Origin: Clostridia bacterium
Lineage (GTDB): Bacteria; Bacillota; Clostridia; Christensenellales; Borkfalkiaceae
Assembly (NCBI GenBank): GCA_017408045.1
Contig: JAFQVL010000052.1
Span: 1 to 64,000 of the forward strand
Length of the DNA stretch: 64,000 nt
Direction: 5' to 3'
The notes beneath the pieces were generated by a model. That model saw only the letters and a program-made list of their open reading frames with translations. It had not been told where the DNA came from and made no database searches. The position numbers were made by a program, and so were the translations under genes. Of this stretch, positions 1 to 64,000 are shown piece after piece. Numbering within the stretch: the stretch's first letter is position 1; each line of letters opens with the position of its first letter.

Positions 1-80
1 CCACACCGCTTAGCGGAAGTCTACGCGGAGTATTCCGCTTCATAAGCGAAAAAACATACAAGAATGGGTAGTTGTATTAA

Positions 81-2270
<2,190 letters not shown>

Positions 2271-2281
2271 TAGGTGGAAAA

Positions 2282-4873
2282 ATGGCTAAAAAAGAAACGA
2301 GTCCTGAATTGACCGAAGAATTTAAACAAAAATTAGCGATGACCAAAATGCTGGACATGGAAGTGGACGAGGAATTAAAGCGTTCCTTCCTTGCCTATGC
2401 AATGGCGGTAAACAAATCGCGCGCTATCCCCGACGTTCGCGACGGCTTGAAGCCCGTACACAGAAGAATTTTGTATGCGATGCACGAAATGGGCTTGTAC
2501 AACGACAAGGGCTACAAGAAGTGCGCCCGTATCGTCGGCGACTGTATGGGTAAATACCATCCTCACGGCGACAGCTCGGTGTACGATGCGCTCGTCCGTT
2601 TGGCGCAGGATTTCACTATCAACGTACCCTTGGTAGACGGCCAAGGCAACTTTGGTTCGGTGGACGGCGACGGCGCGGCGGCAATGCGTTATACGGAAGC
2701 AAAATTGACGAAGGTTGCGGCGGAAATGCTGCGTGATTTGGACAAGGAAACGGTGGACTTCCTGCCCAACTTCGACGGCAGCGAGGAAGAGCCTACGGTA
2801 CTTCCTGCAAGATACCCCAACCTGCTTGTCAACGGCGCGGACGGTATTGCGGTCGGTATGGCGACGAACATTCCTCCCCACAACCTTGGCGAGGTCATCG
2901 ACGGCACGATTGCGATGATTGACAATCCCGAAATTACCATCGAGGAATTGATGGAATATATCCCTGCTCCCGATTACCCTACGGGCGGTATCATCATGGG
3001 CAGAAGCGGCATTAAAAACGCATATAGAACGGGTCAGGGCAACCTCATTATCCGTTCCAAGTGTGAAATCGAGGAATACGGCACGGGCGGCAATACGCGC
3101 AGCCGAATTATCGTCCACGAAATCCCGTATCAGGTGAACAAGGCAAACCTCATCAAGACGATTGCAGACATGGTAGGGGATAAACGCATTGAAGGTATCT
3201 CTGACATTCGCGACGAATCGGACAAGGACGGTATGCGTATCGTCATCGAAGTCAAGAAGGACGCGAATGCGCAGGTCGTTTTGAACACTCTGTATAAAAA
3301 GACGAAGCTGCAAATCTCCGACGGTATCATTCTGCTTGCGCTGGTGGAAAACGGCACCGAGCCGAAGACCCTCAACCTGCAGGAAATCCTTTCCCACTAT
3401 TTAAACCATCAAAAGGAAGTCATCGTAAGAAGAACGAAATACGACCTTGCAAAGACGGAAAAGCAGGCACATATCTTGGAAGGCTTGGTGCTGGCGCTTG
3501 CCAACGTGGACGAGGTCATTCGTATCATCAAGGCTTCTGCGGATAAGAAAGCGGCGGTAGACGGCTTGACTGCGGCGTTCGTTTTGGACGAGGAGCAAGC
3601 AAACGCAATCCTCGAAATGCGCTTGCAGAGATTGACCTCGCTGGAAGTAGAAAAGCTGAAGGACGAATTGAACGGCTTGATGCTGCGCATCGCAGACCTG
3701 AAAGACATTCTTGCGAACGAGAGCCGCGTGCTTTCCATCATTCGCGACGATTTAACGGACATCAAGACCCGTTATCCTTCCCCCAGAAAGACGGAAATTT
3801 CCCTCGACTACGGTTCGATTGACGACGAGGATTTGATTGACAGAGAAGACGTTGTTATCTCCCTCACCCATTCGGGCTATATCAAGCGTTTGCCCGTTGC
3901 TGAATACAAGGCGCAGGGCAGAGGCGGCGTAGGCCTTACGGCGCATAAACCGAAGGACGAGGACTACGTAGAAAAGATGTTCGTGGCTTGCACGCACGAC
4001 CCGATTTTGCTCTTCTCTTCAAAGGGTAAAGTGTATTCGGTAAAGGGCTACGAAATCCCTGAGGCGAACAGAAATGCAAGGGGCAGAGCGGTCGTAAACA
4101 TCGTACAGCTTGACCAAGGCGAAAAAATCCAGACGGTATTGCCTGTGATTGCAAATAACGAGGGCTACCTCGTTATGGCAACGAGAAACGGCCTCATAAA
4201 GAAGACGTCGACGGCAGAGTTTGCTCGTATCCCTAAAAACGGTAAAATCGCAATCAACCTCTTGGAAGAGGACAGCCTGATTTCCGTACAGTTTGCAACC
4301 GGCGAAGACGAGATTTTGGTCGCTTCCAGAAAGGGTAAGTGTATTCACTTCTCTGAAAAGGACGTTCGTCCTACGGGCAGAGGCACGCAGGGTGTGCGCG
4401 CGCTCGACTTAAACGACGGCGATTATCTGGTCGATATGTTGGTGGTCGATAAGACGAAGGACATTTTCACGCTGACAGCGCAGGGCTTTGGTAAGCGTTC
4501 CTCGATTGAGGACTACCGCTTGCAGAACCGTGGCGGTAAGGGTATCAAGGCGGGCTTGTTCTCTGATAAGACGGGCGACCTTGTCAATATGAAACAGGTT
4601 TCCGACGAGGACGATATCATGATCATCACTACTGCCGGCACGATTATCCGTATGCACGCAGACACGATTAGCCGTATCGGGCGTTCGACGCGCGGCGTGA
4701 AGGTAATGAACGTCAAGAGTGGCGAAGTGGCTACCGTCGATATTACCGAGCGCGACGACGAGGCGGAAGTTGCTGCACCCGAAGAAACGGCGGCGGATCT
4801 TCCCCCTGAAGAGCTTGGCGTAGGCGCGGAAGACACGGTTGAAACCGTAGCGGAAAATAGTGAATTGTCCTAA
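2282..4873 (+). CDS. gyrA: DNA gyrase subunit A
   Basis: DNA cleavage and rejoining subunit of gyrase. AGGTGG sits just before the ATG. The winged-helix/tower portion carries the catalytic tyrosine in AAMRYTE (Tyr137). The quinolone-resistance region reads HGDSSVYD, so the positions equivalent to E. coli Ser83 and Asp87 (here Ser98 and Asp102) are the susceptible residues. A coiled-coil arm follows, then the C-terminal beta-pinwheel with a GyrA-box-like QGRGGVG, which marks gyrase rather than ParC. The last ~40 residues are acidic, as in many Firmicutes GyrA tails. Length 863 aa is normal. The gene is the second of the gyrB-gyrA operon and is followed directly by hairpin array A. Confidence 0.98.
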
Positions 4874-4878
4874 CGGAC

Positions 4879-5109
4879 GTGAATTAAAACCTACGGTTTC
4901 GTGAATTGCGTTTTATAAAACGCGTGAATTGCAAGGCAAACGCCTTGCGTTATGGAAAAAAATCAAAAATCCCCTTGGCGAGAACCCAAGGGGATTTATA
5001 TTATAAATTCTACCACAACGCAAACCATCGGTTTGCAATTCACGACGGTTATACCGTCAATTCACGCGAGCGTGCGAGCAATTCACGAACGCGTCAGCGT
5101 TCAATTCAC
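4879..5109. repeat. Hairpin array A (GTGAATT / AATTCAC)
   Basis: GTGAATT occurs at 4879, 4901 and 4924, and its reverse complement AATTCAC at 5037, 5059, 5080 and 5103. The spacing is 21-23 nt. Almost every interval is a different short palindrome, for example GCGTTTTATAAAACGC, GCAAGGC-AAAC-GCCTTGC, GACGGT-TAT-ACCGTC and GAACGC-GTCA-GCGTTC; the interval at 5066-5079 is imperfect. Between the halves lie GTTATGGAAAAA and a strong stem-loop (4968-4996) with a poor T tract that may terminate gyrA. Arrays B and C share this design with a different constant word. No ORF is credible here. It resembles no CRISPR, because the repeat is too short and the intervals are palindromic. Confidence 0.9.
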
Positions 5110-5127
5110 TTTTTTGTTTTTCAACGC

Positions 5128-5156
5128 TTGCCAAAAGATAAAATATATGTTATACT
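5128..5156 (+). promoter_or_regulatory. Promoter of the SDR gene
   Basis: TTGCCA at 5128-5133, a 17-nt spacer and TATACT at 5151-5156, giving a leader of about 30 nt before the ATG at 5193. Confidence 0.7.
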
Positions 5157-5192
5157 AAAAGAACCAAAAACTCAAAAAACAAGGGGGCAGGT

Positions 5193-5969
5193 ATGAAAAT
5201 AACCTTAATTACGGGCGCGACGGGCGGACTGGGAAAAGCGTTTGCAAAGCTGTACGCGAAGGACGGAAACAATCTGTTGCTTTCGGGTACGAATGCGGAA
5301 AAACTTGCGGCGATGCAGGCGGAGTTGCAGGGGGAATTCCCCGAAGTAGCGGTGGACGTTTTTCAAGCCAATTTGACGGATAGGGCGGCTTGCAAAGCCT
5401 TATACGCATATGCGCAGGAAAAGGGCTACTTTGTCAACAACCTTGTAAACAACGCAGGGTTTGGCGATTGCAACGCTTTTGCGGAAATGGACGTGGATAC
5501 CCAACTGAATATGCTGGACGTAAACTGCGCGGCGCTCTTATATTTTACCCGTATGTTCTTGACGGATATGCTGAAAAATGACGAGGGGCACATCATCAAC
5601 GTTAGTTCGATGGCGGCGTTTATGCCTTCGCCCTATATGAGCACCTATCACGCCTCGAAGGCGTACGTTTTGTACCTTGGCGAAGCGATTGCGCACGAAA
5701 TCCGCAAGACGAAGGTGCGCATCTTGACCCTCTGTCCCGGGCCGTTCGATTCGGGATTTGTCGGCAAAGCAGGCAATACCTTGACTTTCGAGAAAATCAA
5801 GCCGATTTCGGCGGAAAAGGTAGCGGCGTACGGGTATAAGAAATCGCAGAAAGGGAAACGAGTGGCGGTGGTTGGTTTTGGCAACAAGCTGACGACCTTC
5901 CTGCCGAGGATCTTCTCCAGAAAATTCGTCACGACGGTGGCGGCAAGTACCACGAAAAAGGAAAAATAA
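5193..5969 (+). CDS. Short-chain dehydrogenase/reductase (SDR)
   Basis: NAD(P)-dependent oxidoreductase of the classical SDR family, 258 aa, cytosolic, substrate unknown. The Rossmann nucleotide-binding motif TGATGGLG is at residues 7-14 and NNAG follows strand 4. The catalytic Ser lies in NVSSMAA and the Tyr-Lys pair in YHASK. The C-terminal part resembles the DltE/YqjQ group of short-chain reductases, in which the substrate is also poorly known. A good ribosome binding site (AAGGGGG) precedes the ATG. The gene has its own promoter and terminator and is probably monocistronic, so the context gives no substrate hint. Confidence 0.88.
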   Translation: MKITLITGATGGLGKAFAKLYAKDGNNLLLSGTNAEKLAAMQAELQGEFPEVAVDVFQANLTDRAACKALYAYAQEKGYFVNNLVNNAGFGDCNAFAEMDVDTQLNMLDVNCAALLYFTRMFLTDMLKNDEGHIINVSSMAAFMPSPYMSTYHASKAYVLYLGEAIAHEIRKTKVRILTLCPGPFDSGFVGKAGNTLTFEKIKPISAEKVAAYGYKKSQKGKRVAVVGFGNKLTTFLPRIFSRKFVTTVAASTTKKEK

Positions 5970-5985
5970 TAGGAAAATCGTAGAG

Positions 5986-6017
5986 AAAAAGCTTGGCAAA
6001 AAGCCAAGCTTTTTTCT
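5986..6017 (+). terminator. Terminator of the SDR gene
   Basis: AAAAAGCTTGGC and GCCAAGCTTTTTT form a long stem with an A-rich loop and a T tail, 17 nt after the stop codon. Confidence 0.85.
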
Positions 6018-6036
6018 TTATGAGAATAGGTTAATC

Positions 6037-6455
6037 CGCAGGATTAAAATATATCCCTGCGCATACGCTTAGGAATGTATGTGTGTCTCGCGCCGACGGC
6101 GTGCTTGGATGAACCATATCCCCCTTTGTCTGTTGCTACGGCAACGTTCCTTGCTTAAAAAAACACCCCCTTGGAATTATGCAAGCATATTCCGCAGGGG
6201 TATTATTTTTTATGCTTGTCTTGCTACGCAAGACAGGCGGGATTCCGCAGGATTAAAATATATTCCTGCGCGTACGCTTAGGAATGTATGTGTGTCTCGC
6301 GCCGACGGCGTGCTTGGATGAACCATATCCCCCTCTGTCCGTTGCTGATGCAACGTTCCTTGCCTAAAAAAACACCCCTTTGGAATTATGCAAGCATATT
6401 CCGTAGGGGTATTATTTTTTATGCGTGTCTTGCTACGCAAGACAGGGGGATATGT
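6037..6455. repeat. Tandem duplication, two ~209-bp copies
   Basis: The stretch starting CCGCAGGATTAAAATATA at 6037 recurs at 6245 with only a few substitutions. Each copy contains small palindromes (GTTGC..GCAAC and GTCTTGC-TAC-GCAAGAC) and an identical ~55-nt element (about 6157-6213 and 6366-6420) with an outer CCCC/GGGG stem and A and T runs on either side. That element can act as an intrinsic terminator on both strands, for the dehydrogenase and for the convergent P-type ATPase. Short ORFs in it are repeats of each other and lack ribosome binding sites, so the unit looks like non-coding repeat DNA. Confidence 0.85.
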
Positions 6456-9134
6456 TTAATCCGCAGGATTGAACATATCAAAAAACCGTATCAAACCGCC
6501 GGACATCGGCAGCGCCGCTTGGATGATGATAATCAGTAATAGATACTGTGGCAGATTGAACGAAATTTCCGACCAGCCTTGGAAGATGAATCCTGCAAAG
6601 AACTCAACGCTGACGGCGAGAATACACAAGCCTAACGATACCACGTACAATACCGTTCTCCAAACGTTAAACGGCTGACAAATTCTGAACAGCATTACAA
6701 GACCCGTGCAGGTCAATACGAGCATCATAATCGCATCGTAGGTCAACTTGGCAATCTTGATTGTTTCCTCTGATTCGTTGTTGACAAATCCGAAGTGGGT
6801 TGCCAAATTGGGGATTTGACTGATAACGTATACGGAGAAGATACACAGCCCCATCGTTAGCGCGCCCGGTAAGGCTCGGCTGATGACGAAGGGAATGAAC
6901 TTACCCTTGACTCGTTCGGTATTCGGCTGCAGCGACAATGCCAAGGAGGGCACGGCGCTGACAAACATTTCGTACAGCATCATATTGCTCGGCTTGAAGA
7001 AGTACTGCGTCTTGACCAAAATACAGGTAAACGCAAGCAGAGCAGTCAACAGCGTTTTCATAATGTATAGAGCGGCGGATTCCTTGATATTATTGATAAC
7101 CCGTCTACCCTCGTAAACAATCTTCGGCATCGAGCCAAAATTGTTGTCCTGCAACACGAGGTTGGAAACATTCTTTGCCGCTTCGCTGCCCGAGGCAACG
7201 GAGATTGCGCAATCGGCGTCTTTCATCGCTAAGATATCGTTGACGCCATCGCCCGTCATGGCAACGGTATTCCCTGCCTTTTTGATGGCGCGGATGAGGA
7301 TTGCTTTTTGTTCGGGGGTAACGCGACCAAACACGGTGTATTCGTTGGCGGCGTTTTCCACCTCAATTTCCGATAAGCCTTCTAAGGAGATGAATTGCGA
7401 AGCGTTGCGAATGCCTGCTCGGCGAGCAACCTCTGCAACGGTTACGGGGTTATCACCCGAAATCACCTTGACGGCAACGTCGTTTTCTTTGAACCATTTG
7501 ATGGTTTCCACCGCGTCGGGACGGATATTGTCCGCCAGCGTAATCAAGCAGACCGCACGCAGAGCGTGGGGAATCTTCTCGCCGACAATCGGGGATTGCG
7601 AATGCGCCAGCGCCATTACGCGTAAGCCCATCTGTGCGTACTGTTTTACCAGTTTATCCACCTTTGCAGGCATCGGCTTTAACACGAATTCAGGCGCGCC
7701 GAGTACGAACGTGCCGTGCTCGCCAAAGGTGACGGCGGACAGTTTTCTCTGGGAAGAGAAAGGCACGCGCGCGGTTGCGCTCATCGCCATGGAGAGCCCA
7801 AAGCGTTCATGCAAGGCAATCGAGGTTTGGTTGTTGTCGTCTAAAGACGCCAGCATCGACCCCAAAATATCGTCCATGGAAAAGGGGGTGGGATTGTTGA
7901 GCAGAATACAATCGCTCACCTTCATTCTACCGTCGGTAATCGTACCCGTCTTATCCAGGCAAAGCACGTTGACGCGCGCCAGCATTTCCAACGAGTACAT
8001 ATCCTGCACGAGGGTGTTGTATTTCGTCAGACGAATCATACCGAGGGACATCGCCACGGTGGTTAACAGCAACAGCCCCGAGGGAATCATACCCAAGACT
8101 ACGGCGGCGGTGTTTTGTACGACCTCGCTCATACCCGTGCTTGGCTCGCCCTCGAACAGCATTTTGAAGAAGCCGCCGTTTTGCGCGATATGTTCAATAC
8201 TTTCCGACCAAGCATAGCCCAGGTTATAGTGCGCTGCATAGTTGTTGAAGAACATCAGTACGGCAATGATGGGAATGGCAAAGCCAATAACCTTGATAAA
8301 CGTCGTAATCGAGTTCATAATCTCCGACTTTGGACGTTTGTATGCCTTTGCTTTCGAGGTCAACTTGCTGATATAAGTATCTTCGCTGACCTTGTCGACG
8401 CGGACGATGATTTTACCGCTAGCGACGAAAGAGCCTGCGTATAACGGATCGCCCACGTCCTTTTTAATGGGGACGGATTCACCCGTCAGCAGCGCCTCGT
8501 TCAGCTCTGCCTGACCTTCTACGGCGATACAGTCGCAGGGCACTTGCTGTCCTGTGTGCAGGATGAGGATATCGTCCACGACGATTTCGTTGACGCCTAT
8601 CTCCAGAGATTGTCCGTTTCGTATGACGTTCGCGGTGGATGAGGTGAGTACGGTCAGCCTATCAATCTTAATCTTCGCACGAATCTCTTGGAAAATACCC
8701 CAGAAGATGTTTGCGGCAAAAATGACCACGAACAGGTATTGACTGATGGGCGCGCGCGCAAGCAGCAAGAAGATGGCGGCAATCAACCCCAACAGGTTGA
8801 AGAAGGTGCAGATATTGCCTACGAAGATACTGCGATAGGTTTTGGAATACTTTTTCGCATCCTTGTTGTTCAAGCCGTCAGCAAGTCGTTTTTCCGCCTG
8901 TTCGGTGGTTAAGCCTTGGTTAGGGGCAGGGGAATACCGTTCGTATTCTTTGCGCTGTTCCTTTTTCTTTTTGCCAAAGCCGAAGGGAGATCCTTTCTTG
9001 CTTTCCGTTTCACTCTCCTGTGTAGCGTCGGCGGGTTCATCCACCGTCAAGAGGGTCGGCCTTTTCTTTTTTTTCTTTGTTTCTTCGGTGGGCGTCAAGG
9101 ATTCCTTGTCGTCCTTCCGCGGTTTCTCGTTCAA
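6456..9134 (-). CDS. Cation-transporting P-type ATPase (CtpE-like)
   Basis: Membrane ATPase that pumps a cation across the cytoplasmic membrane; ion not determinable from sequence. The start is a TTG with GGGGAGG 8-9 nt upstream. Residues 1-75 are hydrophilic, rich in Lys/Glu. Conserved landmarks are the actuator loop LTGESVPIKK, the phosphorylation site DKTGT near residue 393, and the hinge TGDGVNDILAMKDAD near 626-640. About ten transmembrane segments are visible. The shape and motifs fit the HAD-IC family that includes mycobacterial CtpE (calcium uptake) rather than heavy-metal CPx ATPases, because no CPC motif or N-terminal metal-binding domain is present. A strong inverted repeat overlaps its transcription start (9173-9210), which suggests regulation. 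Confidence 0.9.
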   Translation of the reverse strand: MNEKPRKDDKESLTPTEETKKKKKRPTLLTVDEPADATQESETESKKGSPFGFGKKKKEQRKEYERYSPAPNQGLTTEQAEKRLADGLNNKDAKKYSKTYRSIFVGNICTFFNLLGLIAAIFLLLARAPISQYLFVVIFAANIFWGIFQEIRAKIKIDRLTVLTSSTANVIRNGQSLEIGVNEIVVDDILILHTGQQVPCDCIAVEGQAELNEALLTGESVPIKKDVGDPLYAGSFVASGKIIVRVDKVSEDTYISKLTSKAKAYKRPKSEIMNSITTFIKVIGFAIPIIAVLMFFNNYAAHYNLGYAWSESIEHIAQNGGFFKMLFEGEPSTGMSEVVQNTAAVVLGMIPSGLLLLTTVAMSLGMIRLTKYNTLVQDMYSLEMLARVNVLCLDKTGTITDGRMKVSDCILLNNPTPFSMDDILGSMLASLDDNNQTSIALHERFGLSMAMSATARVPFSSQRKLSAVTFGEHGTFVLGAPEFVLKPMPAKVDKLVKQYAQMGLRVMALAHSQSPIVGEKIPHALRAVCLITLADNIRPDAVETIKWFKENDVAVKVISGDNPVTVAEVARRAGIRNASQFISLEGLSEIEVENAANEYTVFGRVTPEQKAILIRAIKKAGNTVAMTGDGVNDILAMKDADCAISVASGSEAAKNVSNLVLQDNNFGSMPKIVYEGRRVINNIKESAALYIMKTLLTALLAFTCILVKTQYFFKPSNMMLYEMFVSAVPSLALSLQPNTERVKGKFIPFVISRALPGALTMGLCIFSVYVISQIPNLATHFGFVNNESEETIKIAKLTYDAIMMLVLTCTGLVMLFRICQPFNVWRTVLYVVSLGLCILAVSVEFFAGFIFQGWSEISFNLPQYLLLIIIIQAALPMSGGLIRFFDMFNPAD

Positions 9135-9172
9135 TTTCCTACCTCCCCGCCGAACCTTCGGCGTGTGTCTTT

Positions 9173-9210
9173 AAACTGACAAGACTAATAGGTTCAAGTC
9201 TTGTCAGTTT
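9173..9210. promoter_or_regulatory. Perfect 14-bp inverted repeat at ATPase start site
   Basis: AAACTGACAAGACT at 9173-9186 is the exact reverse complement of AGTCTTGTCAGTTT at 9197-9210, with a 10-nt loop. It begins right at the predicted transcription start of the P-type ATPase (minus strand), so it can be an operator on DNA or a 5'-terminal hairpin on the mRNA. Confidence 0.75.
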
Positions 9211-9215
9211 ATGCT

Positions 9216-9245
9216 ATTATACCATAAACGCATAGGAAAAAACAA
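9216..9245 (-). promoter_or_regulatory. Promoter of the P-type ATPase
   Basis: On the minus strand TTGTTT (9245-9240) is followed by 18 nt and TATAAT (9221-9216). The leader of about 75 nt starts with the 14-bp inverted repeat. Confidence 0.65.
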
Positions 9246-9294
9246 GGTTTTTGCGAAAAATTTATGCAATTTAATAAGATGTAGGGGTAAATCA

Positions 9295-9323
9295 TTGATT
9301 TTTTTGAGGGAAAGTTGTATAAT
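9295..9323 (+). promoter_or_regulatory. serS promoter
   Basis: TTGATT at 9295-9300, 17-nt spacer, TATAAT at 9318-9323. The leader is only about 27 nt, so there is no room for a T-box. Confidence 0.8.
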
Positions 9324-9356
9324 AAGGCGGAAATAACAAATTGAGGTAAAAAACCG

Positions 9357-10646
9357 ATGATTGATATTCAACTCATTCGTACGAATCCAGAACTGGTGCG
9401 CGAGAACATTCGCAAAAAATTTCAAGATAAGAAGTTGCCTTTGGTCGACCAAGTTTTAGAGCTGGACGCAAAACGTCGTGCCCTCATTCAAGAAGGGGAC
9501 GCGCTGCGCGCGGCAAGAAACACGTTGTCTAAGCAGGTTGGCATGCTGATGAAAGCAGGCGATAAAGAGGGCGCAGAAAAAGTAAAGGCGCAGGTAAAAG
9601 CGGATGCGGATCGTCTGGCGGCAATTGAAACGGAGAGCGCGGAGGTCGAGGCAGCGCTGAAAAAAGCCATGATGGCAATCCCGAACATCATCGCAGACGA
9701 CGTACCTTTGGGCAAGGACGATGCGGAGAACGTAGAGCTTGCGCGCTTTGGAGAGCCGACCGTTCCCGAATTTGAAGTGCCTTACCACCTCGATATTTTG
9801 GAAAAGTTGGACGGCATCGACGTCGATTCCGCGCGCCGTACTTCCGGTCAGGGTTTCTATTACCTGACGGGGGATATCGCTCGTTTGCATTCGGCGGTGT
9901 TGACGTATGCACGCGATTTCATGATTGACAAGGGCTTTACCTACGTAATTCCCCCTTATATGATCCACGGCGACGTCGTTTCGGGGGTCATGAGCTTTGA
10001 CGAAATGGAAAACATGATGTATAAGATCGAGGGCGAGGATTTGTACCTCATCGGTACGTCCGAACATTCCATGATCGGCAGATTTATGGGTCAGATTATC
10101 GACGGCGCAACGCTGCCCCTCACGCTGACCTCCTACTCCCCTTGTTTTAGAAAGGAAAAGGGAGCGCACTGCTTAGAGGAGAGAGGTATCTATCGCATCC
10201 ATCAATTTGAAAAGCAGGAAATGATCGTCGTTTGCCGCCCCGAAGAGAGCGACGAATGGTATGAAAAGCTGTGGAGCTACACGGTGGAGCTGTTCCGTTC
10301 CTTGGATATTCCCGTCCGTCAGCTGGGTTGCTGTTCGGGGGATCTTGCGGACTTGAAATATAAGAGCTGTGACGTCGAGGCGTGGAGTCCCAGACAGAAA
10401 AAGTATTTCGAGGTCGGCAGCTGTTCCAACCTCACGGATGCGCAGGCGCGTAGACTTTCCATTCGCTATAAGGACGCGGACGGAAAAACCAAGCTGGCGC
10501 ACACCTTAAACAACACGGTGGTTGCCCCTCCCAGAATGTTGATTGCGTTTGTGGAAAATCACTTGCAGGCGGACGGCTCGGTGCGTATTCCCGAAGCGTT
10601 GCAGCCGTATATGGGTGGCAAAAAGGTGATCAAGCCTCAAAACTAA
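9357..10646 (+). CDS. serS: Seryl-tRNA synthetase
   Basis: Class II synthetase charging tRNA-Ser in the cytoplasm, 429 aa. The N-terminal ~110 residues form the helical arm that contacts the long variable arm of tRNA-Ser. The catalytic domain has motif 2 (FRKEKGAHCLEERGIYRIHQFEK) split here as FRKEKGAHC and GIYRIHQFEK, and motif 3 (NNTVVAPPRMLIAFVENH) ending in the expected Arg-containing strand. The serine-site region has VEAWSPRQKKYFEVGSCSN. The motif usually reading TAEV in Bacillus-type enzymes is GTSEHS here, a variant more like the archaeal/eukaryal branch as I remember it. A GAGGT ribosome binding site lies somewhat far (about 12 nt) from the ATG. A MITE-like element separates the stop codon from the terminator. 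Confidence 0.96.
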   Translation: MIDIQLIRTNPELVRENIRKKFQDKKLPLVDQVLELDAKRRALIQEGDALRAARNTLSKQVGMLMKAGDKEGAEKVKAQVKADADRLAAIETESAEVEAALKKAMMAIPNIIADDVPLGKDDAENVELARFGEPTVPEFEVPYHLDILEKLDGIDVDSARRTSGQGFYYLTGDIARLHSAVLTYARDFMIDKGFTYVIPPYMIHGDVVSGVMSFDEMENMMYKIEGEDLYLIGTSEHSMIGRFMGQIIDGATLPLTLTSYSPCFRKEKGAHCLEERGIYRIHQFEKQEMIVVCRPEESDEWYEKLWSYTVELFRSLDIPVRQLGCCSGDLADLKYKSCDVEAWSPRQKKYFEVGSCSNLTDAQARRLSIRYKDADGKTKLAHTLNNTVVAPPRMLIAFVENHLQADGSVRIPEALQPYMGGKKVIKPQN

Positions 10647-10651
10647 GGAGA

Positions 10652-10929
10652 TAGCCGTTTCAAACCAAATTAAACCAGGTTTTGACGGCGGAAAATCCCC
10701 AAAATGTGCAGGATTTCCGCTTGCAATACGGACGGTATTCCTTCACAAAAATCCTTTCATTTAAGGTCTTTTACGCTCGTGAAAACTGCGTAGCACCTTA
10801 AAATAGGGATTTTGCGATGGATTTGGGCGGTGGCGACTGCCGCCGTATCGACATACTGCAAGGGCGCAAACGTCCTAAGACGCGAAAAATAACATTTTAA
10901 GGCTGGTTCAACTTGGTTTGAAACGGCTA
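10652..10929. mobile_element. MITE-like element, 26-bp TIRs, TA flanks
   Basis: The ends GCCGTTTCAAACCAA.. and ..TTGGTTTGAAACGGC are inverted copies over about 25 nt with two or three mismatches. TA flanks both ends (10652-10653 and 10928-10929), as expected for a Tc1/mariner or IS630-type target duplication. The interior (274 bp) has no credible gene. It separates the serS stop codon from its terminator at 10932-10959. I infer a non-autonomous element; no transposase lies in the window. Confidence 0.75.
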
Positions 10930-10931
10930 AG

Positions 10932-10959
10932 AAAGACCGCACAAAAATGCGGTCTTTTT
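10932..10959 (+). terminator. serS terminator
   Basis: GACCGCA and TGCGGTC form a stem with a CAAAAA loop and a T5 tail. It is displaced about 285 nt from the serS stop by the inserted MITE-like element. Confidence 0.85.
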
Positions 10960-10974
10960 GGTGGCGAAAGGAAT

Positions 10975-11937
10975 ATGAAATACCTATTTTTCGACATTGA
11001 ATGCGCAGGCGTATTCAAGAACGTGGCGAAGATTTGCGCGTTCGGGTATTGCCTCGTGGACGAACAATTTCATATTTTAGAAAAAGAGGATCTGCTCATC
11101 AACCCCAAGGGCGGCTTCCATTTGACCGACCGCAAAGGCACGCGCGGTCTTGTTTTGCCGTACGAATACGACAAGTTTAAAAAATATCCCACTTTCCCTG
11201 AGGTGGTTGACAAAATCCGTAGGCTGTTAGAGGATAAGGATACTTTGGTGGCTGGGCACGCGACGATGAACGACGTAAAATACTTGAATTTAGAAACGCA
11301 TCGTTTCTCGTTGCCGTCCTTCCGTTTCTCGTTTGCGGACACACAGTTTTTGTATATGAACAAAATCGGGGACTTTTCCCGTCAATTCGGGTTGGGCACG
11401 ATTGCGCAGGATTTGGGGGTGGAATTCACCGCTCACCGCGCCGTGGACGATGCCTACGCTACGATGAAGATTGCCGAGGCAATTTGCACAGCAGAAGGGG
11501 TGAGCCTGCCGCAACTTTTGGAAAAGTACGGCGTGCAGATGGGCAAGATTGAAAATTACGAAATCGAACAGACCACCTCGATATTGCACCGTCAGTACCA
11601 AGCGGATTTAATCAAACGCCGTGAGGAGCGCGAACAAAAACGGGCGGAAATCCACCGTTTTATTGACGTGGAGCGCCGTCGCCGTGATAAAAACGGGGCG
11701 TTGCGTGGCAAGCGATTTTGCTTTTCCCACCGTTTTGAGGAGGACACCGAGCAGGCAAAAGCGCTCGTTTTGCAGGCATTTGCAAAGGGCTGTTCTTACA
11801 GTTATCGCGCGGAGGAATGCGACTATTATATCGCCTACGACGGAGAGAGTGGCGCGCGCTTACAATCGGTTTTGAGTAGGGCAGGTACGAGGGTATTCAC
11901 CCCCGAAGACTTTTTGGAGTTTTTGCAAAAGGCGTAA
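10975..11937 (+). CDS. DnaQ-like DEDDh 3'-5' exonuclease with BRCT-like tail
   Basis: Predicted 3'-5' exonuclease of the DEDDh (DnaQ/epsilon) superfamily, 320 aa. The start at 10975 follows AAAGGA; longer in-frame starts run into the terminator stem. The four acidic residues are visible in FDIECAG (residues 6-12), in GHATMNDVKYL and in HRAVDDAYATM, where the catalytic His precedes the last Asp. The last ~75 residues, starting GKRFCFSHRF, have the pattern of a BRCT domain, as in Clostridial exonuclease/BRCT fusions. It is not PolC, which is far larger. It is followed by the methyltransferase gene after 17 nt, so they may share a transcript. A role in DNA repair or RNA processing cannot be separated from sequence. 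Confidence 0.85.
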   Translation: MKYLFFDIECAGVFKNVAKICAFGYCLVDEQFHILEKEDLLINPKGGFHLTDRKGTRGLVLPYEYDKFKKYPTFPEVVDKIRRLLEDKDTLVAGHATMNDVKYLNLETHRFSLPSFRFSFADTQFLYMNKIGDFSRQFGLGTIAQDLGVEFTAHRAVDDAYATMKIAEAICTAEGVSLPQLLEKYGVQMGKIENYEIEQTTSILHRQYQADLIKRREEREQKRAEIHRFIDVERRRRDKNGALRGKRFCFSHRFEEDTEQAKALVLQAFAKGCSYSYRAEECDYYIAYDGESGARLQSVLSRAGTRVFTPEDFLEFLQKA

Positions 11938-11954
11938 AAAGCAAAGGAGTGGCT

Positions 11955-13247
11955 ATGGACAGACTTCCTAAGGCGTTTATTGAAAGAATGAAAAAACAGC
12001 TTCCCGAAGACGAGTGGGAGGCTTTTTTTGCCACCTATTCGGGGCAGCCCTATAAGGGAATACGGGCGAATATCTTGAAGGTGCAGCCGCAGACACTTGC
12101 GGAAATCTTCCCCGTTGGCGAGCCGATTGCATGGGAGAAAAACGGCTTTTATTACGAAGGTGAAAAGGTGGGGGCGCACCCCTATCATGCGGCAGGGCTG
12201 TTTTATTCGCAAGAGCCGTCCGCGATGTGCGCCGCGCCGATGCTCGGCGTAGAAAAGGGGGAGAGGGTGCTTGATTTATGCTCTGCGCCCGGTGGAAAAG
12301 GCACGCGACTTGCGGCGGACCTCAAAGGCGAGGGCTTTATCGTCCTCAACGAACCGATTTCCTCGCGCGCGAAAATCCTTTTGGAAAACGTGGAGCGAAT
12401 GGGGATCACGAATGCCGTTGTGGTATGCGAATATCCCCCTAAGCTTGCAGGTAAGCTGCCTGGATATTTTGACAAAATCATGGTAGACGCGCCCTGCTCC
12501 GGGGAAGGAATGTTCCGCAAGAATGCGGACGAGGCGTTGTCGGAATGGAGCGAGGAGAACGTTGCCCTGTGCGCAAAGCGGCAAGGGGAGATTTTAGCCT
12601 GCGCGACGAGAATGCTTGCCGAGGGCGGAAGAATGGTGTATTCCACCTGCACGTTTGCGCCCGATGAGGACGAGGAGCAAACGCAAGGCTACCTTGCAAA
12701 CAACCCGTCTATGGAGTGCTTGCGGGAAGAAAAGTTGTATCCACACAAGGTGGCAGGCGAGGGACATTATGCCGCTTTATTTTTGAAAAACGGTGGGGGC
12801 AGATGCGAGGCAAAGCCTTTTAAGGCGGTATGTACCCCTGCTGCAGCAAAGGTCTATCGGGCGTTTGAAAAGGAATGTCTGCAAGGATATTTTGCACGCA
12901 ATTTACACGAGGTAAACGGCACGTTGTATGCGTTGCCTGAGGCGATCTTCGATTTTAAAGGTTTGAACGTTTTACGGGTAGGATTGAAACTTGGCGAGGT
13001 GAAGAACGGACGATTTGAGCCTGCGTACGCTTTGGCGATGGCGCTCAGAGCAGAGCAGGTAAAAAATAGGGCGGATTTCAGCGCAGACGATACGCGCATA
13101 AAAGCCTATTTTCGCGGCGAGGCGATTGAGCAGGAGGGCGCAAACGGCTGGTGCGCGGTGTGCGTAGACGGGTATCCCCTCGGTTGGGGAAAGCGCGTGG
13201 GCGGCGTGGTGAAAAACCATTACCCCAAACATTTGCGAAGACAATAG
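11955..13247 (+). CDS. RsmF/NOL1-NOP2-Sun rRNA m5C methyltransferase
   Basis: SAM-dependent RNA cytosine-C5 methyltransferase, 430 aa, expected to act on 16S rRNA. The ATG at 11955 is preceded by AAAGGAG; a GTG two codons upstream overlaps that site. SAM motif DLCSAPGGKGTRL lies near residue 105. The two cysteines of the mechanism are in PCSGEGMF and VYSTCTF. A C-terminal ~130-residue region with GWCAVCVDGYPLGWGK matches the extra domain of the RsmF branch, not RsmB, which has an N-terminal NusB domain. Gram-positive RsmF enzymes are about this length. Downstream lies hairpin array B and a terminator shared with the convergent lipoprotein gene. Confidence 0.88.
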   Translation: MDRLPKAFIERMKKQLPEDEWEAFFATYSGQPYKGIRANILKVQPQTLAEIFPVGEPIAWEKNGFYYEGEKVGAHPYHAAGLFYSQEPSAMCAAPMLGVEKGERVLDLCSAPGGKGTRLAADLKGEGFIVLNEPISSRAKILLENVERMGITNAVVVCEYPPKLAGKLPGYFDKIMVDAPCSGEGMFRKNADEALSEWSEENVALCAKRQGEILACATRMLAEGGRMVYSTCTFAPDEDEEQTQGYLANNPSMECLREEKLYPHKVAGEGHYAALFLKNGGGRCEAKPFKAVCTPAAAKVYRAFEKECLQGYFARNLHEVNGTLYALPEAIFDFKGLNVLRVGLKLGEVKNGRFEPAYALAMALRAEQVKNRADFSADDTRIKAYFRGEAIEQEGANGWCAVCVDGYPLGWGKRVGGVVKNHYPKHLRRQ

Positions 13248-13265
13248 AGGGGAATAAAACTAAGT

Positions 13266-13454
13266 TTGCCCTTTTGGCAAGTGAAGTTTATTTCATAAGT
13301 GAAGTTATCCTACGGATAGTGAAGTTTCGCCTAACGGCGAAGTTATGGAAAAATAAAATCCATTTTACTTTTGCATTCGCAAAAACTTCACTGCGCATAG
13401 CGCAACTTCACTGAGTTTACCTCAACTTCACTTTTGCGCTTGCAAAAACTTCAC
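13266..13454. repeat. Hairpin array B (GTGAAGTT / AACTTCAC)
   Basis: GTGAAGTT occurs at 13281, 13299 and 13319, and its reverse complement AACTTCAC at 13384, 13404, 13424 and 13447. The spacing is 18-23 nt. The intervals are palindromes that differ from one another: ATCC-TAC-GGAT, TCGCC-TAAC-GGCGA, TGCGC-ATA-GCGCA, TGAG-TTTAC-CTCA and TTTTGC-GCTT-GCAAAA. The centre carries GTTATGGAAAAA, as in array A. Both arrays have three left and four right words. It sits between the convergent methyltransferase and lipoprotein genes. Confidence 0.9.
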
Positions 13455-13490
13455 AAAAAAAAGAGATAACCGAGCGGTTATCTCTTTTTG
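13455..13490. terminator. Bidirectional terminator
   Basis: AAGAGATAACC and GGTTATCTCTT form an 11-bp stem with a GAGC loop, an A run on the left and a T run on the right. It can end both the methyltransferase transcript (+) and the large lipoprotein transcript (-). Confidence 0.85.
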
Positions 13491-13532
13491 TTTTTCATTA
13501 TGGACTTAGATTAAGCCCGTTTGTTGTAGGTT

Positions 13533-16500
13533 TTAGTCGTTTGCTTCCGTATCAGAGTTCTTCGCTTCGGGCTTTTTCGCCTTTGCAAATTTACGTCTGG
13601 GTCTGGAGCGTTCCGCTGCCTTTTTCTTGCTCCATTTTACCGTTTTACGAACGCCGATGATGACAAGGACTGCGACCAGTACGCCTGCTACTGCGAGCGA
13701 GGAAATCAGCAAGCCCCAGTTGGTTTCGTCCGGCTCGACTTCTTCATCAGGAGTAGAAGGAGTTTCATCCTCTTCGGGGTCAACGTCCACGGGAACGTTC
13801 TTTTCGTTCTGCGTGAAGTTTGCAAATACCTTGATGAGGTTGTAGTCTGCGTTTTCGTAGTACAGATAACTCAGCGTTTCCGCATATTCTTCCGAGGTGG
13901 AATCGTAATCGTCGTACTTGTTGCCGACCTTGTTTTCGTCCAAACTGCCGTCATAGCGCAGGAACTTCGCATCGTCGTAGAAACTGTATGCGTTGTACGT
14001 CAAGTTTCCGTTTGCCTTCAACGCTTCTTTCAAAGCGTCCTCGTCTGCATAGAGCAAGTTGCCTTGATCGTCCGTCAAAGTCAACAGGTAATCAAACGCG
14101 TCTTGTGCCAACGAGCCGAAAGTCGCCTCGTCTAAAGTAGCTGCGTTGCAGGTATCGAACATAACGTAGCTGCCTGCGGGGTTCTTCGTTTCGCCGTCGC
14201 GGCTGCCGCTCCAAACTTCTAAACGGAAGTTCTTTTCCGTGTCGCTATCTGCGCCCAAGTAGAAGGTAATCGTCTTCCATTCGCCGTTCGTATTGCCGAC
14301 AGAAACCATAAGGTCTTTGTCTGCCACCGCCGTATAGCGAGGGGTAAGTCCGTCCACTTCGGAGAAGTCCTTAACCTCTACGGTCTTAGCAGGGTCTGCG
14401 TAATACTTGCCGTTTGCATAGTAGAATGCAACGCCGTCCAAGCCTACGCCGTTCCAAGCGTTGGTGTACGCGTATTCTACGCCGCCCTCTGCAACCAACA
14501 GGTCTTTGCCGTTCGTCAGGCGTTCGGTTGCGTCTGCCACGTACTGAGGATATGCTTGCAAGTTCGCATAGTAGCCTTCAATGCCTTTTGCGGTGTATAA
14601 GCCGTTGCTTTGCAATTCCAAAACGACGTCCGTTTTCTTAATGAAGTCTTCGGAGGTGGGGTCTACTTTGCAGACGTTGCCGTCCTTGTCGTACCAGTAG
14701 GAGATTCTTCTGCCGATCGAAAGTGTGTTTTCACGGCTGTCATCGTCCATATCAATGAGGTAGACGTTTGCCACCGCGCCCGCGCTAACCTTTACGCGAA
14801 CGGAGATTTCTCTGTAATCGCTAACGGTATCGGGGTTGATAGAGATAAAGCCGTACGCGCTCTCTTCCTTATTATATATAAGAAGGGGTTGCGTAGCGTT
14901 GCCAAGCAGAGCGTTCAACTTCGCCTGATCCGTGATGCCCATAATCGAGCCGCTTCCTGCATAGTTTTCGATATACTTTTTGGAAATCAGACCTGCGGTA
15001 TCGCTGGAATATTTCGATCTGTCTGCGGTAGGGTCGTTCTTCACGTAGCCGCTGCCGCCCTTCACGCCGATGTAGTTGCGAGGGTCAGCATAGCCGGTTT
15101 CAATGGCTTCCTGACCGGTCAAATATGCAGGCGTGTCGAATGCCGAGGAAGAATATTGTGCTCCGTTAGGATCGCTGAGGGAGAGGACTTTGGAGTAGGT
15201 CGCGCTGTTTGCATACTCGTACGCTCCACCCATATCCGCAACGATTTCAAATGCGGTGAATGCCGCCCAACCGTCGACAAAGCTGTCCTTGCTTGCGCCA
15301 TAGACGGTTGCGCCACCGTAGGAGAATTCTACGCTAAATTTCAATCCGTCCGTTTCGGTAGGGTTCTCAACGAACAGGAAACATTGCTGCCAGCCCTTGT
15401 AAATATCCTTACCGTCGTCGCCGTCTACGTCAATCGTGGTGATATTCGTCGTGTCGATCGTGGAGATCGAGGAGAGGATACCGCCATTATGGCGAACGCT
15501 TACGTTCGCGCCCGTGATACCTTCCATATTCGAGGTCTTCACGAAGAAGGACAATACCATCTGCTTGCCTGCGTTCAGCGTGAATTCCATACCCTTTGCG
15601 GTATAGTTTGCGCCGCCAGCCGAAAGCAACAGCAGGGTCTGCGTATTGTCTGCGAAGGGGAATTTCGTAAGGCTGCTCGTCTGGTTCTGTTCGTCGTACT
15701 CATAACCAAAGCCCTTGGTCAGTACCGATTTTACGTAGTCGTTAGTATCGGTTGCGGTTGCAGCCATTTTCGCCAACAACTGAGCGGTGGTGAATACGCC
15801 CGTACCCGCTGCGTCGTTGGAGATGTCAAAATTGAGGTTGCGTTCCATCAGACGGATGGGTTTGGTACTGTCATAGCCCGGCTTGGCAGGGTCGTTCAGT
15901 TTACCGTCGTCCGCCGCCACGTAGGTATACGAGCCTTTCTTTTCTTCCGTCAAGCCAACGTTCATCGTAGGCAGGGTGTAAGAAGTGAAATTAGCATCGC
16001 CGTGCGTCAAGTTCAACGCATATTCTCTTTGGTTGATATACGCCTTGTCTGCGTGGAAGATTTTTTCATCCGCAGGCGTTGCCAGCGTGATTTCAGGGAT
16101 CGTCGAGGTAGCGTTCGGGTCTTCAACGACGCTGTCGTATTCGCTGTTGGAGATAATCGTACATTCTACGTCGTCGAAGAAAGCGTAGCCTTCTACGTAT
16201 TCCAAACGGTTCGTACCGCCCGATTGACCCAAACCGAGTACCATCGTGAAGGTGCTGGTTGCGAACGAGCAGCCCTGCAGATAGAAGGTGTACTGTACCC
16301 AACCGTTGTCGGTGTTTGCCATCTTTTCGGTGTTGATGTTTTTCACCTGCATTTGGTCGAGGGTCTTTGCGCCAACCGTATGCGTGATACCGATATATGC
16401 GCCTTTATCTGCAACCACGTCCTCCTGCTTGTCCGTACCGGACGAGAAGTAGGTGAGGTTGGAGGTCTTTACCCAGAGGGAAACTTTTGCGGAAGTACCC

Positions 16501-17192
16501 GACTCCAGCGTGATGGTGGAGGAGGAGGTAAACTTCTGCGCCGTACCCTGACCGTCTGTGTAGGCGTTGTGAATCATCAGGACGTTGGTGTCCTTGTCCT
16601 CGCCGTCTTGCGTATGCGTACCGGGGTTTTGAATAATCTCGCCGTCCTTGTCTACGGGTACGTCCTTGATATTGACGTTAAAGTTGTCCTTTTCTGCGTC
16701 GTAGAAATCCTGTTTGGAAACCTTTTCGTCGTAATCAGCGTCGTCCCAAGCCTTGTAGAATTGCAGTTTATCGTAAGCGGACATCTGCGACCAGTATTCT
16801 CTTGCTTCGTCTGCCGTCTTGGGCGCAGAAACGCCTTCGGGCAGCGAGGACTGCGTAAAGTTCTTCCAAGCCTCGTCGTCGGTATTGAGAATACCGCTTG
16901 CCGACTTCGAAGAAACGGCAGAGCCGGAAGCCGCAGAGTGGGTAGATTTGGTCCAGCCCGTAGGGGAGGTAATCAACAGGTTTCTCCCGTCGTCCCAGTC
17001 AACGAACTCAAAACTCCCGTTGTTGATACGCGAGGTATCCGTCTGCGTAGGCGTAGTGCTGGGGGTGTCGTCCGAGGAATCGTCGTTCGAGCCGCCGTTG
17101 CACGCCGCCAAAGCAGCAAAACTGGACGTCATCATCATCGCCATCAGGAGTGCAAGAAATTTGTTCTTGCGTTTATTAAAACGAATTGCCAT
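13533..17192 (-). CDS. Very large surface lipoprotein with C-terminal TM
   Basis: Predicted exported protein of 1219 aa, function unknown. The start follows AAGGTGG with 6 nt spacing. A Lys/Arg-rich signal peptide ends in a lipobox LAAC with the lipidated Cys at residue 31, then Ser/Asp/Thr-rich linker. The body has repeated jelly-roll-like stretches, such as segments with VSLWVKTS and LSFFVKTS in similar surroundings, suggesting two or more carbohydrate-binding-like domains. Near the C-terminus an acidic Pro/Glu linker is followed by a single hydrophobic helix (LLISSLAVAGVLVAVLVI) and a basic tail, so both ends are predicted to be membrane-attached. No LPxTG is present. An 884-codon antisense ORF covers this gene and is rejected as a shadow. 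Likely a cell-surface adhesion or glycan-binding protein; this is inference. Confidence 0.85.
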   Translation of the reverse strand: MAIRFNKRKNKFLALLMAMMMTSSFAALAACNGGSNDDSSDDTPSTTPTQTDTSRINNGSFEFVDWDDGRNLLITSPTGWTKSTHSAASGSAVSSKSASGILNTDDEAWKNFTQSSLPEGVSAPKTADEAREYWSQMSAYDKLQFYKAWDDADYDEKVSKQDFYDAEKDNFNVNIKDVPVDKDGEIIQNPGTHTQDGEDKDTNVLMIHNAYTDGQGTAQKFTSSSTITLESGTSAKVSLWVKTSNLTYFSSGTDKQEDVVADKGAYIGITHTVGAKTLDQMQVKNINTEKMANTDNGWVQYTFYLQGCSFATSTFTMVLGLGQSGGTNRLEYVEGYAFFDDVECTIISNSEYDSVVEDPNATSTIPEITLATPADEKIFHADKAYINQREYALNLTHGDANFTSYTLPTMNVGLTEEKKGSYTYVAADDGKLNDPAKPGYDSTKPIRLMERNLNFDISNDAAGTGVFTTAQLLAKMAATATDTNDYVKSVLTKGFGYEYDEQNQTSSLTKFPFADNTQTLLLLSAGGANYTAKGMEFTLNAGKQMVLSFFVKTSNMEGITGANVSVRHNGGILSSISTIDTTNITTIDVDGDDGKDIYKGWQQCFLFVENPTETDGLKFSVEFSYGGATVYGASKDSFVDGWAAFTAFEIVADMGGAYEYANSATYSKVLSLSDPNGAQYSSSAFDTPAYLTGQEAIETGYADPRNYIGVKGGSGYVKNDPTADRSKYSSDTAGLISKKYIENYAGSGSIMGITDQAKLNALLGNATQPLLIYNKEESAYGFISINPDTVSDYREISVRVKVSAGAVANVYLIDMDDDSRENTLSIGRRISYWYDKDGNVCKVDPTSEDFIKKTDVVLELQSNGLYTAKGIEGYYANLQAYPQYVADATERLTNGKDLLVAEGGVEYAYTNAWNGVGLDGVAFYYANGKYYADPAKTVEVKDFSEVDGLTPRYTAVADKDLMVSVGNTNGEWKTITFYLGADSDTEKNFRLEVWSGSRDGETKNPAGSYVMFDTCNAATLDEATFGSLAQDAFDYLLTLTDDQGNLLYADEDALKEALKANGNLTYNAYSFYDDAKFLRYDGSLDENKVGNKYDDYDSTSEEYAETLSYLYYENADYNLIKVFANFTQNEKNVPVDVDPEEDETPSTPDEEVEPDETNWGLLISSLAVAGVLVAVLVIIGVRKTVKWSKKKAAERSRPRRKFAKAKKPEAKNSDTEAND

Positions 17193-17419
17193 AAAAACCA
17201 CCTTAGGTTTAAAATTTGTTTTTGGGTAGCCATTCAAAAGCCGCTAAAACGGCATTATAAATAATGCTACCTCACTATTTTAATACAAAAACCGATTTCA
17301 CGCAAGCGTTTCTGCTGCAAAAAAGCAGAAAAAGTTGTAATTTTCTAAAAAATAGCGCAGAATATTTAGGAACGCAAGGAAAAAAGTGGATAAATCGCAA
17401 ATCGGGAGGGCGCGCAGCA

Positions 17420-17779
17420 ATGAAAAAAAATCAATGGAAGAGCGTTGTCTTCGGTGTTGGAATCGGCGGCGCAAACGCTGTGTTTGGAGGGGGCGGAGGG
17501 ATGCTTGCCGTTCCTGCGCTGCGGTTGCTTGGTTATGCGCAAAAAGAGGCGCACGCCACGGCGATTGCAGTCGTTTTGCCCGTTTCCGCCCTCTCTTTTT
17601 TATGGTATTTTTTGGGCGGCGTATACGACGTAAACGTGCTGATTCCCACCGCCTTGGGGACGCTCATAGGCGGCTTGCTAGGGGCGAAAATTTTAGGGGT
17701 TTTACCGCAAAAAGCGGTAGGCTATGCGTTTGCTTTTTTGCAGGCGTTGGCAGGAGTATGGATGCTCCTCGCGCCGTGA
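17420..17779 (+). CDS. TSUP (TauE/SafE) family half-transporter, first gene
   Basis: Membrane protein of 119 aa with about four transmembrane helices. The start at 17420 follows GGGAGGG; longer in-frame starts lack hydrophobic or conserved sequence. GANAVFGGGGGMLAVP near the N-terminus is the glycine-rich signature of the TauE/SafE family, which exports sulfite, sulfoacetate or related anions. Family members are usually ~250 aa built from two similar halves. This gene encodes one half, and the next gene encodes another, so they probably work as a heterodimer. The substrate is unknown. Confidence 0.8.
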   Translation: MKKNQWKSVVFGVGIGGANAVFGGGGGMLAVPALRLLGYAQKEAHATAIAVVLPVSALSFLWYFLGGVYDVNVLIPTALGTLIGGLLGAKILGVLPQKAVGYAFAFLQALAGVWMLLAP

Positions 17780-17825
17780 AAACCGTGCGCTTGCCGTAGG
17801 CAAAATAAGGAAATTAGGGGGTAAA

Positions 17826-18197
17826 ATGTCCTTTTTTATTTTGATGCTGTTAGGTTTTTTAGGGGGAATCCCTGCGGGAATGGGAATGGGCGGCGGTACG
17901 ATCGCCATTCCGCTTTTGCGCTTGGTGGGTGGCATCGAGCAGAAGATTGCACAGTCGGCAAATCTTTTTTCTTTTTTGTGGATGAGCTTGCCGGCGCTTG
18001 CCGCGCACCAAAAGAACGGGTTGCTAAATGGCAAAGGGGTGCTTGCTTGCGCGCTGCCTGCCGCCATCGTTTCCCTGCCGGGGGTATTTTTGGCGACCTA
18101 TTTACCGTCGCGGGTTTTAGGCAAAGCCTTTGGGCTCTTTCTCATCGGGCTGGCGTTTTACACCGTGGTGAATAAATTGCAAACGAAAAAGGCTTGA
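17826..18197 (+). CDS. TSUP (TauE/SafE) family half-transporter, second gene
   Basis: Second small TSUP protein, 123 aa, about four transmembrane helices. TTAGGGGGT precedes the ATG. GIPAGMGMGGGTIAIPLL repeats the glycine-rich signature seen in the preceding gene. The 46-nt gap and same orientation argue for cotranscription. Each protein is about half the usual TSUP length, so the pair looks like a natural split of the two-repeat transporter. The alternative is that one full-length gene was broken by mutation, but each gene has its own ribosome binding site and signature, which argues against that. Confidence 0.8.
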   Translation: MSFFILMLLGFLGGIPAGMGMGGGTIAIPLLRLVGGIEQKIAQSANLFSFLWMSLPALAAHQKNGLLNGKGVLACALPAAIVSLPGVFLATYLPSRVLGKAFGLFLIGLAFYTVVNKLQTKKA

Positions 18198-18222
18198 AAA
18201 AGAATTAAAAGCGTGGTATACT
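18194..18222 (+). promoter_or_regulatory. Promoter of the HAD phosphatase gene
   Basis: TTGAAA at 18194-18199 overlaps the stop codon of the preceding gene. A 17-nt spacer leads to TATACT at 18217-18222, leaving a ~15-nt leader with GAGAGGTG. Confidence 0.7.
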
Positions 18223-18243
18223 AATCGGCGAGAGGTGAATCGT

Positions 18244-18909
18244 ATGAAAAAATACCGCTGTATTTTATGGGATTTAGACGGAACGCTGACCCTTTCCCAT
18301 CCAGGGATTTATAACTGTATGCGATACGCGCTGGAAAAGTTGGGCAAGCCTGCTCCGTTGGAAAAGCAGTTGCGGTTGTGCGTAGGGCCGCCGCTGGACT
18401 GGAGTTTTGAAACGCTGTTCGGCTTATCCAAAGAGGATGCGCAAAAAGGCGTGGCTTTGTATAGGGAACGCTACGAAGTAGCGGGCTGGGCGGAAAACGA
18501 CCCTGTGGCAGGCGCGTTGGAGTGCTTAAAAAGGCTGAAAGAGGCAGGCTACGAGATGGCTTTGGCGACTTCAAAGCCCATGCATTATGCCTTAAAAATC
18601 GTGGAAAAGTTTGGCTTTTTGCCCTATCTAACGACGGAATACGAGCCGATGATTCCCGGCTACGAGCCAAAGAAAACGGATATGATTTTAAAGGGCATGC
18701 AGTTGCTGGGGGCGAAAAGAGAGGAGTGTCTACTCGTCGGGGATAGAAAGTACGATATCGTCGGCGCGAGAGAGGTAGGCGTGGACGTGGCTGGCTTAGA
18801 AGTCGGCTATGCCGAGGAAGGGGAATTCGAGGCATATCCCCCCGATTATCGCTTTGCCGATTTTGCCGAGCTTACGGCGGCGCTGTTAGCGGCAAAACAA
18901 GAAAAATAA
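18244..18909 (+). CDS. HAD-family phosphatase (Gph/PpaX-like)
   Basis: Cytosolic haloacid-dehalogenase-type phosphatase, 221 aa. The ATG at 18244 has GAGAGGTG 7-8 nt upstream; a GTG three codons earlier overlaps that site. Motif I is LWDLDGTLT (nucleophile and acid Asp), motif II is in LATSKP, and motif IV is GDRKYDIVGA. The C1-type helical cap between motifs I and II matches the phosphoglycolate phosphatase/PpaX group. Substrate cannot be set from sequence; phosphoglycolate or pyrophosphate are plausible. It has its own promoter and terminator. Confidence 0.85.
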   Translation: MKKYRCILWDLDGTLTLSHPGIYNCMRYALEKLGKPAPLEKQLRLCVGPPLDWSFETLFGLSKEDAQKGVALYRERYEVAGWAENDPVAGALECLKRLKEAGYEMALATSKPMHYALKIVEKFGFLPYLTTEYEPMIPGYEPKKTDMILKGMQLLGAKREECLLVGDRKYDIVGAREVGVDVAGLEVGYAEEGEFEAYPPDYRFADFAELTAALLAAKQEK

Positions 18910-18920
18910 AACGGGTGAAA

Positions 18921-18948
18921 GGCGCAGGGGAAAAGCCCCTGCGTTTTT
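18921..18948 (+). terminator. Terminator of the HAD phosphatase gene
   Basis: CGCAGGGG and CCCCTGCG form an 8-bp stem followed by T5. Confidence 0.88.
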
Positions 18949-19091
18949 CCTGCAAGGTAGGGGAGTGGAAAAGAAAGGCTTTCCTGACGAAAAGAGGGTT
19001 CTCAATATGACAAATCGCACAAAAAAAAGGCGCGAAAGTGTCGAAAATGAAAAAAATTATTCAATTCCGGGAAAAATTTTTCAAAAGGGTA

Positions 19092-19120
19092 TAGACAAAA
19101 CCCGATTTATATGGTAAACT
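19092..19120 (+). promoter_or_regulatory. Promoter of the Ppx/GppA gene
   Basis: TAGACA at 19092-19097, 17-nt spacer, TAAACT at 19115-19120. The leader of about 125 nt precedes the GTG start at 19251. Confidence 0.65.
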
Positions 19121-19250
19121 ATGGGAAACCATTATGGGGAAGTGTGATTTGTCTTATAGACAAGAACGCACTTGTATACTTGAAAGAAGAAACACCGAGC
19201 GCCGATTAGGTCGGCGTAGAATCAGGAAGAAAGTAAGAGGTAGAAAGACA

Positions 19251-20762
19251 GTGGGAAAAATCGGCATTATTGATTTAGGCTCGAACACCGCAAGGCTCGT
19301 GATCGTGGATATGTTCGCAGACGGACACTATATGGTGGTGGACGAGCTGAAGGAAAGCGTGCGCCTCGGGCAGGATATGGAGCGCGACGGTTTCTTAAAG
19401 CCGCAGCGCGTAGCGGAAACGATACGTACTTTAAAAATGTTCAAACGGCTTTGCGATGCCAGCAAGGTGGATAAGATTATCGCGGTGGGTACGGCGGCGG
19501 TAAGAAGGGCGAAAAATCAACGCTCCTTCTTGGACGAAATTCAAGCGACCTGCAACCTTCGTATTCGCGTGCTTTCCGAAGAGGAAGAGGCGACCCTCGT
19601 ATATCGCGGGGTCATCAACTCGATGGATATTCCCAAGGGCTTAATCTTGGAAATCGGCGGCGGCAGCACGAAGATCGTGTACTACAACCGTAGAAATATG
19701 CTCAATTACGCAACGTTGCCCTTTGGCGCGATCACGCTGACCGACCTGTTTGCGGCAGACGAAGACCCGATGGTGGCAACCCAGCACGTAGAGGAATTCT
19801 TTACCGAGCAGTTGAAGCAGTTGCCTTGGCTCAAGGAAGTCGACCCCGAAACGCAAATGATCGGCGTAGGCGGCTCGTTTAGAAACCTGTTCAAGATTTG
19901 TAAGTTGATTAAAAAGTATCCTTTGGATACCGTGCATAACTACAATATTGCCGTAGAGGATTTTGAAAACACCTATACGACCATTCGTTCTTTGGACGTG
20001 GACAAGCGTAAGAAGATGAAGGGCTTATCCCCTGCAAGGGCGGATCTTATGCCTGCGGCGATGGCGATCATTAAGGCGTTTACATCGTATATGGGTACGG
20101 AAACCTTTACCATCGGCTCTTGCGGTTTGCGCGAAGGCTTGATGATCAATTACGCGATGCCTATCACGCAGGAAAAGCCTATTTCCGACGTCTTAGGGTA
20201 CAGCCTTTCTACGCTGATAAAACATTACGAGTGCGACGAAAAGCACATCGAAAACACGGTGTCGCTGTCGGTACAGTTGTTTAGACAACTGCGCGTGCTG
20301 CACAAATTCCCTCGCCAGTATTTGAAGGTATTGAAGATTGCGGCAAGCTTGCATGATTGCGGCGGAAAAATGCGCTACTATAACCACCAAAAGAACAGTT
20401 GGTTTATCATATTAAACTCTGCGATTTATGGTGCGACCCATCGTGAAATCGTGCTGGCGGCGTTCGTGGCGGGCTGTCAAAAGCGGGACGACGTGAATAT
20501 GGTCGAATGGCAAAAATACAAGGACATCGTACTGGAAGAGGACTTGGATGCGGTGAAGAAACTGGGCGTGCTGTTGCGTATTGCCGAGGCGCTCGATAGA
20601 AGTAAAGCGGGCTTGGTAAGCGGTATCAATTGCGACGTTTTGGGTGGATCTGTCATCATGAAGACGGAAGTTTCCGGCGACGCCAGCTTAGAGTTGCGCG
20701 AGGCGGAAGCCGTGAACAACGAATTCAAAAAGGCGTTCCGAAAAAATCTTGAAATTCTGTAA
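19251..20762 (+). CDS. Ppx/GppA family exopolyphosphatase
   Basis: Hydrolyses inorganic polyphosphate and/or pppGpp in the cytoplasm, 503 aa. I chose the GTG at 19251 because AGAGGT lies 9 nt upstream and the conserved sequence starts there (GKIGIIDLGSNTARLVIVD); an ATG 39 codons upstream adds a basic, unconserved leader. The ASKHA phosphate loops are seen in DLGSNTARL and in EIGGGSTKIVYY. The second domain with GVGGSFRNL follows, and an HD-like helical region near residues 330-460 has LHDCGG. The two-domain layout matches Ppx of Firmicutes rather than short GppA. Confidence 0.88.
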   Translation: MGKIGIIDLGSNTARLVIVDMFADGHYMVVDELKESVRLGQDMERDGFLKPQRVAETIRTLKMFKRLCDASKVDKIIAVGTAAVRRAKNQRSFLDEIQATCNLRIRVLSEEEEATLVYRGVINSMDIPKGLILEIGGGSTKIVYYNRRNMLNYATLPFGAITLTDLFAADEDPMVATQHVEEFFTEQLKQLPWLKEVDPETQMIGVGGSFRNLFKICKLIKKYPLDTVHNYNIAVEDFENTYTTIRSLDVDKRKKMKGLSPARADLMPAAMAIIKAFTSYMGTETFTIGSCGLREGLMINYAMPITQEKPISDVLGYSLSTLIKHYECDEKHIENTVSLSVQLFRQLRVLHKFPRQYLKVLKIAASLHDCGGKMRYYNHQKNSWFIILNSAIYGATHREIVLAAFVAGCQKRDDVNMVEWQKYKDIVLEEDLDAVKKLGVLLRIAEALDRSKAGLVSGINCDVLGGSVIMKTEVSGDASLELREAEAVNNEFKKAFRKNLEIL

Positions 20763-20767
20763 AGGAG

Positions 20768-20800
20768 AAAACCGCCTTCGTCAGAGGGCGGTTTCTTTTT
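20768..20800 (+). terminator. Terminator of the Ppx/GppA gene
   Basis: AAACCGCC and GGCGGTTT form a stem followed by CTTTTT, starting six bases after the stop codon. Confidence 0.85.
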
Positions 20801-20884
20801 GTAGGACCGTATCACGTCAACCCAACAAACGTTTTTGTTGTCAATCAACCGTTTTCGCGATGCGACCTGTATAGGTGAAAAGTT

Positions 20885-21442
20885 ATGGAGTGGATTTTAG
20901 CAAGCGCGTCGCCTCGTCGGCGCGAACTTTTAAAAGCGTATATCCCCGTATTTGCGGTAATTCCTGCAAAAGGGGAAGAAAAAGCGGCGGTTGGGTTTAC
21001 TCCACAGCAGTTGGTTTGCGCTTTGGCGCGGCAAAAAGCGGAGGAGGTAGCGGCGCTGCCTGAGGTGCAGGGCAAGGCGGTCATCGGCAGCGACACCGTG
21101 GTGGCGTACGCAGGGGAAGTGCTTGGAAAACCCAAGGACGAGGCGGATGCAAAGCGGATGCTTACGATGCTCTCGGGGCAGGTGCACCAGGTATATACGG
21201 GTGTTTGCGTGATTTTGCCAAGCGGCGAACGCATCGTGGAGGCAGACTGCACGGACGTTGCATTCGAGGCTTTGGACGAGGCAACGATTGCGGCGTATAT
21301 CGCAACAGGTTCGCCGATGGATAAGGCTGGGGCATACGGTATTCAGGACGGCGGCTTGGTGAAAGGAATAGAGGGGAGTTATTCCAACGTAGTCGGTTTC
21401 CCCTGCGAACTGTTTGAAAAAATGCTCAAAAGGATAAAATAA
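20885..21442 (+). CDS. maf: Maf-type nucleotide pyrophosphatase
   Basis: House-cleaning nucleotide pyrophosphatase, 185 aa, cytosolic. The N-terminal ILASASPRRRELL is the Maf signature, and the central IGSDTVVAYAGEVLGKPKD and the C-terminal GIQDGGLVKGIEGSYSNVVGFP complete the fold. The family dephosphorylates dTTP, UTP or modified nucleotides and in Bacillus affects septation. AGGTG lies upstream of the ATG. Maf often neighbours mreB in Firmicutes, and an MreB-like gene follows 41 nt downstream here. Confidence 0.93.
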   Translation: MEWILASASPRRRELLKAYIPVFAVIPAKGEEKAAVGFTPQQLVCALARQKAEEVAALPEVQGKAVIGSDTVVAYAGEVLGKPKDEADAKRMLTMLSGQVHQVYTGVCVILPSGERIVEADCTDVAFEALDEATIAAYIATGSPMDKAGAYGIQDGGLVKGIEGSYSNVVGFPCELFEKMLKRIK

Positions 21443-21483
21443 GCATACCATGTACGCGTTTATGGACGGGAGAGTATAGGATT

Positions 21484-22491
21484 ATGATAAAATTAGCGAT
21501 TGATTTAGGGTCATCCGTAACGAAGATTTATCGCGCGGACGCCAACAACGGAATTGCGCTGTTCGAGCCTTCCTGCGTAGCCATTACGGGGGAAGAAGAA
21601 ACGGTGTGCGCTATCGGGAAAGAGGCAAAAAAACTGCTTGGAAAAACGACGGGCGGCACACATATCGTCTATCCTATTTACGAGGGCGTTATCGTTCATA
21701 AGGAGCTTGCGGTAAAGATGTTAAAGGAGTTTATCGCTCGCGCCGAACTTTTGCCGTACGTGCGACGCAGCGAAACGGTGTTTTCCGTTCCCTGCGGCAT
21801 CAGCGATGAACAGCTTGCCGATTATCAGGCGCTGGCAAAGGAGTGCGGCTTTAAGAGGGCGCACTTTATCGAAGTGCCTTACCTTGCGGTATACGGCAGC
21901 GGTATCGTGCTTTCCGATGAGTACCCCGTGTTCACGATTGATATGGGGGCAGGTATTACGAATATAGCGGTGGTGTCCTCAAGCGGTATGAACGCAGGCA
22001 TCTCCATCAACGTCGGAGGCAACGCCATGGATTTGTCTATCGCCGATAAAGTGGCGGAGTGCAAAGGCTTGAACGTCGGCACGCTGACTTCCGAGAGGAT
22101 TAAAAACGAAATCGGCTCTTTAAGCGAAAATGCGAGAGGGACGACGATTGCGGAGGGAAGTTCCGTGCAAACGTATATGCCTGCGTCCGCGTCCGTGCAC
22201 GCGCAGGAAATCGTAGGTAGTATACGCATGTATATTGATAAAGTAATCGAGTACGCGCAGCTGGTGTTGAACCAACTCCCTGCCGAGGTGGCGGCTGACG
22301 TACATCGCAGCGGCGTATTGCTGACGGGCGGGATTATGAAGTTGCCCTATTTGAGGGAGTATATCGAAATGCACCTGCAAATGCCAGCGACCGTGGCGGA
22401 CTCCCCGCATTTTGCGGTTGCGCGCGGCGGCGGTGTTGTTTTAAGGGAAAAGAAACTGTTGTCGAAAATCGAGTTATCCATACGGGATTAA
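21484..22491 (+). CDS. MreB/Mbl-like rod-shape actin
   Basis: Bacterial actin of the MreB family, 335 aa, expected to form membrane-associated filaments that guide cell-wall synthesis. The phosphate loops are IDLGSSVTKI at the N-terminus and TIDMGAGITNIAVV in the middle, and LLTGGIMKLPYL near the C-terminus is the adenosine motif. The length matches MreB. The gene sits beside maf as in other Firmicutes, but no mreC/mreD follows; a terminator lies immediately after the stop and then the accessory island. It is a somewhat divergent copy, so it may be an Mbl/MreBH-type paralogue. GGGAGAG lies about 10 nt before the ATG. Confidence 0.85.
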   Translation: MIKLAIDLGSSVTKIYRADANNGIALFEPSCVAITGEEETVCAIGKEAKKLLGKTTGGTHIVYPIYEGVIVHKELAVKMLKEFIARAELLPYVRRSETVFSVPCGISDEQLADYQALAKECGFKRAHFIEVPYLAVYGSGIVLSDEYPVFTIDMGAGITNIAVVSSSGMNAGISINVGGNAMDLSIADKVAECKGLNVGTLTSERIKNEIGSLSENARGTTIAEGSSVQTYMPASASVHAQEIVGSIRMYIDKVIEYAQLVLNQLPAEVAADVHRSGVLLTGGIMKLPYLREYIEMHLQMPATVADSPHFAVARGGGVVLREKKLLSKIELSIRD

Positions 22492-22492
22492 A

Positions 22493-22527
22493 AAATAGCC
22501 CTCTCGTCTGAGAGGGCTAAAATTTTT
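22493..22527 (+). terminator. Terminator of the mreB-like gene
   Basis: TAGCCCTCTC and GAGAGGGCTA form a 10-bp stem with a GTCT loop, followed by AAATTTTT. Confidence 0.85.
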
Positions 22528-22596
22528 CCATAGCACGTTCTTTGCGGTACAGCCAAAAAAATTTGCAAAAAATCGAAAAAATTTTTCAAAAACCCC

Positions 22597-22624
22597 TTGA
22601 CAAACGCAAAAAACCTGCTATAAT
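22597..22624 (+). promoter_or_regulatory. Strong consensus promoter of the large RNA
   Basis: TTGACA at 22597-22602 and TATAAT at 22619-22624 are both perfect matches, with a 16-nt spacer. No protein-coding gene follows for ~1.2 kb on this strand, so it drives the RNA at 22631-23292. Confidence 0.85.
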
Positions 22625-22630
22625 GAAGTT

Positions 22631-23292
22631 GAAAAGGAAAGAAACTAACAAAAAATGTTAGTAATTTTCATAAATAGTCAAGGAGAACTCCGATGAACTA
22701 ACGGGTTGTGCCGTCAGGGGACGGCAAAAGACCGCCGGGACGCGGCCGAAAAAATAGGCTTTATGGTAAAGCCAAATAAAAAAAAGGAGGGTATGAAAAG
22801 CGATGATTCCTTCCCACGAAGAGGCGAAAGCCTAAAAAGTAGCTAAAAACCAAAACTGAAAAGAAATACTCGGAGAGCGTATCCGCAAGAACGATATCGG
22901 CGGAAAATACGAGAAAAGGAGGTTTACGAGCATGATTCGCATGACTTCTATACAAAAAACCGAGCAAGGTGAGGATACTCCACAGGGCTGAGAACGCCAC
23001 CGACGGGAGGTCGGAAGAAGAAGAGGCTGTCTAAGATAGCCAAAATAAGAAAGGAGGTATCTTACCGATGATCTATATCCTGCAAGTAGGGTATCAGAGC
23101 ATGAAAAAGTAAGTGAGGTACAGACCAATGAACGAAATGTATGAGGGCGTTCGTTAAAAGGAAGTAGCCTAAAAAAAGAGAAAGGCAAAAAGCCAAAGAG
23201 CGACCATCCGTCGCAAGAAAAGGTGAAAACGAGAGAGAACGCTCACAACTGAATAGAAAGAAGATAACCCCTGCCGTGTGGCAGGGGTTTAT
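22631..23292 (+). ncRNA. Candidate large structured RNA with mini-ORFs
   Basis: About 660 nt between a perfect promoter and an intrinsic terminator (AACCCCTGCC-GTGT-GGCAGGGGTT at 23266-23289), with no credible protein gene on either strand. Many local stems are present: ACTAAC/GTTAGT (22644-22662), GCCGTC/GACGGC, GGCTTTA/TAAAGCC (22758-22774), AGGC-GAAA-GCCT (GNRA loop), CCGAC/GTCGG, GGCTGTC/GATAGCC and GCGAC/GTCGC, joined by A-rich linkers. AAGGAGG-type words occur at about 22680, 22786, 22917 and 23051. Four precede tiny ATG ORFs (17, 19, 14 and 9 codons at 22793, 22932, 23068 and 23128). Size and texture recall ornate large RNAs such as ROOL, GOLLD or OLE, but I cannot confirm membership in any. 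Confidence 0.65.
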
Positions 23293-23330
23293 TGTTGTGC
23301 GGACGGTGCTCACGTAAAAGAGCCTGCGTG

Positions 23331-24116
23331 TCAATCGGTTGTTGGAACGATATTCGGGGTGGGCTTATACCAATCTTCGTCTATGAAACGTTCGCCAAAC
23401 GCGCAACGGGCATAGTTAAAATATGCCGTGATTGCGCCTTGTTTGCCCTTATCGTTTTTAACGGCGCACAAAAAACTTTCCCCTTTTTTAATTCGTTCCA
23501 TATCTTGTATGGTCATAAAGTAATCCTTGCGATATACGCCAAGCACTTTATCGGCGTGATTATATAAATAAAAGTCGACCGTCGTGCAATCTATTCTATC
23601 GCAATCACGGCAAAGTTTCATTTGCGTTGTAACGAAAATCGTAATCCCAAGAGATTGCGCCAAATCTTTCAACCATTTTGCCCGCAACTTTGCTGATATA
23701 TCGGGAGAGAGCAGTTGAAATCCGTCTATAAAAACGCAGTCAAGCCCTTTTTCCGTTTTAAGTTTTATAAGTTCTATGCTGAACGAGATAAAATCATAAT
23801 CAAACGTCCATAAATGCAAGGTTTTGTTTAGTTTATTTTCTATCACTTCCTTAACGCTTTCCCGCACTTCTTTTTCGTGTTCATAGCGATTTAAGTTTCC
23901 AAGAACACAAGCAATATTGTTAAAACACGTGGTTATATTATCGGTTGACGACAAGTATAGGCATTTTTTATCCAAGCAATTTTTTGCAAGAATTTGCAAC
24001 GCCAACGTTGTTTTTCCCATACGGGGTCTGCCTGCAATTACGATTAACTCGCCTGGTTGGATTTCGCCCACCATTTCGTCAAATGCTTTGATTCCCGTGT
24101 TCAATCCGTTTTCCAT
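23331..24116 (-). CDS. Truncated DnaB-like RecA-fold ATPase
   Basis: Protein of 261 aa equal to the C-terminal RecA-like ATPase domain of DnaB helicase without the N-terminal DnaG-interaction domain. Walker A GRPRMGKTT lies near residues 29-37, Walker B is in LDCVFIDGFQLL, and FVTTQM follows as the sensor region. Several Cys (CRDCDRIDC) may be structural or metal-binding. AAGGAG lies 12 nt before the ATG. It is the last gene of an AT-rich five-gene operon that converges on the large RNA. A replicative role is unlikely because the protein is short. Phage-type or defence-associated ATPase is the likely setting, but no function is proven. Confidence 0.75.
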   Translation of the reverse strand: MENGLNTGIKAFDEMVGEIQPGELIVIAGRPRMGKTTLALQILAKNCLDKKCLYLSSTDNITTCFNNIACVLGNLNRYEHEKEVRESVKEVIENKLNKTLHLWTFDYDFISFSIELIKLKTEKGLDCVFIDGFQLLSPDISAKLRAKWLKDLAQSLGITIFVTTQMKLCRDCDRIDCTTVDFYLYNHADKVLGVYRKDYFMTIQDMERIKKGESFLCAVKNDKGKQGAITAYFNYARCAFGERFIDEDWYKPTPNIVPTTD

Positions 24117-24181
24117 AAAAATAAACTCTCCTTAACTTTTGTAAGGAGAGTTTATCATTTTTATTGTACCAATTTTGGGAT

Positions 24182-24346
24182 TTATTGTTCTTGAATATCG
24201 TAGAATTTATATGCGCCAACTCTAATTTTTCCTTGCGCGATATTCACGGCAGTTTCTCTTGAAGAACGAACTGTTTCGGAATAAGCCACAATTCCACAGC
24301 GGTATTGCGTTTCGGTGTGATAGTAACGAATGATAAACGTTTTCAT
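24182..24346 (-). CDS. Small hypothetical protein, 54 aa
   Basis: Small ORF reading MKTFIIRYYHTETQYRCG at its start and ending in YDIQEQ. AAAAGGAGAAATATC directly precedes the ATG, an excellent ribosome binding site. It lies in the same orientation between the 125-aa protein and the DnaB-like gene with short gaps (17 and 65 nt), so it belongs to the same operon. I recognise no family. Its length is below common ORF cut-offs, so it may be missed in annotations of relatives. Confidence 0.7.
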   Translation of the reverse strand: MKTFIIRYYHTETQYRCGIVAYSETVRSSRETAVNIAQGKIRVGAYKFYDIQEQ

Positions 24347-24363
24347 GATATTTCTCCTTTTTA

Positions 24364-24741
24364 TTATATTTTTCTCACAAAATAATACTGCTTATTTAAT
24401 GGCGCTAATAATTTCAAGTATTCAAATCCGTCCAAATTAGGCAAATTTGAATTTATTTCTATCCCCCAATTTTTTTCTTTTTCAACAACAATGAATATGC
24501 CTTTGAATAATATATCATTCAACAAAACTTTCCCTATTTGTTGTTCTTCGTCTATTGAAAATCCTTTCGATTCTATATCTAAAATTATTTTTTCAATGTT
24601 TTTAGTTTTTAATATATTTTTCGCCCAACGCTTTTGTTCTGCTTTTTCTTTTGATAACCCTGCTTTCTTTATACGTTGTTTGTTTTGACGATACATATCC
24701 ATCATATCTTTTTTGATTGATAGCCATTGAATAAAGCTCAT
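24364..24741 (-). CDS. Hypothetical protein, 125 aa
   Basis: Lys-rich N-terminal half (about residues 10-60) predicted helical, and a more beta-rich C-terminal half. AAAGGAG lies 8 nt before the ATG. It is the third gene of the operon, after the PD-(D/E)XK nuclease (42-nt gap) and before the 54-aa protein. Base composition is AT-rich like its neighbours and unlike the rest of the window. I do not recognise a family; a partner or immunity role for the nuclease is a guess. Confidence 0.65.
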   Translation of the reverse strand: MSFIQWLSIKKDMMDMYRQNKQRIKKAGLSKEKAEQKRWAKNILKTKNIEKIILDIESKGFSIDEEQQIGKVLLNDILFKGIFIVVEKEKNWGIEINSNLPNLDGFEYLKLLAPLNKQYYFVRKI

Positions 24742-24783
24742 AAATCACGCTCCTTTTGTTTTAGTAAAAGGAGTATAACACAC

Positions 24784-25803
24784 TTATTGTCCCATTTTTG
24801 GGATCATTGCGACTTTTTTCGCAAAATCCAAATAATCTTTTATACAGTTTTCTATCCAAGCGTTAAACTCTTCATAAGTAAGATTTTCGGTAAATGATTT
24901 CTTGATAATCCTAATTCTGTTTTTATATTTTTTATTCTCCCAACTCAATCGAGGATTCTCAAAACTTAAATTTTTAAGTTCTTCTTTGCGACTAAAAAGC
25001 GTTCTCCAGCCACAATCAGTATCCCATATTTTTATCCAAGCTGTACATTCCCACTCTCTAAAAATTAAACCAAGTTCTACCGTAGCGTTATTTGGTAAAT
25101 TCTTTTGAAGAAAGGTTTGCGCGTATCTTCCCTGGTAAATCTCTGTTCTACAACATTTCTCGTTTATTTTAGTTGAGTATTTTTCAATCAACCTTTTGCT
25201 ATACATTGTAAATACTGCATATGTTTTAGACCACTCGTAAACAGGTTTCGATTGATAATCAAAAAGGGCTTGATAAGTTTTTTTAATGTGTTCTATATAA
25301 TAATCAAGCACTTCGCTGTTTGTGGGAGCAATATCGCTAAAAATAGAGTGTATTTCTTTAATATCAAAAATATTTAGCCATTGAGCTTCTTTTATACGGT
25401 CTTTTTCTTCTTTCAAAATTTCTGCGGTTTTATAGAATACTTTATACACTTTTTCTATTGGATTTTCTTTATTTCCTATCAACCAGCGATTATGTTCTTC
25501 TATTTTTTTATTGTAGTTACTTAACTGCCAATGCTCTTCACTTGTTGTTTTATCTTCTATGACAATTAAGTATTTTTTATTATCAATGGTAAACCAAATA
25601 GATATGTCTATATATTTCCATTGAGCCATAGTTGTTAGATTTTCGATTTTAGAGAAATCAAGCTCGTCGCTTGTAAATTTATTAAAAAGTCTTCGACACA
25701 CTTGTCTTACCTTTTCATTTTTGCAATTATAATTTTCAAACAACCATCTTAAAAAAGCGTCTTGGGATAATTCTTTTGTTGCATAATCAAATAAATTTTT
25801 CAT
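24784..25803 (-). CDS. PD-(D/E)XK nuclease superfamily protein
   Basis: Predicted nuclease of 339 aa. The start at 25803 follows AAGGAG with 8 nt spacing; an in-frame ATG ten codons upstream overlaps the WYL gene. Residues near 55-90 read DISIWFTIDNKKYLIVIEDK followed by QLSNYNKKI, the D...(D/E)xK core and Gln-Tyr helix of the PDDEXK_4-type family. The N-terminus DAFLRWLFENY is also typical of that family. It lies 4 nt after the WYL regulator, so translation is probably coupled. The family is frequent in defence and mobile islands. AT-rich coding supports recent transfer. Confidence 0.8.
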   Translation of the reverse strand: MKNLFDYATKELSQDAFLRWLFENYNCKNEKVRQVCRRLFNKFTSDELDFSKIENLTTMAQWKYIDISIWFTIDNKKYLIVIEDKTTSEEHWQLSNYNKKIEEHNRWLIGNKENPIEKVYKVFYKTAEILKEEKDRIKEAQWLNIFDIKEIHSIFSDIAPTNSEVLDYYIEHIKKTYQALFDYQSKPVYEWSKTYAVFTMYSKRLIEKYSTKINEKCCRTEIYQGRYAQTFLQKNLPNNATVELGLIFREWECTAWIKIWDTDCGWRTLFSRKEELKNLSFENPRLSWENKKYKNRIRIIKKSFTENLTYEEFNAWIENCIKDYLDFAKKVAMIPKMGQ

Positions 25804-25807
25804 TTCT

Positions 25808-26791
25808 TTACTCCTTATATTTTTCATTTGCAACTTGTACGTTTTTCTGGATGCGTTCGCGCAACTCTTTCGGCGATAAAATTTCCACGGCGTTCATGTA
25901 TTGCATCGCCCAATATTCCATGGCGTTTACGCTTGCCTTTAACCGCACCCAAAACCGTCCGTCTTGCCGTTCTTCTATGCGAATATCCTTGCCAAACCAG
26001 TCCACGATTTGGTCGATTGCCCATCCGTCGGCAATAAATTCAATGGCTTGCGGCTCGTCGGCGAACATATAAGGGAGAGCCGATGAAAACCGCTTATAAT
26101 CAATTCCGCTTTCAAAGCCCTTGATCGAACGCAACGGCGTGGACGGCTCGTCCAAAATCACGATATTCGTAATCCGATCCATACGATAATACCGCATTTC
26201 TTGCCATTTTTCGTTGTAGCCCATCAAATAATAGCGTTGGTTATGCAGTATCATTTGATAGGGCGAAAGCGTTTGCTTTGACGTGCGGTGCAACTTCTTA
26301 TCCGCGCCGTATTTATTGTACTCAAAGCGTACCTGCCTGCCTCGTTCGATGGCTTCGTCCACGATTTCAATCGTGTAAAAGACGGAAACGTTCTCCGTTT
26401 TATTCCAATCGTTGACCGAGTAGATATTCTTCACGCGCGGACGGAAATAACGATTGCTTTGCGCACAAAGCCGTTCAATCAAATCCTTGGAATGTTTTGC
26501 GGTAATATATCCGCTTGATAAAACGCCGTCGATTAAAAGCCGAAGTTCGCTGTTTTCAAACGTTCTTTCCGCAAGATACGAGCCTTTTTTCGTCGTTTGA
26601 ATGTCGTATCCTGCCTCACACAAAAGGGAAATATTCCTGCCAAGTGCCTTTCTTTCAAGGATAAGACCATATTCGCTTTCCAAAAGTTCCACGATTTTAT
26701 CGTGTTTCATCGGGTGTTCACAATCGCTATGTTTTTCAAGAATTTGCAAAACGCGAATGAGCGCCAATTTTTTCGGTTCAAAACTTTCCAT
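25808..26791 (-). CDS. WYL-domain transcriptional regulator
   Basis: Regulator of 327 aa with an N-terminal winged-helix/HTH region (LALIRVLQILEKHS...KIVELLESEYG) and a WYL domain near residues 150-220, containing QRYYLMGYNEKW and RYYRMDRI. WYL proteins sense nucleic-acid or nucleotide ligands and often control phage-defence operons. The start at 26791 was chosen because a consensus promoter lies just upstream; longer in-frame starts lie across that promoter. It is the first gene of the five-gene AT-rich operon and may autoregulate it. Its GC content is higher than that of the following genes. Confidence 0.85.
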   Translation of the reverse strand: MESFEPKKLALIRVLQILEKHSDCEHPMKHDKIVELLESEYGLILERKALGRNISLLCEAGYDIQTTKKGSYLAERTFENSELRLLIDGVLSSGYITAKHSKDLIERLCAQSNRYFRPRVKNIYSVNDWNKTENVSVFYTIEIVDEAIERGRQVRFEYNKYGADKKLHRTSKQTLSPYQMILHNQRYYLMGYNEKWQEMRYYRMDRITNIVILDEPSTPLRSIKGFESGIDYKRFSSALPYMFADEPQAIEFIADGWAIDQIVDWFGKDIRIEERQDGRFWVRLKASVNAMEYWAMQYMNAVEILSPKELRERIQKNVQVANEKYKE

Positions 26792-26821
26792 CTCTACAAC
26801 CGCCTTTATTTTAGTATATTT

Positions 26822-26850
26822 ATTATACCAAAAATGTCGCAACAAGTCAA
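26822..26850 (-). promoter_or_regulatory. Promoter of the WYL-nuclease operon
   Basis: On the minus strand TTGACT (26850-26845), 17-nt spacer, TATAAT (26827-26822), about 30 nt before the WYL start. Confidence 0.85.
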
Positions 26851-26885
26851 GACGTAAATAAAAGTAGCGGTAAAGGAGTGTGGTA

Positions 26886-26938
26886 GGGCAGGGGTTTGCT
26901 CCTGCCGTAGAAAAAAGGGCGACCAATGGTCGCCCTTA
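26886..26938. repeat. Two adjacent GC-rich inverted repeats
   Basis: GGCAGG/CCTGCC (26887-26906) is followed by an almost perfect palindrome AAGGGCGACCA/TGGTCGCCCTT (26916-26937). The second can terminate the gene at 26953-27780. The pair sits at the right boundary of the accessory island and looks like a REP-type repeat. Confidence 0.6.
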
Positions 26939-26952
26939 CGAGGTGTATGTTT

Positions 26953-27780
26953 TTAAATCTTTGGTTTTTTCTTGAAGAGAGAGAATCCTTTTTTCTTTTC
27001 AGGAGGCGGGGGCGCTGCTTCCGCTTGCGCAGTCGCTAACTCCTCACGCGTTTGCTGCAAATATTCCTCGGCGCGACGAATGGTACGTTTGTTTCCTTTT
27101 TCTTGCGCTTTGGCAAGGTCTTCCTCTGCTTTTTCCACGCGGAGTTTGGCGTGCGAAACACGTTCCTCGCGAGTTTTTGCGGCGGCATCTGCCGCGGCAA
27201 GTTGCTCTAAGTACAACTGATTTTCGTTGGGGGTGGGGTCGGGGATTTTCGGCTCGCGGTGGAAGAAACGGGAAACGTTCTCCATGCCGCGTTTGATTTT
27301 TAATACGGGCTCTATATCTGCCATAAAGCCGTCGATAAACAGCTGCGCGCGCCGTTCGATGACGATTGCCAAAAGGTCAAAAATCAGTCCGAACACCACG
27401 GCGAGGGCTTGTCCGCCGATGAGCACAATGAACAGCGGTGTGATTTTTTCGTTGCCGATACAAATACCGTAAACGGCGATGGCAAGCGTATATACCTTGA
27501 CCAGTCGTTTCAGCCACTTAAAGGCGATTTTCGCTCCTTTTTTTAAAGTTTTTTTGCCGTCTAATTCTTTGCCAAAGCTGGTGATGACGAGATAAAACAA
27601 CAGATACGCTGCGGTAGTTCCCAACAAAATCCAGTTGGCAATCTCGTTGCCCGACGGCGCAATCAACGCGTATACAAGGTAAGCAACGTTGACAATCAAA
27701 CCGCCTAAGGTAAAGAGAAATATCAGTTTTTTGATGTCCCGAACCGTCTTGTTAAAGGCGGCTTTGGTGCGTTCAAACAT
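26953..27780 (-). CDS. Membrane protein with coiled-coil tail
   Basis: Protein of 275 aa, no family recognised. The N-terminal ~150 residues carry four hydrophobic segments (for example LIFLFTLGGLIVNVAYLVYAL and LFIVLIGGQALAVVFGLIF, each given only in part here). After residue ~185 comes a charged, Ala/Glu/Lys/Arg-rich region with heptad-like spacing, predicted coiled coil, ending in Pro-rich and Lys-rich tail (PPPPEKKKGF). AAAGGAA precedes the ATG and the gene has its own promoter. A scaffold or envelope-stress role is possible but unproven. Confidence 0.7.
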   Translation of the reverse strand: MFERTKAAFNKTVRDIKKLIFLFTLGGLIVNVAYLVYALIAPSGNEIANWILLGTTAAYLLFYLVITSFGKELDGKKTLKKGAKIAFKWLKRLVKVYTLAIAVYGICIGNEKITPLFIVLIGGQALAVVFGLIFDLLAIVIERRAQLFIDGFMADIEPVLKIKRGMENVSRFFHREPKIPDPTPNENQLYLEQLAAADAAAKTREERVSHAKLRVEKAEEDLAKAQEKGNKRTIRRAEEYLQQTREELATAQAEAAPPPPEKKKGFSLFKKKPKI

Positions 27781-27813
27781 AGTAAATATTTTCCTTTGTG
27801 TTATTCATTCCGT

Positions 27814-27842
27814 ATTATAGCACGGCGGAAAACTTTTGTCAA
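27814..27842 (-). promoter_or_regulatory. Promoter of the coiled-coil membrane protein
   Basis: TTGACA (27842-27837), 17-nt spacer, TATAAT (27819-27814) on the minus strand, between glnN and this gene. Confidence 0.85.
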
Positions 27843-27852
27843 ATTTGGGGGA

Positions 27853-29940
27853 CTATTTCACGCTATACAGCAGCTGGTAATAGTTGGGGAAGGGCCAAAC
27901 GTCGGCAGCGCAGAGCTTTTCTGCCTCGTCTGCGTATTTACGAACGGTCTGCATCGCAGGCACGATGACGTGCGCCGTAATGGTAGCCGCCTCTCTTTCG
28001 TCCTTCGGCAGGATTTCCAATTTCGCGCGCAGGGCGTGCGCAGCGGCGAGCATATGCTCGTTTGCGGTAGCCAGGTCTTTGATGAGCGTTTCTTCGCTGT
28101 CCGTTGGAATGGACGAGAAAGTGGCTTTTTTCATGGTCAAGTTCTCGCACAGACGGGACACGTACGCAGACACCGCAGGATAGATTTGCCCGATTGCCAT
28201 ATCCACCGTGGTGCGCGCCTCTACCAGCACCGTTTTGACGTACGTTTCGAGTTGGATTTTTGCGCGTGCCAACACTTCGTTTTTGGTGTATACGCCCTGA
28301 CGGACGAAAACGTCCACTGTTTCCTTTTTAAACCATTCTTCTGCTGCGTCGGCGGTCGTCTTATGGTTGAGAAGTCCTCTCCGAGCCGCTTCTTCTTCCC
28401 ATTCGGGACCGTAGCCGTTGTAGTTGAAGATGATACGGTAGTGCTTTTTCAGCAATTTTTCGGTGTACCCTTTCACGGCGCTGTCGAAATCCTGCGTTTT
28501 CAGCAACTTTTCCAACTTTTCCACCGCCTCGGCAAACGCCTCTGCAACGATGGTGTTGAGTACGATGTTGGGGTCGGCTACCGATGCGGAAGAGCCGAGC
28601 ATACGGAACTCGAACTTATTGCCCGTAAACGCAAAGGGCGAAGTACGGTTTCTGTCCGTGGAATCTATGGGGAAAATGGGGCTTTCGGGTACGCCGATGC
28701 TCCCTTTTACCGCCTTATGCGGCGTGTAGTTCTTGCCCAAAACAATCGAATCCACCAACGCACCCAACTCGTCGCCGAGGTAGACGGAGATGATGGCAGG
28801 AGGGGCTTCGCCGCCGCCCAAACGGTGGTCGTTTGCCGCCGAGGCAACGCACGCGCGCAATACCCCCTGATGCTTGTCTACCGCTTTGATAACGCAGGCG
28901 AGAATGAGCATAAACAGCAAGTTGCTTTCGGGGTGTTCGCCGGGGTCTAACAGGTTTAAGCCGGTGGTGGACAGCGACCAGTTGTTGTGTTTGCCGCTGC
29001 CGTTGATGCCGATGAACGGTTTTTCGTGCAAAAGGCAGACCAAGCCGTGCTTTCTCGCCACCTTTTTCATAATCTCCATCATCAGCTGGTTGTGGTCCAC
29101 CGCAACGTTGGTGGTGGTGAAGATGGGCGCAAGCTCGTGCTGCGCAGGGGAGGCCTCGTTGTGCTTGCTCTTAGAGAGAATGCCGTACCGCCAGAGCGTT
29201 TCGTCCAAATCCTGCATAAACGCCGCTACGCGGGGCTTTAACGTGCCGAAGTAGTGGTCCTCTAATTCCTGCCCTCTGGGCGCAGCCGCGCCGAACAGCG
29301 TTCTGCCCGTCAAAACGAGGTCCTGCCGCGCTTCCCATACCTTTTCGTCTACGAGGAAATATTCCTGCTCTGGCCCGACGGTGGTGTTCACCTTGTGCGG
29401 CTCGATGCCAAACAACTTCAAAAGGCGTTTTGCCTCACGGTCAATGGCGGTCATGGATTTCAAAAGGGGGGCTTTTTTGTCAAGCGTTTCCCCTGTGTAG
29501 GATACGAAAATGGTGGGAATGTATAAAGTACCTTCCTTGACGAACGCAGGAGAGGTGGGGTCCCAAGCGGTGTATCCGCGTGCCGCCGACGTTGCGCGAG
29601 AGCCGCCCGAAGGGAAGGACGACGCGTCCGGTTCGCCTACGATGAGTGATTTGCCTGTCAGCTGCATAATGACGGCGTCGCCGCCTACCGGCTCGATAAA
29701 ACTGTCGTGTTTTTCGGCGGTGAGGTTGGTCAACGGCTGAAACCAATGGGTGTAATGGGTTGCGCCTTTAGAGAGCGCCCAGTCCTTCATGGCGTTTGCA
29801 ACCGAATCCGCGATGTTCATATCAATCGTTTTGCCTTCGTCAATTGTTTTTCTCAAGGATTTATACACTTCGTTGGGCAAAGTACTGCGCATTACACCGT
29901 CATTAAATACGTTTTCACCAAAAATTTCAGGGATATGCAT
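27853..29940 (-). CDS. glnN: Glutamine synthetase type III
   Basis: Makes glutamine from glutamate, ammonia and ATP; cytosolic dodecamer. At 695 aa it has the length of the GSIII family, well above GSI (~450). GSIII features include FGENVFNDGVM at the N-terminus, GPEQEYFLVD for metal and substrate binding, and the long central stretch with KHNEASPAQHELAPIF. The catalytic region contains NGSGKHNNWS, and the FRMLGSSAS region replaces the adenylylation loop. AAAGGACGG lies before the ATG. It stands alone with its own promoter; no nitrogen-regulator site is obvious. Confidence 0.95.
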   Translation of the reverse strand: MHIPEIFGENVFNDGVMRSTLPNEVYKSLRKTIDEGKTIDMNIADSVANAMKDWALSKGATHYTHWFQPLTNLTAEKHDSFIEPVGGDAVIMQLTGKSLIVGEPDASSFPSGGSRATSAARGYTAWDPTSPAFVKEGTLYIPTIFVSYTGETLDKKAPLLKSMTAIDREAKRLLKLFGIEPHKVNTTVGPEQEYFLVDEKVWEARQDLVLTGRTLFGAAAPRGQELEDHYFGTLKPRVAAFMQDLDETLWRYGILSKSKHNEASPAQHELAPIFTTTNVAVDHNQLMMEIMKKVARKHGLVCLLHEKPFIGINGSGKHNNWSLSTTGLNLLDPGEHPESNLLFMLILACVIKAVDKHQGVLRACVASAANDHRLGGGEAPPAIISVYLGDELGALVDSIVLGKNYTPHKAVKGSIGVPESPIFPIDSTDRNRTSPFAFTGNKFEFRMLGSSASVADPNIVLNTIVAEAFAEAVEKLEKLLKTQDFDSAVKGYTEKLLKKHYRIIFNYNGYGPEWEEEAARRGLLNHKTTADAAEEWFKKETVDVFVRQGVYTKNEVLARAKIQLETYVKTVLVEARTTVDMAIGQIYPAVSAYVSRLCENLTMKKATFSSIPTDSEETLIKDLATANEHMLAAAHALRAKLEILPKDEREAATITAHVIVPAMQTVRKYADEAEKLCAADVWPFPNYYQLLYSVK

Positions 29941-29977
29941 GTCAATATCCGTCCTTTTTTTGAATAGTTATGGCTGT

Positions 29978-30006
29978 ATTATATAGCAAATTTCGGCAAA
30001 AGTCAA
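29978..30006 (-). promoter_or_regulatory. glnN promoter
   Basis: TTGACT (30006-30001), 17-nt spacer, TATAAT (29983-29978), minus strand. Confidence 0.85.
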
Positions 30007-30132
30007 ACAAAACCACGATTTTTAGCGCGGTTTCACAAAAAATGCGTAAAAACAATCATTTACTTGATAAAAACAAGTGAAATACCTATATAATATTGAT
30101 AAAATGATTTATTAAGTTTATAAAATGAACAC

Positions 30133-30170
30133 AAAAAAGAAAAAGCAACCGATAAAAGGCGGTTGCTTTT
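30133..30170 (-). terminator. Terminator of the THUMP methyltransferase gene
   Basis: AAAAGCAACCG and CGGTTGCTTTT form an 11-bp stem; read on the minus strand the hairpin is followed by a T-rich tract. Confidence 0.8.
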
Positions 30171-30198
30171 GATGATTTTAGCGTGTTTTTTGATGGTT

Positions 30199-31347
30199 TT
30201 AGTTGTTGTTTTTGGGCGGTTTTCCAAAATAGGAATACAGACCGCACAAAAGGTTGGCGTTGGAGAGTTGTTTGCGCTTGTCGGCGGATTTTCCAAACCA
30301 ACGCTCGAATTCGGGCAGGGAGGTGAGGACGTAGGCGTTCCAGTCGGGCAAAGCTCGGTACGCCTCGCCGAACTTTCGCATAAGGGCGCGCACCTCTTGG
30401 GTGTCGGACAGCCGTTCGCCGTAAGGGGGATTGCACACCAAAATTCCATACGGCTGCGTAGAGCGAAAATTTCTTGCGTCAGCGACGGAAAAGTGGATGG
30501 CATCCGCAACCCCAGCCTGCCTTGCGTGCGTCTTGGCGATTTCGACGTTTTTGGGATTGATATCGCTGCCGAAAATATGGACGGCTCTATCCTTTCGTTC
30601 GTTGTCCCTTGCCTCGGCGCGAGCGTTTTTAAGGCAATCCTTAGGCACGAAAGCCCAACCCTCAAAATCGAAACTTCGGTGCAGCCCAGGAGCGATATTC
30701 CACGCTTTCATGGCCGCCTCTATGGGGAAAGTACCGCTGCCGCAGAAGGGGTCTGCAAGCGGCTTTTCGCTGTCCTTTTCGGGGTTATAGAAAGTATTGT
30801 CGAGGATTGCCGCCGCCAGCGTTTCCTTCAAGGGCGCGGCAACGGAAAGGGTGCGGTAGCCGCGCTTATGCAAGCCGTCCCCGCTAGTGTCCAAGCTGAC
30901 GATGACTTCGTTGCGGTAGATAGAGAACCCGACGATAGAGCGCGCCCCCGTTTCCGTAAAAGTCTGCCTGCCCGTCTTTTTCTTGTCTGCAAGACGAGAG
31001 ATAATGGCTTTTTTCGCCACACCCCCACAGGCTTTGATTGCCCCTAATACCGATTGCAGGCACTTTCCGTCCATACGGATTTGGGAGTCCATTTCGAGGT
31101 AATCTTCCCAGCGGATTGCGTACATTCCCTCGTATAATTCGTCAAAGGTAGTGGCGGGAAACTGTGCGAGCTTGACAAGCACTCGTTCTCCGCTGCGGAG
31201 CATTACGTTTAGGCGCGCAACGTCCAGCCAGTCCCCCTCTATGCAGATTCTGCCGTTGTCGGCGGGGCACTTTTCGTAGCCCAAACGATTTAATTGTCTT
31301 TTCACCGTTTGTTCCAAGCCCGCGGCGACGGGGATGAGTAATTCCAT
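30199..31347 (-). CDS. THUMP-domain class I SAM RNA methyltransferase (RlmL-like)
   Basis: Predicted 23S rRNA guanine-N2 methyltransferase, 382 aa, like the N-terminal half of E. coli RlmL and B. subtilis YpsC. The N-terminal ~60 residues are ferredoxin-like, then THUMP, then SAM Rossmann fold with DPFCGSGTFPIEAAM and the catalytic VCNPPYGERL. I chose the ATG at 31347 although there is no ribosome binding site, because the protein begins with conserved ELLIPVAAGLE there and because upstream in-frame codons cross the promoter. The -10 box ends exactly 6 nt before this ATG, so the mRNA is predicted to be leaderless. It is divergent from queH. Confidence 0.88.
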   Translation of the reverse strand: MELLIPVAAGLEQTVKRQLNRLGYEKCPADNGRICIEGDWLDVARLNVMLRSGERVLVKLAQFPATTFDELYEGMYAIRWEDYLEMDSQIRMDGKCLQSVLGAIKACGGVAKKAIISRLADKKKTGRQTFTETGARSIVGFSIYRNEVIVSLDTSGDGLHKRGYRTLSVAAPLKETLAAAILDNTFYNPEKDSEKPLADPFCGSGTFPIEAAMKAWNIAPGLHRSFDFEGWAFVPKDCLKNARAEARDNERKDRAVHIFGSDINPKNVEIAKTHARQAGVADAIHFSVADARNFRSTQPYGILVCNPPYGERLSDTQEVRALMRKFGEAYRALPDWNAYVLTSLPEFERWFGKSADKRKQLSNANLLCGLYSYFGKPPKNNN

Positions 31348-31353
31348 ACGCTT

Positions 31354-31382
31354 ATTATAATCCTTTTTATTCCGTTCGTCAA
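31354..31382 (-). promoter_or_regulatory. Leaderless promoter of the THUMP methyltransferase
   Basis: TTGACG (31382-31377), 17-nt spacer, TATAAT (31359-31354), then AAGCGT and the ATG. Initiation about 7 nt after the -10 would place +1 at or next to the start codon. Confidence 0.85.
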
Positions 31383-31397
31383 GCGTTGGAAAATACA

Positions 31398-31426
31398 TTG
31401 ACAAAAGGAAAATTGAGTGCTATAAT
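31398..31426 (+). promoter_or_regulatory. Leaderless promoter of queH
   Basis: TTGACA (31398-31403), 17-nt spacer, TATAAT (31421-31426), then ACGGCT and ATG. It is back-to-back with the methyltransferase promoter, the two -35 boxes being 15 nt apart. Confidence 0.88.
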
Positions 31427-31432
31427 ACGGCT

Positions 31433-32071
31433 ATGAACAAGCCCAACTACGACAAGAAAATGCAATCGCAAATCGCCGATTTGCCTAAAGGCACGCCGCT
31501 ACTTTTGCACAGCTGCTGCGCGCCCTGTTCTACGGCGTGTTTAGAGCGATTGCACGATTTTTTCTCCATTCGCGTATTCTATTATAATCCGAATATAGAC
31601 GCGCGCGAGGAGTACGAAAAACGCAAAGCCGAACAAATCCGTTTTTTAGAGGAAACGGGCTGGGCGCAGATTGTCGATTGCGACCACGATGCCAAGGCGT
31701 TTGCGGAAATGGCAAAGGGATTAGAAAACGAGCCGGAAAGAGGGGCGCGGTGCTACCGTTGCTATGCGCTCCGCTTAGAGGAAACGGCAAAGAAAGCCAA
31801 GGATTTAGGAATAAAATACTTTGCTACGACCTTGACGCTCAGCCCCTTAAAAAACGTCGAGTGGCTGAACGAAATCGGGCAAAAAGTAGGGGACAGGTAC
31901 GGGTTGACGTACTTGTATAGCGATTTTAAAAAGCAGGGGGGATACCTGCGTTCGTTGGAACTTTCCAAACAATACGGGCTGTATCGTCAGGATTTTTGCG
32001 GCTGCAGCTTTTCAAAGAGAAATGAAAGTGATTTAGAAGGCAAGGACGATGCGGTTTTGTCGATGGTATGA
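31433..32071 (+). CDS. queH: Epoxyqueuosine reductase QueH
   Basis: Catalyses the last step of queuosine tRNA modification, reduction of epoxyqueuosine to queuosine, without cobalamin; 212 aa. The Cys motifs that hold the [4Fe-4S] cluster and metal are visible: HSCCAPCS near residues 26-33, CYRCYALRLEET in the middle and FCGCSFSK near the C-terminus. TTLTLSPLKN is also characteristic. No ribosome binding site precedes the ATG, and the TATAAT ends 6 nt before it, so a leaderless mRNA is predicted. The PHP-domain gene follows after 12 nt. No other queuosine genes are nearby, and a separate QueG-like protein is at 40269-40946. Confidence 0.92.
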   Translation: MNKPNYDKKMQSQIADLPKGTPLLLHSCCAPCSTACLERLHDFFSIRVFYYNPNIDAREEYEKRKAEQIRFLEETGWAQIVDCDHDAKAFAEMAKGLENEPERGARCYRCYALRLEETAKKAKDLGIKYFATTLTLSPLKNVEWLNEIGQKVGDRYGLTYLYSDFKKQGGYLRSLELSKQYGLYRQDFCGCSFSKRNESDLEGKDDAVLSMV

Positions 32072-32083
32072 TAGAGGTAACGA

Positions 32084-32788
32084 ATGTATAAATATGAAAT
32101 GCACGCACACACCCATCCTTGCAGCGGTGGCGGCGGCGATATTATCGAGCATATAGATTGCTTAATGGAAAAGGGCTTTTCGGGGATGGTTATTACCAAC
32201 CATTTTTACCGTGGGGATACGTGCATTCCGCGCAGCCTGCCTTGGGGAAAATTCGTATTGCCGTACGCGGAAGATTTTTTCTTGGGGAAGAAGTATGCCG
32301 AAGGGAAGGATTTTGACCTATTATTCGGTATTGAGGAGCATATTGCTGGCGGCAGGGAGATTTTGGTCTACGGCATTACGCCTGCGTTTTTGTGCGACCA
32401 CCCAGAGTTGAAGAATGCAGACTTAAAACAATATGCCGAGGCTGTACACCGTGTGGGCGGTATGCTGTTTCAGGCACATCCCTATCGCATACGGGAATGG
32501 ATTATCAACCCCACCCCTTTTGCGGAAGTTGGTATTTTGGATGGTATTGAGGTATACAACGGCGGCAACGCTTACGAGGAAAACGCGCTTGCCGAGGCGT
32601 TTGCCAAGGAGAAGGGACTGCGGGGGATTGCCGGCTCGGACGTGCATCAAAGCAGCCACGCAGGGATAGGTGGTATTTGCTCCAAGGTGCGCATTCGGGA
32701 TAATGAAACGTTGCGGAAGGTCTTAAAGAGCGGAGAATATACCCTCTACCAGGATGAGCAGCGGCGTAAGATGAGAAAGGGGGAATAA
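32084..32788 (+). CDS. PHP-domain metal-dependent phosphoesterase
   Basis: Protein of 234 aa with the PHP fold. Metal ligands are visible in EMHAHTHPCSGGG at the N-terminus, in ITNHFY, in GIEEHI, in FQAHPYR and in the C-terminal GSDVHQSSHAG. The family includes histidinol phosphatases and 5'-3' nucleotide phosphoesterases; this short member lacks the DNA polymerase modules. GAGGT precedes the ATG. It lies 12 nt after queH in a probable operon queH-PHP-TRIC-lysC-acyltransferase. The substrate is unknown. Confidence 0.82.
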   Translation: MYKYEMHAHTHPCSGGGGDIIEHIDCLMEKGFSGMVITNHFYRGDTCIPRSLPWGKFVLPYAEDFFLGKKYAEGKDFDLLFGIEEHIAGGREILVYGITPAFLCDHPELKNADLKQYAEAVHRVGGMLFQAHPYRIREWIINPTPFAEVGILDGIEVYNGGNAYEENALAEAFAKEKGLRGIAGSDVHQSSHAGIGGICSKVRIRDNETLRKVLKSGEYTLYQDEQRRKMRKGE

Positions 32789-32789
32789 C

Positions 32790-32843
32790 ATGTCTATCGT
32801 GTGTAAATTCGGCGGTACGTGCAGTTTTTCTAAAAAGAGGTAA
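32790..32843 (+). pseudogene. Duplicated 5' fragment of lysC (17-codon remnant)
   Basis: The first ten codons (MSIVCKFGGT) are identical in protein sequence to the start of lysC at 33521 and differ at only three third-codon positions. After codon ten the similarity stops and the frame ends with CSFSKKR and TAA. The ATG is placed one base after the stop of the PHP gene. The end of the remnant carries the AGAGGT used by the next gene. It is best explained as a scar of insertion of the TRIC gene into the PHP-lysC junction. It may still be translated. Confidence 0.8.
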
Positions 32844-32847
32844 TTGA

Positions 32848-33513
32848 ATGACACCGAGTGAAATTATTTTATTGGTATTAGAAATTATCGGCACGGTCGC
32901 CTTTGCCGTATCGGGAGCGTTCGCGGCAATCAAAGCCAAGTTGGATATTTTCGGCGTGCTGTTTATCGGCTGTATCACGGCGGTGGGCGGCGGTATCACG
33001 CGCGACCTGCTCATCGGCGATACACCGCCTAGAATTTTCGACAACCTGCATATTTTGGCGATTGCGGCGACGTCTGCGGTAGTGGTGTTCGTGGCGGCGT
33101 ATTTGTCCCGTAAGCAGTTCTTAATCACGTACGAACATTTCGAGCCGATTCAGAACGTCTTTGATGCGTTCGGGTTGGCGGCGTTTTCCGTAACAGGTAC
33201 GGAGATTGCGTTCACAAGCGGACTTGCGGAAAATCCCGTGCTTGCCATACTTCTTGGTGTGTTGACGGGGGTTGGCGGCGGTGTATTCCGCGACGTGTTG
33301 ACTTCGACGACCCCGTACATTTTCAAAAAGCACGTGTACGCTTTGGCGTCTATCGGCGGCGCAAGCGTGTATTACGTGATGCGCTCGTTTGTGGAAACTA
33401 AAACGCCGTTAATGCCTTCGCTAGTGGCGATGGTTTTGGTGGTCTTGGTGCGGTTGCTTGCGGCAAAGTACCGTTGGAGTTTGCCCAAGGTAAAATTGGA
33501 AGAAGAGGAATAA
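32848..33513 (+). CDS. TRIC-family (UPF0126/YicG-like) membrane channel
   Basis: Membrane protein of 221 aa with two repeats of three helices plus a seventh segment. The signature glycine-rich motif appears in each repeat: AVGGGITRDLLIGDTPP near residue 45 and GVGGGVFRDVLTSTTP near 133. Prokaryotic TRIC channels conduct monovalent cations as homotrimers. AGAGGT lies inside the end of the lysC remnant. The gene is inserted between PHP and lysC, leaving 7 nt before the lysC start. No link to aspartate metabolism is known, so its presence here is probably due to insertion. Confidence 0.88.
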   Translation: MTPSEIILLVLEIIGTVAFAVSGAFAAIKAKLDIFGVLFIGCITAVGGGITRDLLIGDTPPRIFDNLHILAIAATSAVVVFVAAYLSRKQFLITYEHFEPIQNVFDAFGLAAFSVTGTEIAFTSGLAENPVLAILLGVLTGVGGGVFRDVLTSTTPYIFKKHVYALASIGGASVYYVMRSFVETKTPLMPSLVAMVLVVLVRLLAAKYRWSLPKVKLEEEE

Positions 33514-33520
33514 GGAAAAT

Positions 33521-34831
33521 ATGTCTATCGTATGCAAATTTGGCGGTACGTCGTTGGCGTCCGCAGACAACGTACGCCGCTGCGCGGAGATTGTAAAGAG
33601 CGACCCTCGTCGCCGCTACGTGGTGGCTAGCGCGCCGGGCAAGAAAACACCCGAAAGTAAAAAGGTTACCGACCTGCTGCTTGCCTGCCACAAGAATCGC
33701 TTTCAAGAGCAGGCGTTTGCCGAATCTTTCGCAGGGATAGAGAGCGCTTTTCGAGAGATTGCGACCCTTGCGCCCGACTTTCCGATAGAAGAGGAGCTTG
33801 CGGCAATCCGCCGTCAAATTCAGTTCTCGGAAACGAGCCTCGATTTCGTCCTTTCAAGAGGGGAATACTTAAATGCAAAATTGCTTGCCGCCATTTTAGG
33901 CTACACCTTTTTAGACGCGGCAAAGTTCGTGCGCTTTCAGGGCGGCGAGTTGGATTTGCCTGCCACCATCGAGCAAGCAAAGGATATTGACAGAGAGGGC
34001 AGATACGTCGTCCCCGGATTTTACGGAGTGGACGAATACGGCTACGTCAAGACGTTCAGCCGCGGCGGCAGCGATATTACCGGCAGCATCGTAGCGAGGG
34101 TATTTGGCTGCGAGGCGTACGAAAACTGGACGGACGTAGATGGGATTTACGTTGCCGATCCGCGCGTCATTCCAAGGGCGAAAAAGGTAGAGCAGGTATC
34201 TTTTAGAGAGCTTCGTGAAATGTCGTATATGGGGGCTTCGGTGCTCCATTCGGAAACGCTGTTGCCTATTTTTGAACAGCCCATACCCATTTACTTAAAG
34301 AACAGCTTTGCGCCTGAAAAATCGGGCACGGAGATTTTGAAAAAGCGCACGCAGGTGGCGGAAAGAGAAGTGATTACCTGTATCACGGGTAAGAACGATT
34401 ACACCTGTATCCAGATTTCAAAAATGATGCTGGATAAACAGCTTGGGTTTGTTAAAAAAGCGACTTCGGTATTCGAAGAATACCACATCAACATTTCACA
34501 CACCCATTCGGGGCTTGACAACCTCTGCTTTTTCGTCGAGCAATCGGAATACAAGACCATCGGTTTTGCGGATTTTTTAGAGGTGTTAAGAGCGCGCATT
34601 GACGCAGACAAAATTAAGGGGTATGACAACTTGGCGTTGCTTGCTGTCATCGGGCACGACCTTTCGGAAAAAGTGGGTCTGCTCGCCACCGTGTTCAACG
34701 CGCTTTCCAAGCACGAAATTGGGGTGCGAACGATTTACCAAAGTATCAGCGAATGCAACGTGATTATCGGCATTGAAAACGCGGAACTGATGAAGGCGGT
34801 GCAAATCGTCTACGCCGAGCTGGTGGGGTAG
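33521..34831 (+). CDS. lysC: Aspartate kinase
   Basis: Phosphorylates aspartate, the first step to lysine, threonine and methionine; cytosolic, 436 aa. The kinase domain has VCKFGGTSLA at the start, FSRGGSDITGS and the DGIYVADPR region. Two ACT domains follow residue ~300 (ITGKNDYTCIQISK and LLAVIGHDLSE), which bind allosteric amino acids. It is monofunctional, lacking a homoserine dehydrogenase extension. GGAAAAT precedes the ATG, a modest ribosome binding site. The acyltransferase gene follows after 11 nt. A copy of its first ten codons lies 730 nt upstream. Confidence 0.94.
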   Translation: MSIVCKFGGTSLASADNVRRCAEIVKSDPRRRYVVASAPGKKTPESKKVTDLLLACHKNRFQEQAFAESFAGIESAFREIATLAPDFPIEEELAAIRRQIQFSETSLDFVLSRGEYLNAKLLAAILGYTFLDAAKFVRFQGGELDLPATIEQAKDIDREGRYVVPGFYGVDEYGYVKTFSRGGSDITGSIVARVFGCEAYENWTDVDGIYVADPRVIPRAKKVEQVSFRELREMSYMGASVLHSETLLPIFEQPIPIYLKNSFAPEKSGTEILKKRTQVAEREVITCITGKNDYTCIQISKMMLDKQLGFVKKATSVFEEYHINISHTHSGLDNLCFFVEQSEYKTIGFADFLEVLRARIDADKIKGYDNLALLAVIGHDLSEKVGLLATVFNALSKHEIGVRTIYQSISECNVIIGIENAELMKAVQIVYAELVG

Positions 34832-34842
34832 TAGGTGAAACG

Positions 34843-36123
34843 ATGGAAATAAAGAATTTACAAGAATTGCCCGTCAATTACAAAAATAAAAAGCGGTACA
34901 ATACGGGCAAAAAGCCCATTCGGCAACCGATTTACTTGACGTGGCTCATTGGCGCGCTGTCCTTTTTTGCGCTCTTATTTCAAAAGAAAAAGATTGAAAA
35001 AATCAATATGGACGGCTTAAAGCCCCCGTATATGATTTTGTCCAACCATATGTCCTTCGTGGACTTTGAGTTGACGGCGCTGGGGACTTTTCCCAAGCGT
35101 GTAAACAGCGTGGTCAACGTGGACGGCTACATTGGACGGGCGTGGTTAATGGAGTGGATTGGCTCGGTCTGCACCCGAAAATTTAGCACCGATTTAAGCC
35201 TAGTGAAAAACATTTCCACCGTCCTTCGCAGAGGGGATATTTTGTGTTTATATCCCGAGGCAAGGTACTCTCCCTGTGGCACAACTTCGTACCTGCCCCC
35301 TTCGCTTGGCAAAATCATCAAGAAAAACAAAGTGCCTATCGTGGCGGTGGTGCATAGGGGAAATCACTTGCTTTCGCCCTTTTGGAACTTCCGTAAAAAG
35401 CGGAAAGTGCCCCTGCATACCACGATGACGCAGATTTTAACCAAAGAGGATATCGAGCGTATGTCCGTGGACGAAATCAACGCTGTGGTGCAAGCAAGTT
35501 TGCAATACGACGACTACCGCTACCAAAAGAAAAACGGGATTTTGATTAAAGAAAAATACCGTGCCGAGGGGCTGCATAGGATTTTGTATCAATGCCCCCA
35601 TTGTTTGGCGGAATCGAAGATGGATTCCAAGGGTACGGAGTTGTTCTGCACCGAGTGCGGTAAGCGTTGGAATTTAAACGAAGACGGCACGCTGTCTGCT
35701 TTGGAAGGGGAAACGGAATTTTCGCATATCCCCGATTGGTTTGAATGGGAGCGTTTGCAAGTGCGCGCGCAGGTCGAGAGCGGCGAATATTCCTTTGCCG
35801 ACGAGGTGGACGTCTTCTCGCAACCGAGAACGGACGGATTCGTTTCGCTTGGCAGGGCGAAATTGACCCACGACAGAGAGAACGGTTTTGTCGTAGAAGG
35901 ACACCACAACGGTAGCGATTATCGCTTAATCCGCAAGCCGCTAGAGAGCAACAGCCTGCACGTGGAATACGAATATTTCCGTATTCGCAGGGCGGATTGC
36001 TTTGATATTTCGATGGAGAAGGATTCCTATTATTGCTATCCGACCAAGGAAAACGTGATTACCAAGTTGGCGTTTGCGACGGAAGAAATATTCTTACGTG
36101 CGATGCGTGAACGAGAGAAATAA
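34843..36123 (+). CDS. Acyltransferase (PlsC-like) with zinc ribbon
   Basis: Protein of 426 aa with an N-terminal PlsC-type lysophospholipid acyltransferase domain: a hydrophobic helix near residue 35, the catalytic NHMSFVD (HX4D) near 72, and PEARYSPCG as the glycerophosphate-binding motif. After residue ~240 a zinc ribbon (CPHC..CTECGKRW) is followed by ~150 residues of unknown, beta-rich sequence. The extra half is unusual among PlsC proteins and suggests an interaction or regulatory role. TAGGTG precedes the ATG. The likely product is membrane phosphatidate or a related lipid, but the acceptor is uncertain. Confidence 0.8.
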   Translation: MEIKNLQELPVNYKNKKRYNTGKKPIRQPIYLTWLIGALSFFALLFQKKKIEKINMDGLKPPYMILSNHMSFVDFELTALGTFPKRVNSVVNVDGYIGRAWLMEWIGSVCTRKFSTDLSLVKNISTVLRRGDILCLYPEARYSPCGTTSYLPPSLGKIIKKNKVPIVAVVHRGNHLLSPFWNFRKKRKVPLHTTMTQILTKEDIERMSVDEINAVVQASLQYDDYRYQKKNGILIKEKYRAEGLHRILYQCPHCLAESKMDSKGTELFCTECGKRWNLNEDGTLSALEGETEFSHIPDWFEWERLQVRAQVESGEYSFADEVDVFSQPRTDGFVSLGRAKLTHDRENGFVVEGHHNGSDYRLIRKPLESNSLHVEYEYFRIRRADCFDISMEKDSYYCYPTKENVITKLAFATEEIFLRAMREREK

Positions 36124-36153
36124 ACCGCAAAAAAACCGCGAAAAAAGCACCGT

Positions 36154-36198
36154 AAAAGGGCAGACGGCAAGGAATGGCTTGTCAGTCTGCTCTTTTTT
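36154..36198 (+). terminator. Terminator of the queH-acyltransferase operon
   Basis: AGGGCAGAC and GTCTGCTCT form a stem with a long loop and a T6 tail. Confidence 0.75.
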
Positions 36199-36233
36199 CG
36201 TGAAAAATTGTTGGCGGCGGACGGTAAATGCTC

Positions 36234-36263
36234 TTGACTTTTCTTTTTGCGGTATGGTATAAT
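36234..36263 (+). promoter_or_regulatory. ileS promoter
   Basis: TTGACT (36234-36239), 18-nt spacer, TATAAT (36258-36263). The leader is only about 50 nt, too short for a T-box. Confidence 0.8.
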
Positions 36264-36320
36264 TCTTTATATTTATAAAGAACGGAACAAAAACGGAACA
36301 AGAACGGAAGAGGTACGGAT

Positions 36321-39300
36321 ATGAAATACGAAGAATTGTCTGCAAAACCCGACTTTACGAATTTTCAGCAGGATATCATTGATTTCTGGAAGGACGAGCT
36401 GATTTTTGAACGCTCGGTAGACCAGCGCACGGAGAAGGAAAACGTCTTCTACGACGGCCCTCCTTTCCCTACGGGAAAACCTCACCACGGCACGGTGCTG
36501 GTATCCTTCATCAAGGATATGCTTGCGCGCTACTGGACGATGCGCGGTTATAAAGTCCCCAGAGTATGGGGCTGGGATTGCCACGGCTTGCCCATTGAAA
36601 ACCAAGCGGAAACCCTGCTTGGTATCAACGACAAAAACGAAATCGAACGAACCCTCGGCATTGGCGCTTTCAACGACAAGTGCTTTGAAATCGTTTCCTC
36701 CAACAACGAGGCTTGGAAGGAATGCGTCGAACAGATGGCGCGTTGGGTAGATTACGACCACGCCTATAAGACGATGACCCCCAGCTTTATGGAGAGCGTT
36801 ATGTGGGCGTTCAAGACCTGCCACGATAAGGGGCTGATTTACCGCGACTACCGCGTGACCCCCTATTGTACCCATTGTGAAACTTCGCTGTCCATTTCGG
36901 ACACGAGAGAATCGGACTCCACCCGTCCCCGTCAGGACAGATGGGTGATTGCGCAGTTCCGTACGGAGCTGACGGAAAGCGGCAAGCCCGTATACCTGCT
37001 TGCGTGGACGACCACCCCTTGGACGTTGCCGTCTAACCTTTGCTTGGCGGTAGGGGAAAAGCTCGATTACGCCTTCGTGGACGTTGGCGACAGAGTGTTG
37101 GTGGCTTGTAAAAACACTCTCCCTAAATTCCAAAAGGTGTTCGGCGCAGAGCCCGTTATCCTCAAAGAATGTAAGGGTGTGGACCTGATGGGTATGACCT
37201 ATCAGCCGTTGTTCCCGTACTTTGCGGACAAGAAGGCAGAGGGCGCGTTCCGCGTTGTCAGCGCAGACTACGTCGGCGCAGACGAGGGCGTTGGTATCGT
37301 ACACACCGCGCCTGCGTTCGGTGAGGACGACTACTGGACGTGCAAAAAACACTCTATTCCCCTCGTCAACCCCGTAGACAACAAGGGTCAGTTTACCGAA
37401 GAAATCACCGACTTCTATCCTATTCAGGAAGAAAAGACGGTTATCGAAATGAACCCGATCATCATTCGTTTCATGTACGACAACGGTATGGCGGTTGCCG
37501 ACGGTACGATTGAGCATAACTACCCCCATTGTTGGCGTTGTAAGCGTCCCCTTATCTACAAGGCGATGGATGCGTACTACTTCAACGTAGGCAAGATTAA
37601 GGACAGATTGATTGAACTCAACGAGGGGATCAACTGGGTACCCGAAACGGTCAAGCACGGCAGATTCGGCAACTGGCTGGAAGGCGCACGCGACTGGAAC
37701 ATTTCCAGAAACCGCTATTGGAGCACTCCCATTCCCATTTGGAAGTGCGATTGCTGTGAAAAGGAAACGGTTTTGGGCAGCATCGACGAAATCGAGGCTG
37801 CAAGCGGTGTACGCCCCGACAATCTGCACAGACAGTATCTGGACGAAATCACCTTTGCCTGCCCCGATTGCGGCGGCACGATGAAGCGTGTGCCCGAAGT
37901 GCTTGACTGCTGGTTCGAAAGCGGCAGCGTACCCTTTGCGCAAAAGCATTACCCGTTTGAGAATAAGGAATGGTTCGAGAGCCACTTCCCCTGCGACTTC
38001 ATCGTCGAATACACGGGGCAGATTCGTTGCTGGTTCTACTACCTGCACGTTTTGGCGGTGGCTCTGTTCGACAGACCTGCTTTCCAAAACTGTATCGTAC
38101 ACGGCACGATTCTTGCCAAGGACGGCAAAAAGCTGTCCAAGTCCTCTAAGAACTACACCGACCCGATGGAGCTGATGAAAAAGTACGGCACGGATGCCTT
38201 CCGTCTGTACCTGTATCAGACGAAAGCGATGCTCATCGGCGATTTGCTGTTTGACGATTCGGGTATTCAGGACGCTTATCAGCAATTTATTCTGCCGTAC
38301 TGGAACGCCTGCAACTTCTTCATTTCCTATGCGAATATCGACGGTTTCCACGCTACCGAGGCGAAAAAGCCGACCAGCGACAACCTGCTCGATAAGTGGA
38401 TTTTGGCGAAACTGTACGACACGGAAAAGACGATTCGCACGAGTATGGACAACTACCAGGTAGACGAATTCGTCGGCCCGATTGCGTCCTTGTTGGACGG
38501 CTTGACCAACTGGTACATTCGCCGCAGCCGCCGTCGTTTCTGGGGTGCGGAATTCACAGAGGACAAGAAAAACGCCTACGAAACGCTGTACTACGTTTTG
38601 GTGAACATCACCAAATTGCTTGCGCCCGTTGCGCCCATCGTGTCCGAAAAAATGTATAAGCTGTTGACGGGCGAACTGTCCGTACACCTTGCCGACTGGG
38701 AAGAAATCCCTGAGGGCTATGCGAACGCAGAATTACTTGCCAAGATTGACACGGTGCAGAGCGTTATCGCGCTCGCGCGTAATATCCGCAACAAGAACAA
38801 AGTGAAGAACCGTCAGCCGCTCAGCCTTTTGCGCGTGGCGTCCACCGATGCTGCGAAAGTAGAGGTCATTCGGGAATTTGAAGAAATCCTGAAAGAGGAA
38901 CTGAATATCAAAGAGATTGAAATTCTCTCCAGCGTCAGCGACATCGCGACGATGAAGCGCGACCCGAACTTCAACGCTATCCGTGAAAAGTACCCGACCG
39001 AAATCGGACAGATTATCAAGGCGGTAAAGAGCGGTAAGTACGAAATGAAAGCGGACGTTGTAGAATGCAACGTAGACGGCGTAGTCAAGGCGTACGACAA
39101 GGAAATCATCTTGATTACGTATATTGCAAAGGACGGCTTGTTCGTGGCAAGCGACTTTGACCTCGTAGTATCGTTGGATTTGACGATTACGGAAGAGTTG
39201 AAGGCAGAGGGCTTGGCGCGTGAGATGATTCGTGGTATTCAGGACGCAAGAAAGCAAATCGGCTGTGAAATCACCGACAAGATTGCAATTAGCGTAGCAG

Positions 39301-39437
39301 GCGATTACCCTGCAGCTTGGCTGGAAGTCGTATGCAAAGAAACCCTTTCTTCCGTGCAAGAAGTTGCTACCCCCGCAACGGTGGTAGAGGTCGAAGAGGG
39401 AGATGCGAAAATCACCATTTCGATTGCGAAACTGTAA
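36321..39437 (+). CDS. ileS: Isoleucyl-tRNA synthetase (type 2-like)
   Basis: Class I synthetase charging tRNA-Ile, 1038 aa. YDGPPFPTGKPHHGT contains the HIGH-equivalent at residues 55-58, reading H-H-G-T rather than the canonical H-x-G-H. KLSKS is at 604-608. The CP1 editing domain follows the Rossmann half (WTTTPWTLPSN), and a Zn-like CPDCGG appears inside the insert. Length and the lack of a C-terminal zinc finger match the eukaryote-like IleRS2 group, which is associated with mupirocin tolerance. AGAGGT precedes the ATG. A second large ORF on the opposite strand is a codon-bias shadow. Confidence 0.95.
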   Translation: MKYEELSAKPDFTNFQQDIIDFWKDELIFERSVDQRTEKENVFYDGPPFPTGKPHHGTVLVSFIKDMLARYWTMRGYKVPRVWGWDCHGLPIENQAETLLGINDKNEIERTLGIGAFNDKCFEIVSSNNEAWKECVEQMARWVDYDHAYKTMTPSFMESVMWAFKTCHDKGLIYRDYRVTPYCTHCETSLSISDTRESDSTRPRQDRWVIAQFRTELTESGKPVYLLAWTTTPWTLPSNLCLAVGEKLDYAFVDVGDRVLVACKNTLPKFQKVFGAEPVILKECKGVDLMGMTYQPLFPYFADKKAEGAFRVVSADYVGADEGVGIVHTAPAFGEDDYWTCKKHSIPLVNPVDNKGQFTEEITDFYPIQEEKTVIEMNPIIIRFMYDNGMAVADGTIEHNYPHCWRCKRPLIYKAMDAYYFNVGKIKDRLIELNEGINWVPETVKHGRFGNWLEGARDWNISRNRYWSTPIPIWKCDCCEKETVLGSIDEIEAASGVRPDNLHRQYLDEITFACPDCGGTMKRVPEVLDCWFESGSVPFAQKHYPFENKEWFESHFPCDFIVEYTGQIRCWFYYLHVLAVALFDRPAFQNCIVHGTILAKDGKKLSKSSKNYTDPMELMKKYGTDAFRLYLYQTKAMLIGDLLFDDSGIQDAYQQFILPYWNACNFFISYANIDGFHATEAKKPTSDNLLDKWILAKLYDTEKTIRTSMDNYQVDEFVGPIASLLDGLTNWYIRRSRRRFWGAEFTEDKKNAYETLYYVLVNITKLLAPVAPIVSEKMYKLLTGELSVHLADWEEIPEGYANAELLAKIDTVQSVIALARNIRNKNKVKNRQPLSLLRVASTDAAKVEVIREFEEILKEELNIKEIEILSSVSDIATMKRDPNFNAIREKYPTEIGQIIKAVKSGKYEMKADVVECNVDGVVKAYDKEIILITYIAKDGLFVASDFDLVVSLDLTITEELKAEGLAREMIRGIQDARKQIGCEITDKIAISVAGDYPAAWLEVVCKETLSSVQEVATPATVVEVEEGDAKITISIAKL

Positions 39438-39447
39438 TTAAAAAGTC

Positions 39448-39478
39448 AAAAACGACGGCGTAAAAGCCGTCGTTTTTC
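39448..39478 (+). terminator. ileS terminator
   Basis: AAAAACGACGGC and GCCGTCGTTTTT form a 12-bp stem with a GTAAAA loop. Confidence 0.9.
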
Positions 39479-39494
39479 CTTTACTATAAATATG

Positions 39495-39523
39495 TTGCTA
39501 AAAATAAATTTATATGGTATAAT
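39495..39523 (+). promoter_or_regulatory. Leaderless promoter of the nitroreductase gene
   Basis: TTGCTA (39495-39500), 17-nt spacer, TATAAT (39518-39523), then AAATGT and the ATG at 39530. No Shine-Dalgarno sequence is present. Confidence 0.8.
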
Positions 39524-39529
39524 AAATGT

Positions 39530-40063
39530 ATGGATTTTTTAGAAATAGCAAAAACACGGCAATCTTGCCGTCAATACGACCCTTTGCGCGCTGTAGAGGA
39601 AGAAAAGCTGAACAGCATTTTAGAGGCGGCTCGGCTGTCGCCGTCCGCATGCAACGGTCAACCGTACTTTATCACCGTCTGTCAAGGGGAAACGGCAAAG
39701 CGCGTGGCGAAGGCTACGCAAGGGCTTGGTATGAACAAGTTTGCCACGGCAGCCCCCGTGATGATTGTGCTTTCCGAAAGGCCGTACGTTGCCTCGGCGG
39801 CGTTGGGGGCAAAGGTCAAGAAGAACGATTACCGTTCTATCGACATCGGTATCGTGGCGGCGTATATCACGGCAGAAGCGACGGCGCAAGGGCTGGGGAC
39901 TTGTATTCTTGGTTGGCTCAACGACGAAGAAATACGGGCGATTTGCGGTGTTGACGGCGCGGTGCGGTTGGTGATCACCGTGGGTTATCCCAAAGAGGGC
40001 GACACCCTTCGCGCCAAAAAGCGCAAGCCCATAGCCGATTTGGTAAAAACGATAGAGGAATAA
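39530..40063 (+). CDS. Nitroreductase-family flavoprotein
   Basis: FMN-dependent oxidoreductase of 177 aa, cytosolic, substrate unknown. TRQSCRQYDP at the N-terminus and SPSACNGQPY near residue 38 are the FMN-phosphate motifs. AAYITAEATAQGLGTCILGW near residue 112 and VTVGYPKEGD near the C-terminus complete the family pattern. It is on the short side for the family. The -10 box ends 6 nt before the ATG, so a leaderless mRNA is predicted. Confidence 0.88.
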   Translation: MDFLEIAKTRQSCRQYDPLRAVEEEKLNSILEAARLSPSACNGQPYFITVCQGETAKRVAKATQGLGMNKFATAAPVMIVLSERPYVASAALGAKVKKNDYRSIDIGIVAAYITAEATAQGLGTCILGWLNDEEIRAICGVDGAVRLVITVGYPKEGDTLRAKKRKPIADLVKTIEE

Positions 40064-40069
40064 ATAAAC

Positions 40070-40106
40070 CGCTCACGAGTTGACCCTCGTGGGCGATTGT
40101 TTTTTA
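40070..40106 (+). terminator. Terminator of the nitroreductase gene
   Basis: CGCTCACGAG and CTCGTGGGCG form a stem followed by ATTGTTTTTT. Confidence 0.82.
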
Positions 40107-40110
40107 TAAA

Positions 40111-40243
40111 AAGTGAATAGTGAATAAGTGCGGAAGGATTTAAATCTTTCCACAATGATTGCCGCAGGCAATCATTTCACGTTTTCGTAAGAAAACATTT
40201 CATATCGCAGATATTTCACGATTTGCACGGCAAATCATTTCAC
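40111..40243. repeat. Hairpin array C (ATTTCAC)
   Basis: ATTTCAC occurs at 40174, 40213 and 40237, with a one-base variant (ATTTCAT) at 40197. The intervals are palindromes: GTTTTC-GTAA-GAAAAC, ATC-GCA-GAT and GATTTGC-ACG-GCAAATC. GATTGCC-GCA-GGCAATC and GGAAGG..CTTTCC precede the first word. The left end (40111-40130) has GTGAAT words, partly degraded. Spacing is 16-24 nt. It lies between the convergent nitroreductase and QueG-like genes, like array B. Confidence 0.85.
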
Positions 40244-40268
40244 TTCCCTGAAAAGAGGGATACACGGC

Positions 40269-40946
40269 TTACAGCCTATTCTTGGGGCAGACCTTGATAC
40301 AAACGCCGCAGACGCTCCCTCTGCCGACGTCCTGAAAATGCTCCTTCATATACCGTGAGCATTTTTCAGGGTCATAATTGCGCTCGCCGTTCGTTTTGGG
40401 CAACTCGCCAAAGATTGCGCCGGCAGGGCAAGCGCGCATACACGCCGTACAATCTCCGCAACCGTTTTCAATCACTTCTCTTGTGGCTTGCACGGGCATA
40501 TCGGTCAAGACGGTGGCAAAGCGTACCTTGCTGCCGTATTGCTCGGTCAAGAACAGGCCGCTCTTGCCAACGAATCCAAGTCCCGACAGCACCGCCGCTG
40601 TCTTATGGGGTAGAATACCGCAATAGGGGTTGTTTTTGCCAAGGCTCTGGCTGGCGGCGACGGGAAGGGCTTTGTAGCCGTGTTTTTCGAGCATTGCCGA
40701 CAGCTTAAAGGCGATTTGGTCGAGCAGAGTATTCGCCGTCCGATAATGCTGAAAATAGGCGAAGGAAGGGGCGTTCTCAATGGTGGAGAGCACCGCGTCC
40801 GACAGCTTTACGGCAATCGAAAAGGCGTAATGCAGGTCGGGCAATTCGGGGATAGGGGCATAGCCCAAATCACACTCTCCGCAGAGGCACGCGCCCTCTA
40901 AAAGGGTAAATTCTTCTATTCTTTGTTGTAGTTGCAAAGGTTGCAT
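40269..40946 (-). CDS. QueG-like double [4Fe-4S] protein
   Basis: Ferredoxin-type reductase domain protein of 225 aa. Two cluster motifs are visible near the C-terminus: CGDCTACMRACP (about residue 165) and CSRYM...CGVCIKVCP (about 195-220). The preceding region (HYAFSIAVKLS, PYCGILPHKTAAVLSGLGFVGKSG) resembles the N-terminal half of epoxyqueuosine reductase QueG. It is much shorter than QueG (310-380 aa) and lacks the C-terminal HEAT-like part. Since queH is present, this may be a QueG-derived protein with a different role. GAGGT precedes the ATG. Confidence 0.75.
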   Translation of the reverse strand: MQPLQLQQRIEEFTLLEGACLCGECDLGYAPIPELPDLHYAFSIAVKLSDAVLSTIENAPSFAYFQHYRTANTLLDQIAFKLSAMLEKHGYKALPVAASQSLGKNNPYCGILPHKTAAVLSGLGFVGKSGLFLTEQYGSKVRFATVLTDMPVQATREVIENGCGDCTACMRACPAGAIFGELPKTNGERNYDPEKCSRYMKEHFQDVGRGSVCGVCIKVCPKNRL

Positions 40947-41006
40947 AAATACCTCGTTAAAAAGAAGGAGCAGGCGCGTAAAGTCGTACCTGCCCCATAC
41001 AAACGG

Positions 41007-42347
41007 TTAATTTTCTTGGCTTTGTTCTGCCGTTTCTCGTTTTTGTGCCGCCATTTTTTGGGCGTGCTCGTGCCGAGCGCTGGTCTTGCCTTCGGGGTTG
41101 ATATCGCCTGCTTTGGTCAGGGCAATCTTCGTCAAGGCAGGGCCTACCAACTCGTAAATCAAAACGGCAAACAGCGTGATACTCATGACGATGGTGGCGA
41201 TATTCGTGCCTGCAAAGCCTGCGTAATCCTTGACCATATCCGCCATGCCAAGCGCAACACCTGCTTGCGGCAGCAGCGTGATACCGAGGTATTTTACAAT
41301 GTTGTCGTCGCATTTTGCCCACTTGGAAGAGAGTAGCGCGCCCGTGTATTTCCCTGCCGAACGGAAGATGAGATATATCACGCCGATTAACACGATGATA
41401 AGATTGCTAAAGACGTTAAGATCTAACTCTGCGCCGCTCAAAACAAAGAAGATGATGAAAAGGGGTGCGGTCCATCTGTCCAGACGGTCCATCAACTCTT
41501 CCGAGAAATCGCAGATATTACAGAAGATTGTCCCCAGCATCATGCACACGAGCAGGGAAGAGAAGTGCAGGTGTACGGGACCGATTTTGAATTCCAAGGT
41601 GGACAGCGCGATAGCAAACAGCACGAACGCTACGGACACCGCCAAACGTTTCGAACGGGAATGGAAGAACCGTTCACAAAAACTAAACAGATATCCCATC
41701 GCAGCGCCCAAGCCGACGGATGCGACAATTTCCACCAACGGGTCAACGAGAATGGAAATCAAATCGGGGCTGGAAGAGCCGAGCGCTTTGGCTACGCCAA
41801 AGGAAATTGCAAACAAAATCAAACCAACGGCGTCGTCCAAAGCAACGACGGGCAGCAACATATCGGTGGTAGGACCCTTCGCCTTGTACTGTTTTACGAC
41901 CATCAGGGTTGCCGCAGGCGCGGTAGCCGAGGCGATCGCGCCCAAGATGATTGCCGCCTCGATAGGGAACTGCTTGGGAATGATAAAGTGCAAGCCGATC
42001 AGCGCCGCGTCTACCATCAGCGTGGTGATGACCGCCTGCAAAATGCCGACGATGGTTGCTTGTTTTCCGATTTTTTTCAGTTGTTCGAGGCGGAACTCGT
42101 TGCCGATAGAAAAGGCGATAAAGCCCAGGGCAACCTTTCCGAACAGGTCAAAGAGTTCTACGTGTTCTTTCGAGGTAAAACCGAGGGGAATATTCCACGC
42201 CGCGCCCAGTTTTCCTAAAAGGAACGGACCGATTAAAATCCCTGCGACTAAATACGCCGTAACGGCAGGCAGGTTAAACAGCTTCACCAGACGAGAAAGC
42301 AACAGACCGCCCAACAGCGCGATTGCTAAGGGTAATAAAATTTCCAT
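41007..42347 (-). CDS. Cation:proton antiporter (CPA2/KefB-like)
   Basis: Membrane antiporter of 446 aa exchanging Na+ or K+ for H+. The start at 42347 has AAGGTG 8 nt upstream. About 12-13 transmembrane segments are present. LPAVTAYLVAGILIGP near residue 25 and PVVALDDAVGLILF near 180, with its conserved Asp pair, are CPA2 features. The C-terminal ~25 residues are a charged tail without a TrkA/RCK domain, so it is unlike full KefB/C. Ion specificity is not decided by the sequence. Confidence 0.88.
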   Translation of the reverse strand: MEILLPLAIALLGGLLLSRLVKLFNLPAVTAYLVAGILIGPFLLGKLGAAWNIPLGFTSKEHVELFDLFGKVALGFIAFSIGNEFRLEQLKKIGKQATIVGILQAVITTLMVDAALIGLHFIIPKQFPIEAAIILGAIASATAPAATLMVVKQYKAKGPTTDMLLPVVALDDAVGLILFAISFGVAKALGSSSPDLISILVDPLVEIVASVGLGAAMGYLFSFCERFFHSRSKRLAVSVAFVLFAIALSTLEFKIGPVHLHFSSLLVCMMLGTIFCNICDFSEELMDRLDRWTAPLFIIFFVLSGAELDLNVFSNLIIVLIGVIYLIFRSAGKYTGALLSSKWAKCDDNIVKYLGITLLPQAGVALGMADMVKDYAGFAGTNIATIVMSITLFAVLIYELVGPALTKIALTKAGDINPEGKTSARHEHAQKMAAQKRETAEQSQEN

Positions 42348-42382
42348 AAAAAAGCACCTTCTTGTTCTTAAATTCGTGAACA

Positions 42383-42411
42383 ATTATACTCCTTGATTTT
42401 GTGAAAATCAA
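42383..42411 (-). promoter_or_regulatory. Promoter of the antiporter gene
   Basis: TTGATT (42411-42406), 17-nt spacer, TATAAT (42388-42383), minus strand. Confidence 0.82.
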
Positions 42412-42483
42412 GTGAAAATAGGGGCTTTTTTATAAAAATAAAAAATTTTGTCATCTTTTGCGCAAAAGTCGCGTTATCCTTCC

Positions 42484-42512
42484 TTGACAATCTCTCTAAA
42501 AAAGGATATAAT
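42484..42512 (+). promoter_or_regulatory. nfnAB promoter
   Basis: TTGACA (42484-42489), 17-nt spacer, TATAAT (42507-42512). AAGGAG at 42531 is the ribosome binding site for the ATG at 42548. Confidence 0.88.
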
Positions 42513-42547
42513 ACAAGACGAAATCAATGGCAAGGAGTATAGACAAA

Positions 42548-43390
42548 ATGTATCAAATCGTACGAAAAGTCAGTTTAAATCCTACTGTGACGAAGATGGA
42601 TATTTACGCTCCGTTCGTGGCGAAAAAGGCAAAACCCGGGCAGTTTATCATTCTTCGCGTGGACGAGGACGGAGAGCGTATCCCCCTGACGGTAGCGGAT
42701 TACGATAGAGAGGCGGGCACGGTGTCCATTATCTTCCAAATCGTGGGCGGCGGCACGCAGAGATTGAATGCAAAGGAAGAAGGGGACTATATCCCCGACT
42801 TTGTCGGGCCGCTTGGTAGACCCACCCACATCGAGGGCTTGAAGAAGGTTTGCGTGGTTGGCGGCGGCGTGGGCTGCGCGATTGCGTTGCCCGTGGCAAA
42901 AGCGTTGCACGAGGCAGGCTGTGAGGTATGCTCGATTATCGGGTTTAGAAACAAAGACCTCGTGATTTTGGAAGAGGAGTTCAAGGCTTGCTCTACCACT
43001 TTCCATATGATGACGGACGACGGCTCTTACGGCAGACAGGGGAACGTGTGCGTGCCCTTGAATGAAATGCTCTCTGCGGGCGAACAGTTTGACGAAGTCA
43101 TCACCATCGGGCCGCTTATTATGATGAAATTCGTGTGCGCGGCAACCAAGCCGTACGGCGTGAAGACGATTGCCAGCATGAACCCGATTATGATTGACGG
43201 TACGGGTATGTGCGGCGGCTGCCGTTTGACGGTCGGCGGCGAGATGAAATTCGCTTGCGTGGACGGCCCCGAATTTGACGGACACTTGATTGACTTCGAC
43301 GAGGCGATGAGCCGTTCGAGAACGTATGCAGACTTTGAACAGCGCGAAAGAGAAGATTCCTGCAACTTGCTTAATAAGGGGGTGGAATAA
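42548..43390 (+). CDS. nfnA: NfnA-type FAD/[2Fe-2S] subunit of transhydrogenase
   Basis: Small subunit of the NADH-dependent reduced ferredoxin:NADP+ oxidoreductase, an electron-bifurcating enzyme in anaerobes, 280 aa. KPGQFIILRV near residue 33 is the ferredoxin reductase FAD fold, VCVVGGGVGCAIALP near 106 the NAD-binding motif. The C-terminal MCGGCRLTVGG and ...FACVDGPEFDG hold the [2Fe-2S] cluster. The start at 42548 has AAGGAG 11 nt upstream; an ATG seven codons earlier overlaps that site. The stop lies one nt before the nfnB start. The same fold occurs in dihydroorotate dehydrogenase PyrK, but the neighbour NfnB decides the assignment. Confidence 0.85.
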   Translation: MYQIVRKVSLNPTVTKMDIYAPFVAKKAKPGQFIILRVDEDGERIPLTVADYDREAGTVSIIFQIVGGGTQRLNAKEEGDYIPDFVGPLGRPTHIEGLKKVCVVGGGVGCAIALPVAKALHEAGCEVCSIIGFRNKDLVILEEEFKACSTTFHMMTDDGSYGRQGNVCVPLNEMLSAGEQFDEVITIGPLIMMKFVCAATKPYGVKTIASMNPIMIDGTGMCGGCRLTVGGEMKFACVDGPEFDGHLIDFDEAMSRSRTYADFEQREREDSCNLLNKGVE

Positions 43391-43391
43391 A

Positions 43392-44813
43392 ATGGCTAAG
43401 TTTAATATGAACCCTTTGACGAACCCTATGCCCACCCAAGACCCTCAGGTTAGAAACGGGAACTTTAACGAGGTTGCGCTCGGCTACACGCCGGAAATGG
43501 CGATGGACGAGGCAAAGCGTTGTATCGGCTGTAAAAACCGCCCCTGTGTGGCGGCTTGCCCTGTCAATATCGATATTCCTGCCTTTATTGCAAAGGTAGC
43601 GGAAGGGGAATTTGAAGAGGCGTACCAGATTATTGCGAAGGACTCCGCTTTGCCTGCGGTGTGCGGCAGAGTTTGCCCCCAAGAAACGCAATGCGAGGGT
43701 AAATGCACGAGAGGGATTAAGGCAGGCTGTCAGTCCGTTTCTATCGGTAGATTAGAGCGTTTCGTTGCCGACTGGCATAACGAACACGCGACGGAAAAGC
43801 CCGTTCCCGCGCCCTCTAACGGGCATAAGGTGGCGGTGGTTGGCTCTGGCCCTGCGGGCTTGACCTGCGCGGGCGACCTTGCAAGAATGGGTTATGAGGT
43901 AACCGTGTTCGAGGCGCTGCACGTTGCAGGTGGCGTTCTTGTATACGGGATTCCCGAATTCCGTCTGCCCAAAGCGATCGTGCAAAAAGAGGTAGATAAC
44001 CTCAAAGCGCTGGGCGTAAAAATTGAAACGAATATGGTCATCGGTCGGGTCATCACGATTGAAGAGCTGAAAACCGAATACGGCTTCGAGGCGGTGTTTA
44101 TCGGCTCGGGCGCGGGTTTGCCGAAGTTCATGAATATCCCCGGCGAAAGCCTGAAAGGCGTATACTCTGCAAACGAGTTCCTGACCCGTTCCAACCTTAT
44201 GAAGGCGTACATGGTAGGCAGCCATACCCCCATTCAGCGCGGGAAATGCGTGGCGGTCGTCGGCGGCGGCAACGTAGCAATGGACGCGGCGCGTACGGCA
44301 AAACGCTTGGGCGCAGAGGTGCACATCATCTATCGTAGAGGCGAGGAAGAATTGCCCGCAAGAAAGGAAGAAATCGAGCACGCAAAGGAAGAGGGGATTA
44401 TCTTCGACCTGCTCACCAACCCCACGAAAATTCTGCCGACGGCGGAAACCGACCCTCGCAGCCCGAACTACGGCTGGGTGGACGGCATTGAGTGTATTCG
44501 TATGGAGCTTGGCGAGCCGGACGAAAGCGGTAGACGCTCCCCCAAGGCAGTCGCAGGAAGCGAATTCGTAATTCCCGTAGATTGCGTCATTATGTCGCTG
44601 GGTACTTCCCCGAATCCGTTGCTGAAAGCAACGACTCCCGGCTTAGAAACCTTGCGCCGCGGCGAAATTGCGGTAGACGAAGTGGGCAAGACCTCTATCG
44701 AGGGCGTGTATTGCGGCGGCGACGCGGCAACGGGCGCGGCGACCGTTATCAAGGCGATGGGCGCAGGTAAAGTGGCGGCAAAAGCCATTGACGAATACAT
44801 CCAAAGCAAATAA
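43392..44813 (+). CDS. nfnB: NfnB/GltD-like NADPH-binding flavoprotein subunit
   Basis: Large subunit of the bifurcating transhydrogenase, 473 aa, of the GltD/SudA family. The N-terminal [4Fe-4S] motifs are in CIGCKNRPCVAACPVNIDIP and CGRVCPQETQCEGKC. The FAD-binding VAVVGSGPAGLTCAGDLA is near residue 140, and the NADPH-binding VAVVGGGNVAMDAARTAKRLGAE near 285. TSIEGVYCGGDAATGAATVIKAMGAG is the second FAD-binding segment. It is coupled to nfnA with a one-base gap. The alternative, the small subunit of glutamate synthase, is less likely because no large gltB accompanies it. Confidence 0.87.
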   Translation: MAKFNMNPLTNPMPTQDPQVRNGNFNEVALGYTPEMAMDEAKRCIGCKNRPCVAACPVNIDIPAFIAKVAEGEFEEAYQIIAKDSALPAVCGRVCPQETQCEGKCTRGIKAGCQSVSIGRLERFVADWHNEHATEKPVPAPSNGHKVAVVGSGPAGLTCAGDLARMGYEVTVFEALHVAGGVLVYGIPEFRLPKAIVQKEVDNLKALGVKIETNMVIGRVITIEELKTEYGFEAVFIGSGAGLPKFMNIPGESLKGVYSANEFLTRSNLMKAYMVGSHTPIQRGKCVAVVGGGNVAMDAARTAKRLGAEVHIIYRRGEEELPARKEEIEHAKEEGIIFDLLTNPTKILPTAETDPRSPNYGWVDGIECIRMELGEPDESGRRSPKAVAGSEFVIPVDCVIMSLGTSPNPLLKATTPGLETLRRGEIAVDEVGKTSIEGVYCGGDAATGAATVIKAMGAGKVAAKAIDEYIQSK

Positions 44814-44835
44814 TCCAAATGAAAAATCCGAAACG

Positions 44836-44866
44836 AAAAGCGTGGCAATTTGCCCCGCTTTTTGCA
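44836..44866 (+). terminator. nfnAB terminator
   Basis: AAAAGCG/CGCTTTT outer stem and GGCA/TGCC inner stem separated by one mismatch, followed by T. Confidence 0.75.
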
Positions 44867-44917
44867 TATAATATCAAGATTGAATACTGAAAATCATAAT
44901 AATTTTTGTTAAAGGTA

Positions 44918-44946
44918 TTGACAAATGGATTGTGAGATGATATACT
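44918..44946 (+). promoter_or_regulatory. Promoter of the 488-aa lipoprotein
   Basis: TTGACA (44918-44923), 17-nt spacer, TATACT (44941-44946), leader of about 80 nt. Confidence 0.85.
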
Positions 44947-45031
44947 TTGTTTTAAAGACGGGGTAAACCGTGCGCAACGCAGTTTTGCCTATATAGGCAA
45001 TGCGAAAAAAATAAAAGAGGAGAATAGAAGA

Positions 45032-46498
45032 ATGAAAACCTGGAAAAAAGTGGCAAGTATGCTGATGGCAGCGACGATGGTCGGCTCGATAGCGGCTTGT
45101 GACGGCGGCAACGATGACCCGCCCGAAGAACCGCTTACCAATACGCAGTTGGCAACGAATTATGCGGATACGTTGAACAAGACTTTGGAAGAAACCAAGA
45201 GCTTGAAAATTACCGCGTCCGTAGATGTGACGGCAACGGAGAGATATTTCGGCGCAGACGGCGAAACCTTTGATGAAACAATGACCACCGTTGAAAAAAT
45301 GGCAGGCGATTTCGAGTTGGTGCTCAGCCAAGACGCAGAGGGCACGTACTCCGTGCAGATGAAAGCGGAAATGCTGCAAGGGGAAGGCGAAGAACAGCAG
45401 ACGATGGTCTTTGAGGCAATCGTGGTAGGTCAATACGCGTATACCAGAGATTATATTGCTACTGAAAACGCAACGACGGAGCTTTGGGAAAAAGCGGACA
45501 TGGGCGTCAGCTTGAATATTGAAACGCTTGCGTCGCAGATGCTGGGTATGCCTTGGGCGGACATCGAATATCTGTTCAATGCAAACGAATTCGTCCAAAT
45601 GCAGACCTCGGTAAATCAGGCGCTGGTCAGCAACCTTTACGCAATGTTAGAGGCTGGGCAGATCACGAACGGCGCGGTAAACGCTACCTTGGATATTACC
45701 GATGACGTAGAGGGCTGGGTAGAGTATATTAACGGTATTGATGAAACCACGAAAACGGTTGGTGCGTTCATTGACGAGACGGCTGCAAAGCTCGGTATGC
45801 CTATCTCTTACGCAACGATCGTGGACGAAATCGCAAGAAGCGGCGCAAAGACGGTTGCCGATATGATCGACATTTTGGATGCGTTTGCGGAAGAACAGCT
45901 CGGCATGACCTTGCAGCAATTGAAGGATACGCTGGTGAATTCCGACTTTGCAGCAAAGCTGATGGAAAAAATGCAAGTGCCCGCAGACGAAATTGCAGCG
46001 ATTAAGGAATTGAAGATCGCAGACTTGAAAACGCAAGAATTCGCTACCATGACGGTGCAGCAGCTGTTTGACAGCTTTATGGCAAGCCAGCAGCCCGAAA
46101 CTACAACGACGGAAGAAGGTGACGAGGTTCAACCCGAATCGGCTTGGACTTCGTTCGTGGCAACGTTGGATGCAATGAAGACGGCGAAGATGGCGGATAT
46201 GGGTATAATGTTGCCTGAACTCCCCATCGACTCTGTGGAAGAAATCGCGTTCACCGGCGGCTTGCAGTTCAACGATAAGGGTACGGCGTTGACGGCGTTC
46301 AACTTTGGCGCAGGCATCAATCTGAATATTGCGATTAGCGAATCGGTTGAAAATGCAGGTGAGTCTGTTATCGTGCAGACGGGCGTAGGCAATGCGGATA
46401 TCGACTTTACGCTGACGGTTGCGGAATTCTCGACGACGACGGTGGTGATCACGCCCCCTGCGGCTGACCAAATTGCAGCTGACGTGCAACCGGAATAA
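45032..46498 (+). CDS. Hypothetical lipoprotein, 488 aa
   Basis: Exported protein of unknown function. A Lys-rich signal peptide ends in the lipobox IAAC with Cys23, then DGGNDD. The mature part is acidic and lacks Cys. It is rich in Glu, Thr and Ala, and its last ~110 residues (TGGLQFNDKGTALTAFNFGAGINLNIAISE) look beta-rich. No enzyme motif is visible. AGGAG lies 11 nt before the ATG. It has its own promoter and terminator. In style it resembles LolA/LppX-like lipoproteins built of a lipid-binding half-barrel, but this is only a guess. Confidence 0.78.
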   Translation: MKTWKKVASMLMAATMVGSIAACDGGNDDPPEEPLTNTQLATNYADTLNKTLEETKSLKITASVDVTATERYFGADGETFDETMTTVEKMAGDFELVLSQDAEGTYSVQMKAEMLQGEGEEQQTMVFEAIVVGQYAYTRDYIATENATTELWEKADMGVSLNIETLASQMLGMPWADIEYLFNANEFVQMQTSVNQALVSNLYAMLEAGQITNGAVNATLDITDDVEGWVEYINGIDETTKTVGAFIDETAAKLGMPISYATIVDEIARSGAKTVADMIDILDAFAEEQLGMTLQQLKDTLVNSDFAAKLMEKMQVPADEIAAIKELKIADLKTQEFATMTVQQLFDSFMASQQPETTTTEEGDEVQPESAWTSFVATLDAMKTAKMADMGIMLPELPIDSVEEIAFTGGLQFNDKGTALTAFNFGAGINLNIAISESVENAGESVIVQTGVGNADIDFTLTVAEFSTTTVVITPPAADQIAADVQPE

Positions 46499-46518
46499 CG
46501 ATTGAATAAGCCATATAG

Positions 46519-46548
46519 AAAAGCAGAGCGTCTTGCTCTGCTTTTTTT
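46519..46548 (+). terminator. Terminator of the 488-aa lipoprotein gene
   Basis: AAAGCAGAGC and GCTCTGCTTT form a 10-bp stem with a GTCTT loop and a T tail. Confidence 0.88.
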
Positions 46549-46570
46549 ATGCGCGGCTTTCCTCTACGGC

Positions 46571-46599
46571 TTGACAAGAGGGAGCGAAAGGGGTATAAT
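46571..46599 (+). promoter_or_regulatory. Leaderless promoter of the yfhO-like gene
   Basis: TTGACA (46571-46576), 17-nt spacer, TATAAT (46594-46599), then CAAGGT and the ATG at 46606. Confidence 0.85.
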
Positions 46600-46605
46600 C
46601 AAGGT

Positions 46606-49143
46606 ATGAAAAATGCGGCTAAGCAAAAACTGCATACGGCAAAACGCTTTTTGAAAAGCGCATACCCCTATTTCCTCTCTTGCGGTCTGGTTTTAGGGGC
46701 GTATCTTTTTATGCTGATTTTGCGCAAAGTATATCCCTTTGGACGGTACACGGTGGCGTCCTACGACCTCTCTGCGCAAATTTGCCCGTTCATCGAGCAT
46801 ATTTTCGACGTTTGGAAGGGAAGAAGTACCCCTTTATTTTCCCACGCCATCGGCGGTGGGGCGGATACGTTTGGGTCGCTGGCGTATTTTATTTTCAGTC
46901 CGTTTAGCCCTCTGTTCCTCATCTTCGGGGAGGGAATGGTGGCGGAGACGGCAGGCGTGGTCATCGGCTGTAAGTTGCTGACTTTGGCGGCAGTCGGCGT
47001 ATGGTTTGCCCGTACGCAGTTTGGGCTTTCTCCGCTTATCAGCGCTTGTCTGGGCATCTTATACGCCTATTGCGGCTATACCTTTGTAGCCAACACTTAT
47101 ATCAACTGGATGGACCTTCTTATGTATGCGCCGCTTGCGGTTTGGGCTTTTAAGAAGATGTTAAAAACGGGTAGTTTTTGGCGGTTTTCCGTGCTGATAG
47201 CGGCGTGTGTCTACACCAGTTTTTCCATCGCTTGTTTTTCGATGCTGACCGTCTATCCTGCCTTGGTGGCGTTCGCCGTTTTTTGCGTAAAGAAAGAGGA
47301 TCGGGCGGGATATATCACTCGTCTTTCCTTGGCGTTCGCCTGCGCGATTTTGATGGCTTTGCCCGTGTTGCTGCCGTCGCTCGTCGCATATCTGCGCGCA
47401 GGTCGCGGTGGATCGTTTTTTGAGGACGTACTGTACGGCTTTTCAAAGGACGGCTTTTTGTACGCAAAGTATTTGGGTAAAACGGTGGTAGCTTTGGAGG
47501 CAAAACTTTCCTATATCTTCTCGGACGGCATTCTGTTGATTTTGACCTGTGTATATTTCTTCCGTTCGGGATTAAAAACGGGTCTTTCGAAGTTTATGTT
47601 GACGGCAGGCATACTCACCCTTCTTCCCGTGTTGGTGGACGAGAGTATGCTACTTCTCAATATGGGCAGTTATATGTCGTACGCCCTGCGGTTCGGGTTT
47701 TTAAACTCGCTGTACTTTTTTACGGGAGCGTGCATGGGCTTGCAGGGGTTGGAAGTCTTCCAAAAACCGAAAAGTCGGGGGGCATGTCTGCAACGAAAGA
47801 AAATAGCCCCTGTTATTTACGGTATCGTCTGCGGTGCGACGCTGCTTGGTATGACCGTCTTTTTCGGCGGTGGCTATCATATCAAGGCGGCGGACTGGTT
47901 CAAGGGCAACGCTGCGGATGCTATCCGCAATTTCTCGGTTAGATTTGCGCACTCCATCGGCGGTATTTTCGCGGTGTCGATTTATCTTGCTTGCGTTTTC
48001 GTGATTTTAGGGGTGGGCAGTATACTGGTATCCCGAAAAAAAATCCCTATTCGCATGGTCGGCGTCTTTGCTGCTGCGCTCGTCGTCTTTCACGGAGTGT
48101 TCTTCAACCAGCAGTTGGTGGACGGCAATTACACTTCGCACAATCTGAGCACGCAACATTATACCGATTTCGCGCGGGCGATAGAGGAACGGGATGAAGG
48201 CTTTTATCGGGTGCGTGATTACGGAAATTATTTTTCGGCGAACGTTGGCTTTGAGGGGGATACCTACGCGCATACGGCGTTCTCTTCGATGTTGGATAAG
48301 GACAACTTCCCCGTGGCGGTCATGTTTGGGTATTCCACGAACGGTAAGAATATTTCTCGCGGCAACGGCGGCAATATTTTTGGGGACAGCCTCTGGGGGT
48401 ATAAGTATGTCGTCGTTCCGAGCGAATCGAAAAAGGTAGCGGACGGACGAAGCTGGTATCGACCTGTGATGGTGGAGAAGGACGGCGAAAGTCAGCAGTT
48501 GTCAGGCGGTGGGCTGTACGTGTACGAAAACCTGCACGTGTTCCCCTCGGCGATGGTGATAGATAACGGCGAGTTTCGTTTTGTGGCGGACAATGCGACT
48601 TACGAAAACCGTATGAAAAATCAGATTGCGCTGTATCAATTCTTAGGCGGCAACAAGGAAGTAGAAACGCTGACGGGCGGACACGTACGGACGCTCTCGC
48701 AAAAATTGCGGCAAAACGGTGGTGAAGTAGAGGTGTCTGCCGGCAAGGTTTGCGCTAAAGTTTCTGCGAAGGCGGGGCAGTATCTGATGGTGCCGTTTGC
48801 GGCGATTGAGGGCTACCGTGTCTTTGTCAACGGGGTAGAAACGGAACTTTGCGACAACGATTTGCGCTTTCTTTGCGTGGCGTTGCAGGAGGGTGAAAAC
48901 ACGGTGGAATTCGCCTACGAAAGTCCGTACCCTTCGTATATATGGATCGGGGGTATTTCGGGTATTTTACTGTTGACGTTGGCGTGGTTTCTGGTAAAGA
49001 AAACGGAGTTCTTCACGAAGTCCTCGAAAGTAATCGGCGTGTTGGGCGTAGGTCTTGCAGGCGGAGTAGTTGCCGTATTTTTCGTACTTCCGACGGGGAT
49101 TTTCTTATCGAAGTGGGTGGCGATGCTAATCGGGCTCTTTTAG
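46606..49143 (+). CDS. YfhO-family membrane protein
   Basis: Large membrane protein of 845 aa with ~12 transmembrane segments and a big extracellular loop near the C-terminus. YfhO proteins are GT-C-like glycosyltransferases that add sugars to lipoteichoic acid in Bacillus. The family pattern is seen in YDLSAQICPFIEHIFDVWKG near residue 55 and AIGGGADTFGSLAYF near 85. The ATG at 46606 was chosen because a consensus promoter ends 6 nt upstream, leaving a leaderless mRNA; an ATG 19 codons upstream lies before the -35. No ribosome binding site is present. It ends in a hydrophobic helix. The acceptor is unknown. Confidence 0.88.
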   Translation: MKNAAKQKLHTAKRFLKSAYPYFLSCGLVLGAYLFMLILRKVYPFGRYTVASYDLSAQICPFIEHIFDVWKGRSTPLFSHAIGGGADTFGSLAYFIFSPFSPLFLIFGEGMVAETAGVVIGCKLLTLAAVGVWFARTQFGLSPLISACLGILYAYCGYTFVANTYINWMDLLMYAPLAVWAFKKMLKTGSFWRFSVLIAACVYTSFSIACFSMLTVYPALVAFAVFCVKKEDRAGYITRLSLAFACAILMALPVLLPSLVAYLRAGRGGSFFEDVLYGFSKDGFLYAKYLGKTVVALEAKLSYIFSDGILLILTCVYFFRSGLKTGLSKFMLTAGILTLLPVLVDESMLLLNMGSYMSYALRFGFLNSLYFFTGACMGLQGLEVFQKPKSRGACLQRKKIAPVIYGIVCGATLLGMTVFFGGGYHIKAADWFKGNAADAIRNFSVRFAHSIGGIFAVSIYLACVFVILGVGSILVSRKKIPIRMVGVFAAALVVFHGVFFNQQLVDGNYTSHNLSTQHYTDFARAIEERDEGFYRVRDYGNYFSANVGFEGDTYAHTAFSSMLDKDNFPVAVMFGYSTNGKNISRGNGGNIFGDSLWGYKYVVVPSESKKVADGRSWYRPVMVEKDGESQQLSGGGLYVYENLHVFPSAMVIDNGEFRFVADNATYENRMKNQIALYQFLGGNKEVETLTGGHVRTLSQKLRQNGGEVEVSAGKVCAKVSAKAGQYLMVPFAAIEGYRVFVNGVETELCDNDLRFLCVALQEGENTVEFAYESPYPSYIWIGGISGILLLTLAWFLVKKTEFFTKSSKVIGVLGVGLAGGVVAVFFVLPTGIFLSKWVAMLIGLF

Positions 49144-49213
49144 CGTACAAGCAGAGCCTATGAAGATGGCAGAAAATTTTTTGAAAGAATTTAAAAAAGG
49201 CAAGCAAAAATGC

Positions 49214-49242
49214 TTGACTAAAAGGCAGGTATTAGGTATAAT
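49214..49242 (+). promoter_or_regulatory. Promoter of tRNA-Pro
   Basis: TTGACT (49214-49219), 17-nt spacer, TATAAT (49237-49242), about 45 nt before the tRNA. Confidence 0.85.
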
Positions 49243-49288
49243 TGCTTATGTCGTTGAGGCGCAATCGTTTTTTCAGCGGCGGCAATAT

Positions 49289-49365
49289 TGAGGCGTAGCG
49301 CAGCTTGGTAGCGCGTTTGGTTAGGGACCAAAAGGTCGTGGGTTCAAGTCCCGTCGCCTCAACCA
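49289..49365 (+). tRNA. tRNA-Pro (anticodon AGG)
   Basis: A 77-nt cloverleaf with CCA encoded. The acceptor stem is TGAGGCG/CGCCTCA (7 bp), D arm GCGCAGCTTGGTAGCGC, anticodon stem TTTGG/CCAAA with loop TTAGGGA, and T loop TTCAAGT. The loop places AGG at positions 34-36 with G37, so it reads proline CCU (and CCC/CCA if A34 is deaminated to inosine). Proline is supported by the G37 and the general sequence. Most bacteria use UGG and GGG for proline, so A34 is unusual. A terminator follows at 49370. Confidence 0.93.
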
Positions 49366-49369
49366 CGGA

Positions 49370-49404
49370 AAAAGTCTTGAAACAAAAGGTTTCAAGGCTT
49401 TTTT
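49370..49404 (+). terminator. tRNA terminator
   Basis: AAAAGTCTTGAAAC and GTTTCAAGGCTTTT form a stem with an AAAAG loop, then T and CTTTT. Confidence 0.85.
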
Positions 49405-49454
49405 CTTTTCCAAAAAACGCTAAAAAATCAGGCTTGACCACATGTTTGACCATT

Positions 49455-49649
49455 TAGCCAAGTAAGACCGAATTGAACAGCCTAAAAGCAGTCTTTCCCG
49501 TATCTTTCGCCAAATGCGGGCTTGTAATATTTGTATACGACTGCGCCCACCTTCGCCAAAATCTATCGAAAAATCCTTGCTTTTAGATACTTTGCGTATT
49601 AGATATAATCTACCATCAAAATCTTGTTCAATTCGGTCTTGCTTGGCTA
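49455..49649. mobile_element. MITE-like element, ~24-bp TIRs, TA ends
   Basis: TAGCCAAGTAAGACCGAATT.. at 49455 and its inverted copy ..AATTCGGTCTTGCTTGGCTA at 49630-49649 differ at a single position over about 24 nt. The element is 195 bp including TA at both ends. It has no ORF. Like the first element (10652-10929) it starts TAGCC and ends GGCTA, so the two may belong to one family. It lies between the tRNA and the sugar locus. Confidence 0.75.
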
Positions 49650-49743
49650 ACGGATTTCACACCGTTTTTATGTGCTTGAAGTAGCAGGTTTTTTTGCAAA
49701 AAATAAAAATTCCTTTTTCTTTGTTTACTGCGTATCAAATTTT

Positions 49744-49778
49744 AAGGGGTGACGATTGATTTCGTCACCCCTTGTTTT
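49744..49778. terminator. Strong hairpin, possible terminator
   Basis: AAGGGGTGACGA and TCGTCACCCCTT form a 12-bp stem followed by GTTTTG. The stretch 49650-49853 around it has no gene. The hairpin may end the araC transcript or protect the sugar locus from read-through. Confidence 0.5.
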
Positions 49779-49853
49779 GTGAAAATTTAATACGGTGAAT
49801 ATGCGGTGAATGCTGTTTGTTTTTTTCGACAAAGGACAAGGATGAAAAACGTT

Positions 49854-50738
49854 TTAAACGTCTATATTTTCCCAGTGTTTACGTTGGATTTCAGTCAGCG
49901 AAGTAGGAATGATACCAAAAAGCTTTTTATAATTATTATAAAAAGTGGAATAGTATTCGTAGCCTAATTCTCGCGCGACGGATTGTGCCGATTGCCCACG
50001 CATCAATAGCTTTCGAGCCAGCTGCATTTTTTGATTTGTAATATACTTATGTAATGTTATACCGATTTCTTTCTTGAAAGCGAATTGCAAATGAGAAGTG
50101 CTAACATTTAACGCATTTGCAATCGTGCATAAATCTGTATCGCCCGTAAGATTTGCGTTAACGTACTGAATACAAGCAGCCGAAAGAGTTTTGATATTTA
50201 TCGGTTCGGATAGCTGATTGTCCGACGAAACCAGTTGACTGATAATTTCGTTTAAAGCTTCCATGATTTGCAAAATGGTGCGAGCCAAACGAAGGTCAAT
50301 ATATTTGCTTCTTTCTTTACAATGCTCTTTGCATTTGTACATTAAATTCAATAAATTAGAGTGCTCTAAAAAATTGCGTGGAATAATATGCGCAAAGGTG
50401 TTTTTGGCTGTGTTAAACGGGGCGAGAATATCCAAATCGTTGAAGGAAGGCATTAAATCTGGCGCAAAATGCAAAACCATGCGTTCGTATGGTTTTGAGG
50501 CGTCAATTTTAATCGAATGCAGTTCGTTGGGTGGGATAATAATCATTTCCATAGGATTCACCGCGTAGAACTTGCCTTCAATATTATAGGTTACAGATCC
50601 CGACAGCAGTAAAAATAATTCGAACATATAATGGGATTCGGCGCGCTGAAAATCGATGGTATCGCTAGGGTATTGCGATATCGAGTGATGAAACCGTATT
50701 CCATTTTTAGATAAATATTCAACTTGTATGTTTCTCAT
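49854..50738 (-). CDS. AraC-family transcriptional regulator
   Basis: Regulator of 294 aa with an N-terminal cupin sensor (SHYMFELFLLLSGSVTYNIEGK, PPNELHSIKI) and a C-terminal pair of helix-turn-helix motifs (LCTIANALNVSTSHLQFAFKKE and QSVARELGYEYYSTFYNNYKK, FGIIPTSL). It is divergent from the sugar operon at 51045 and is its likely activator, responding to an imported sugar. The ATG at 50738 follows the promoter -10 by exactly 6 nt, so the mRNA is predicted to be leaderless; the in-frame ATG nine codons upstream overlaps the promoter. Confidence 0.9.
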   Translation of the reverse strand: MRNIQVEYLSKNGIRFHHSISQYPSDTIDFQRAESHYMFELFLLLSGSVTYNIEGKFYAVNPMEMIIIPPNELHSIKIDASKPYERMVLHFAPDLMPSFNDLDILAPFNTAKNTFAHIIPRNFLEHSNLLNLMYKCKEHCKERSKYIDLRLARTILQIMEALNEIISQLVSSDNQLSEPINIKTLSAACIQYVNANLTGDTDLCTIANALNVSTSHLQFAFKKEIGITLHKYITNQKMQLARKLLMRGQSAQSVARELGYEYYSTFYNNYKKLFGIIPTSLTEIQRKHWENIDV

Positions 50739-50744
50739 ATTTCC

Positions 50745-50773
50745 ATTATATTCTATTTTTGTCAAAAAGTCAA
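50745..50773 (-). promoter_or_regulatory. Leaderless promoter of the araC-like gene
   Basis: TTGACT (50773-50768), 17-nt spacer, TATAAT (50750-50745), then GGAAAT and the ATG, minus strand. Confidence 0.85.
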
Positions 50774-50816
50774 GGCGATTTAATTAAAAATAATATGTAA
50801 ATAGTATTTTTTATTA

Positions 50817-51044
50817 TTTACTCGATAAAAATGCTATGATATAATAAAAAAACGATAGTGAGATAGACTGTCATAATGGTCGAAGTTCGCTAACCGGACA
50901 AGAAAAATACGACAAGCGGCGAGCAGGCATGCCTGCTGTGTTTATAAATAAACACAGCAATATCACTTATAAAGAAAAATTGTACGGGTTAAGAATTAAG
51001 AAGAGCTTAGATTTTACCAATAAATTAACAATTAGGAGAGTTCT
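50817..51044 (+). promoter_or_regulatory. Promoter and structured leader of the sugar operon
   Basis: TATAAT at 50840-50845 with a poor -35 (TTTACT at 50817), which fits a promoter needing an activator. The ~190-nt leader contains the palindrome GCAGGCATGCCTGC (50923-50936) and the hairpin GCTGTGTTTA-TAAA-TAAACACAGC (50935-50958), which overlap by two bases and are therefore mutually exclusive at their bases. AGGAG precedes the ATG at 51045. No known riboswitch is recognised. These hairpins could be a regulated attenuator or RNA stabiliser. Confidence 0.6.
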
Positions 51045-52451
51045 ATGGAAAACACGGTGAAAGATTTTAAAAATATACATATCGCCTATATTGGCGGAGG
51101 TTCACGCGCGTGGGCGCATAATTTAATGAATGATTTGGCGTTAGACGAAGAAATCGGCGGCGACCTTCGCTTATACGATATTGATTTTGAGGGAGCGAAA
51201 ATTAACGAAAAAATAGGCAACGAATTGTCCCTTCGCGATGACGTGAAGGGGAAATGGCGTTATAAAGCCTACGAAAATATCGGCGACGCGTTGACGGGGG
51301 CAGATTTCGTGGTCATTTCTATTTTACCCGGTACGTTTGACGAAATGGAAAGCGACGTGCATTTGCCGGAGGAATACGGTATTTATCAGCCTGTCGGCGA
51401 CACGACTGGCCCAGGGGGCATCGTGAGATCGTTGCGTTGCTTGCCTATGTTTAGAGAGTTTGCTTTGGCAATCAAACAGTATTGTCCCAAGGCGTGGGTA
51501 ATCAATTTTACAAATCCTATGACGGCATGTGTAAAAACCTTATATAAAGTATTTCCAGAGATTAAAGCGTTCGGGTGCTGCCACGAAGTATTCGGTACGC
51601 AAAAGCTGTTGATAAAAATTTTAGAAGAAGAATACGGTATACAGGCAACGAGAGATGATATTCGTATCAACGTACTTGGGGTCAACCATTTTACTTTTTT
51701 GACGGAAGCCAAATATAAAGGTATGGATTTATTTCCGATATATAGAGATTACGTCAACAAGCATCCTGAGGGATTGGAGCAAAGTGTTGAAGCAAAGCAT
51801 TGGGCGAACGGCGCATACGTGACGACGGAGCTTGTCAAATTTACTTTGTTTAAGCGTTACGGCGCGATTGCGGCGGCTGGAGATAGACACTTGGCGGAAT
51901 TTTGTCCTGGCAACTGGTTCTTGGCGAACAAGGAAATAGTCTATGCGAAATACGGTTTTTCGTTGACGAGCGTGGATTGGAGAAAAATTGAATACCAACA
52001 GAGAAAAGAAAAGGCGAAGAGATATTACGAAGGGGAGCCGTTTAAGCTGTATAATACGGGGGAAGAGACGGTACGCCAGATCAAAGCGATTTTGGGGCTT
52101 GGCGATTTCGTTACCAACGTGAATCTTCCTAACTTCGGTCAGGTATCTAATAATCCGTTGGGCGCAGTTGTTGAAACGAATGCATTTTTCTCTGGGGATA
52201 GCGTAAGACCTGTTCATGCGGGGGCAGTACCTACGGCATTGAACGCATTGATTATGCGTATTATCGAAGAGCAGGAAGAAGTGGTAGATGCGGCTTTGGA
52301 AGGAGATTACGAAAAAGCGTTCGTTTTATTTATGAACAATCCCAACGTATGTTTAACGGAAGAAAAAGCGCGCGAATTGTTTAACAGAATGTTGGAAAAT
52401 ACAAAAGCTTATTTGCCTTATTACGATGCCTATCGCGCAAGGCAAAAGTAG
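51045..52451 (+). CDS. GH4-family glycosidase, likely uronidase
   Basis: NAD- and Mn-dependent glycoside hydrolase family 4 enzyme of 468 aa, cytosolic. The dinucleotide motif IGGGSRAWA is at residues 16-24. The metal/catalytic Cys-His motif reads CCHEV at residues 178-182, and GVNHFTFLTE follows. The CHEV form of this motif is reported for alpha-glucuronidase/galacturonidase-like GH4 enzymes, while sugar-phosphate hydrolases have other versions. So a uronic-acid-containing oligosaccharide is a reasonable substrate, not proven. It is the first gene of the operon opposite the AraC regulator. AGGAG precedes the ATG. Confidence 0.88.
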   Translation: MENTVKDFKNIHIAYIGGGSRAWAHNLMNDLALDEEIGGDLRLYDIDFEGAKINEKIGNELSLRDDVKGKWRYKAYENIGDALTGADFVVISILPGTFDEMESDVHLPEEYGIYQPVGDTTGPGGIVRSLRCLPMFREFALAIKQYCPKAWVINFTNPMTACVKTLYKVFPEIKAFGCCHEVFGTQKLLIKILEEEYGIQATRDDIRINVLGVNHFTFLTEAKYKGMDLFPIYRDYVNKHPEGLEQSVEAKHWANGAYVTTELVKFTLFKRYGAIAAAGDRHLAEFCPGNWFLANKEIVYAKYGFSLTSVDWRKIEYQQRKEKAKRYYEGEPFKLYNTGEETVRQIKAILGLGDFVTNVNLPNFGQVSNNPLGAVVETNAFFSGDSVRPVHAGAVPTALNALIMRIIEEQEEVVDAALEGDYEKAFVLFMNNPNVCLTEEKARELFNRMLENTKAYLPYYDAYRARQK

Positions 52452-52466
52452 GGGAATGGGGGAAAT

Positions 52467-53879
52467 ATGAAAAACGAAACGCTTTTTTATTGCTATCAAT
52501 GTCCTTCCTCAGGGTATTATACGATAAACGGGTACAAGTATTTTTGCGGCGAAGATTTCCGTACGGAAAAACGGTACAGAGAGTATTTGGCTTGCGGTTT
52601 TAATATGGTGCAGGCGCGCGGGGAGAATTCCTACAAAGGCGAGGGCTGGGAAGGCTCGAATTGTCAACGTGTATTCATCGAAGCATTAAAAGCAGGCTGC
52701 GACAAAATTTTGGTGACGGACGGTCGATTTGACCACTGGATTCGCGATGAACGGGATTTGGTGGGCGAAGGAAAACTGTTTGCGGACGAAAGGGAATTGG
52801 ATAAAGCGGTGGCGGAATGCATCGCGCCCTATTGCAACCAAAAAGGGTTTTACGGTATTCAGCTGTTTGATGAACCGATCTACGATCAATTCCCTGCATA
52901 CGGACAGTTGATGCGCTCTATCAAACGTTTGTTGCCGAATGTATATATTCAAGCTAATTTGTTACCGATGACGGCGCGTGAAAGCTTGTTGCAACCGCAG
53001 AAAATGCGTGCGCAGGACATTGCAACGGATAAAATGGCAACGGAAACTTTAAGTCGTACAGAGATTTATAAAAAATACGTGGAAGATTTTCAAGCGATTA
53101 CGGGTGCGGACAACATACATTTTGACGAATATCCTTTCCGCAGAGAATATATCATCAGCGGGAATACGTTGCCGAATTATCAGTTGGTAGCAAGAATTTG
53201 CCAAGAGAAAGGCTTGGAATTCCGTGCAGTATTGCAATCGTTCGCAAATATCTGGAACGGAACAGAGCATAACCGTAGAATGACGGAAAGCGATATGTAT
53301 TGGCAAACGAACTTTGCCATGGGATTTGGAGTCAGAGATTATTCTTTCTATACTTATATGGCAAAACCCGATTTTGACAATAAGAATGGGGCGATGGTCG
53401 AGCTGGACGGCGGAGCGTTTATCAATCTTGACGGTTCTCAAACGGCTCTCTATGGGTATACAAAGCGCATTATCGCTGAAATGAAAAACTTTTTGCCGAT
53501 CATGAAGCAATATGCGTATTGCAGTTCCCATATTGTAACGGAAGCAGGCAAGACGTATGAAGATTACGATTGGACGAAATTCGCCTATGAGAACGAACCT
53601 TGCCCTTTGGAAGTTTCGGTGGATAAGGGAGTGGCGCTGGTTACGAAACAGACGAATACCAGTGGAGAACTGTATATGTTCGAAAATATCGGGAACGTCC
53701 GCGATGAGTTGTTTGACGGGATTCCGCCTATGAAGCTGCGCGTAGCGTTGCCTTCGGGGGGAAAAACGTTCTATTTCCGCGGAGAAGCTATGGAAGTTTC
53801 TGCGGATGAAAACGGGGTATATTCTTTTGATTTGAAAGTGGGCGATGCCATTTTTGCGGAAATTAAATCTACGAAATAA
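52467..53879 (+). CDS. Candidate cytoplasmic glycosidase, unrecognised family
   Basis: Protein of 470 aa without signal peptide. It shares architecture and key words with the lipoprotein at 61871: an opening WSIDG/YTINGYKYFCGEDFRT region, FYGIQLFDEP with Glu136, and HFDEYP with Asp220 and Glu221. The corresponding lipoprotein motifs are FYGLMLGDEP (Glu173) and QYDQYP (Asp258). The alternating strands and helices fit a TIM barrel, with Glu136 and Asp220 as candidate acid and nucleophile. I cannot place it in a named GH family. GGGGGAAAT precedes the ATG. It is the second gene of the operon, 15 nt after GH4. Confidence 0.7.
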   Translation: MKNETLFYCYQCPSSGYYTINGYKYFCGEDFRTEKRYREYLACGFNMVQARGENSYKGEGWEGSNCQRVFIEALKAGCDKILVTDGRFDHWIRDERDLVGEGKLFADERELDKAVAECIAPYCNQKGFYGIQLFDEPIYDQFPAYGQLMRSIKRLLPNVYIQANLLPMTARESLLQPQKMRAQDIATDKMATETLSRTEIYKKYVEDFQAITGADNIHFDEYPFRREYIISGNTLPNYQLVARICQEKGLEFRAVLQSFANIWNGTEHNRRMTESDMYWQTNFAMGFGVRDYSFYTYMAKPDFDNKNGAMVELDGGAFINLDGSQTALYGYTKRIIAEMKNFLPIMKQYAYCSSHIVTEAGKTYEDYDWTKFAYENEPCPLEVSVDKGVALVTKQTNTSGELYMFENIGNVRDELFDGIPPMKLRVALPSGGKTFYFRGEAMEVSADENGVYSFDLKVGDAIFAEIKSTK

Positions 53880-53909
53880 CGCAGACCAAGAGAAACGGAG
53901 AAAGGGAAA

Positions 53910-55334
53910 ATGACAGAGCATTTATTGCCCGAAAAAATTGTAGAAGAGAGAGGGGTGAGCAATGCAAAATCGCTCTTTCGAAGAAAGGGCTTATACGGCG
54001 TGCATAATATGGTCGAAAGCGAATGGAAGAAGAACGCGAAGATAGAAGACAAAGGTTCGTATATCATTTTGGATTTTGGCAAAGAAATGCATGGCGGCGT
54101 GCGCGTATTGACGGGTTGGATTTACGACGGCGTATGTAAGGTGCGGATTCGTTTTGGGGAAAGTTTGGGAGAAGTGAATTCTTCCATCGGCGAAAAGAAT
54201 GCAATCAACCGACATAGCCCGCGTGATTTCGAAACGTTGATTCCCGCATCGGGGGACGTGACGATAGGGCAAACGGGGTTTCGATTTGTTCGCATAGACA
54301 TGTTGGAAGAAAAATATATGTATCTGCGCAACGTCTATTGCGTAAACCGTATGCTATCCAAAAAACCGATTTATACCTACCAGGGATGCGACGAACGCAT
54401 TGCGGATATCTTTTGGACGGCGAAAAGAACGGTGGACTTATGCGCGTCGGAAGGATACGTTTGGGACGGTATTAAGCGCGACAGATTGGTTTGGGCAGGG
54501 GATTTATCCCCCGAAGTGATGGCGCTCAGCGCCATCTACGGCAGACTGCCTGAGATAGAAAAATCGCTCGACCTTGCTAAAAAATTGGCGCCCTTACCAA
54601 AGTTTATGAACGGTATTTACACCTATTCGGCTTGGTGGTTGATTACCTTGGCGGATTATTACGAAGAGTTTGCCTGCGTAAAATACGTCAAGAAGCACTT
54701 GCGTTATATCGTTGGTGTAGTTGACCGTTTGGGTGAAATGGTTGGGAAAAACGGAGAGCTTAACCGCGAAATCCGATATTTGGTGGATTGGCCGACGAAG
54801 GATTCGGTGGACGAATTAACAGGTGTGCGCGCTATTATGGTTATGGCGATGAACAAATCCGCGGCGCTTTTGAAGTCGTTTGGGTTAAGCAACGAGAAGG
54901 CTTTGGAAATCAAACGCAGATTGTTGTTGCAGCCGATGGACGTGTATGAGAAAAAGCAGGTAATCGCATTAAAATATTTTGCGCTCGGCGAAATGTCGGA
55001 CAGAGAATATGCAAAGCTAATTGAAGGCGGCGCGAAAGGTTTTTCCACGTTTATGAGCTATTATATTCTGACGGCGATCGCTTCACGGGACAAAGATTTG
55101 GCGATTCGGCTCATGAAAGAATATTACGGCGGAATGCTGGAGCGCGGCGCGACAAGCTTCTGGGAAGAGTTTGATATAGAATGGTTGGACGGCTCGGGAC
55201 GCATAGATGAGCTGGATAAAAACAAGAAAGAACTACACGGCGATTATGGCGCGCATTGCTACGTGGGATATCGCCATAGCCTTTGCCACGGTTGGTCGGC
55301 GGGTGTGGCGAGGTTTATCAAAGAACAGTGCTGA
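53910..55334 (+). CDS. GH78-like alpha-L-rhamnosidase-type glycosidase
   Basis: Predicted cytosolic glycosidase of 474 aa. The central and C-terminal region has an (alpha/alpha)6-barrel pattern. GYVWDGIKRDRLVWAGDLSPE is the inverting-rhamnosidase acid motif region, SFWEEFD near residue 418 and SLCHGWSAGVARF near the end complete the GH78 signature. It is shorter than most GH78 enzymes, lacking N-terminal beta-sandwich modules and, apparently, part of the C-terminal domain. An unsaturated glycan hydrolase of the six-hairpin superfamily is an alternative. GAAAGGGAAA precedes the ATG. It is in line with the operon. Confidence 0.8.
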   Translation: MTEHLLPEKIVEERGVSNAKSLFRRKGLYGVHNMVESEWKKNAKIEDKGSYIILDFGKEMHGGVRVLTGWIYDGVCKVRIRFGESLGEVNSSIGEKNAINRHSPRDFETLIPASGDVTIGQTGFRFVRIDMLEEKYMYLRNVYCVNRMLSKKPIYTYQGCDERIADIFWTAKRTVDLCASEGYVWDGIKRDRLVWAGDLSPEVMALSAIYGRLPEIEKSLDLAKKLAPLPKFMNGIYTYSAWWLITLADYYEEFACVKYVKKHLRYIVGVVDRLGEMVGKNGELNREIRYLVDWPTKDSVDELTGVRAIMVMAMNKSAALLKSFGLSNEKALEIKRRLLLQPMDVYEKKQVIALKYFALGEMSDREYAKLIEGGAKGFSTFMSYYILTAIASRDKDLAIRLMKEYYGGMLERGATSFWEEFDIEWLDGSGRIDELDKNKKELHGDYGAHCYVGYRHSLCHGWSAGVARFIKEQC

Positions 55335-55415
55335 TGCCGCATAGAAGCATCGTAAAGATGAGAATTCGCGAGAAAACAAAAGAAACAGAAAAAAATGAAT
55401 AAGGAGATATAAAAG

Positions 55416-57134
55416 ATGAAAAAGGGAAAAGGATTGGCTTTATTGTTGGCGGCAGTTTCGCTTACAACGTGTGGGTTTACGGCTTGCAACAATTCGGAAC
55501 CTGTAGACGGAAATACCATTGTTGTTAAGTGCGTGGAAGCTGGATTTGGTACCGATTGGCTGTACGAATTAAAGGGCAAATTTGAAGCGGTATATGCGGA
55601 AGAGGGCTACAAGGTGAAAATCATGACGCCTTCCAGACAGATATCGGGCGATACCGTTATTCGCGATTTGTACTTAGGACATCAACAAACGCAGACGGAC
55701 TTGTATATCACTGCCGATATTAAGACGGAGAAGGTGGGCGTCAATAGCGATTACCAAAAAGTTTTGGCGGCGGATCTTCAGGAATACGTTTATAGCAAGC
55801 CTGCGATTTCTTATAACGGTGAAGAAGAAGACGTTCTCATTTCCGATAAGCTTTCCAGCGATATCGTACCTTTCGTCACCGATTCGCAAGGGGTTATGTA
55901 CGGCTTTAACTGGGTACAAAGCTCGGGTGGGCTTGTCGTTAACACCAGAAAATTGGCGAAATACAACTTGGAGATCCCTAAGACGACGAATGAACTGTTC
56001 GATTGCTTTGATAAGATTTACTGCGGATATAACGGCGTTGCTAATTCTGTGAAAAGCGGTACTTATCCGATGACATACGTTACTGGTACGAACGGTCAAG
56101 GCTATACAGTATGTTTCTTAAATACTTTGATGGCGCAGTACGATCCCGAGTTCTATGAACAGTTCTGGTCTTTCGAAACGGCAGGGGATAACGGTGAAGT
56201 TGTGGCGATGACGGACAACGGATACGACGTATTTAACGATGAAACGGTGCTCGAAATGTTAAAGGTTGCGTATAGAACGTTTGACAAAAACATTGCTGCC
56301 CCCGGAAGTATTAGCCAAGAATTGAACCAAGCGCAGACCAAAATGATGACGGATAAAAACGGCGCGGTGTTTATGCTGAACGGCGACTGGATGCTGAACG
56401 AAGTCAAGCTGACCTATGAAGACGAATTGGGGGATATTGATTTTGTGAACTATCCCGTCATTTCCGCATTGGGTGTTAAGCTGTTTGGCGCAGGTACGAC
56501 TTACAATAAGAGCGAAGCGGAATGCGACGAGCTGCTTTCCTATATTATCGATTTAGTAGACGCAAATAAAAACATAGAAGACATTATTGCGGACGTAAAG
56601 GAAAACAAAGGCGTTGATCTTGCGGAAGCGGACGCGAAGGAAGTGGCAAGGGCAAGAGGCGTTTCCTATTCCCGTGGCGTTGAGCATATCGGCTTTATGA
56701 CGGCAGATTCTCCCAAGAAGGATATCGCGGCTCTCTTCTTGCGTATGATGGCGAGCGACGATTTCGGTAAATCCTTCAGCGTTTTAGGAAACGGCTCTAC
56801 TCCGTATTACGCGCAAATCAACACGACGTCGGGTTATAAGTTTGTTGAAAATGCTTCGAAAATCGTAGCGAACCAATATTTCTCATTGATTTCTGCGGCG
56901 TCGCAAGGGTATAGAAAACAACTGTTAAAGACGAATTCTATATTTATGTCGCAAACGCACATTCCCACTTATATTTCTTCCAACAGCACGGCGTCTATTT
57001 ACAACCGTGAAGGCGGAAAGAACGGTAGTGGATTGGAAGTTTACACTACCGTTGCGAAATCGTTGCAAAAAGCTGAACACACGTTTGTAAAAAATAATTG
57101 GAGTCAGTACAAAAAACAAGCAGGATTGGAATAA
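55416..57134 (+). CDS. Sugar ABC transporter substrate-binding lipoprotein
   Basis: Extracellular solute-binding protein of 572 aa, longer than typical family-1 SBPs (~430). A Lys-rich signal peptide ends in the lipobox FTAC with Cys24. The mature protein has GTDWLYELKGKFEAVY and a C-terminal SNSTASIYNREGG segment typical of the two-lobed sugar binders. AAGGAG precedes the ATG. The two permeases follow. It captures the oligosaccharide outside the membrane; specificity is unknown. Confidence 0.88.
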   Translation: MKKGKGLALLLAAVSLTTCGFTACNNSEPVDGNTIVVKCVEAGFGTDWLYELKGKFEAVYAEEGYKVKIMTPSRQISGDTVIRDLYLGHQQTQTDLYITADIKTEKVGVNSDYQKVLAADLQEYVYSKPAISYNGEEEDVLISDKLSSDIVPFVTDSQGVMYGFNWVQSSGGLVVNTRKLAKYNLEIPKTTNELFDCFDKIYCGYNGVANSVKSGTYPMTYVTGTNGQGYTVCFLNTLMAQYDPEFYEQFWSFETAGDNGEVVAMTDNGYDVFNDETVLEMLKVAYRTFDKNIAAPGSISQELNQAQTKMMTDKNGAVFMLNGDWMLNEVKLTYEDELGDIDFVNYPVISALGVKLFGAGTTYNKSEAECDELLSYIIDLVDANKNIEDIIADVKENKGVDLAEADAKEVARARGVSYSRGVEHIGFMTADSPKKDIAALFLRMMASDDFGKSFSVLGNGSTPYYAQINTTSGYKFVENASKIVANQYFSLISAASQGYRKQLLKTNSIFMSQTHIPTYISSNSTASIYNREGGKNGSGLEVYTTVAKSLQKAEHTFVKNNWSQYKKQAGLE

Positions 57135-57140
57135 AAGCTT

Positions 57141-58091
57141 ATGAAAATCTTTCAAAAAATAAAAAAGAATTATTCAAAATTTGAACGACGGGACTTTTTG
57201 TTTGCGTATTTGCTTATTCTTTTTCCTGTTGCGCAATTTTTGGTTTTTTGGGTATTTGTCAATGCGTCGTCTATCGCGCTTGCTTTTCAAGACGACTTTG
57301 GTAAATTTACATGGAACAACTTTGAGGCGGTAAAAAACGCTTTTGTTGACCAAGACTTGTTCGGGATCAATTTGAAAGATTCGTTGGTGCGTTCTTGGAT
57401 TTTGTGGTTGGTTGGCGAAGTGATTTGTTTCCCCATTTCGTTGATTACGACATACGTGTTGACCAGAAAAATCGTGGGGCATTACGTCTTCCGAATTTGT
57501 TATATCATTCCCAGCTTGATGGGTGCGATTATTTGGACGCTGCTCATTAAAGAAATGGTACGCGGTGAAGGCCCGATTACTTTATTGGTAAAGAATTTTG
57601 GGTTAGACCCTTACTCGAATGCAGCAACAGAAGGCTTGCTTTGGGATGATGCAACGGCGTTTTTCACCATTGTATCCGTGCGCGCCGTGATGGGGCTTGT
57701 CGGCAACAACGCCGTATTGACGGGCGCGTATACCCGCGTTCCGAACGAGCTTTTCGAATCGGCGGAGCTGGACGGCGCAGGGTTCTTTACCGAAATGTTC
57801 AAAATTGCCATTCCTTGTATTTGGCCAACAATTTGTACGTTGCTCACGTTTGCGCTTTGCAGCATCTTTACGTGCGACTACAACGTTTATTTGTTCACCA
57901 ATGGGCAGGGGAATTTCGAGACGTCTACGATTGGTTTCCAGTTGTTTAATCTAACCTATCAATTAAGAGAAGGCAACGGGTCCTACGGCTATCCCGCAGC
58001 GTTGGGCGTTACGTTGACGGTTATTACGTTGCCTGTAGTTTTGGTCGGGAAAGCAGTTTTGGAAAGAATGTCAGAGAATGTGGAGGTTTAA
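57141..58091 (+). CDS. ABC transporter permease (LplB/UgpA type)
   Basis: Inner-membrane permease of 316 aa with six transmembrane helices. The EAA loop (ELFESAELDGAGFFTEMFKIAIP) near residue 210, which contacts the ATPase, is well conserved. It forms a heterodimer with the next protein. The gap to the SBP gene is 6 nt. No obvious ribosome binding site is seen, so translation may be coupled to the SBP gene. Confidence 0.9.
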   Translation: MKIFQKIKKNYSKFERRDFLFAYLLILFPVAQFLVFWVFVNASSIALAFQDDFGKFTWNNFEAVKNAFVDQDLFGINLKDSLVRSWILWLVGEVICFPISLITTYVLTRKIVGHYVFRICYIIPSLMGAIIWTLLIKEMVRGEGPITLLVKNFGLDPYSNAATEGLLWDDATAFFTIVSVRAVMGLVGNNAVLTGAYTRVPNELFESAELDGAGFFTEMFKIAIPCIWPTICTLLTFALCSIFTCDYNVYLFTNGQGNFETSTIGFQLFNLTYQLREGNGSYGYPAALGVTLTVITLPVVLVGKAVLERMSENVEV

Positions 58092-58093
58092 GA

Positions 58094-58987
58094 ATGAAAG
58101 AACTTAAATTTAGAAAATCTCCACTTGGCATAAAAATTGTCTACGCTTGCTTTTTTGCGATGTTTGTAATTTTTGCGTTCGCGTATATCTATCCGATGTT
58201 CTGGGCGATTATCAATTCCTTGAAAACGGACCGTGAATTTGCCGCAAACAGTTTGAATCTTCCCGAACAATGGCGGTTCCAAAATTATGTCAGCGTTTTT
58301 AAGGATTTCAAGGTGGCGGGTACGGATATCCGAGGAAAGGATATGTATTTGTACTTTGATATGCTGTTCAATTCCCTTTGGATTTTGGTGGTACACGTTT
58401 TCGTGAACGTTACGTCCAGCGCCATGCTGGCGTACGCGATAGCGCGGTTCCGCTTTCCTGGAAAGAATTTTTTGTATGCGGTAATTATTTTTGCAAATAC
58501 CATTCCCATCATCGGCTCTGGCCCTGCAAAATATAAGATGGCGGTAGCCTTGAATATGGTGAATAATCCCGCGACGATTTGGCTTATGTGGGCGGCTGGT
58601 TTCGACTTTGCGTTCATCGTCTTTTACGGTTACTTTAAGGGCATCAGCGCCTCCTACTCCGAATCGGCGAAGATTGACGGCGCAAATAATTGGACGGTAT
58701 TGATCAAAGTTATCCTTCCGCAAATCATCCCCTGTATCGTTGCCGTTGCTATTACGCAGGCAATCAGTATTTGGAACAACTATTCCATTTCGATGATTTA
58801 TTTGCCGATATACCCGAACTTGGCGTACGGGATGTATATATTTAAGGATTACTATTTCTTGGTAAAAGACCCGATGCCCATCTATTTTGCTACTGCGGTT
58901 ATTTCGTCTATTCCCATTATCGTATTGTATGCTTGCTCGCAGAACTTGATTTTGACGAATATGACGACGGGCGGCTTGAAGGGTTAA
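58094..58987 (+). CDS. ABC transporter permease (MalG/UgpE type)
   Basis: Second permease of 297 aa with six transmembrane segments and the EAA loop YSESAKIDGANNWTVLIKVILP near residue 193. GGAGG lies inside the end of the previous gene. No ATPase gene is in the operon. As for many Firmicutes oligosaccharide importers, a shared MsmK-type ATPase elsewhere is expected. Confidence 0.9.
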   Translation: MKELKFRKSPLGIKIVYACFFAMFVIFAFAYIYPMFWAIINSLKTDREFAANSLNLPEQWRFQNYVSVFKDFKVAGTDIRGKDMYLYFDMLFNSLWILVVHVFVNVTSSAMLAYAIARFRFPGKNFLYAVIIFANTIPIIGSGPAKYKMAVALNMVNNPATIWLMWAAGFDFAFIVFYGYFKGISASYSESAKIDGANNWTVLIKVILPQIIPCIVAVAITQAISIWNNYSISMIYLPIYPNLAYGMYIFKDYYFLVKDPMPIYFATAVISSIPIIVLYACSQNLILTNMTTGGLKG

Positions 58988-59014
58988 ATAAAACTCATGA
59001 CAAGGAGAAAATGC

Positions 59015-61858
59015 ATGAAAAAAATCTGGTTAGCTTTGTTGGCGTGTATAGCATTCATGTGCTTGGCGTTAGGCACTGCTTGTGAAAAAAATCAGCCTGT
59101 GTTCAACAAAGGGTATTTGGACGTGATTGAGCTGGGCGATCCGATTATGTTGGACGAGTACGTAGATCCAGATACGATGGACGATTATACGCTGATTCTG
59201 CGTTCGGATTCTACGGGCGAAGAAATTGACTTGAAAGCGCGTGGACAATGGACAACCCGATATCCTGGTACGTTTACGTTGACCTACACAGTTTTATCAG
59301 GGGAAAATAAGGGTACGGTTTCCACCAAGCTGACAGTAGTCGTTCCTGAGGTTCAATGGACGTTTACGCGAAACATTATCATTTCTCGCGTAGAAGATAC
59401 GCTTGATTTCAATCAACTGGAAAGAGATTTGAATCTTTCCATTGAATCCTACTACGATTATGAATTTTTCGTAAGTCAAGTAAAATATGACGGTGGTAGC
59501 GAAACGTTTACGGATGAAACCGAATACACCTTTACACGCGAAGGCGATCACGTCTTTACGTTCGGCATCAGGACGGAGGACGGGCAGGTATTGTCCGCAG
59601 AACAAATGGTAAACGTTCGCTTCAAGCCTGTGCTTGGCGAAGGCGCGGCGGATTGGATGAGCGAAAACAACATTGTTTCGTCCGATTATAAAGTCATCAA
59701 CGCAGACGGCAGCGTAGAACTGGACGCAGGGTATTATAGCGGCTCGTATACGAACGATAACGTTCCCTATTTGGCGTTTGAAGGGGATTACGGCGCGAAC
59801 ACCTTTATCAAGGTTGACTTTACTGGTAAGAACTTGCCGCAGGTAGCGTTCTTCTGCGATGAAATTACTTCCAGTATTACGGACGGGGCTCGCGGGATTT
59901 ATATTCATAACGGCTTAACGACCACTAACGGCACCGTTTGGAAAGCGTTGGATGCAAGCCGTCTGACGGTATTTGGCCCGAACAAAGTAGGTTATGCCAA
60001 ATTTGACCAAAATGGTAGATTTTCTGGCTCTGCGACTGGTTCGGAAGCTGCGCCTTGTCCGATGAGTTATAATGCGTTGCAAGAAGATTGTGAATATCGT
60101 TATATTGTAGGCTTTACCGATGCGTCGAAAAGCTCGGTTACCCTTCGTATTCTCTTGATTAACTTGACAACGATGGAAAGAGAATTTGACCATTCGTATA
60201 AGTGTGTTAAGGTAGACGGATACGGGAACGTAGATTTCACTAATTATTTTAACGGCAGCATCGTACTTTACGGCAGATACGGCGTAGAAACGAAATGGGA
60301 TAAAGTCTACCTGCCGATTACGGATGTGGAAGACATTCACGAACTGGATATTGCTTCGGAATTTAAGAAAGGCTTTAAAACGCAATATGCGTTGGATTCT
60401 ATCGTGCGTATATCCGATTATATTGCGGATGAAGACGGTGAATACTTATTTGACGTTATTGATCCAGACGGGCTGAAAGTGGAAATTTTGGAAGGCGGTT
60501 CGTTCAAGTATGAAAAGAGCGGTACGTATCGTTTGATATACGATTCCTTGCAACCCGACGTAAGAGCAAGCTCCGTTACGGTGGATGTTATGTTTGATCC
60601 TAACGCCGATATGGGGGACGACTATTTTGAATATACGGAAGCTATCATCGCTTCAGGCGTTAGAAGAGGTACTGGTTTGACCGCAAACACGAACGCTAAG
60701 TTTATCGAAGAGGGCGCAAGAAGTATTCGGTATTATACGTCGGAAACCACTACGGAGGGTAAGGGTATCCCCGTTGGTATCGGACGAAGCTTCTTGGAAT
60801 TCATCTTCTTGTCCAGAGAGGTAGACGGCATTTCCTTCGACGTTTATACGACGATCCCCCTTCAATATAAGCTGTACGCTGGTACAAGTAAAGCTATCAA
60901 AATGGATTATACTGGTTCGGTTGCGGCGGAAACCTGGACAAAGATTACCGTAACGCGCGAGCTGTACTTGGCGAACGCTGACTCTTATTCGGGTTGCAAG
61001 TACGCGTTGGCTATCAGCTTCTACGTAGAAGGGGAAGAATTGCCCGCGCAGACGTCGTTCTATTTGGATAATATCCATATGGTGACGACTGACGCTACGG
61101 AGTCGGTGACGGATATTGCAAAAGCATTTTTGCAAACGAACGGCATGACCACGTACGGGGTCAAATCCGTCAATGACGATTTACAGGTGCAGCTCTATAA
61201 AGGGATGTATCAAGGCGAAGCGCATGCAATGACAATCGACGACGTACCTTACGTTGCTTATAATGGGAATTACGGCGTAGGTACTTACGTTGCGGTGGAT
61301 TTTACGGGCAAAAATATGCCTCAGTTGTGCTTCTTCGCAAAGGAAGTTACCCCCTCGTTGTTGGACGGCTTGGCAGGTGTATATATACACAACGGTATGA
61401 TTAAAAATAACGGTGATTACCGTAGTGATACCGACGCAGGGCGCGTCACGTTCTTGGGCCCGAACAAGGTGGAATACAAGAGAGTAGATGCAGATGGCAG
61501 ATACTCGGGGCAGTTTGGTAGCGCAGATAGTCCTTCTCCGATGTCTGAACGCGGCTTGCAGGACGGCGTACATTATAGATACGTTATCGGCGTAAAGAGC
61601 GCACAAGCAAGCGTGGGCGAAACGAAGGGCAAGGTTCTTTTACAACTGATGCTTATCAATTTAGATACCCATACCGTAATGGCGGACTATGAAAAGGAAT
61701 TATCCGACACTGCGTTCACCGAAAATTATTTGTCGGGGAACGTCGTGATGTACGGCAAATACAACGTGGCGATTACCTTAGATAAAATTTATCCTATCTA
61801 TCAAGACGTGGCAGATATCGACGATATCGACGTGGTTAAAGCAGGCTTGAACAAATAA
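59015..61858 (+). CDS. Large surface lipoprotein with duplicated domain
   Basis: Exported protein of 947 aa. The ATG at 59015 has AAGGAG 9 nt upstream and overlaps another ATG out of frame. The lipobox is GTAC with Cys23. After Ig-like stretches (about residues 30-200) a ~190-residue domain is repeated near residues 240-440 and 730-930. Matching words are DFTGKNLPQVAFF / DFTGKNMPQLCFF, GIYIHNGL / GVYIHNGM and GPNKVGYAKFDQNGR / GPNKVEYKRVDADGR. Between them is a jelly-roll-like region. The repeats look like concanavalin-type carbohydrate-binding modules, but no family is recognised. It probably binds the substrate of the locus at the surface. Confidence 0.78.
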   Translation: MKKIWLALLACIAFMCLALGTACEKNQPVFNKGYLDVIELGDPIMLDEYVDPDTMDDYTLILRSDSTGEEIDLKARGQWTTRYPGTFTLTYTVLSGENKGTVSTKLTVVVPEVQWTFTRNIIISRVEDTLDFNQLERDLNLSIESYYDYEFFVSQVKYDGGSETFTDETEYTFTREGDHVFTFGIRTEDGQVLSAEQMVNVRFKPVLGEGAADWMSENNIVSSDYKVINADGSVELDAGYYSGSYTNDNVPYLAFEGDYGANTFIKVDFTGKNLPQVAFFCDEITSSITDGARGIYIHNGLTTTNGTVWKALDASRLTVFGPNKVGYAKFDQNGRFSGSATGSEAAPCPMSYNALQEDCEYRYIVGFTDASKSSVTLRILLINLTTMEREFDHSYKCVKVDGYGNVDFTNYFNGSIVLYGRYGVETKWDKVYLPITDVEDIHELDIASEFKKGFKTQYALDSIVRISDYIADEDGEYLFDVIDPDGLKVEILEGGSFKYEKSGTYRLIYDSLQPDVRASSVTVDVMFDPNADMGDDYFEYTEAIIASGVRRGTGLTANTNAKFIEEGARSIRYYTSETTTEGKGIPVGIGRSFLEFIFLSREVDGISFDVYTTIPLQYKLYAGTSKAIKMDYTGSVAAETWTKITVTRELYLANADSYSGCKYALAISFYVEGEELPAQTSFYLDNIHMVTTDATESVTDIAKAFLQTNGMTTYGVKSVNDDLQVQLYKGMYQGEAHAMTIDDVPYVAYNGNYGVGTYVAVDFTGKNMPQLCFFAKEVTPSLLDGLAGVYIHNGMIKNNGDYRSDTDAGRVTFLGPNKVEYKRVDADGRYSGQFGSADSPSPMSERGLQDGVHYRYVIGVKSAQASVGETKGKVLLQLMLINLDTHTVMADYEKELSDTAFTENYLSGNVVMYGKYNVAITLDKIYPIYQDVADIDDIDVVKAGLNK

Positions 61859-61870
61859 AGGAGAATAAGA

Positions 61871-63379
61871 ATGAAGAAAAAAATTTTATCAATATTTTTA
61901 TCCTTTCTTTCCGTTGTTTCCGTTGTGTTGAGTGGTTGCGACCAAAACGCTTTGAAGAAAAACGCGCCTGATTATTCTTCTTCGCAATTACAATTCGATT
62001 TTTACGGCTATTCTTCGGCGTCCAACGGCAAATGGTCGATTGACGGCATAGAATACGACGCGGGGCAGGATTTCAGAACGGTGGAAAGAGTACGCGAGTA
62101 CAAGGATACGGGGATGACGATCTATATGCCCCAGCATCAAGCTTTGTATGAGGGGCAAGATTTTGAAACCAGCGATACCAAAAAAGCCTTGGATATGGCG
62201 GTGGAAGCAGGGATGAGTAAAGTCATCCTTACCGACCGTCGCATTCAACAGCTTTCCAAAACCAACGGCGGTATCGTTGGGGAAGACAAGCAATTTGCCA
62301 CGACGGATGAGTTGGACGCGGAAATTGCATCCTACCTTGCTCCCTATAAAGATCACCCTGCTTTCTACGGGTTGATGCTTGGCGACGAGCCGTTCTGGGA
62401 AATGTATGAATCGTATGGACAGGTGTATAAATCCATCAAACGCGTTTACCCCGAATGCTTTATTCAATACAATCTGAATCCCATCACTGCGGGACAGGAT
62501 CCGAACAAGATCGACGCACGTTTCCCTCCCTTGGAAGAAGGGGAAGGCGAAGGGTTGGAATGGAAAGATATCGTTGCCATTCGCTATGAAAAGTACCTTC
62601 GTTTGTTCTTGGATTCCACTGGCGCAGACTACGTGCAGTACGACCAGTATCCCTTGAGAAGCAAAGATTTTATTGACGAATATTACATCTACGGTTTGCA
62701 GATGGTTGCGGAATTGGCGAAAGAATATGGAATTGAATTCTATTTCGTTACGCAAACCTACGGACAAACGGACGGCGGACATAATCCTAGGATGTTGACT
62801 GAAGCGGATTTGTACTGGCTCAACAATATGCTGGTGGGCTTTGGCGTGAAGACGATTTCGTATTTTACCTACTGGACGAAGTCGGACAATAACACAGAGC
62901 ATTTCATCGACGGCAACTCCTTCATTACTTGGTACGGCGAAAGAACGAAGATTTACGACTGGATGAAGCAAATTATGTCGGAAGAACAAAAGCTTGCTCC
63001 GACGATTTTGAATTTTGATTATCAAACTAGCAAGGTGTATACCAAAGCGCCTACAGTATTTGATGCAAGTCATGTGATGTGGACGAAACAAACGAAGGAT
63101 TTCAAGGCCCTTCAAAGCGTAAGTATCGATAAAGAGGTTGCCTTGGTGACCGAGCTTTATGACGATGAAAAGTCCAACTATATGTACATGGTGCAAAACA
63201 TTATTGATCCTATTAACAAGGGGAGCAAGGCGTACCAAACCACGGAGCTGACGTTTGATTCCGCGTATAAGTATGCGGCGGTTTACGTGAAGGGTGAACG
63301 TTCTCTTGTTAAATTGCAGGACGGCAAGCTCACCTTAGAGCACAAAGCAGGCGAAGCAACCTACGTTATCCCCTATTAA
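61871..63379 (+). CDS. Candidate lipoprotein glycosidase, paralogue of 52467 gene
   Basis: Exported protein of 502 aa, similar in plan to the cytoplasmic protein at 52467. A signal peptide ends in the lipobox LSGC with Cys23. FYGLMLGDEP (Glu173) and VQYDQYP (Asp258) are the likely catalytic segments, and NNMLVGFGVKTISYFTYW and the C-terminal EVALVTELYDDEKS match corresponding segments in its paralogue. AAAGGAG precedes the ATG. One protein sits outside and the other inside, so both may act on the same bond type before and after import. No named GH family is recognised. Confidence 0.72.
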   Translation: MKKKILSIFLSFLSVVSVVLSGCDQNALKKNAPDYSSSQLQFDFYGYSSASNGKWSIDGIEYDAGQDFRTVERVREYKDTGMTIYMPQHQALYEGQDFETSDTKKALDMAVEAGMSKVILTDRRIQQLSKTNGGIVGEDKQFATTDELDAEIASYLAPYKDHPAFYGLMLGDEPFWEMYESYGQVYKSIKRVYPECFIQYNLNPITAGQDPNKIDARFPPLEEGEGEGLEWKDIVAIRYEKYLRLFLDSTGADYVQYDQYPLRSKDFIDEYYIYGLQMVAELAKEYGIEFYFVTQTYGQTDGGHNPRMLTEADLYWLNNMLVGFGVKTISYFTYWTKSDNNTEHFIDGNSFITWYGERTKIYDWMKQIMSEEQKLAPTILNFDYQTSKVYTKAPTVFDASHVMWTKQTKDFKALQSVSIDKEVALVTELYDDEKSNYMYMVQNIIDPINKGSKAYQTTELTFDSAYKYAAVYVKGERSLVKLQDGKLTLEHKAGEATYVIPY

Positions 63380-63423
63380 TCAAGGGCGAACGTAGCAAAA
63401 ATAATCTTATAAGGAGAAATGAT

Positions 63424-64000
63424 ATGAGAAAAAATTGGAAATGGGTAGTGGCTATGTTGGTTGCAATGGGCGCAATGACGGCTTTTGCGGCTTGTGGGCA
63501 AAACGTAGGTCCGTCTATGTCGGATTCGACTGTCTCGGATAGCCCCGTAGAGGAAACGAAGCATACGGTTACGTTCAAAGCTGGCGACGTCACTGTGGCA
63601 ACGAAGAACTATACGGATGATGATATGACGATTGATGAACCGGCTGTTCCCGAAAAGGCGCATTACACGGGGGTATGGGAAACATACATTTTGGATGGCA
63701 ACGACATTACGGTTAATGCGATTTATACGCCGATTGAATATACGGTTGTCTTCAAGGTAGACGGCGAAGAAGTTGGCTCGGACACGTATACGGTGGAGAA
63801 TACGGAAATTGACGTTCCTTCCATTGCGGCAAAAGATCATTATACAAGCGCATGGGAAAGCTATACCTTAACGGGCGGAAGTATTACTGTAAATGCAGTT
63901 TATACGCCGATCGATTATACCATTACGTTCATGAATGGTGAAGACAAGGCGGGTGAGGTTGTTTTCAATATTGAAGACAACGATAAGCAAGCGCCTATAA
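63424..64000 (+). CDS. Partial lipoprotein with InlB B-like repeats
   Basis: The gene continues beyond the window. A signal peptide ends in the lipobox FAAC with Cys24, then a Ser/Asp linker. From residue ~46 repeats of ~55 residues start with TVTFK, TVVFK and TITFM and end in TVNAIYTPIEY / TVNAVYTPIDY. This is the InlB B-repeat/Flg_new-like pattern found in surface proteins. AAGGAG lies about 7 nt before the ATG. The visible part shows at least three repeats; the C-terminal domain and any anchor are out of view. Confidence 0.82.
   Translation, partial: MRKNWKWVVAMLVAMGAMTAFAACGQNVGPSMSDSTVSDSPVEETKHTVTFKAGDVTVATKNYTDDDMTIDEPAVPEKAHYTGVWETYILDGNDITVNAIYTPIEYTVVFKVDGEEVGSDTYTVENTEIDVPSIAAKDHYTSAWESYTLTGGSITVNAVYTPIDYTITFMNGEDKAGEVVFNIEDNDKQAPI

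Follow-up and report, generated by a model that had tools for sequence, protein, structure and literature searches.

Several described RNA systems resemble parts of the locus analyzed here. Dual-function small RNAs such as RNAIII, SgrS and SR1 encode one peptide each, and the sequence of that peptide matters. Peptides encoded by sRNAs more generally form a class for comparison (PMC5521070). The uORF of ilvB represents a structured uORF, or leader-peptide switch (PMC11109978), and two-codon minigenes, such as those of the EHEC LEE1 leader and mg2 of axe-txe, are translated regulatory elements acting in cis (PMC8708949). The raiA-motif (ModT) RNA is, like the RNA described below, a stand-alone structured RNA of Bacillota (PMC11706538), but the two share no match in sequence or structure. 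Finally, ROOL, GOLLD, OLE and HEARO are stand-alone RNAs of several hundred nucleotides, highly structured, with A-rich linkers and their own promoter, and our locus presents all these traits. In contrast to them, it has no match in Rfam, is a chromosomal core gene, is modular (390–900 nt) and contains conserved mini-ORFs that appear to be translated.

The window (the whole stretch of 64,000 nt of DNA that was analyzed) belongs to a 1.28-Mb, 81%-complete MAG of a Clostridia bacterium. The locus presents the following features:

22597–22624, plus strand: promoter with TTGACA, a 16-nt spacer and a TG-extended TATAAT, matching the sigma-70 consensus at 12/12.
22631–23289, plus strand: approximate transcript of ~660 nt, with the start inferred from the promoter and the end placed at the terminator hairpin.
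22637–22669, plus strand: 5' hairpin H1 (GAAAG..CUUUC and the ACAAAAAAUGU stem-loop), an inverted repeat.
22680–22701, plus strand: ORF A, ATG AAC TAA (MN, stop) at 22693–22701, with its SD at 22680–22685.
22710–22725, plus strand: hairpin H2 (GCCGUC-AGGG-GACGGC), with compensatory changes in 4/5 pairs.
22732–22745, plus strand: hairpin H3 (GGGA/GNRA-type loop in relatives), with compensatory changes in 6/6 pairs.
22803–22835, plus strand: ORF B (MIPSHEEAKA, stop), 10 codons, with SD AAGGAGG at 22784–22790; conserved in long forms.
22932–22991, plus strand: ORF C, 19 codons, with SD AAGGAGG at 22916–22922; found in most long forms, usually with 9–21 codons.
23051–23112, plus strand: ORF D (MIYILQVGYQSMKK, stop), 14 codons at 23068–23112, with SD AAGGAGG at 23051–23057.
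23128–23157, plus strand: ORF E (MNEMYEGVR, stop), 9 codons, with SD GTGAGG at 23113–23118; the stop of D lies 15 nt upstream of its start.
23145–23152, plus strand: 5' arm of the closing helix of the 3' domain (GGGCGUUC), within codons 6–9 of ORF E.
23237–23255, plus strand: 3' arm GAACGCUC (23237–23244) and the conserved AACUGAAUA (23247–23255).
23266–23289, plus strand: terminator-like hairpin AACCCCUGCC-GUGU-GGCAGGGGUU, 10 bp, with a broken U tail.

The initial annotation had described a structured RNA gene of about 660 nt bounded by a consensus promoter and a terminator, in a region without a protein gene, and our analysis bears out this description, although the U tail of the terminator is interrupted. 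The same type of promoter was observed in 47/47 homologues of the genus (g1), and most homologues possess terminator-like hairpins. The minimum free energy of the transcript is much lower than that of shuffled sequences (respectively, −189.4 and −141.1 ± 5.2 kcal/mol; z = −9.3). No long ORF was found on the plus strand of the locus, where stop-free stretches reach a maximum of 30–49 codons. On the minus strand, the longest open stretch occurs in the window copy (136 codons), relative to at most 89 and 93 codons in the relatives G013 and G036. We rejected an antisense protein gene, given that promoter, terminator and covariation all lie on the plus strand.

Kinship with ROOL, GOLLD, OLE or HEARO had also been suggested, but the comparison with Rfam 15 speaks against it. 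The window yielded only tRNA at the gathering threshold and, at E ≤ 5, the locus yielded three unrelated chance matches and none to ROOL, GOLLD, OLE, HEARO or raiA. Nothing relevant was found in Rfam for 13 diverged homologues of the family. Two further candidates were discarded: a divergent tmRNA, since the true tmRNA is encoded elsewhere in the same genome and in its relatives, and a CsrA sponge of the CsrB/RsmZ type, since CsrA was detected in 0/21 relatives while the controls were positive. A stand-alone RNA of such a build is not described in the literature that we searched, which is weak evidence given the partial coverage of this search.

We then considered the distribution of the RNA. 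Matches were obtained by BLASTN in 55/57 genomes of the genus (E ≤ 0.01), some of them limited to the promoter, and a covariance model of the 5' domain identified the RNA in 51/57 of these genomes, essentially as a single copy in each. This model also matched g4, g5 and g10, three further genera of the family, and reached 145/398 genomes at E ≤ 1e-3, many of these matches being weak individually. Among 59 loci that were inspected (g4, g5, g10 and divergent members of g1), most share the promoter, the 5' leader and the order of ORFs. In the rest of the order, a sequence-only 5' model returned no convincing members, only weak matches (E about 1e-5) that lay mostly over the promoter. The contigs of GTDB with the core pattern are all Clostridia MAGs and their source, where given, is ruminants (roe deer, sheep and water deer). 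The association with phages or mobile elements proposed initially was not recovered: searches of phages, plasmids and viral contigs returned no matches, and the RNA occupies a single core locus. One g10 genome (G318) carries two divergent copies, L101 and L117, with 3-codon ORFs (MKA, MIR and MKI, each followed by a stop) and the repeated hairpin CGGYTGACGGAGGT, which possibly represent a second subtype. A sub-threshold match to the TPP riboswitch (36.7 bits) was observed at L118:2612–2705.

The RNA is built of modules and its transcript ranges from ~390 to 900 nt across homologues. Short forms (about 390–450 nt) are composed of ORFs A, D and E, and long forms, including the window copy, additionally contain B, C and structured inserts. 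Duplications of modules (ORF C, A+D, or D units) in L016, L046, L048, L112 and L155 lead to more mini-ORFs per RNA. In total, homologues present 3–7 SD-led mini-ORFs of 2–20 codons. The four such ORFs reported initially for the window copy appear genuine and under selection, but the copy contains five, the two-codon ORF A having been overlooked. Likewise, the recurring AAGGAGG words are present at 22784, 22916 and 23051, and the other two SDs (22680 and 23113) are weaker.

Three ORFs are common to all forms: A (2–5 codons), D (9–19) and E (8–12), these being ranges across genera from which outliers exist. The stop of ORF A occurs after 2–3 codons in 46/46 homologues of the genus, when about 8% per genome are expected from shuffling. 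ORF E contains 9–11 codons in 44/47 g1 homologues (about 11% per genome expected from shuffling), 8–11 codons in 23/23 sequences of g4, and either 10 (22 sequences) or 12 (three sequences) codons in g5 (n = 25). For both A and E in g1, stops in the other two frames are scattered, with the exception of the AUGA overlap. The length of ORF D is 13–21 codons in 42/45 g1 homologues, 12–19 in g4 and 9–13 in g5. The gap between the stop of D and the start of E measures 4–18 nt in 40/47 g1, 21/23 g4 and 25/25 g5 sequences, a distance compatible with termination-reinitiation. As far as sequence comparison can tell, the starts, SDs, stops and lengths of the mini-ORFs are thus strongly kept across three genera. 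The idea that purine-rich loops merely mimic ribosome-binding sites is contradicted by these data, because a mimic has no need of conserved in-frame stops.

The start of ORF E is also constrained in its context, with CC[A/G]AUG followed by NAC as the second codon in 47/47 g1 sequences. This codon is NAC and never NAU in 23/23 g4 and 25/25 g5 sequences, for which the search pattern fixed CC and limited this codon to [TA]A[CT]. In the window copy, CCRAUG with a NAC second codon (Asn/His/Asp/Tyr) is seen at both ORF A (22690–22698) and ORF E (23125–23133). Queuosine-type tRNAs decode the NAC codons, and a reason at the RNA level is as likely as one involving these tRNAs.

The helices of the RNA are likewise supported by covariation. 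In the 5' domain, 14/26 modelled base pairs present changes on both sides, amounting to 65 cells with both-side changes; shuffling gives 15.7 such cells, and sliding a maximum of 16. Helices 1–2, in the region of H1, are paired in 93–95% of cells and include both-side changes. The hairpin of B (helix 5), where the SD pairs with codons 3–5 of the ORF, is paired in 81% of cells with zero both-side changes. The GNRA-type loop mentioned in the initial annotation is clear in relatives (GGGA) and less so in the window copy.

As in uORFs, the mini-ORFs with their conserved SD, start and stop overlap helices. This is best seen in ORF E, where nucleotides at about +17 to +26 pair with the strand directly upstream of AACUGAAUA in 47/47 g1 sequences. 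The arm begins close to where the front of an initiating ribosome would lie, and ORF E terminates directly after the arm. Pairing of each sequence with its own strand was stronger than with swapped strands in g1 (47 sequences; −11.9 vs −7.7 kcal/mol; 0/20000 permutations) and in g4 (−13.1 vs −9.1; 0/10000 permutations), these permutation tests ignoring phylogeny, as do the shuffle tests. For g5, the difference was smaller with a corrected 3' anchor pattern (24 sequences; −12.1 vs −10.6; 1/10000 permutations), and 12 sequences with poor 3' anchors yielded 2173/10000 permutations. The recurrence of the E-helix in three genera is a safeguard against shared ancestry in these tests. In relatives, a second helix is formed by GUUAAAG, which overlaps the start of the SD of ORF D, and CUUUAAC in the codons of D (−8.6 vs −7.0; 0/10000 permutations, phylogeny ignored); in some species, among them that of the window, part of this helix has been replaced.

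Together, kept starts, stops and lengths and drifting peptides suggest that ribosomes moving along the RNA may operate a switch or a sensor. We propose, with a probability of about one half, that the locus encodes a stand-alone, translation-gated structured RNA. Since the helix arms are placed such that translation to the stop would open them, the passage of ribosomes, and not the peptides, would be the feature under selection.

Alternatively, the locus could be an operon of micropeptides, i.e., an mRNA encoding several functional peptides, each of 9–20 residues, in which structures only tune translation. The conserved SDs, starts and frames are consistent with this, as is the recurrence of peptide motifs within the genus (MIPSHxEA, DTPTYT and RYFNKE). 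However, the peptides are wholly different between genera despite their similar lengths, and ORF A yields only 2–5 residues. In the larger sets, pN/pS is 0.56–1.01, such that amino-acid replacements accumulate at nearly the pace of silent changes, and it is low in one small set of three 16-codon D ORFs (0.14); the ORFs being very short and overlapping helices, these values are compatible with selection on some residues. Moreover, the apparent conservation of peptides (RYFN and the end of E) coincides partly with helix arms; the RYFN motif of D is kept because its codons form a helix arm (CUUUAAC). The sequences of the peptides thus appear weakly constrained, with lengths kept, and their drift disfavours a function of the peptides themselves. 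This weakens the set of micropeptides envisaged initially, and we consider such an operon unlikely. Of the original options (an RNA, micropeptides or both), "both" comes nearest, in the form of a structured RNA gene with mini-ORFs that appear genuine and selected.

It is rather unlikely that the RNA does not switch at all and is only a sink, i.e., a highly transcribed decoy with many SD-minigenes that would soak up either initiating ribosomes or, via peptidyl-tRNA drop-off, tRNAs. The consensus promoter, the 3–7 strong SDs per RNA and the minigenes of 2–3 codons, a kind known for drop-off (PMC8708949), would all fit such a role. But it leaves the conserved overlap of codons and helices, the D-to-E spacing and the longer ORFs unexplained, and a few hundred copies would hardly be enough to titrate all ribosomes.

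Another possibility is that the GGAGG motifs of a structured RNA serve structure or binding and that adventitious translation is tolerated, stops being only brakes that protect the fold. This would account for SDs located within helices and for stops that come soon after starts. Yet the loss of an AUG would be easier to select, and starts are instead kept at SD spacing in a fixed CCRAUG context; in addition, E stops beyond the helix arm, so that translation would open the helix rather than spare it. We therefore view this explanation as improbable.

The upstream neighbor of the RNA is usually an MreB-like gene, with Maf further out (Pfam), and in some species the MreB-like gene lies downstream and is convergent. 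In the window, Maf and the MreB-like gene are in tandem at 20885–22491; these genes adjoin the RNA in about 30/47 genomes, in either orientation. The downstream neighbor in the window is a convergent DnaB_C-type ATPase, and downstream genes vary elsewhere. This ATPase belongs to a minus-strand cluster (23331–26926) with two ORFs without Pfam match and a WYL-domain regulator. The cluster is absent at the corresponding place in relatives and is probably an accessory insertion beside the RNA. The mobile-looking operon noted initially therefore concerns only the downstream convergent neighbor, the RNA itself being a core locus beside MreB/Maf. An attenuator or leader RNA for a neighboring gene, which the short ORFs and the terminator bring to mind, requires a constant co-oriented downstream gene and is contradicted by synteny, the gene found there being convergent in the window and variable, often convergent, elsewhere, which makes it highly improbable. 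Because of these variable or convergent downstream genes, the RNA is most simply a stand-alone core gene.

Returning to a translation-gated RNA, transcription would probably be constitutive. From the conservation of sequence, structure and ORFs revealed by comparison, we infer actual translation, D–E coupling and switching. Ribosomes would initiate on the mini-ORFs, and their initiation or passage would melt helices: those proximal to the SDs of B and D and, through codons 6–9 of E, the closing helix of the 3' domain. Each stop would free the ribosome before the next domain. ORF A would load ribosomes, D would pass them to E by termination-reinitiation, and E would open the 3' domain. The RNA would alternate between a ribosome-loaded open state and a ribosome-poor closed state and could signal or buffer the state of translation in trans, with peptides as by-products. 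More tentatively, and at less than even odds, the string of mini-ORFs might work as a ribosome-driven switch relay in a stand-alone transcript and represent a novel type of regulatory RNA, in which ribosome traffic, instead of a peptide, a metabolite or a downstream gene, sets the conformation of the 3' domain and its activity in trans.

If true, this RNA class would be neither messenger nor non-coding, with translation selected for its mechanical effect and peptides as waste. It would help to study how bacteria gauge their capacity for translation, and it is a warning that a conserved short ORF need not equal a functional micropeptide. Even with function set aside, the RNA constitutes a family that is conserved in four genera of uncultivated gut Clostridia and missing from Rfam.

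With uORF attenuators such as ilvB, the RNA shares short SD-led ORFs, which in those systems change adjacent helices when translated (PMC11109978). Unlike them, it presents several ORFs in series and no regulated downstream gene, and its output must either act in trans or reside in the RNA. ORF A resembles two-codon minigenes (SD, AUG, one or two codons, stop), but the latter affect a downstream cistron in cis (PMC8708949), whereas ORF A belongs to a stand-alone RNA and is kept across genera. Finally, as in dual-function sRNAs, a single transcript is structured and, putatively here, translated; what sets it apart from them is its 3–7 mini-ORFs, whose length is kept and whose peptide sequence appears only weakly constrained.
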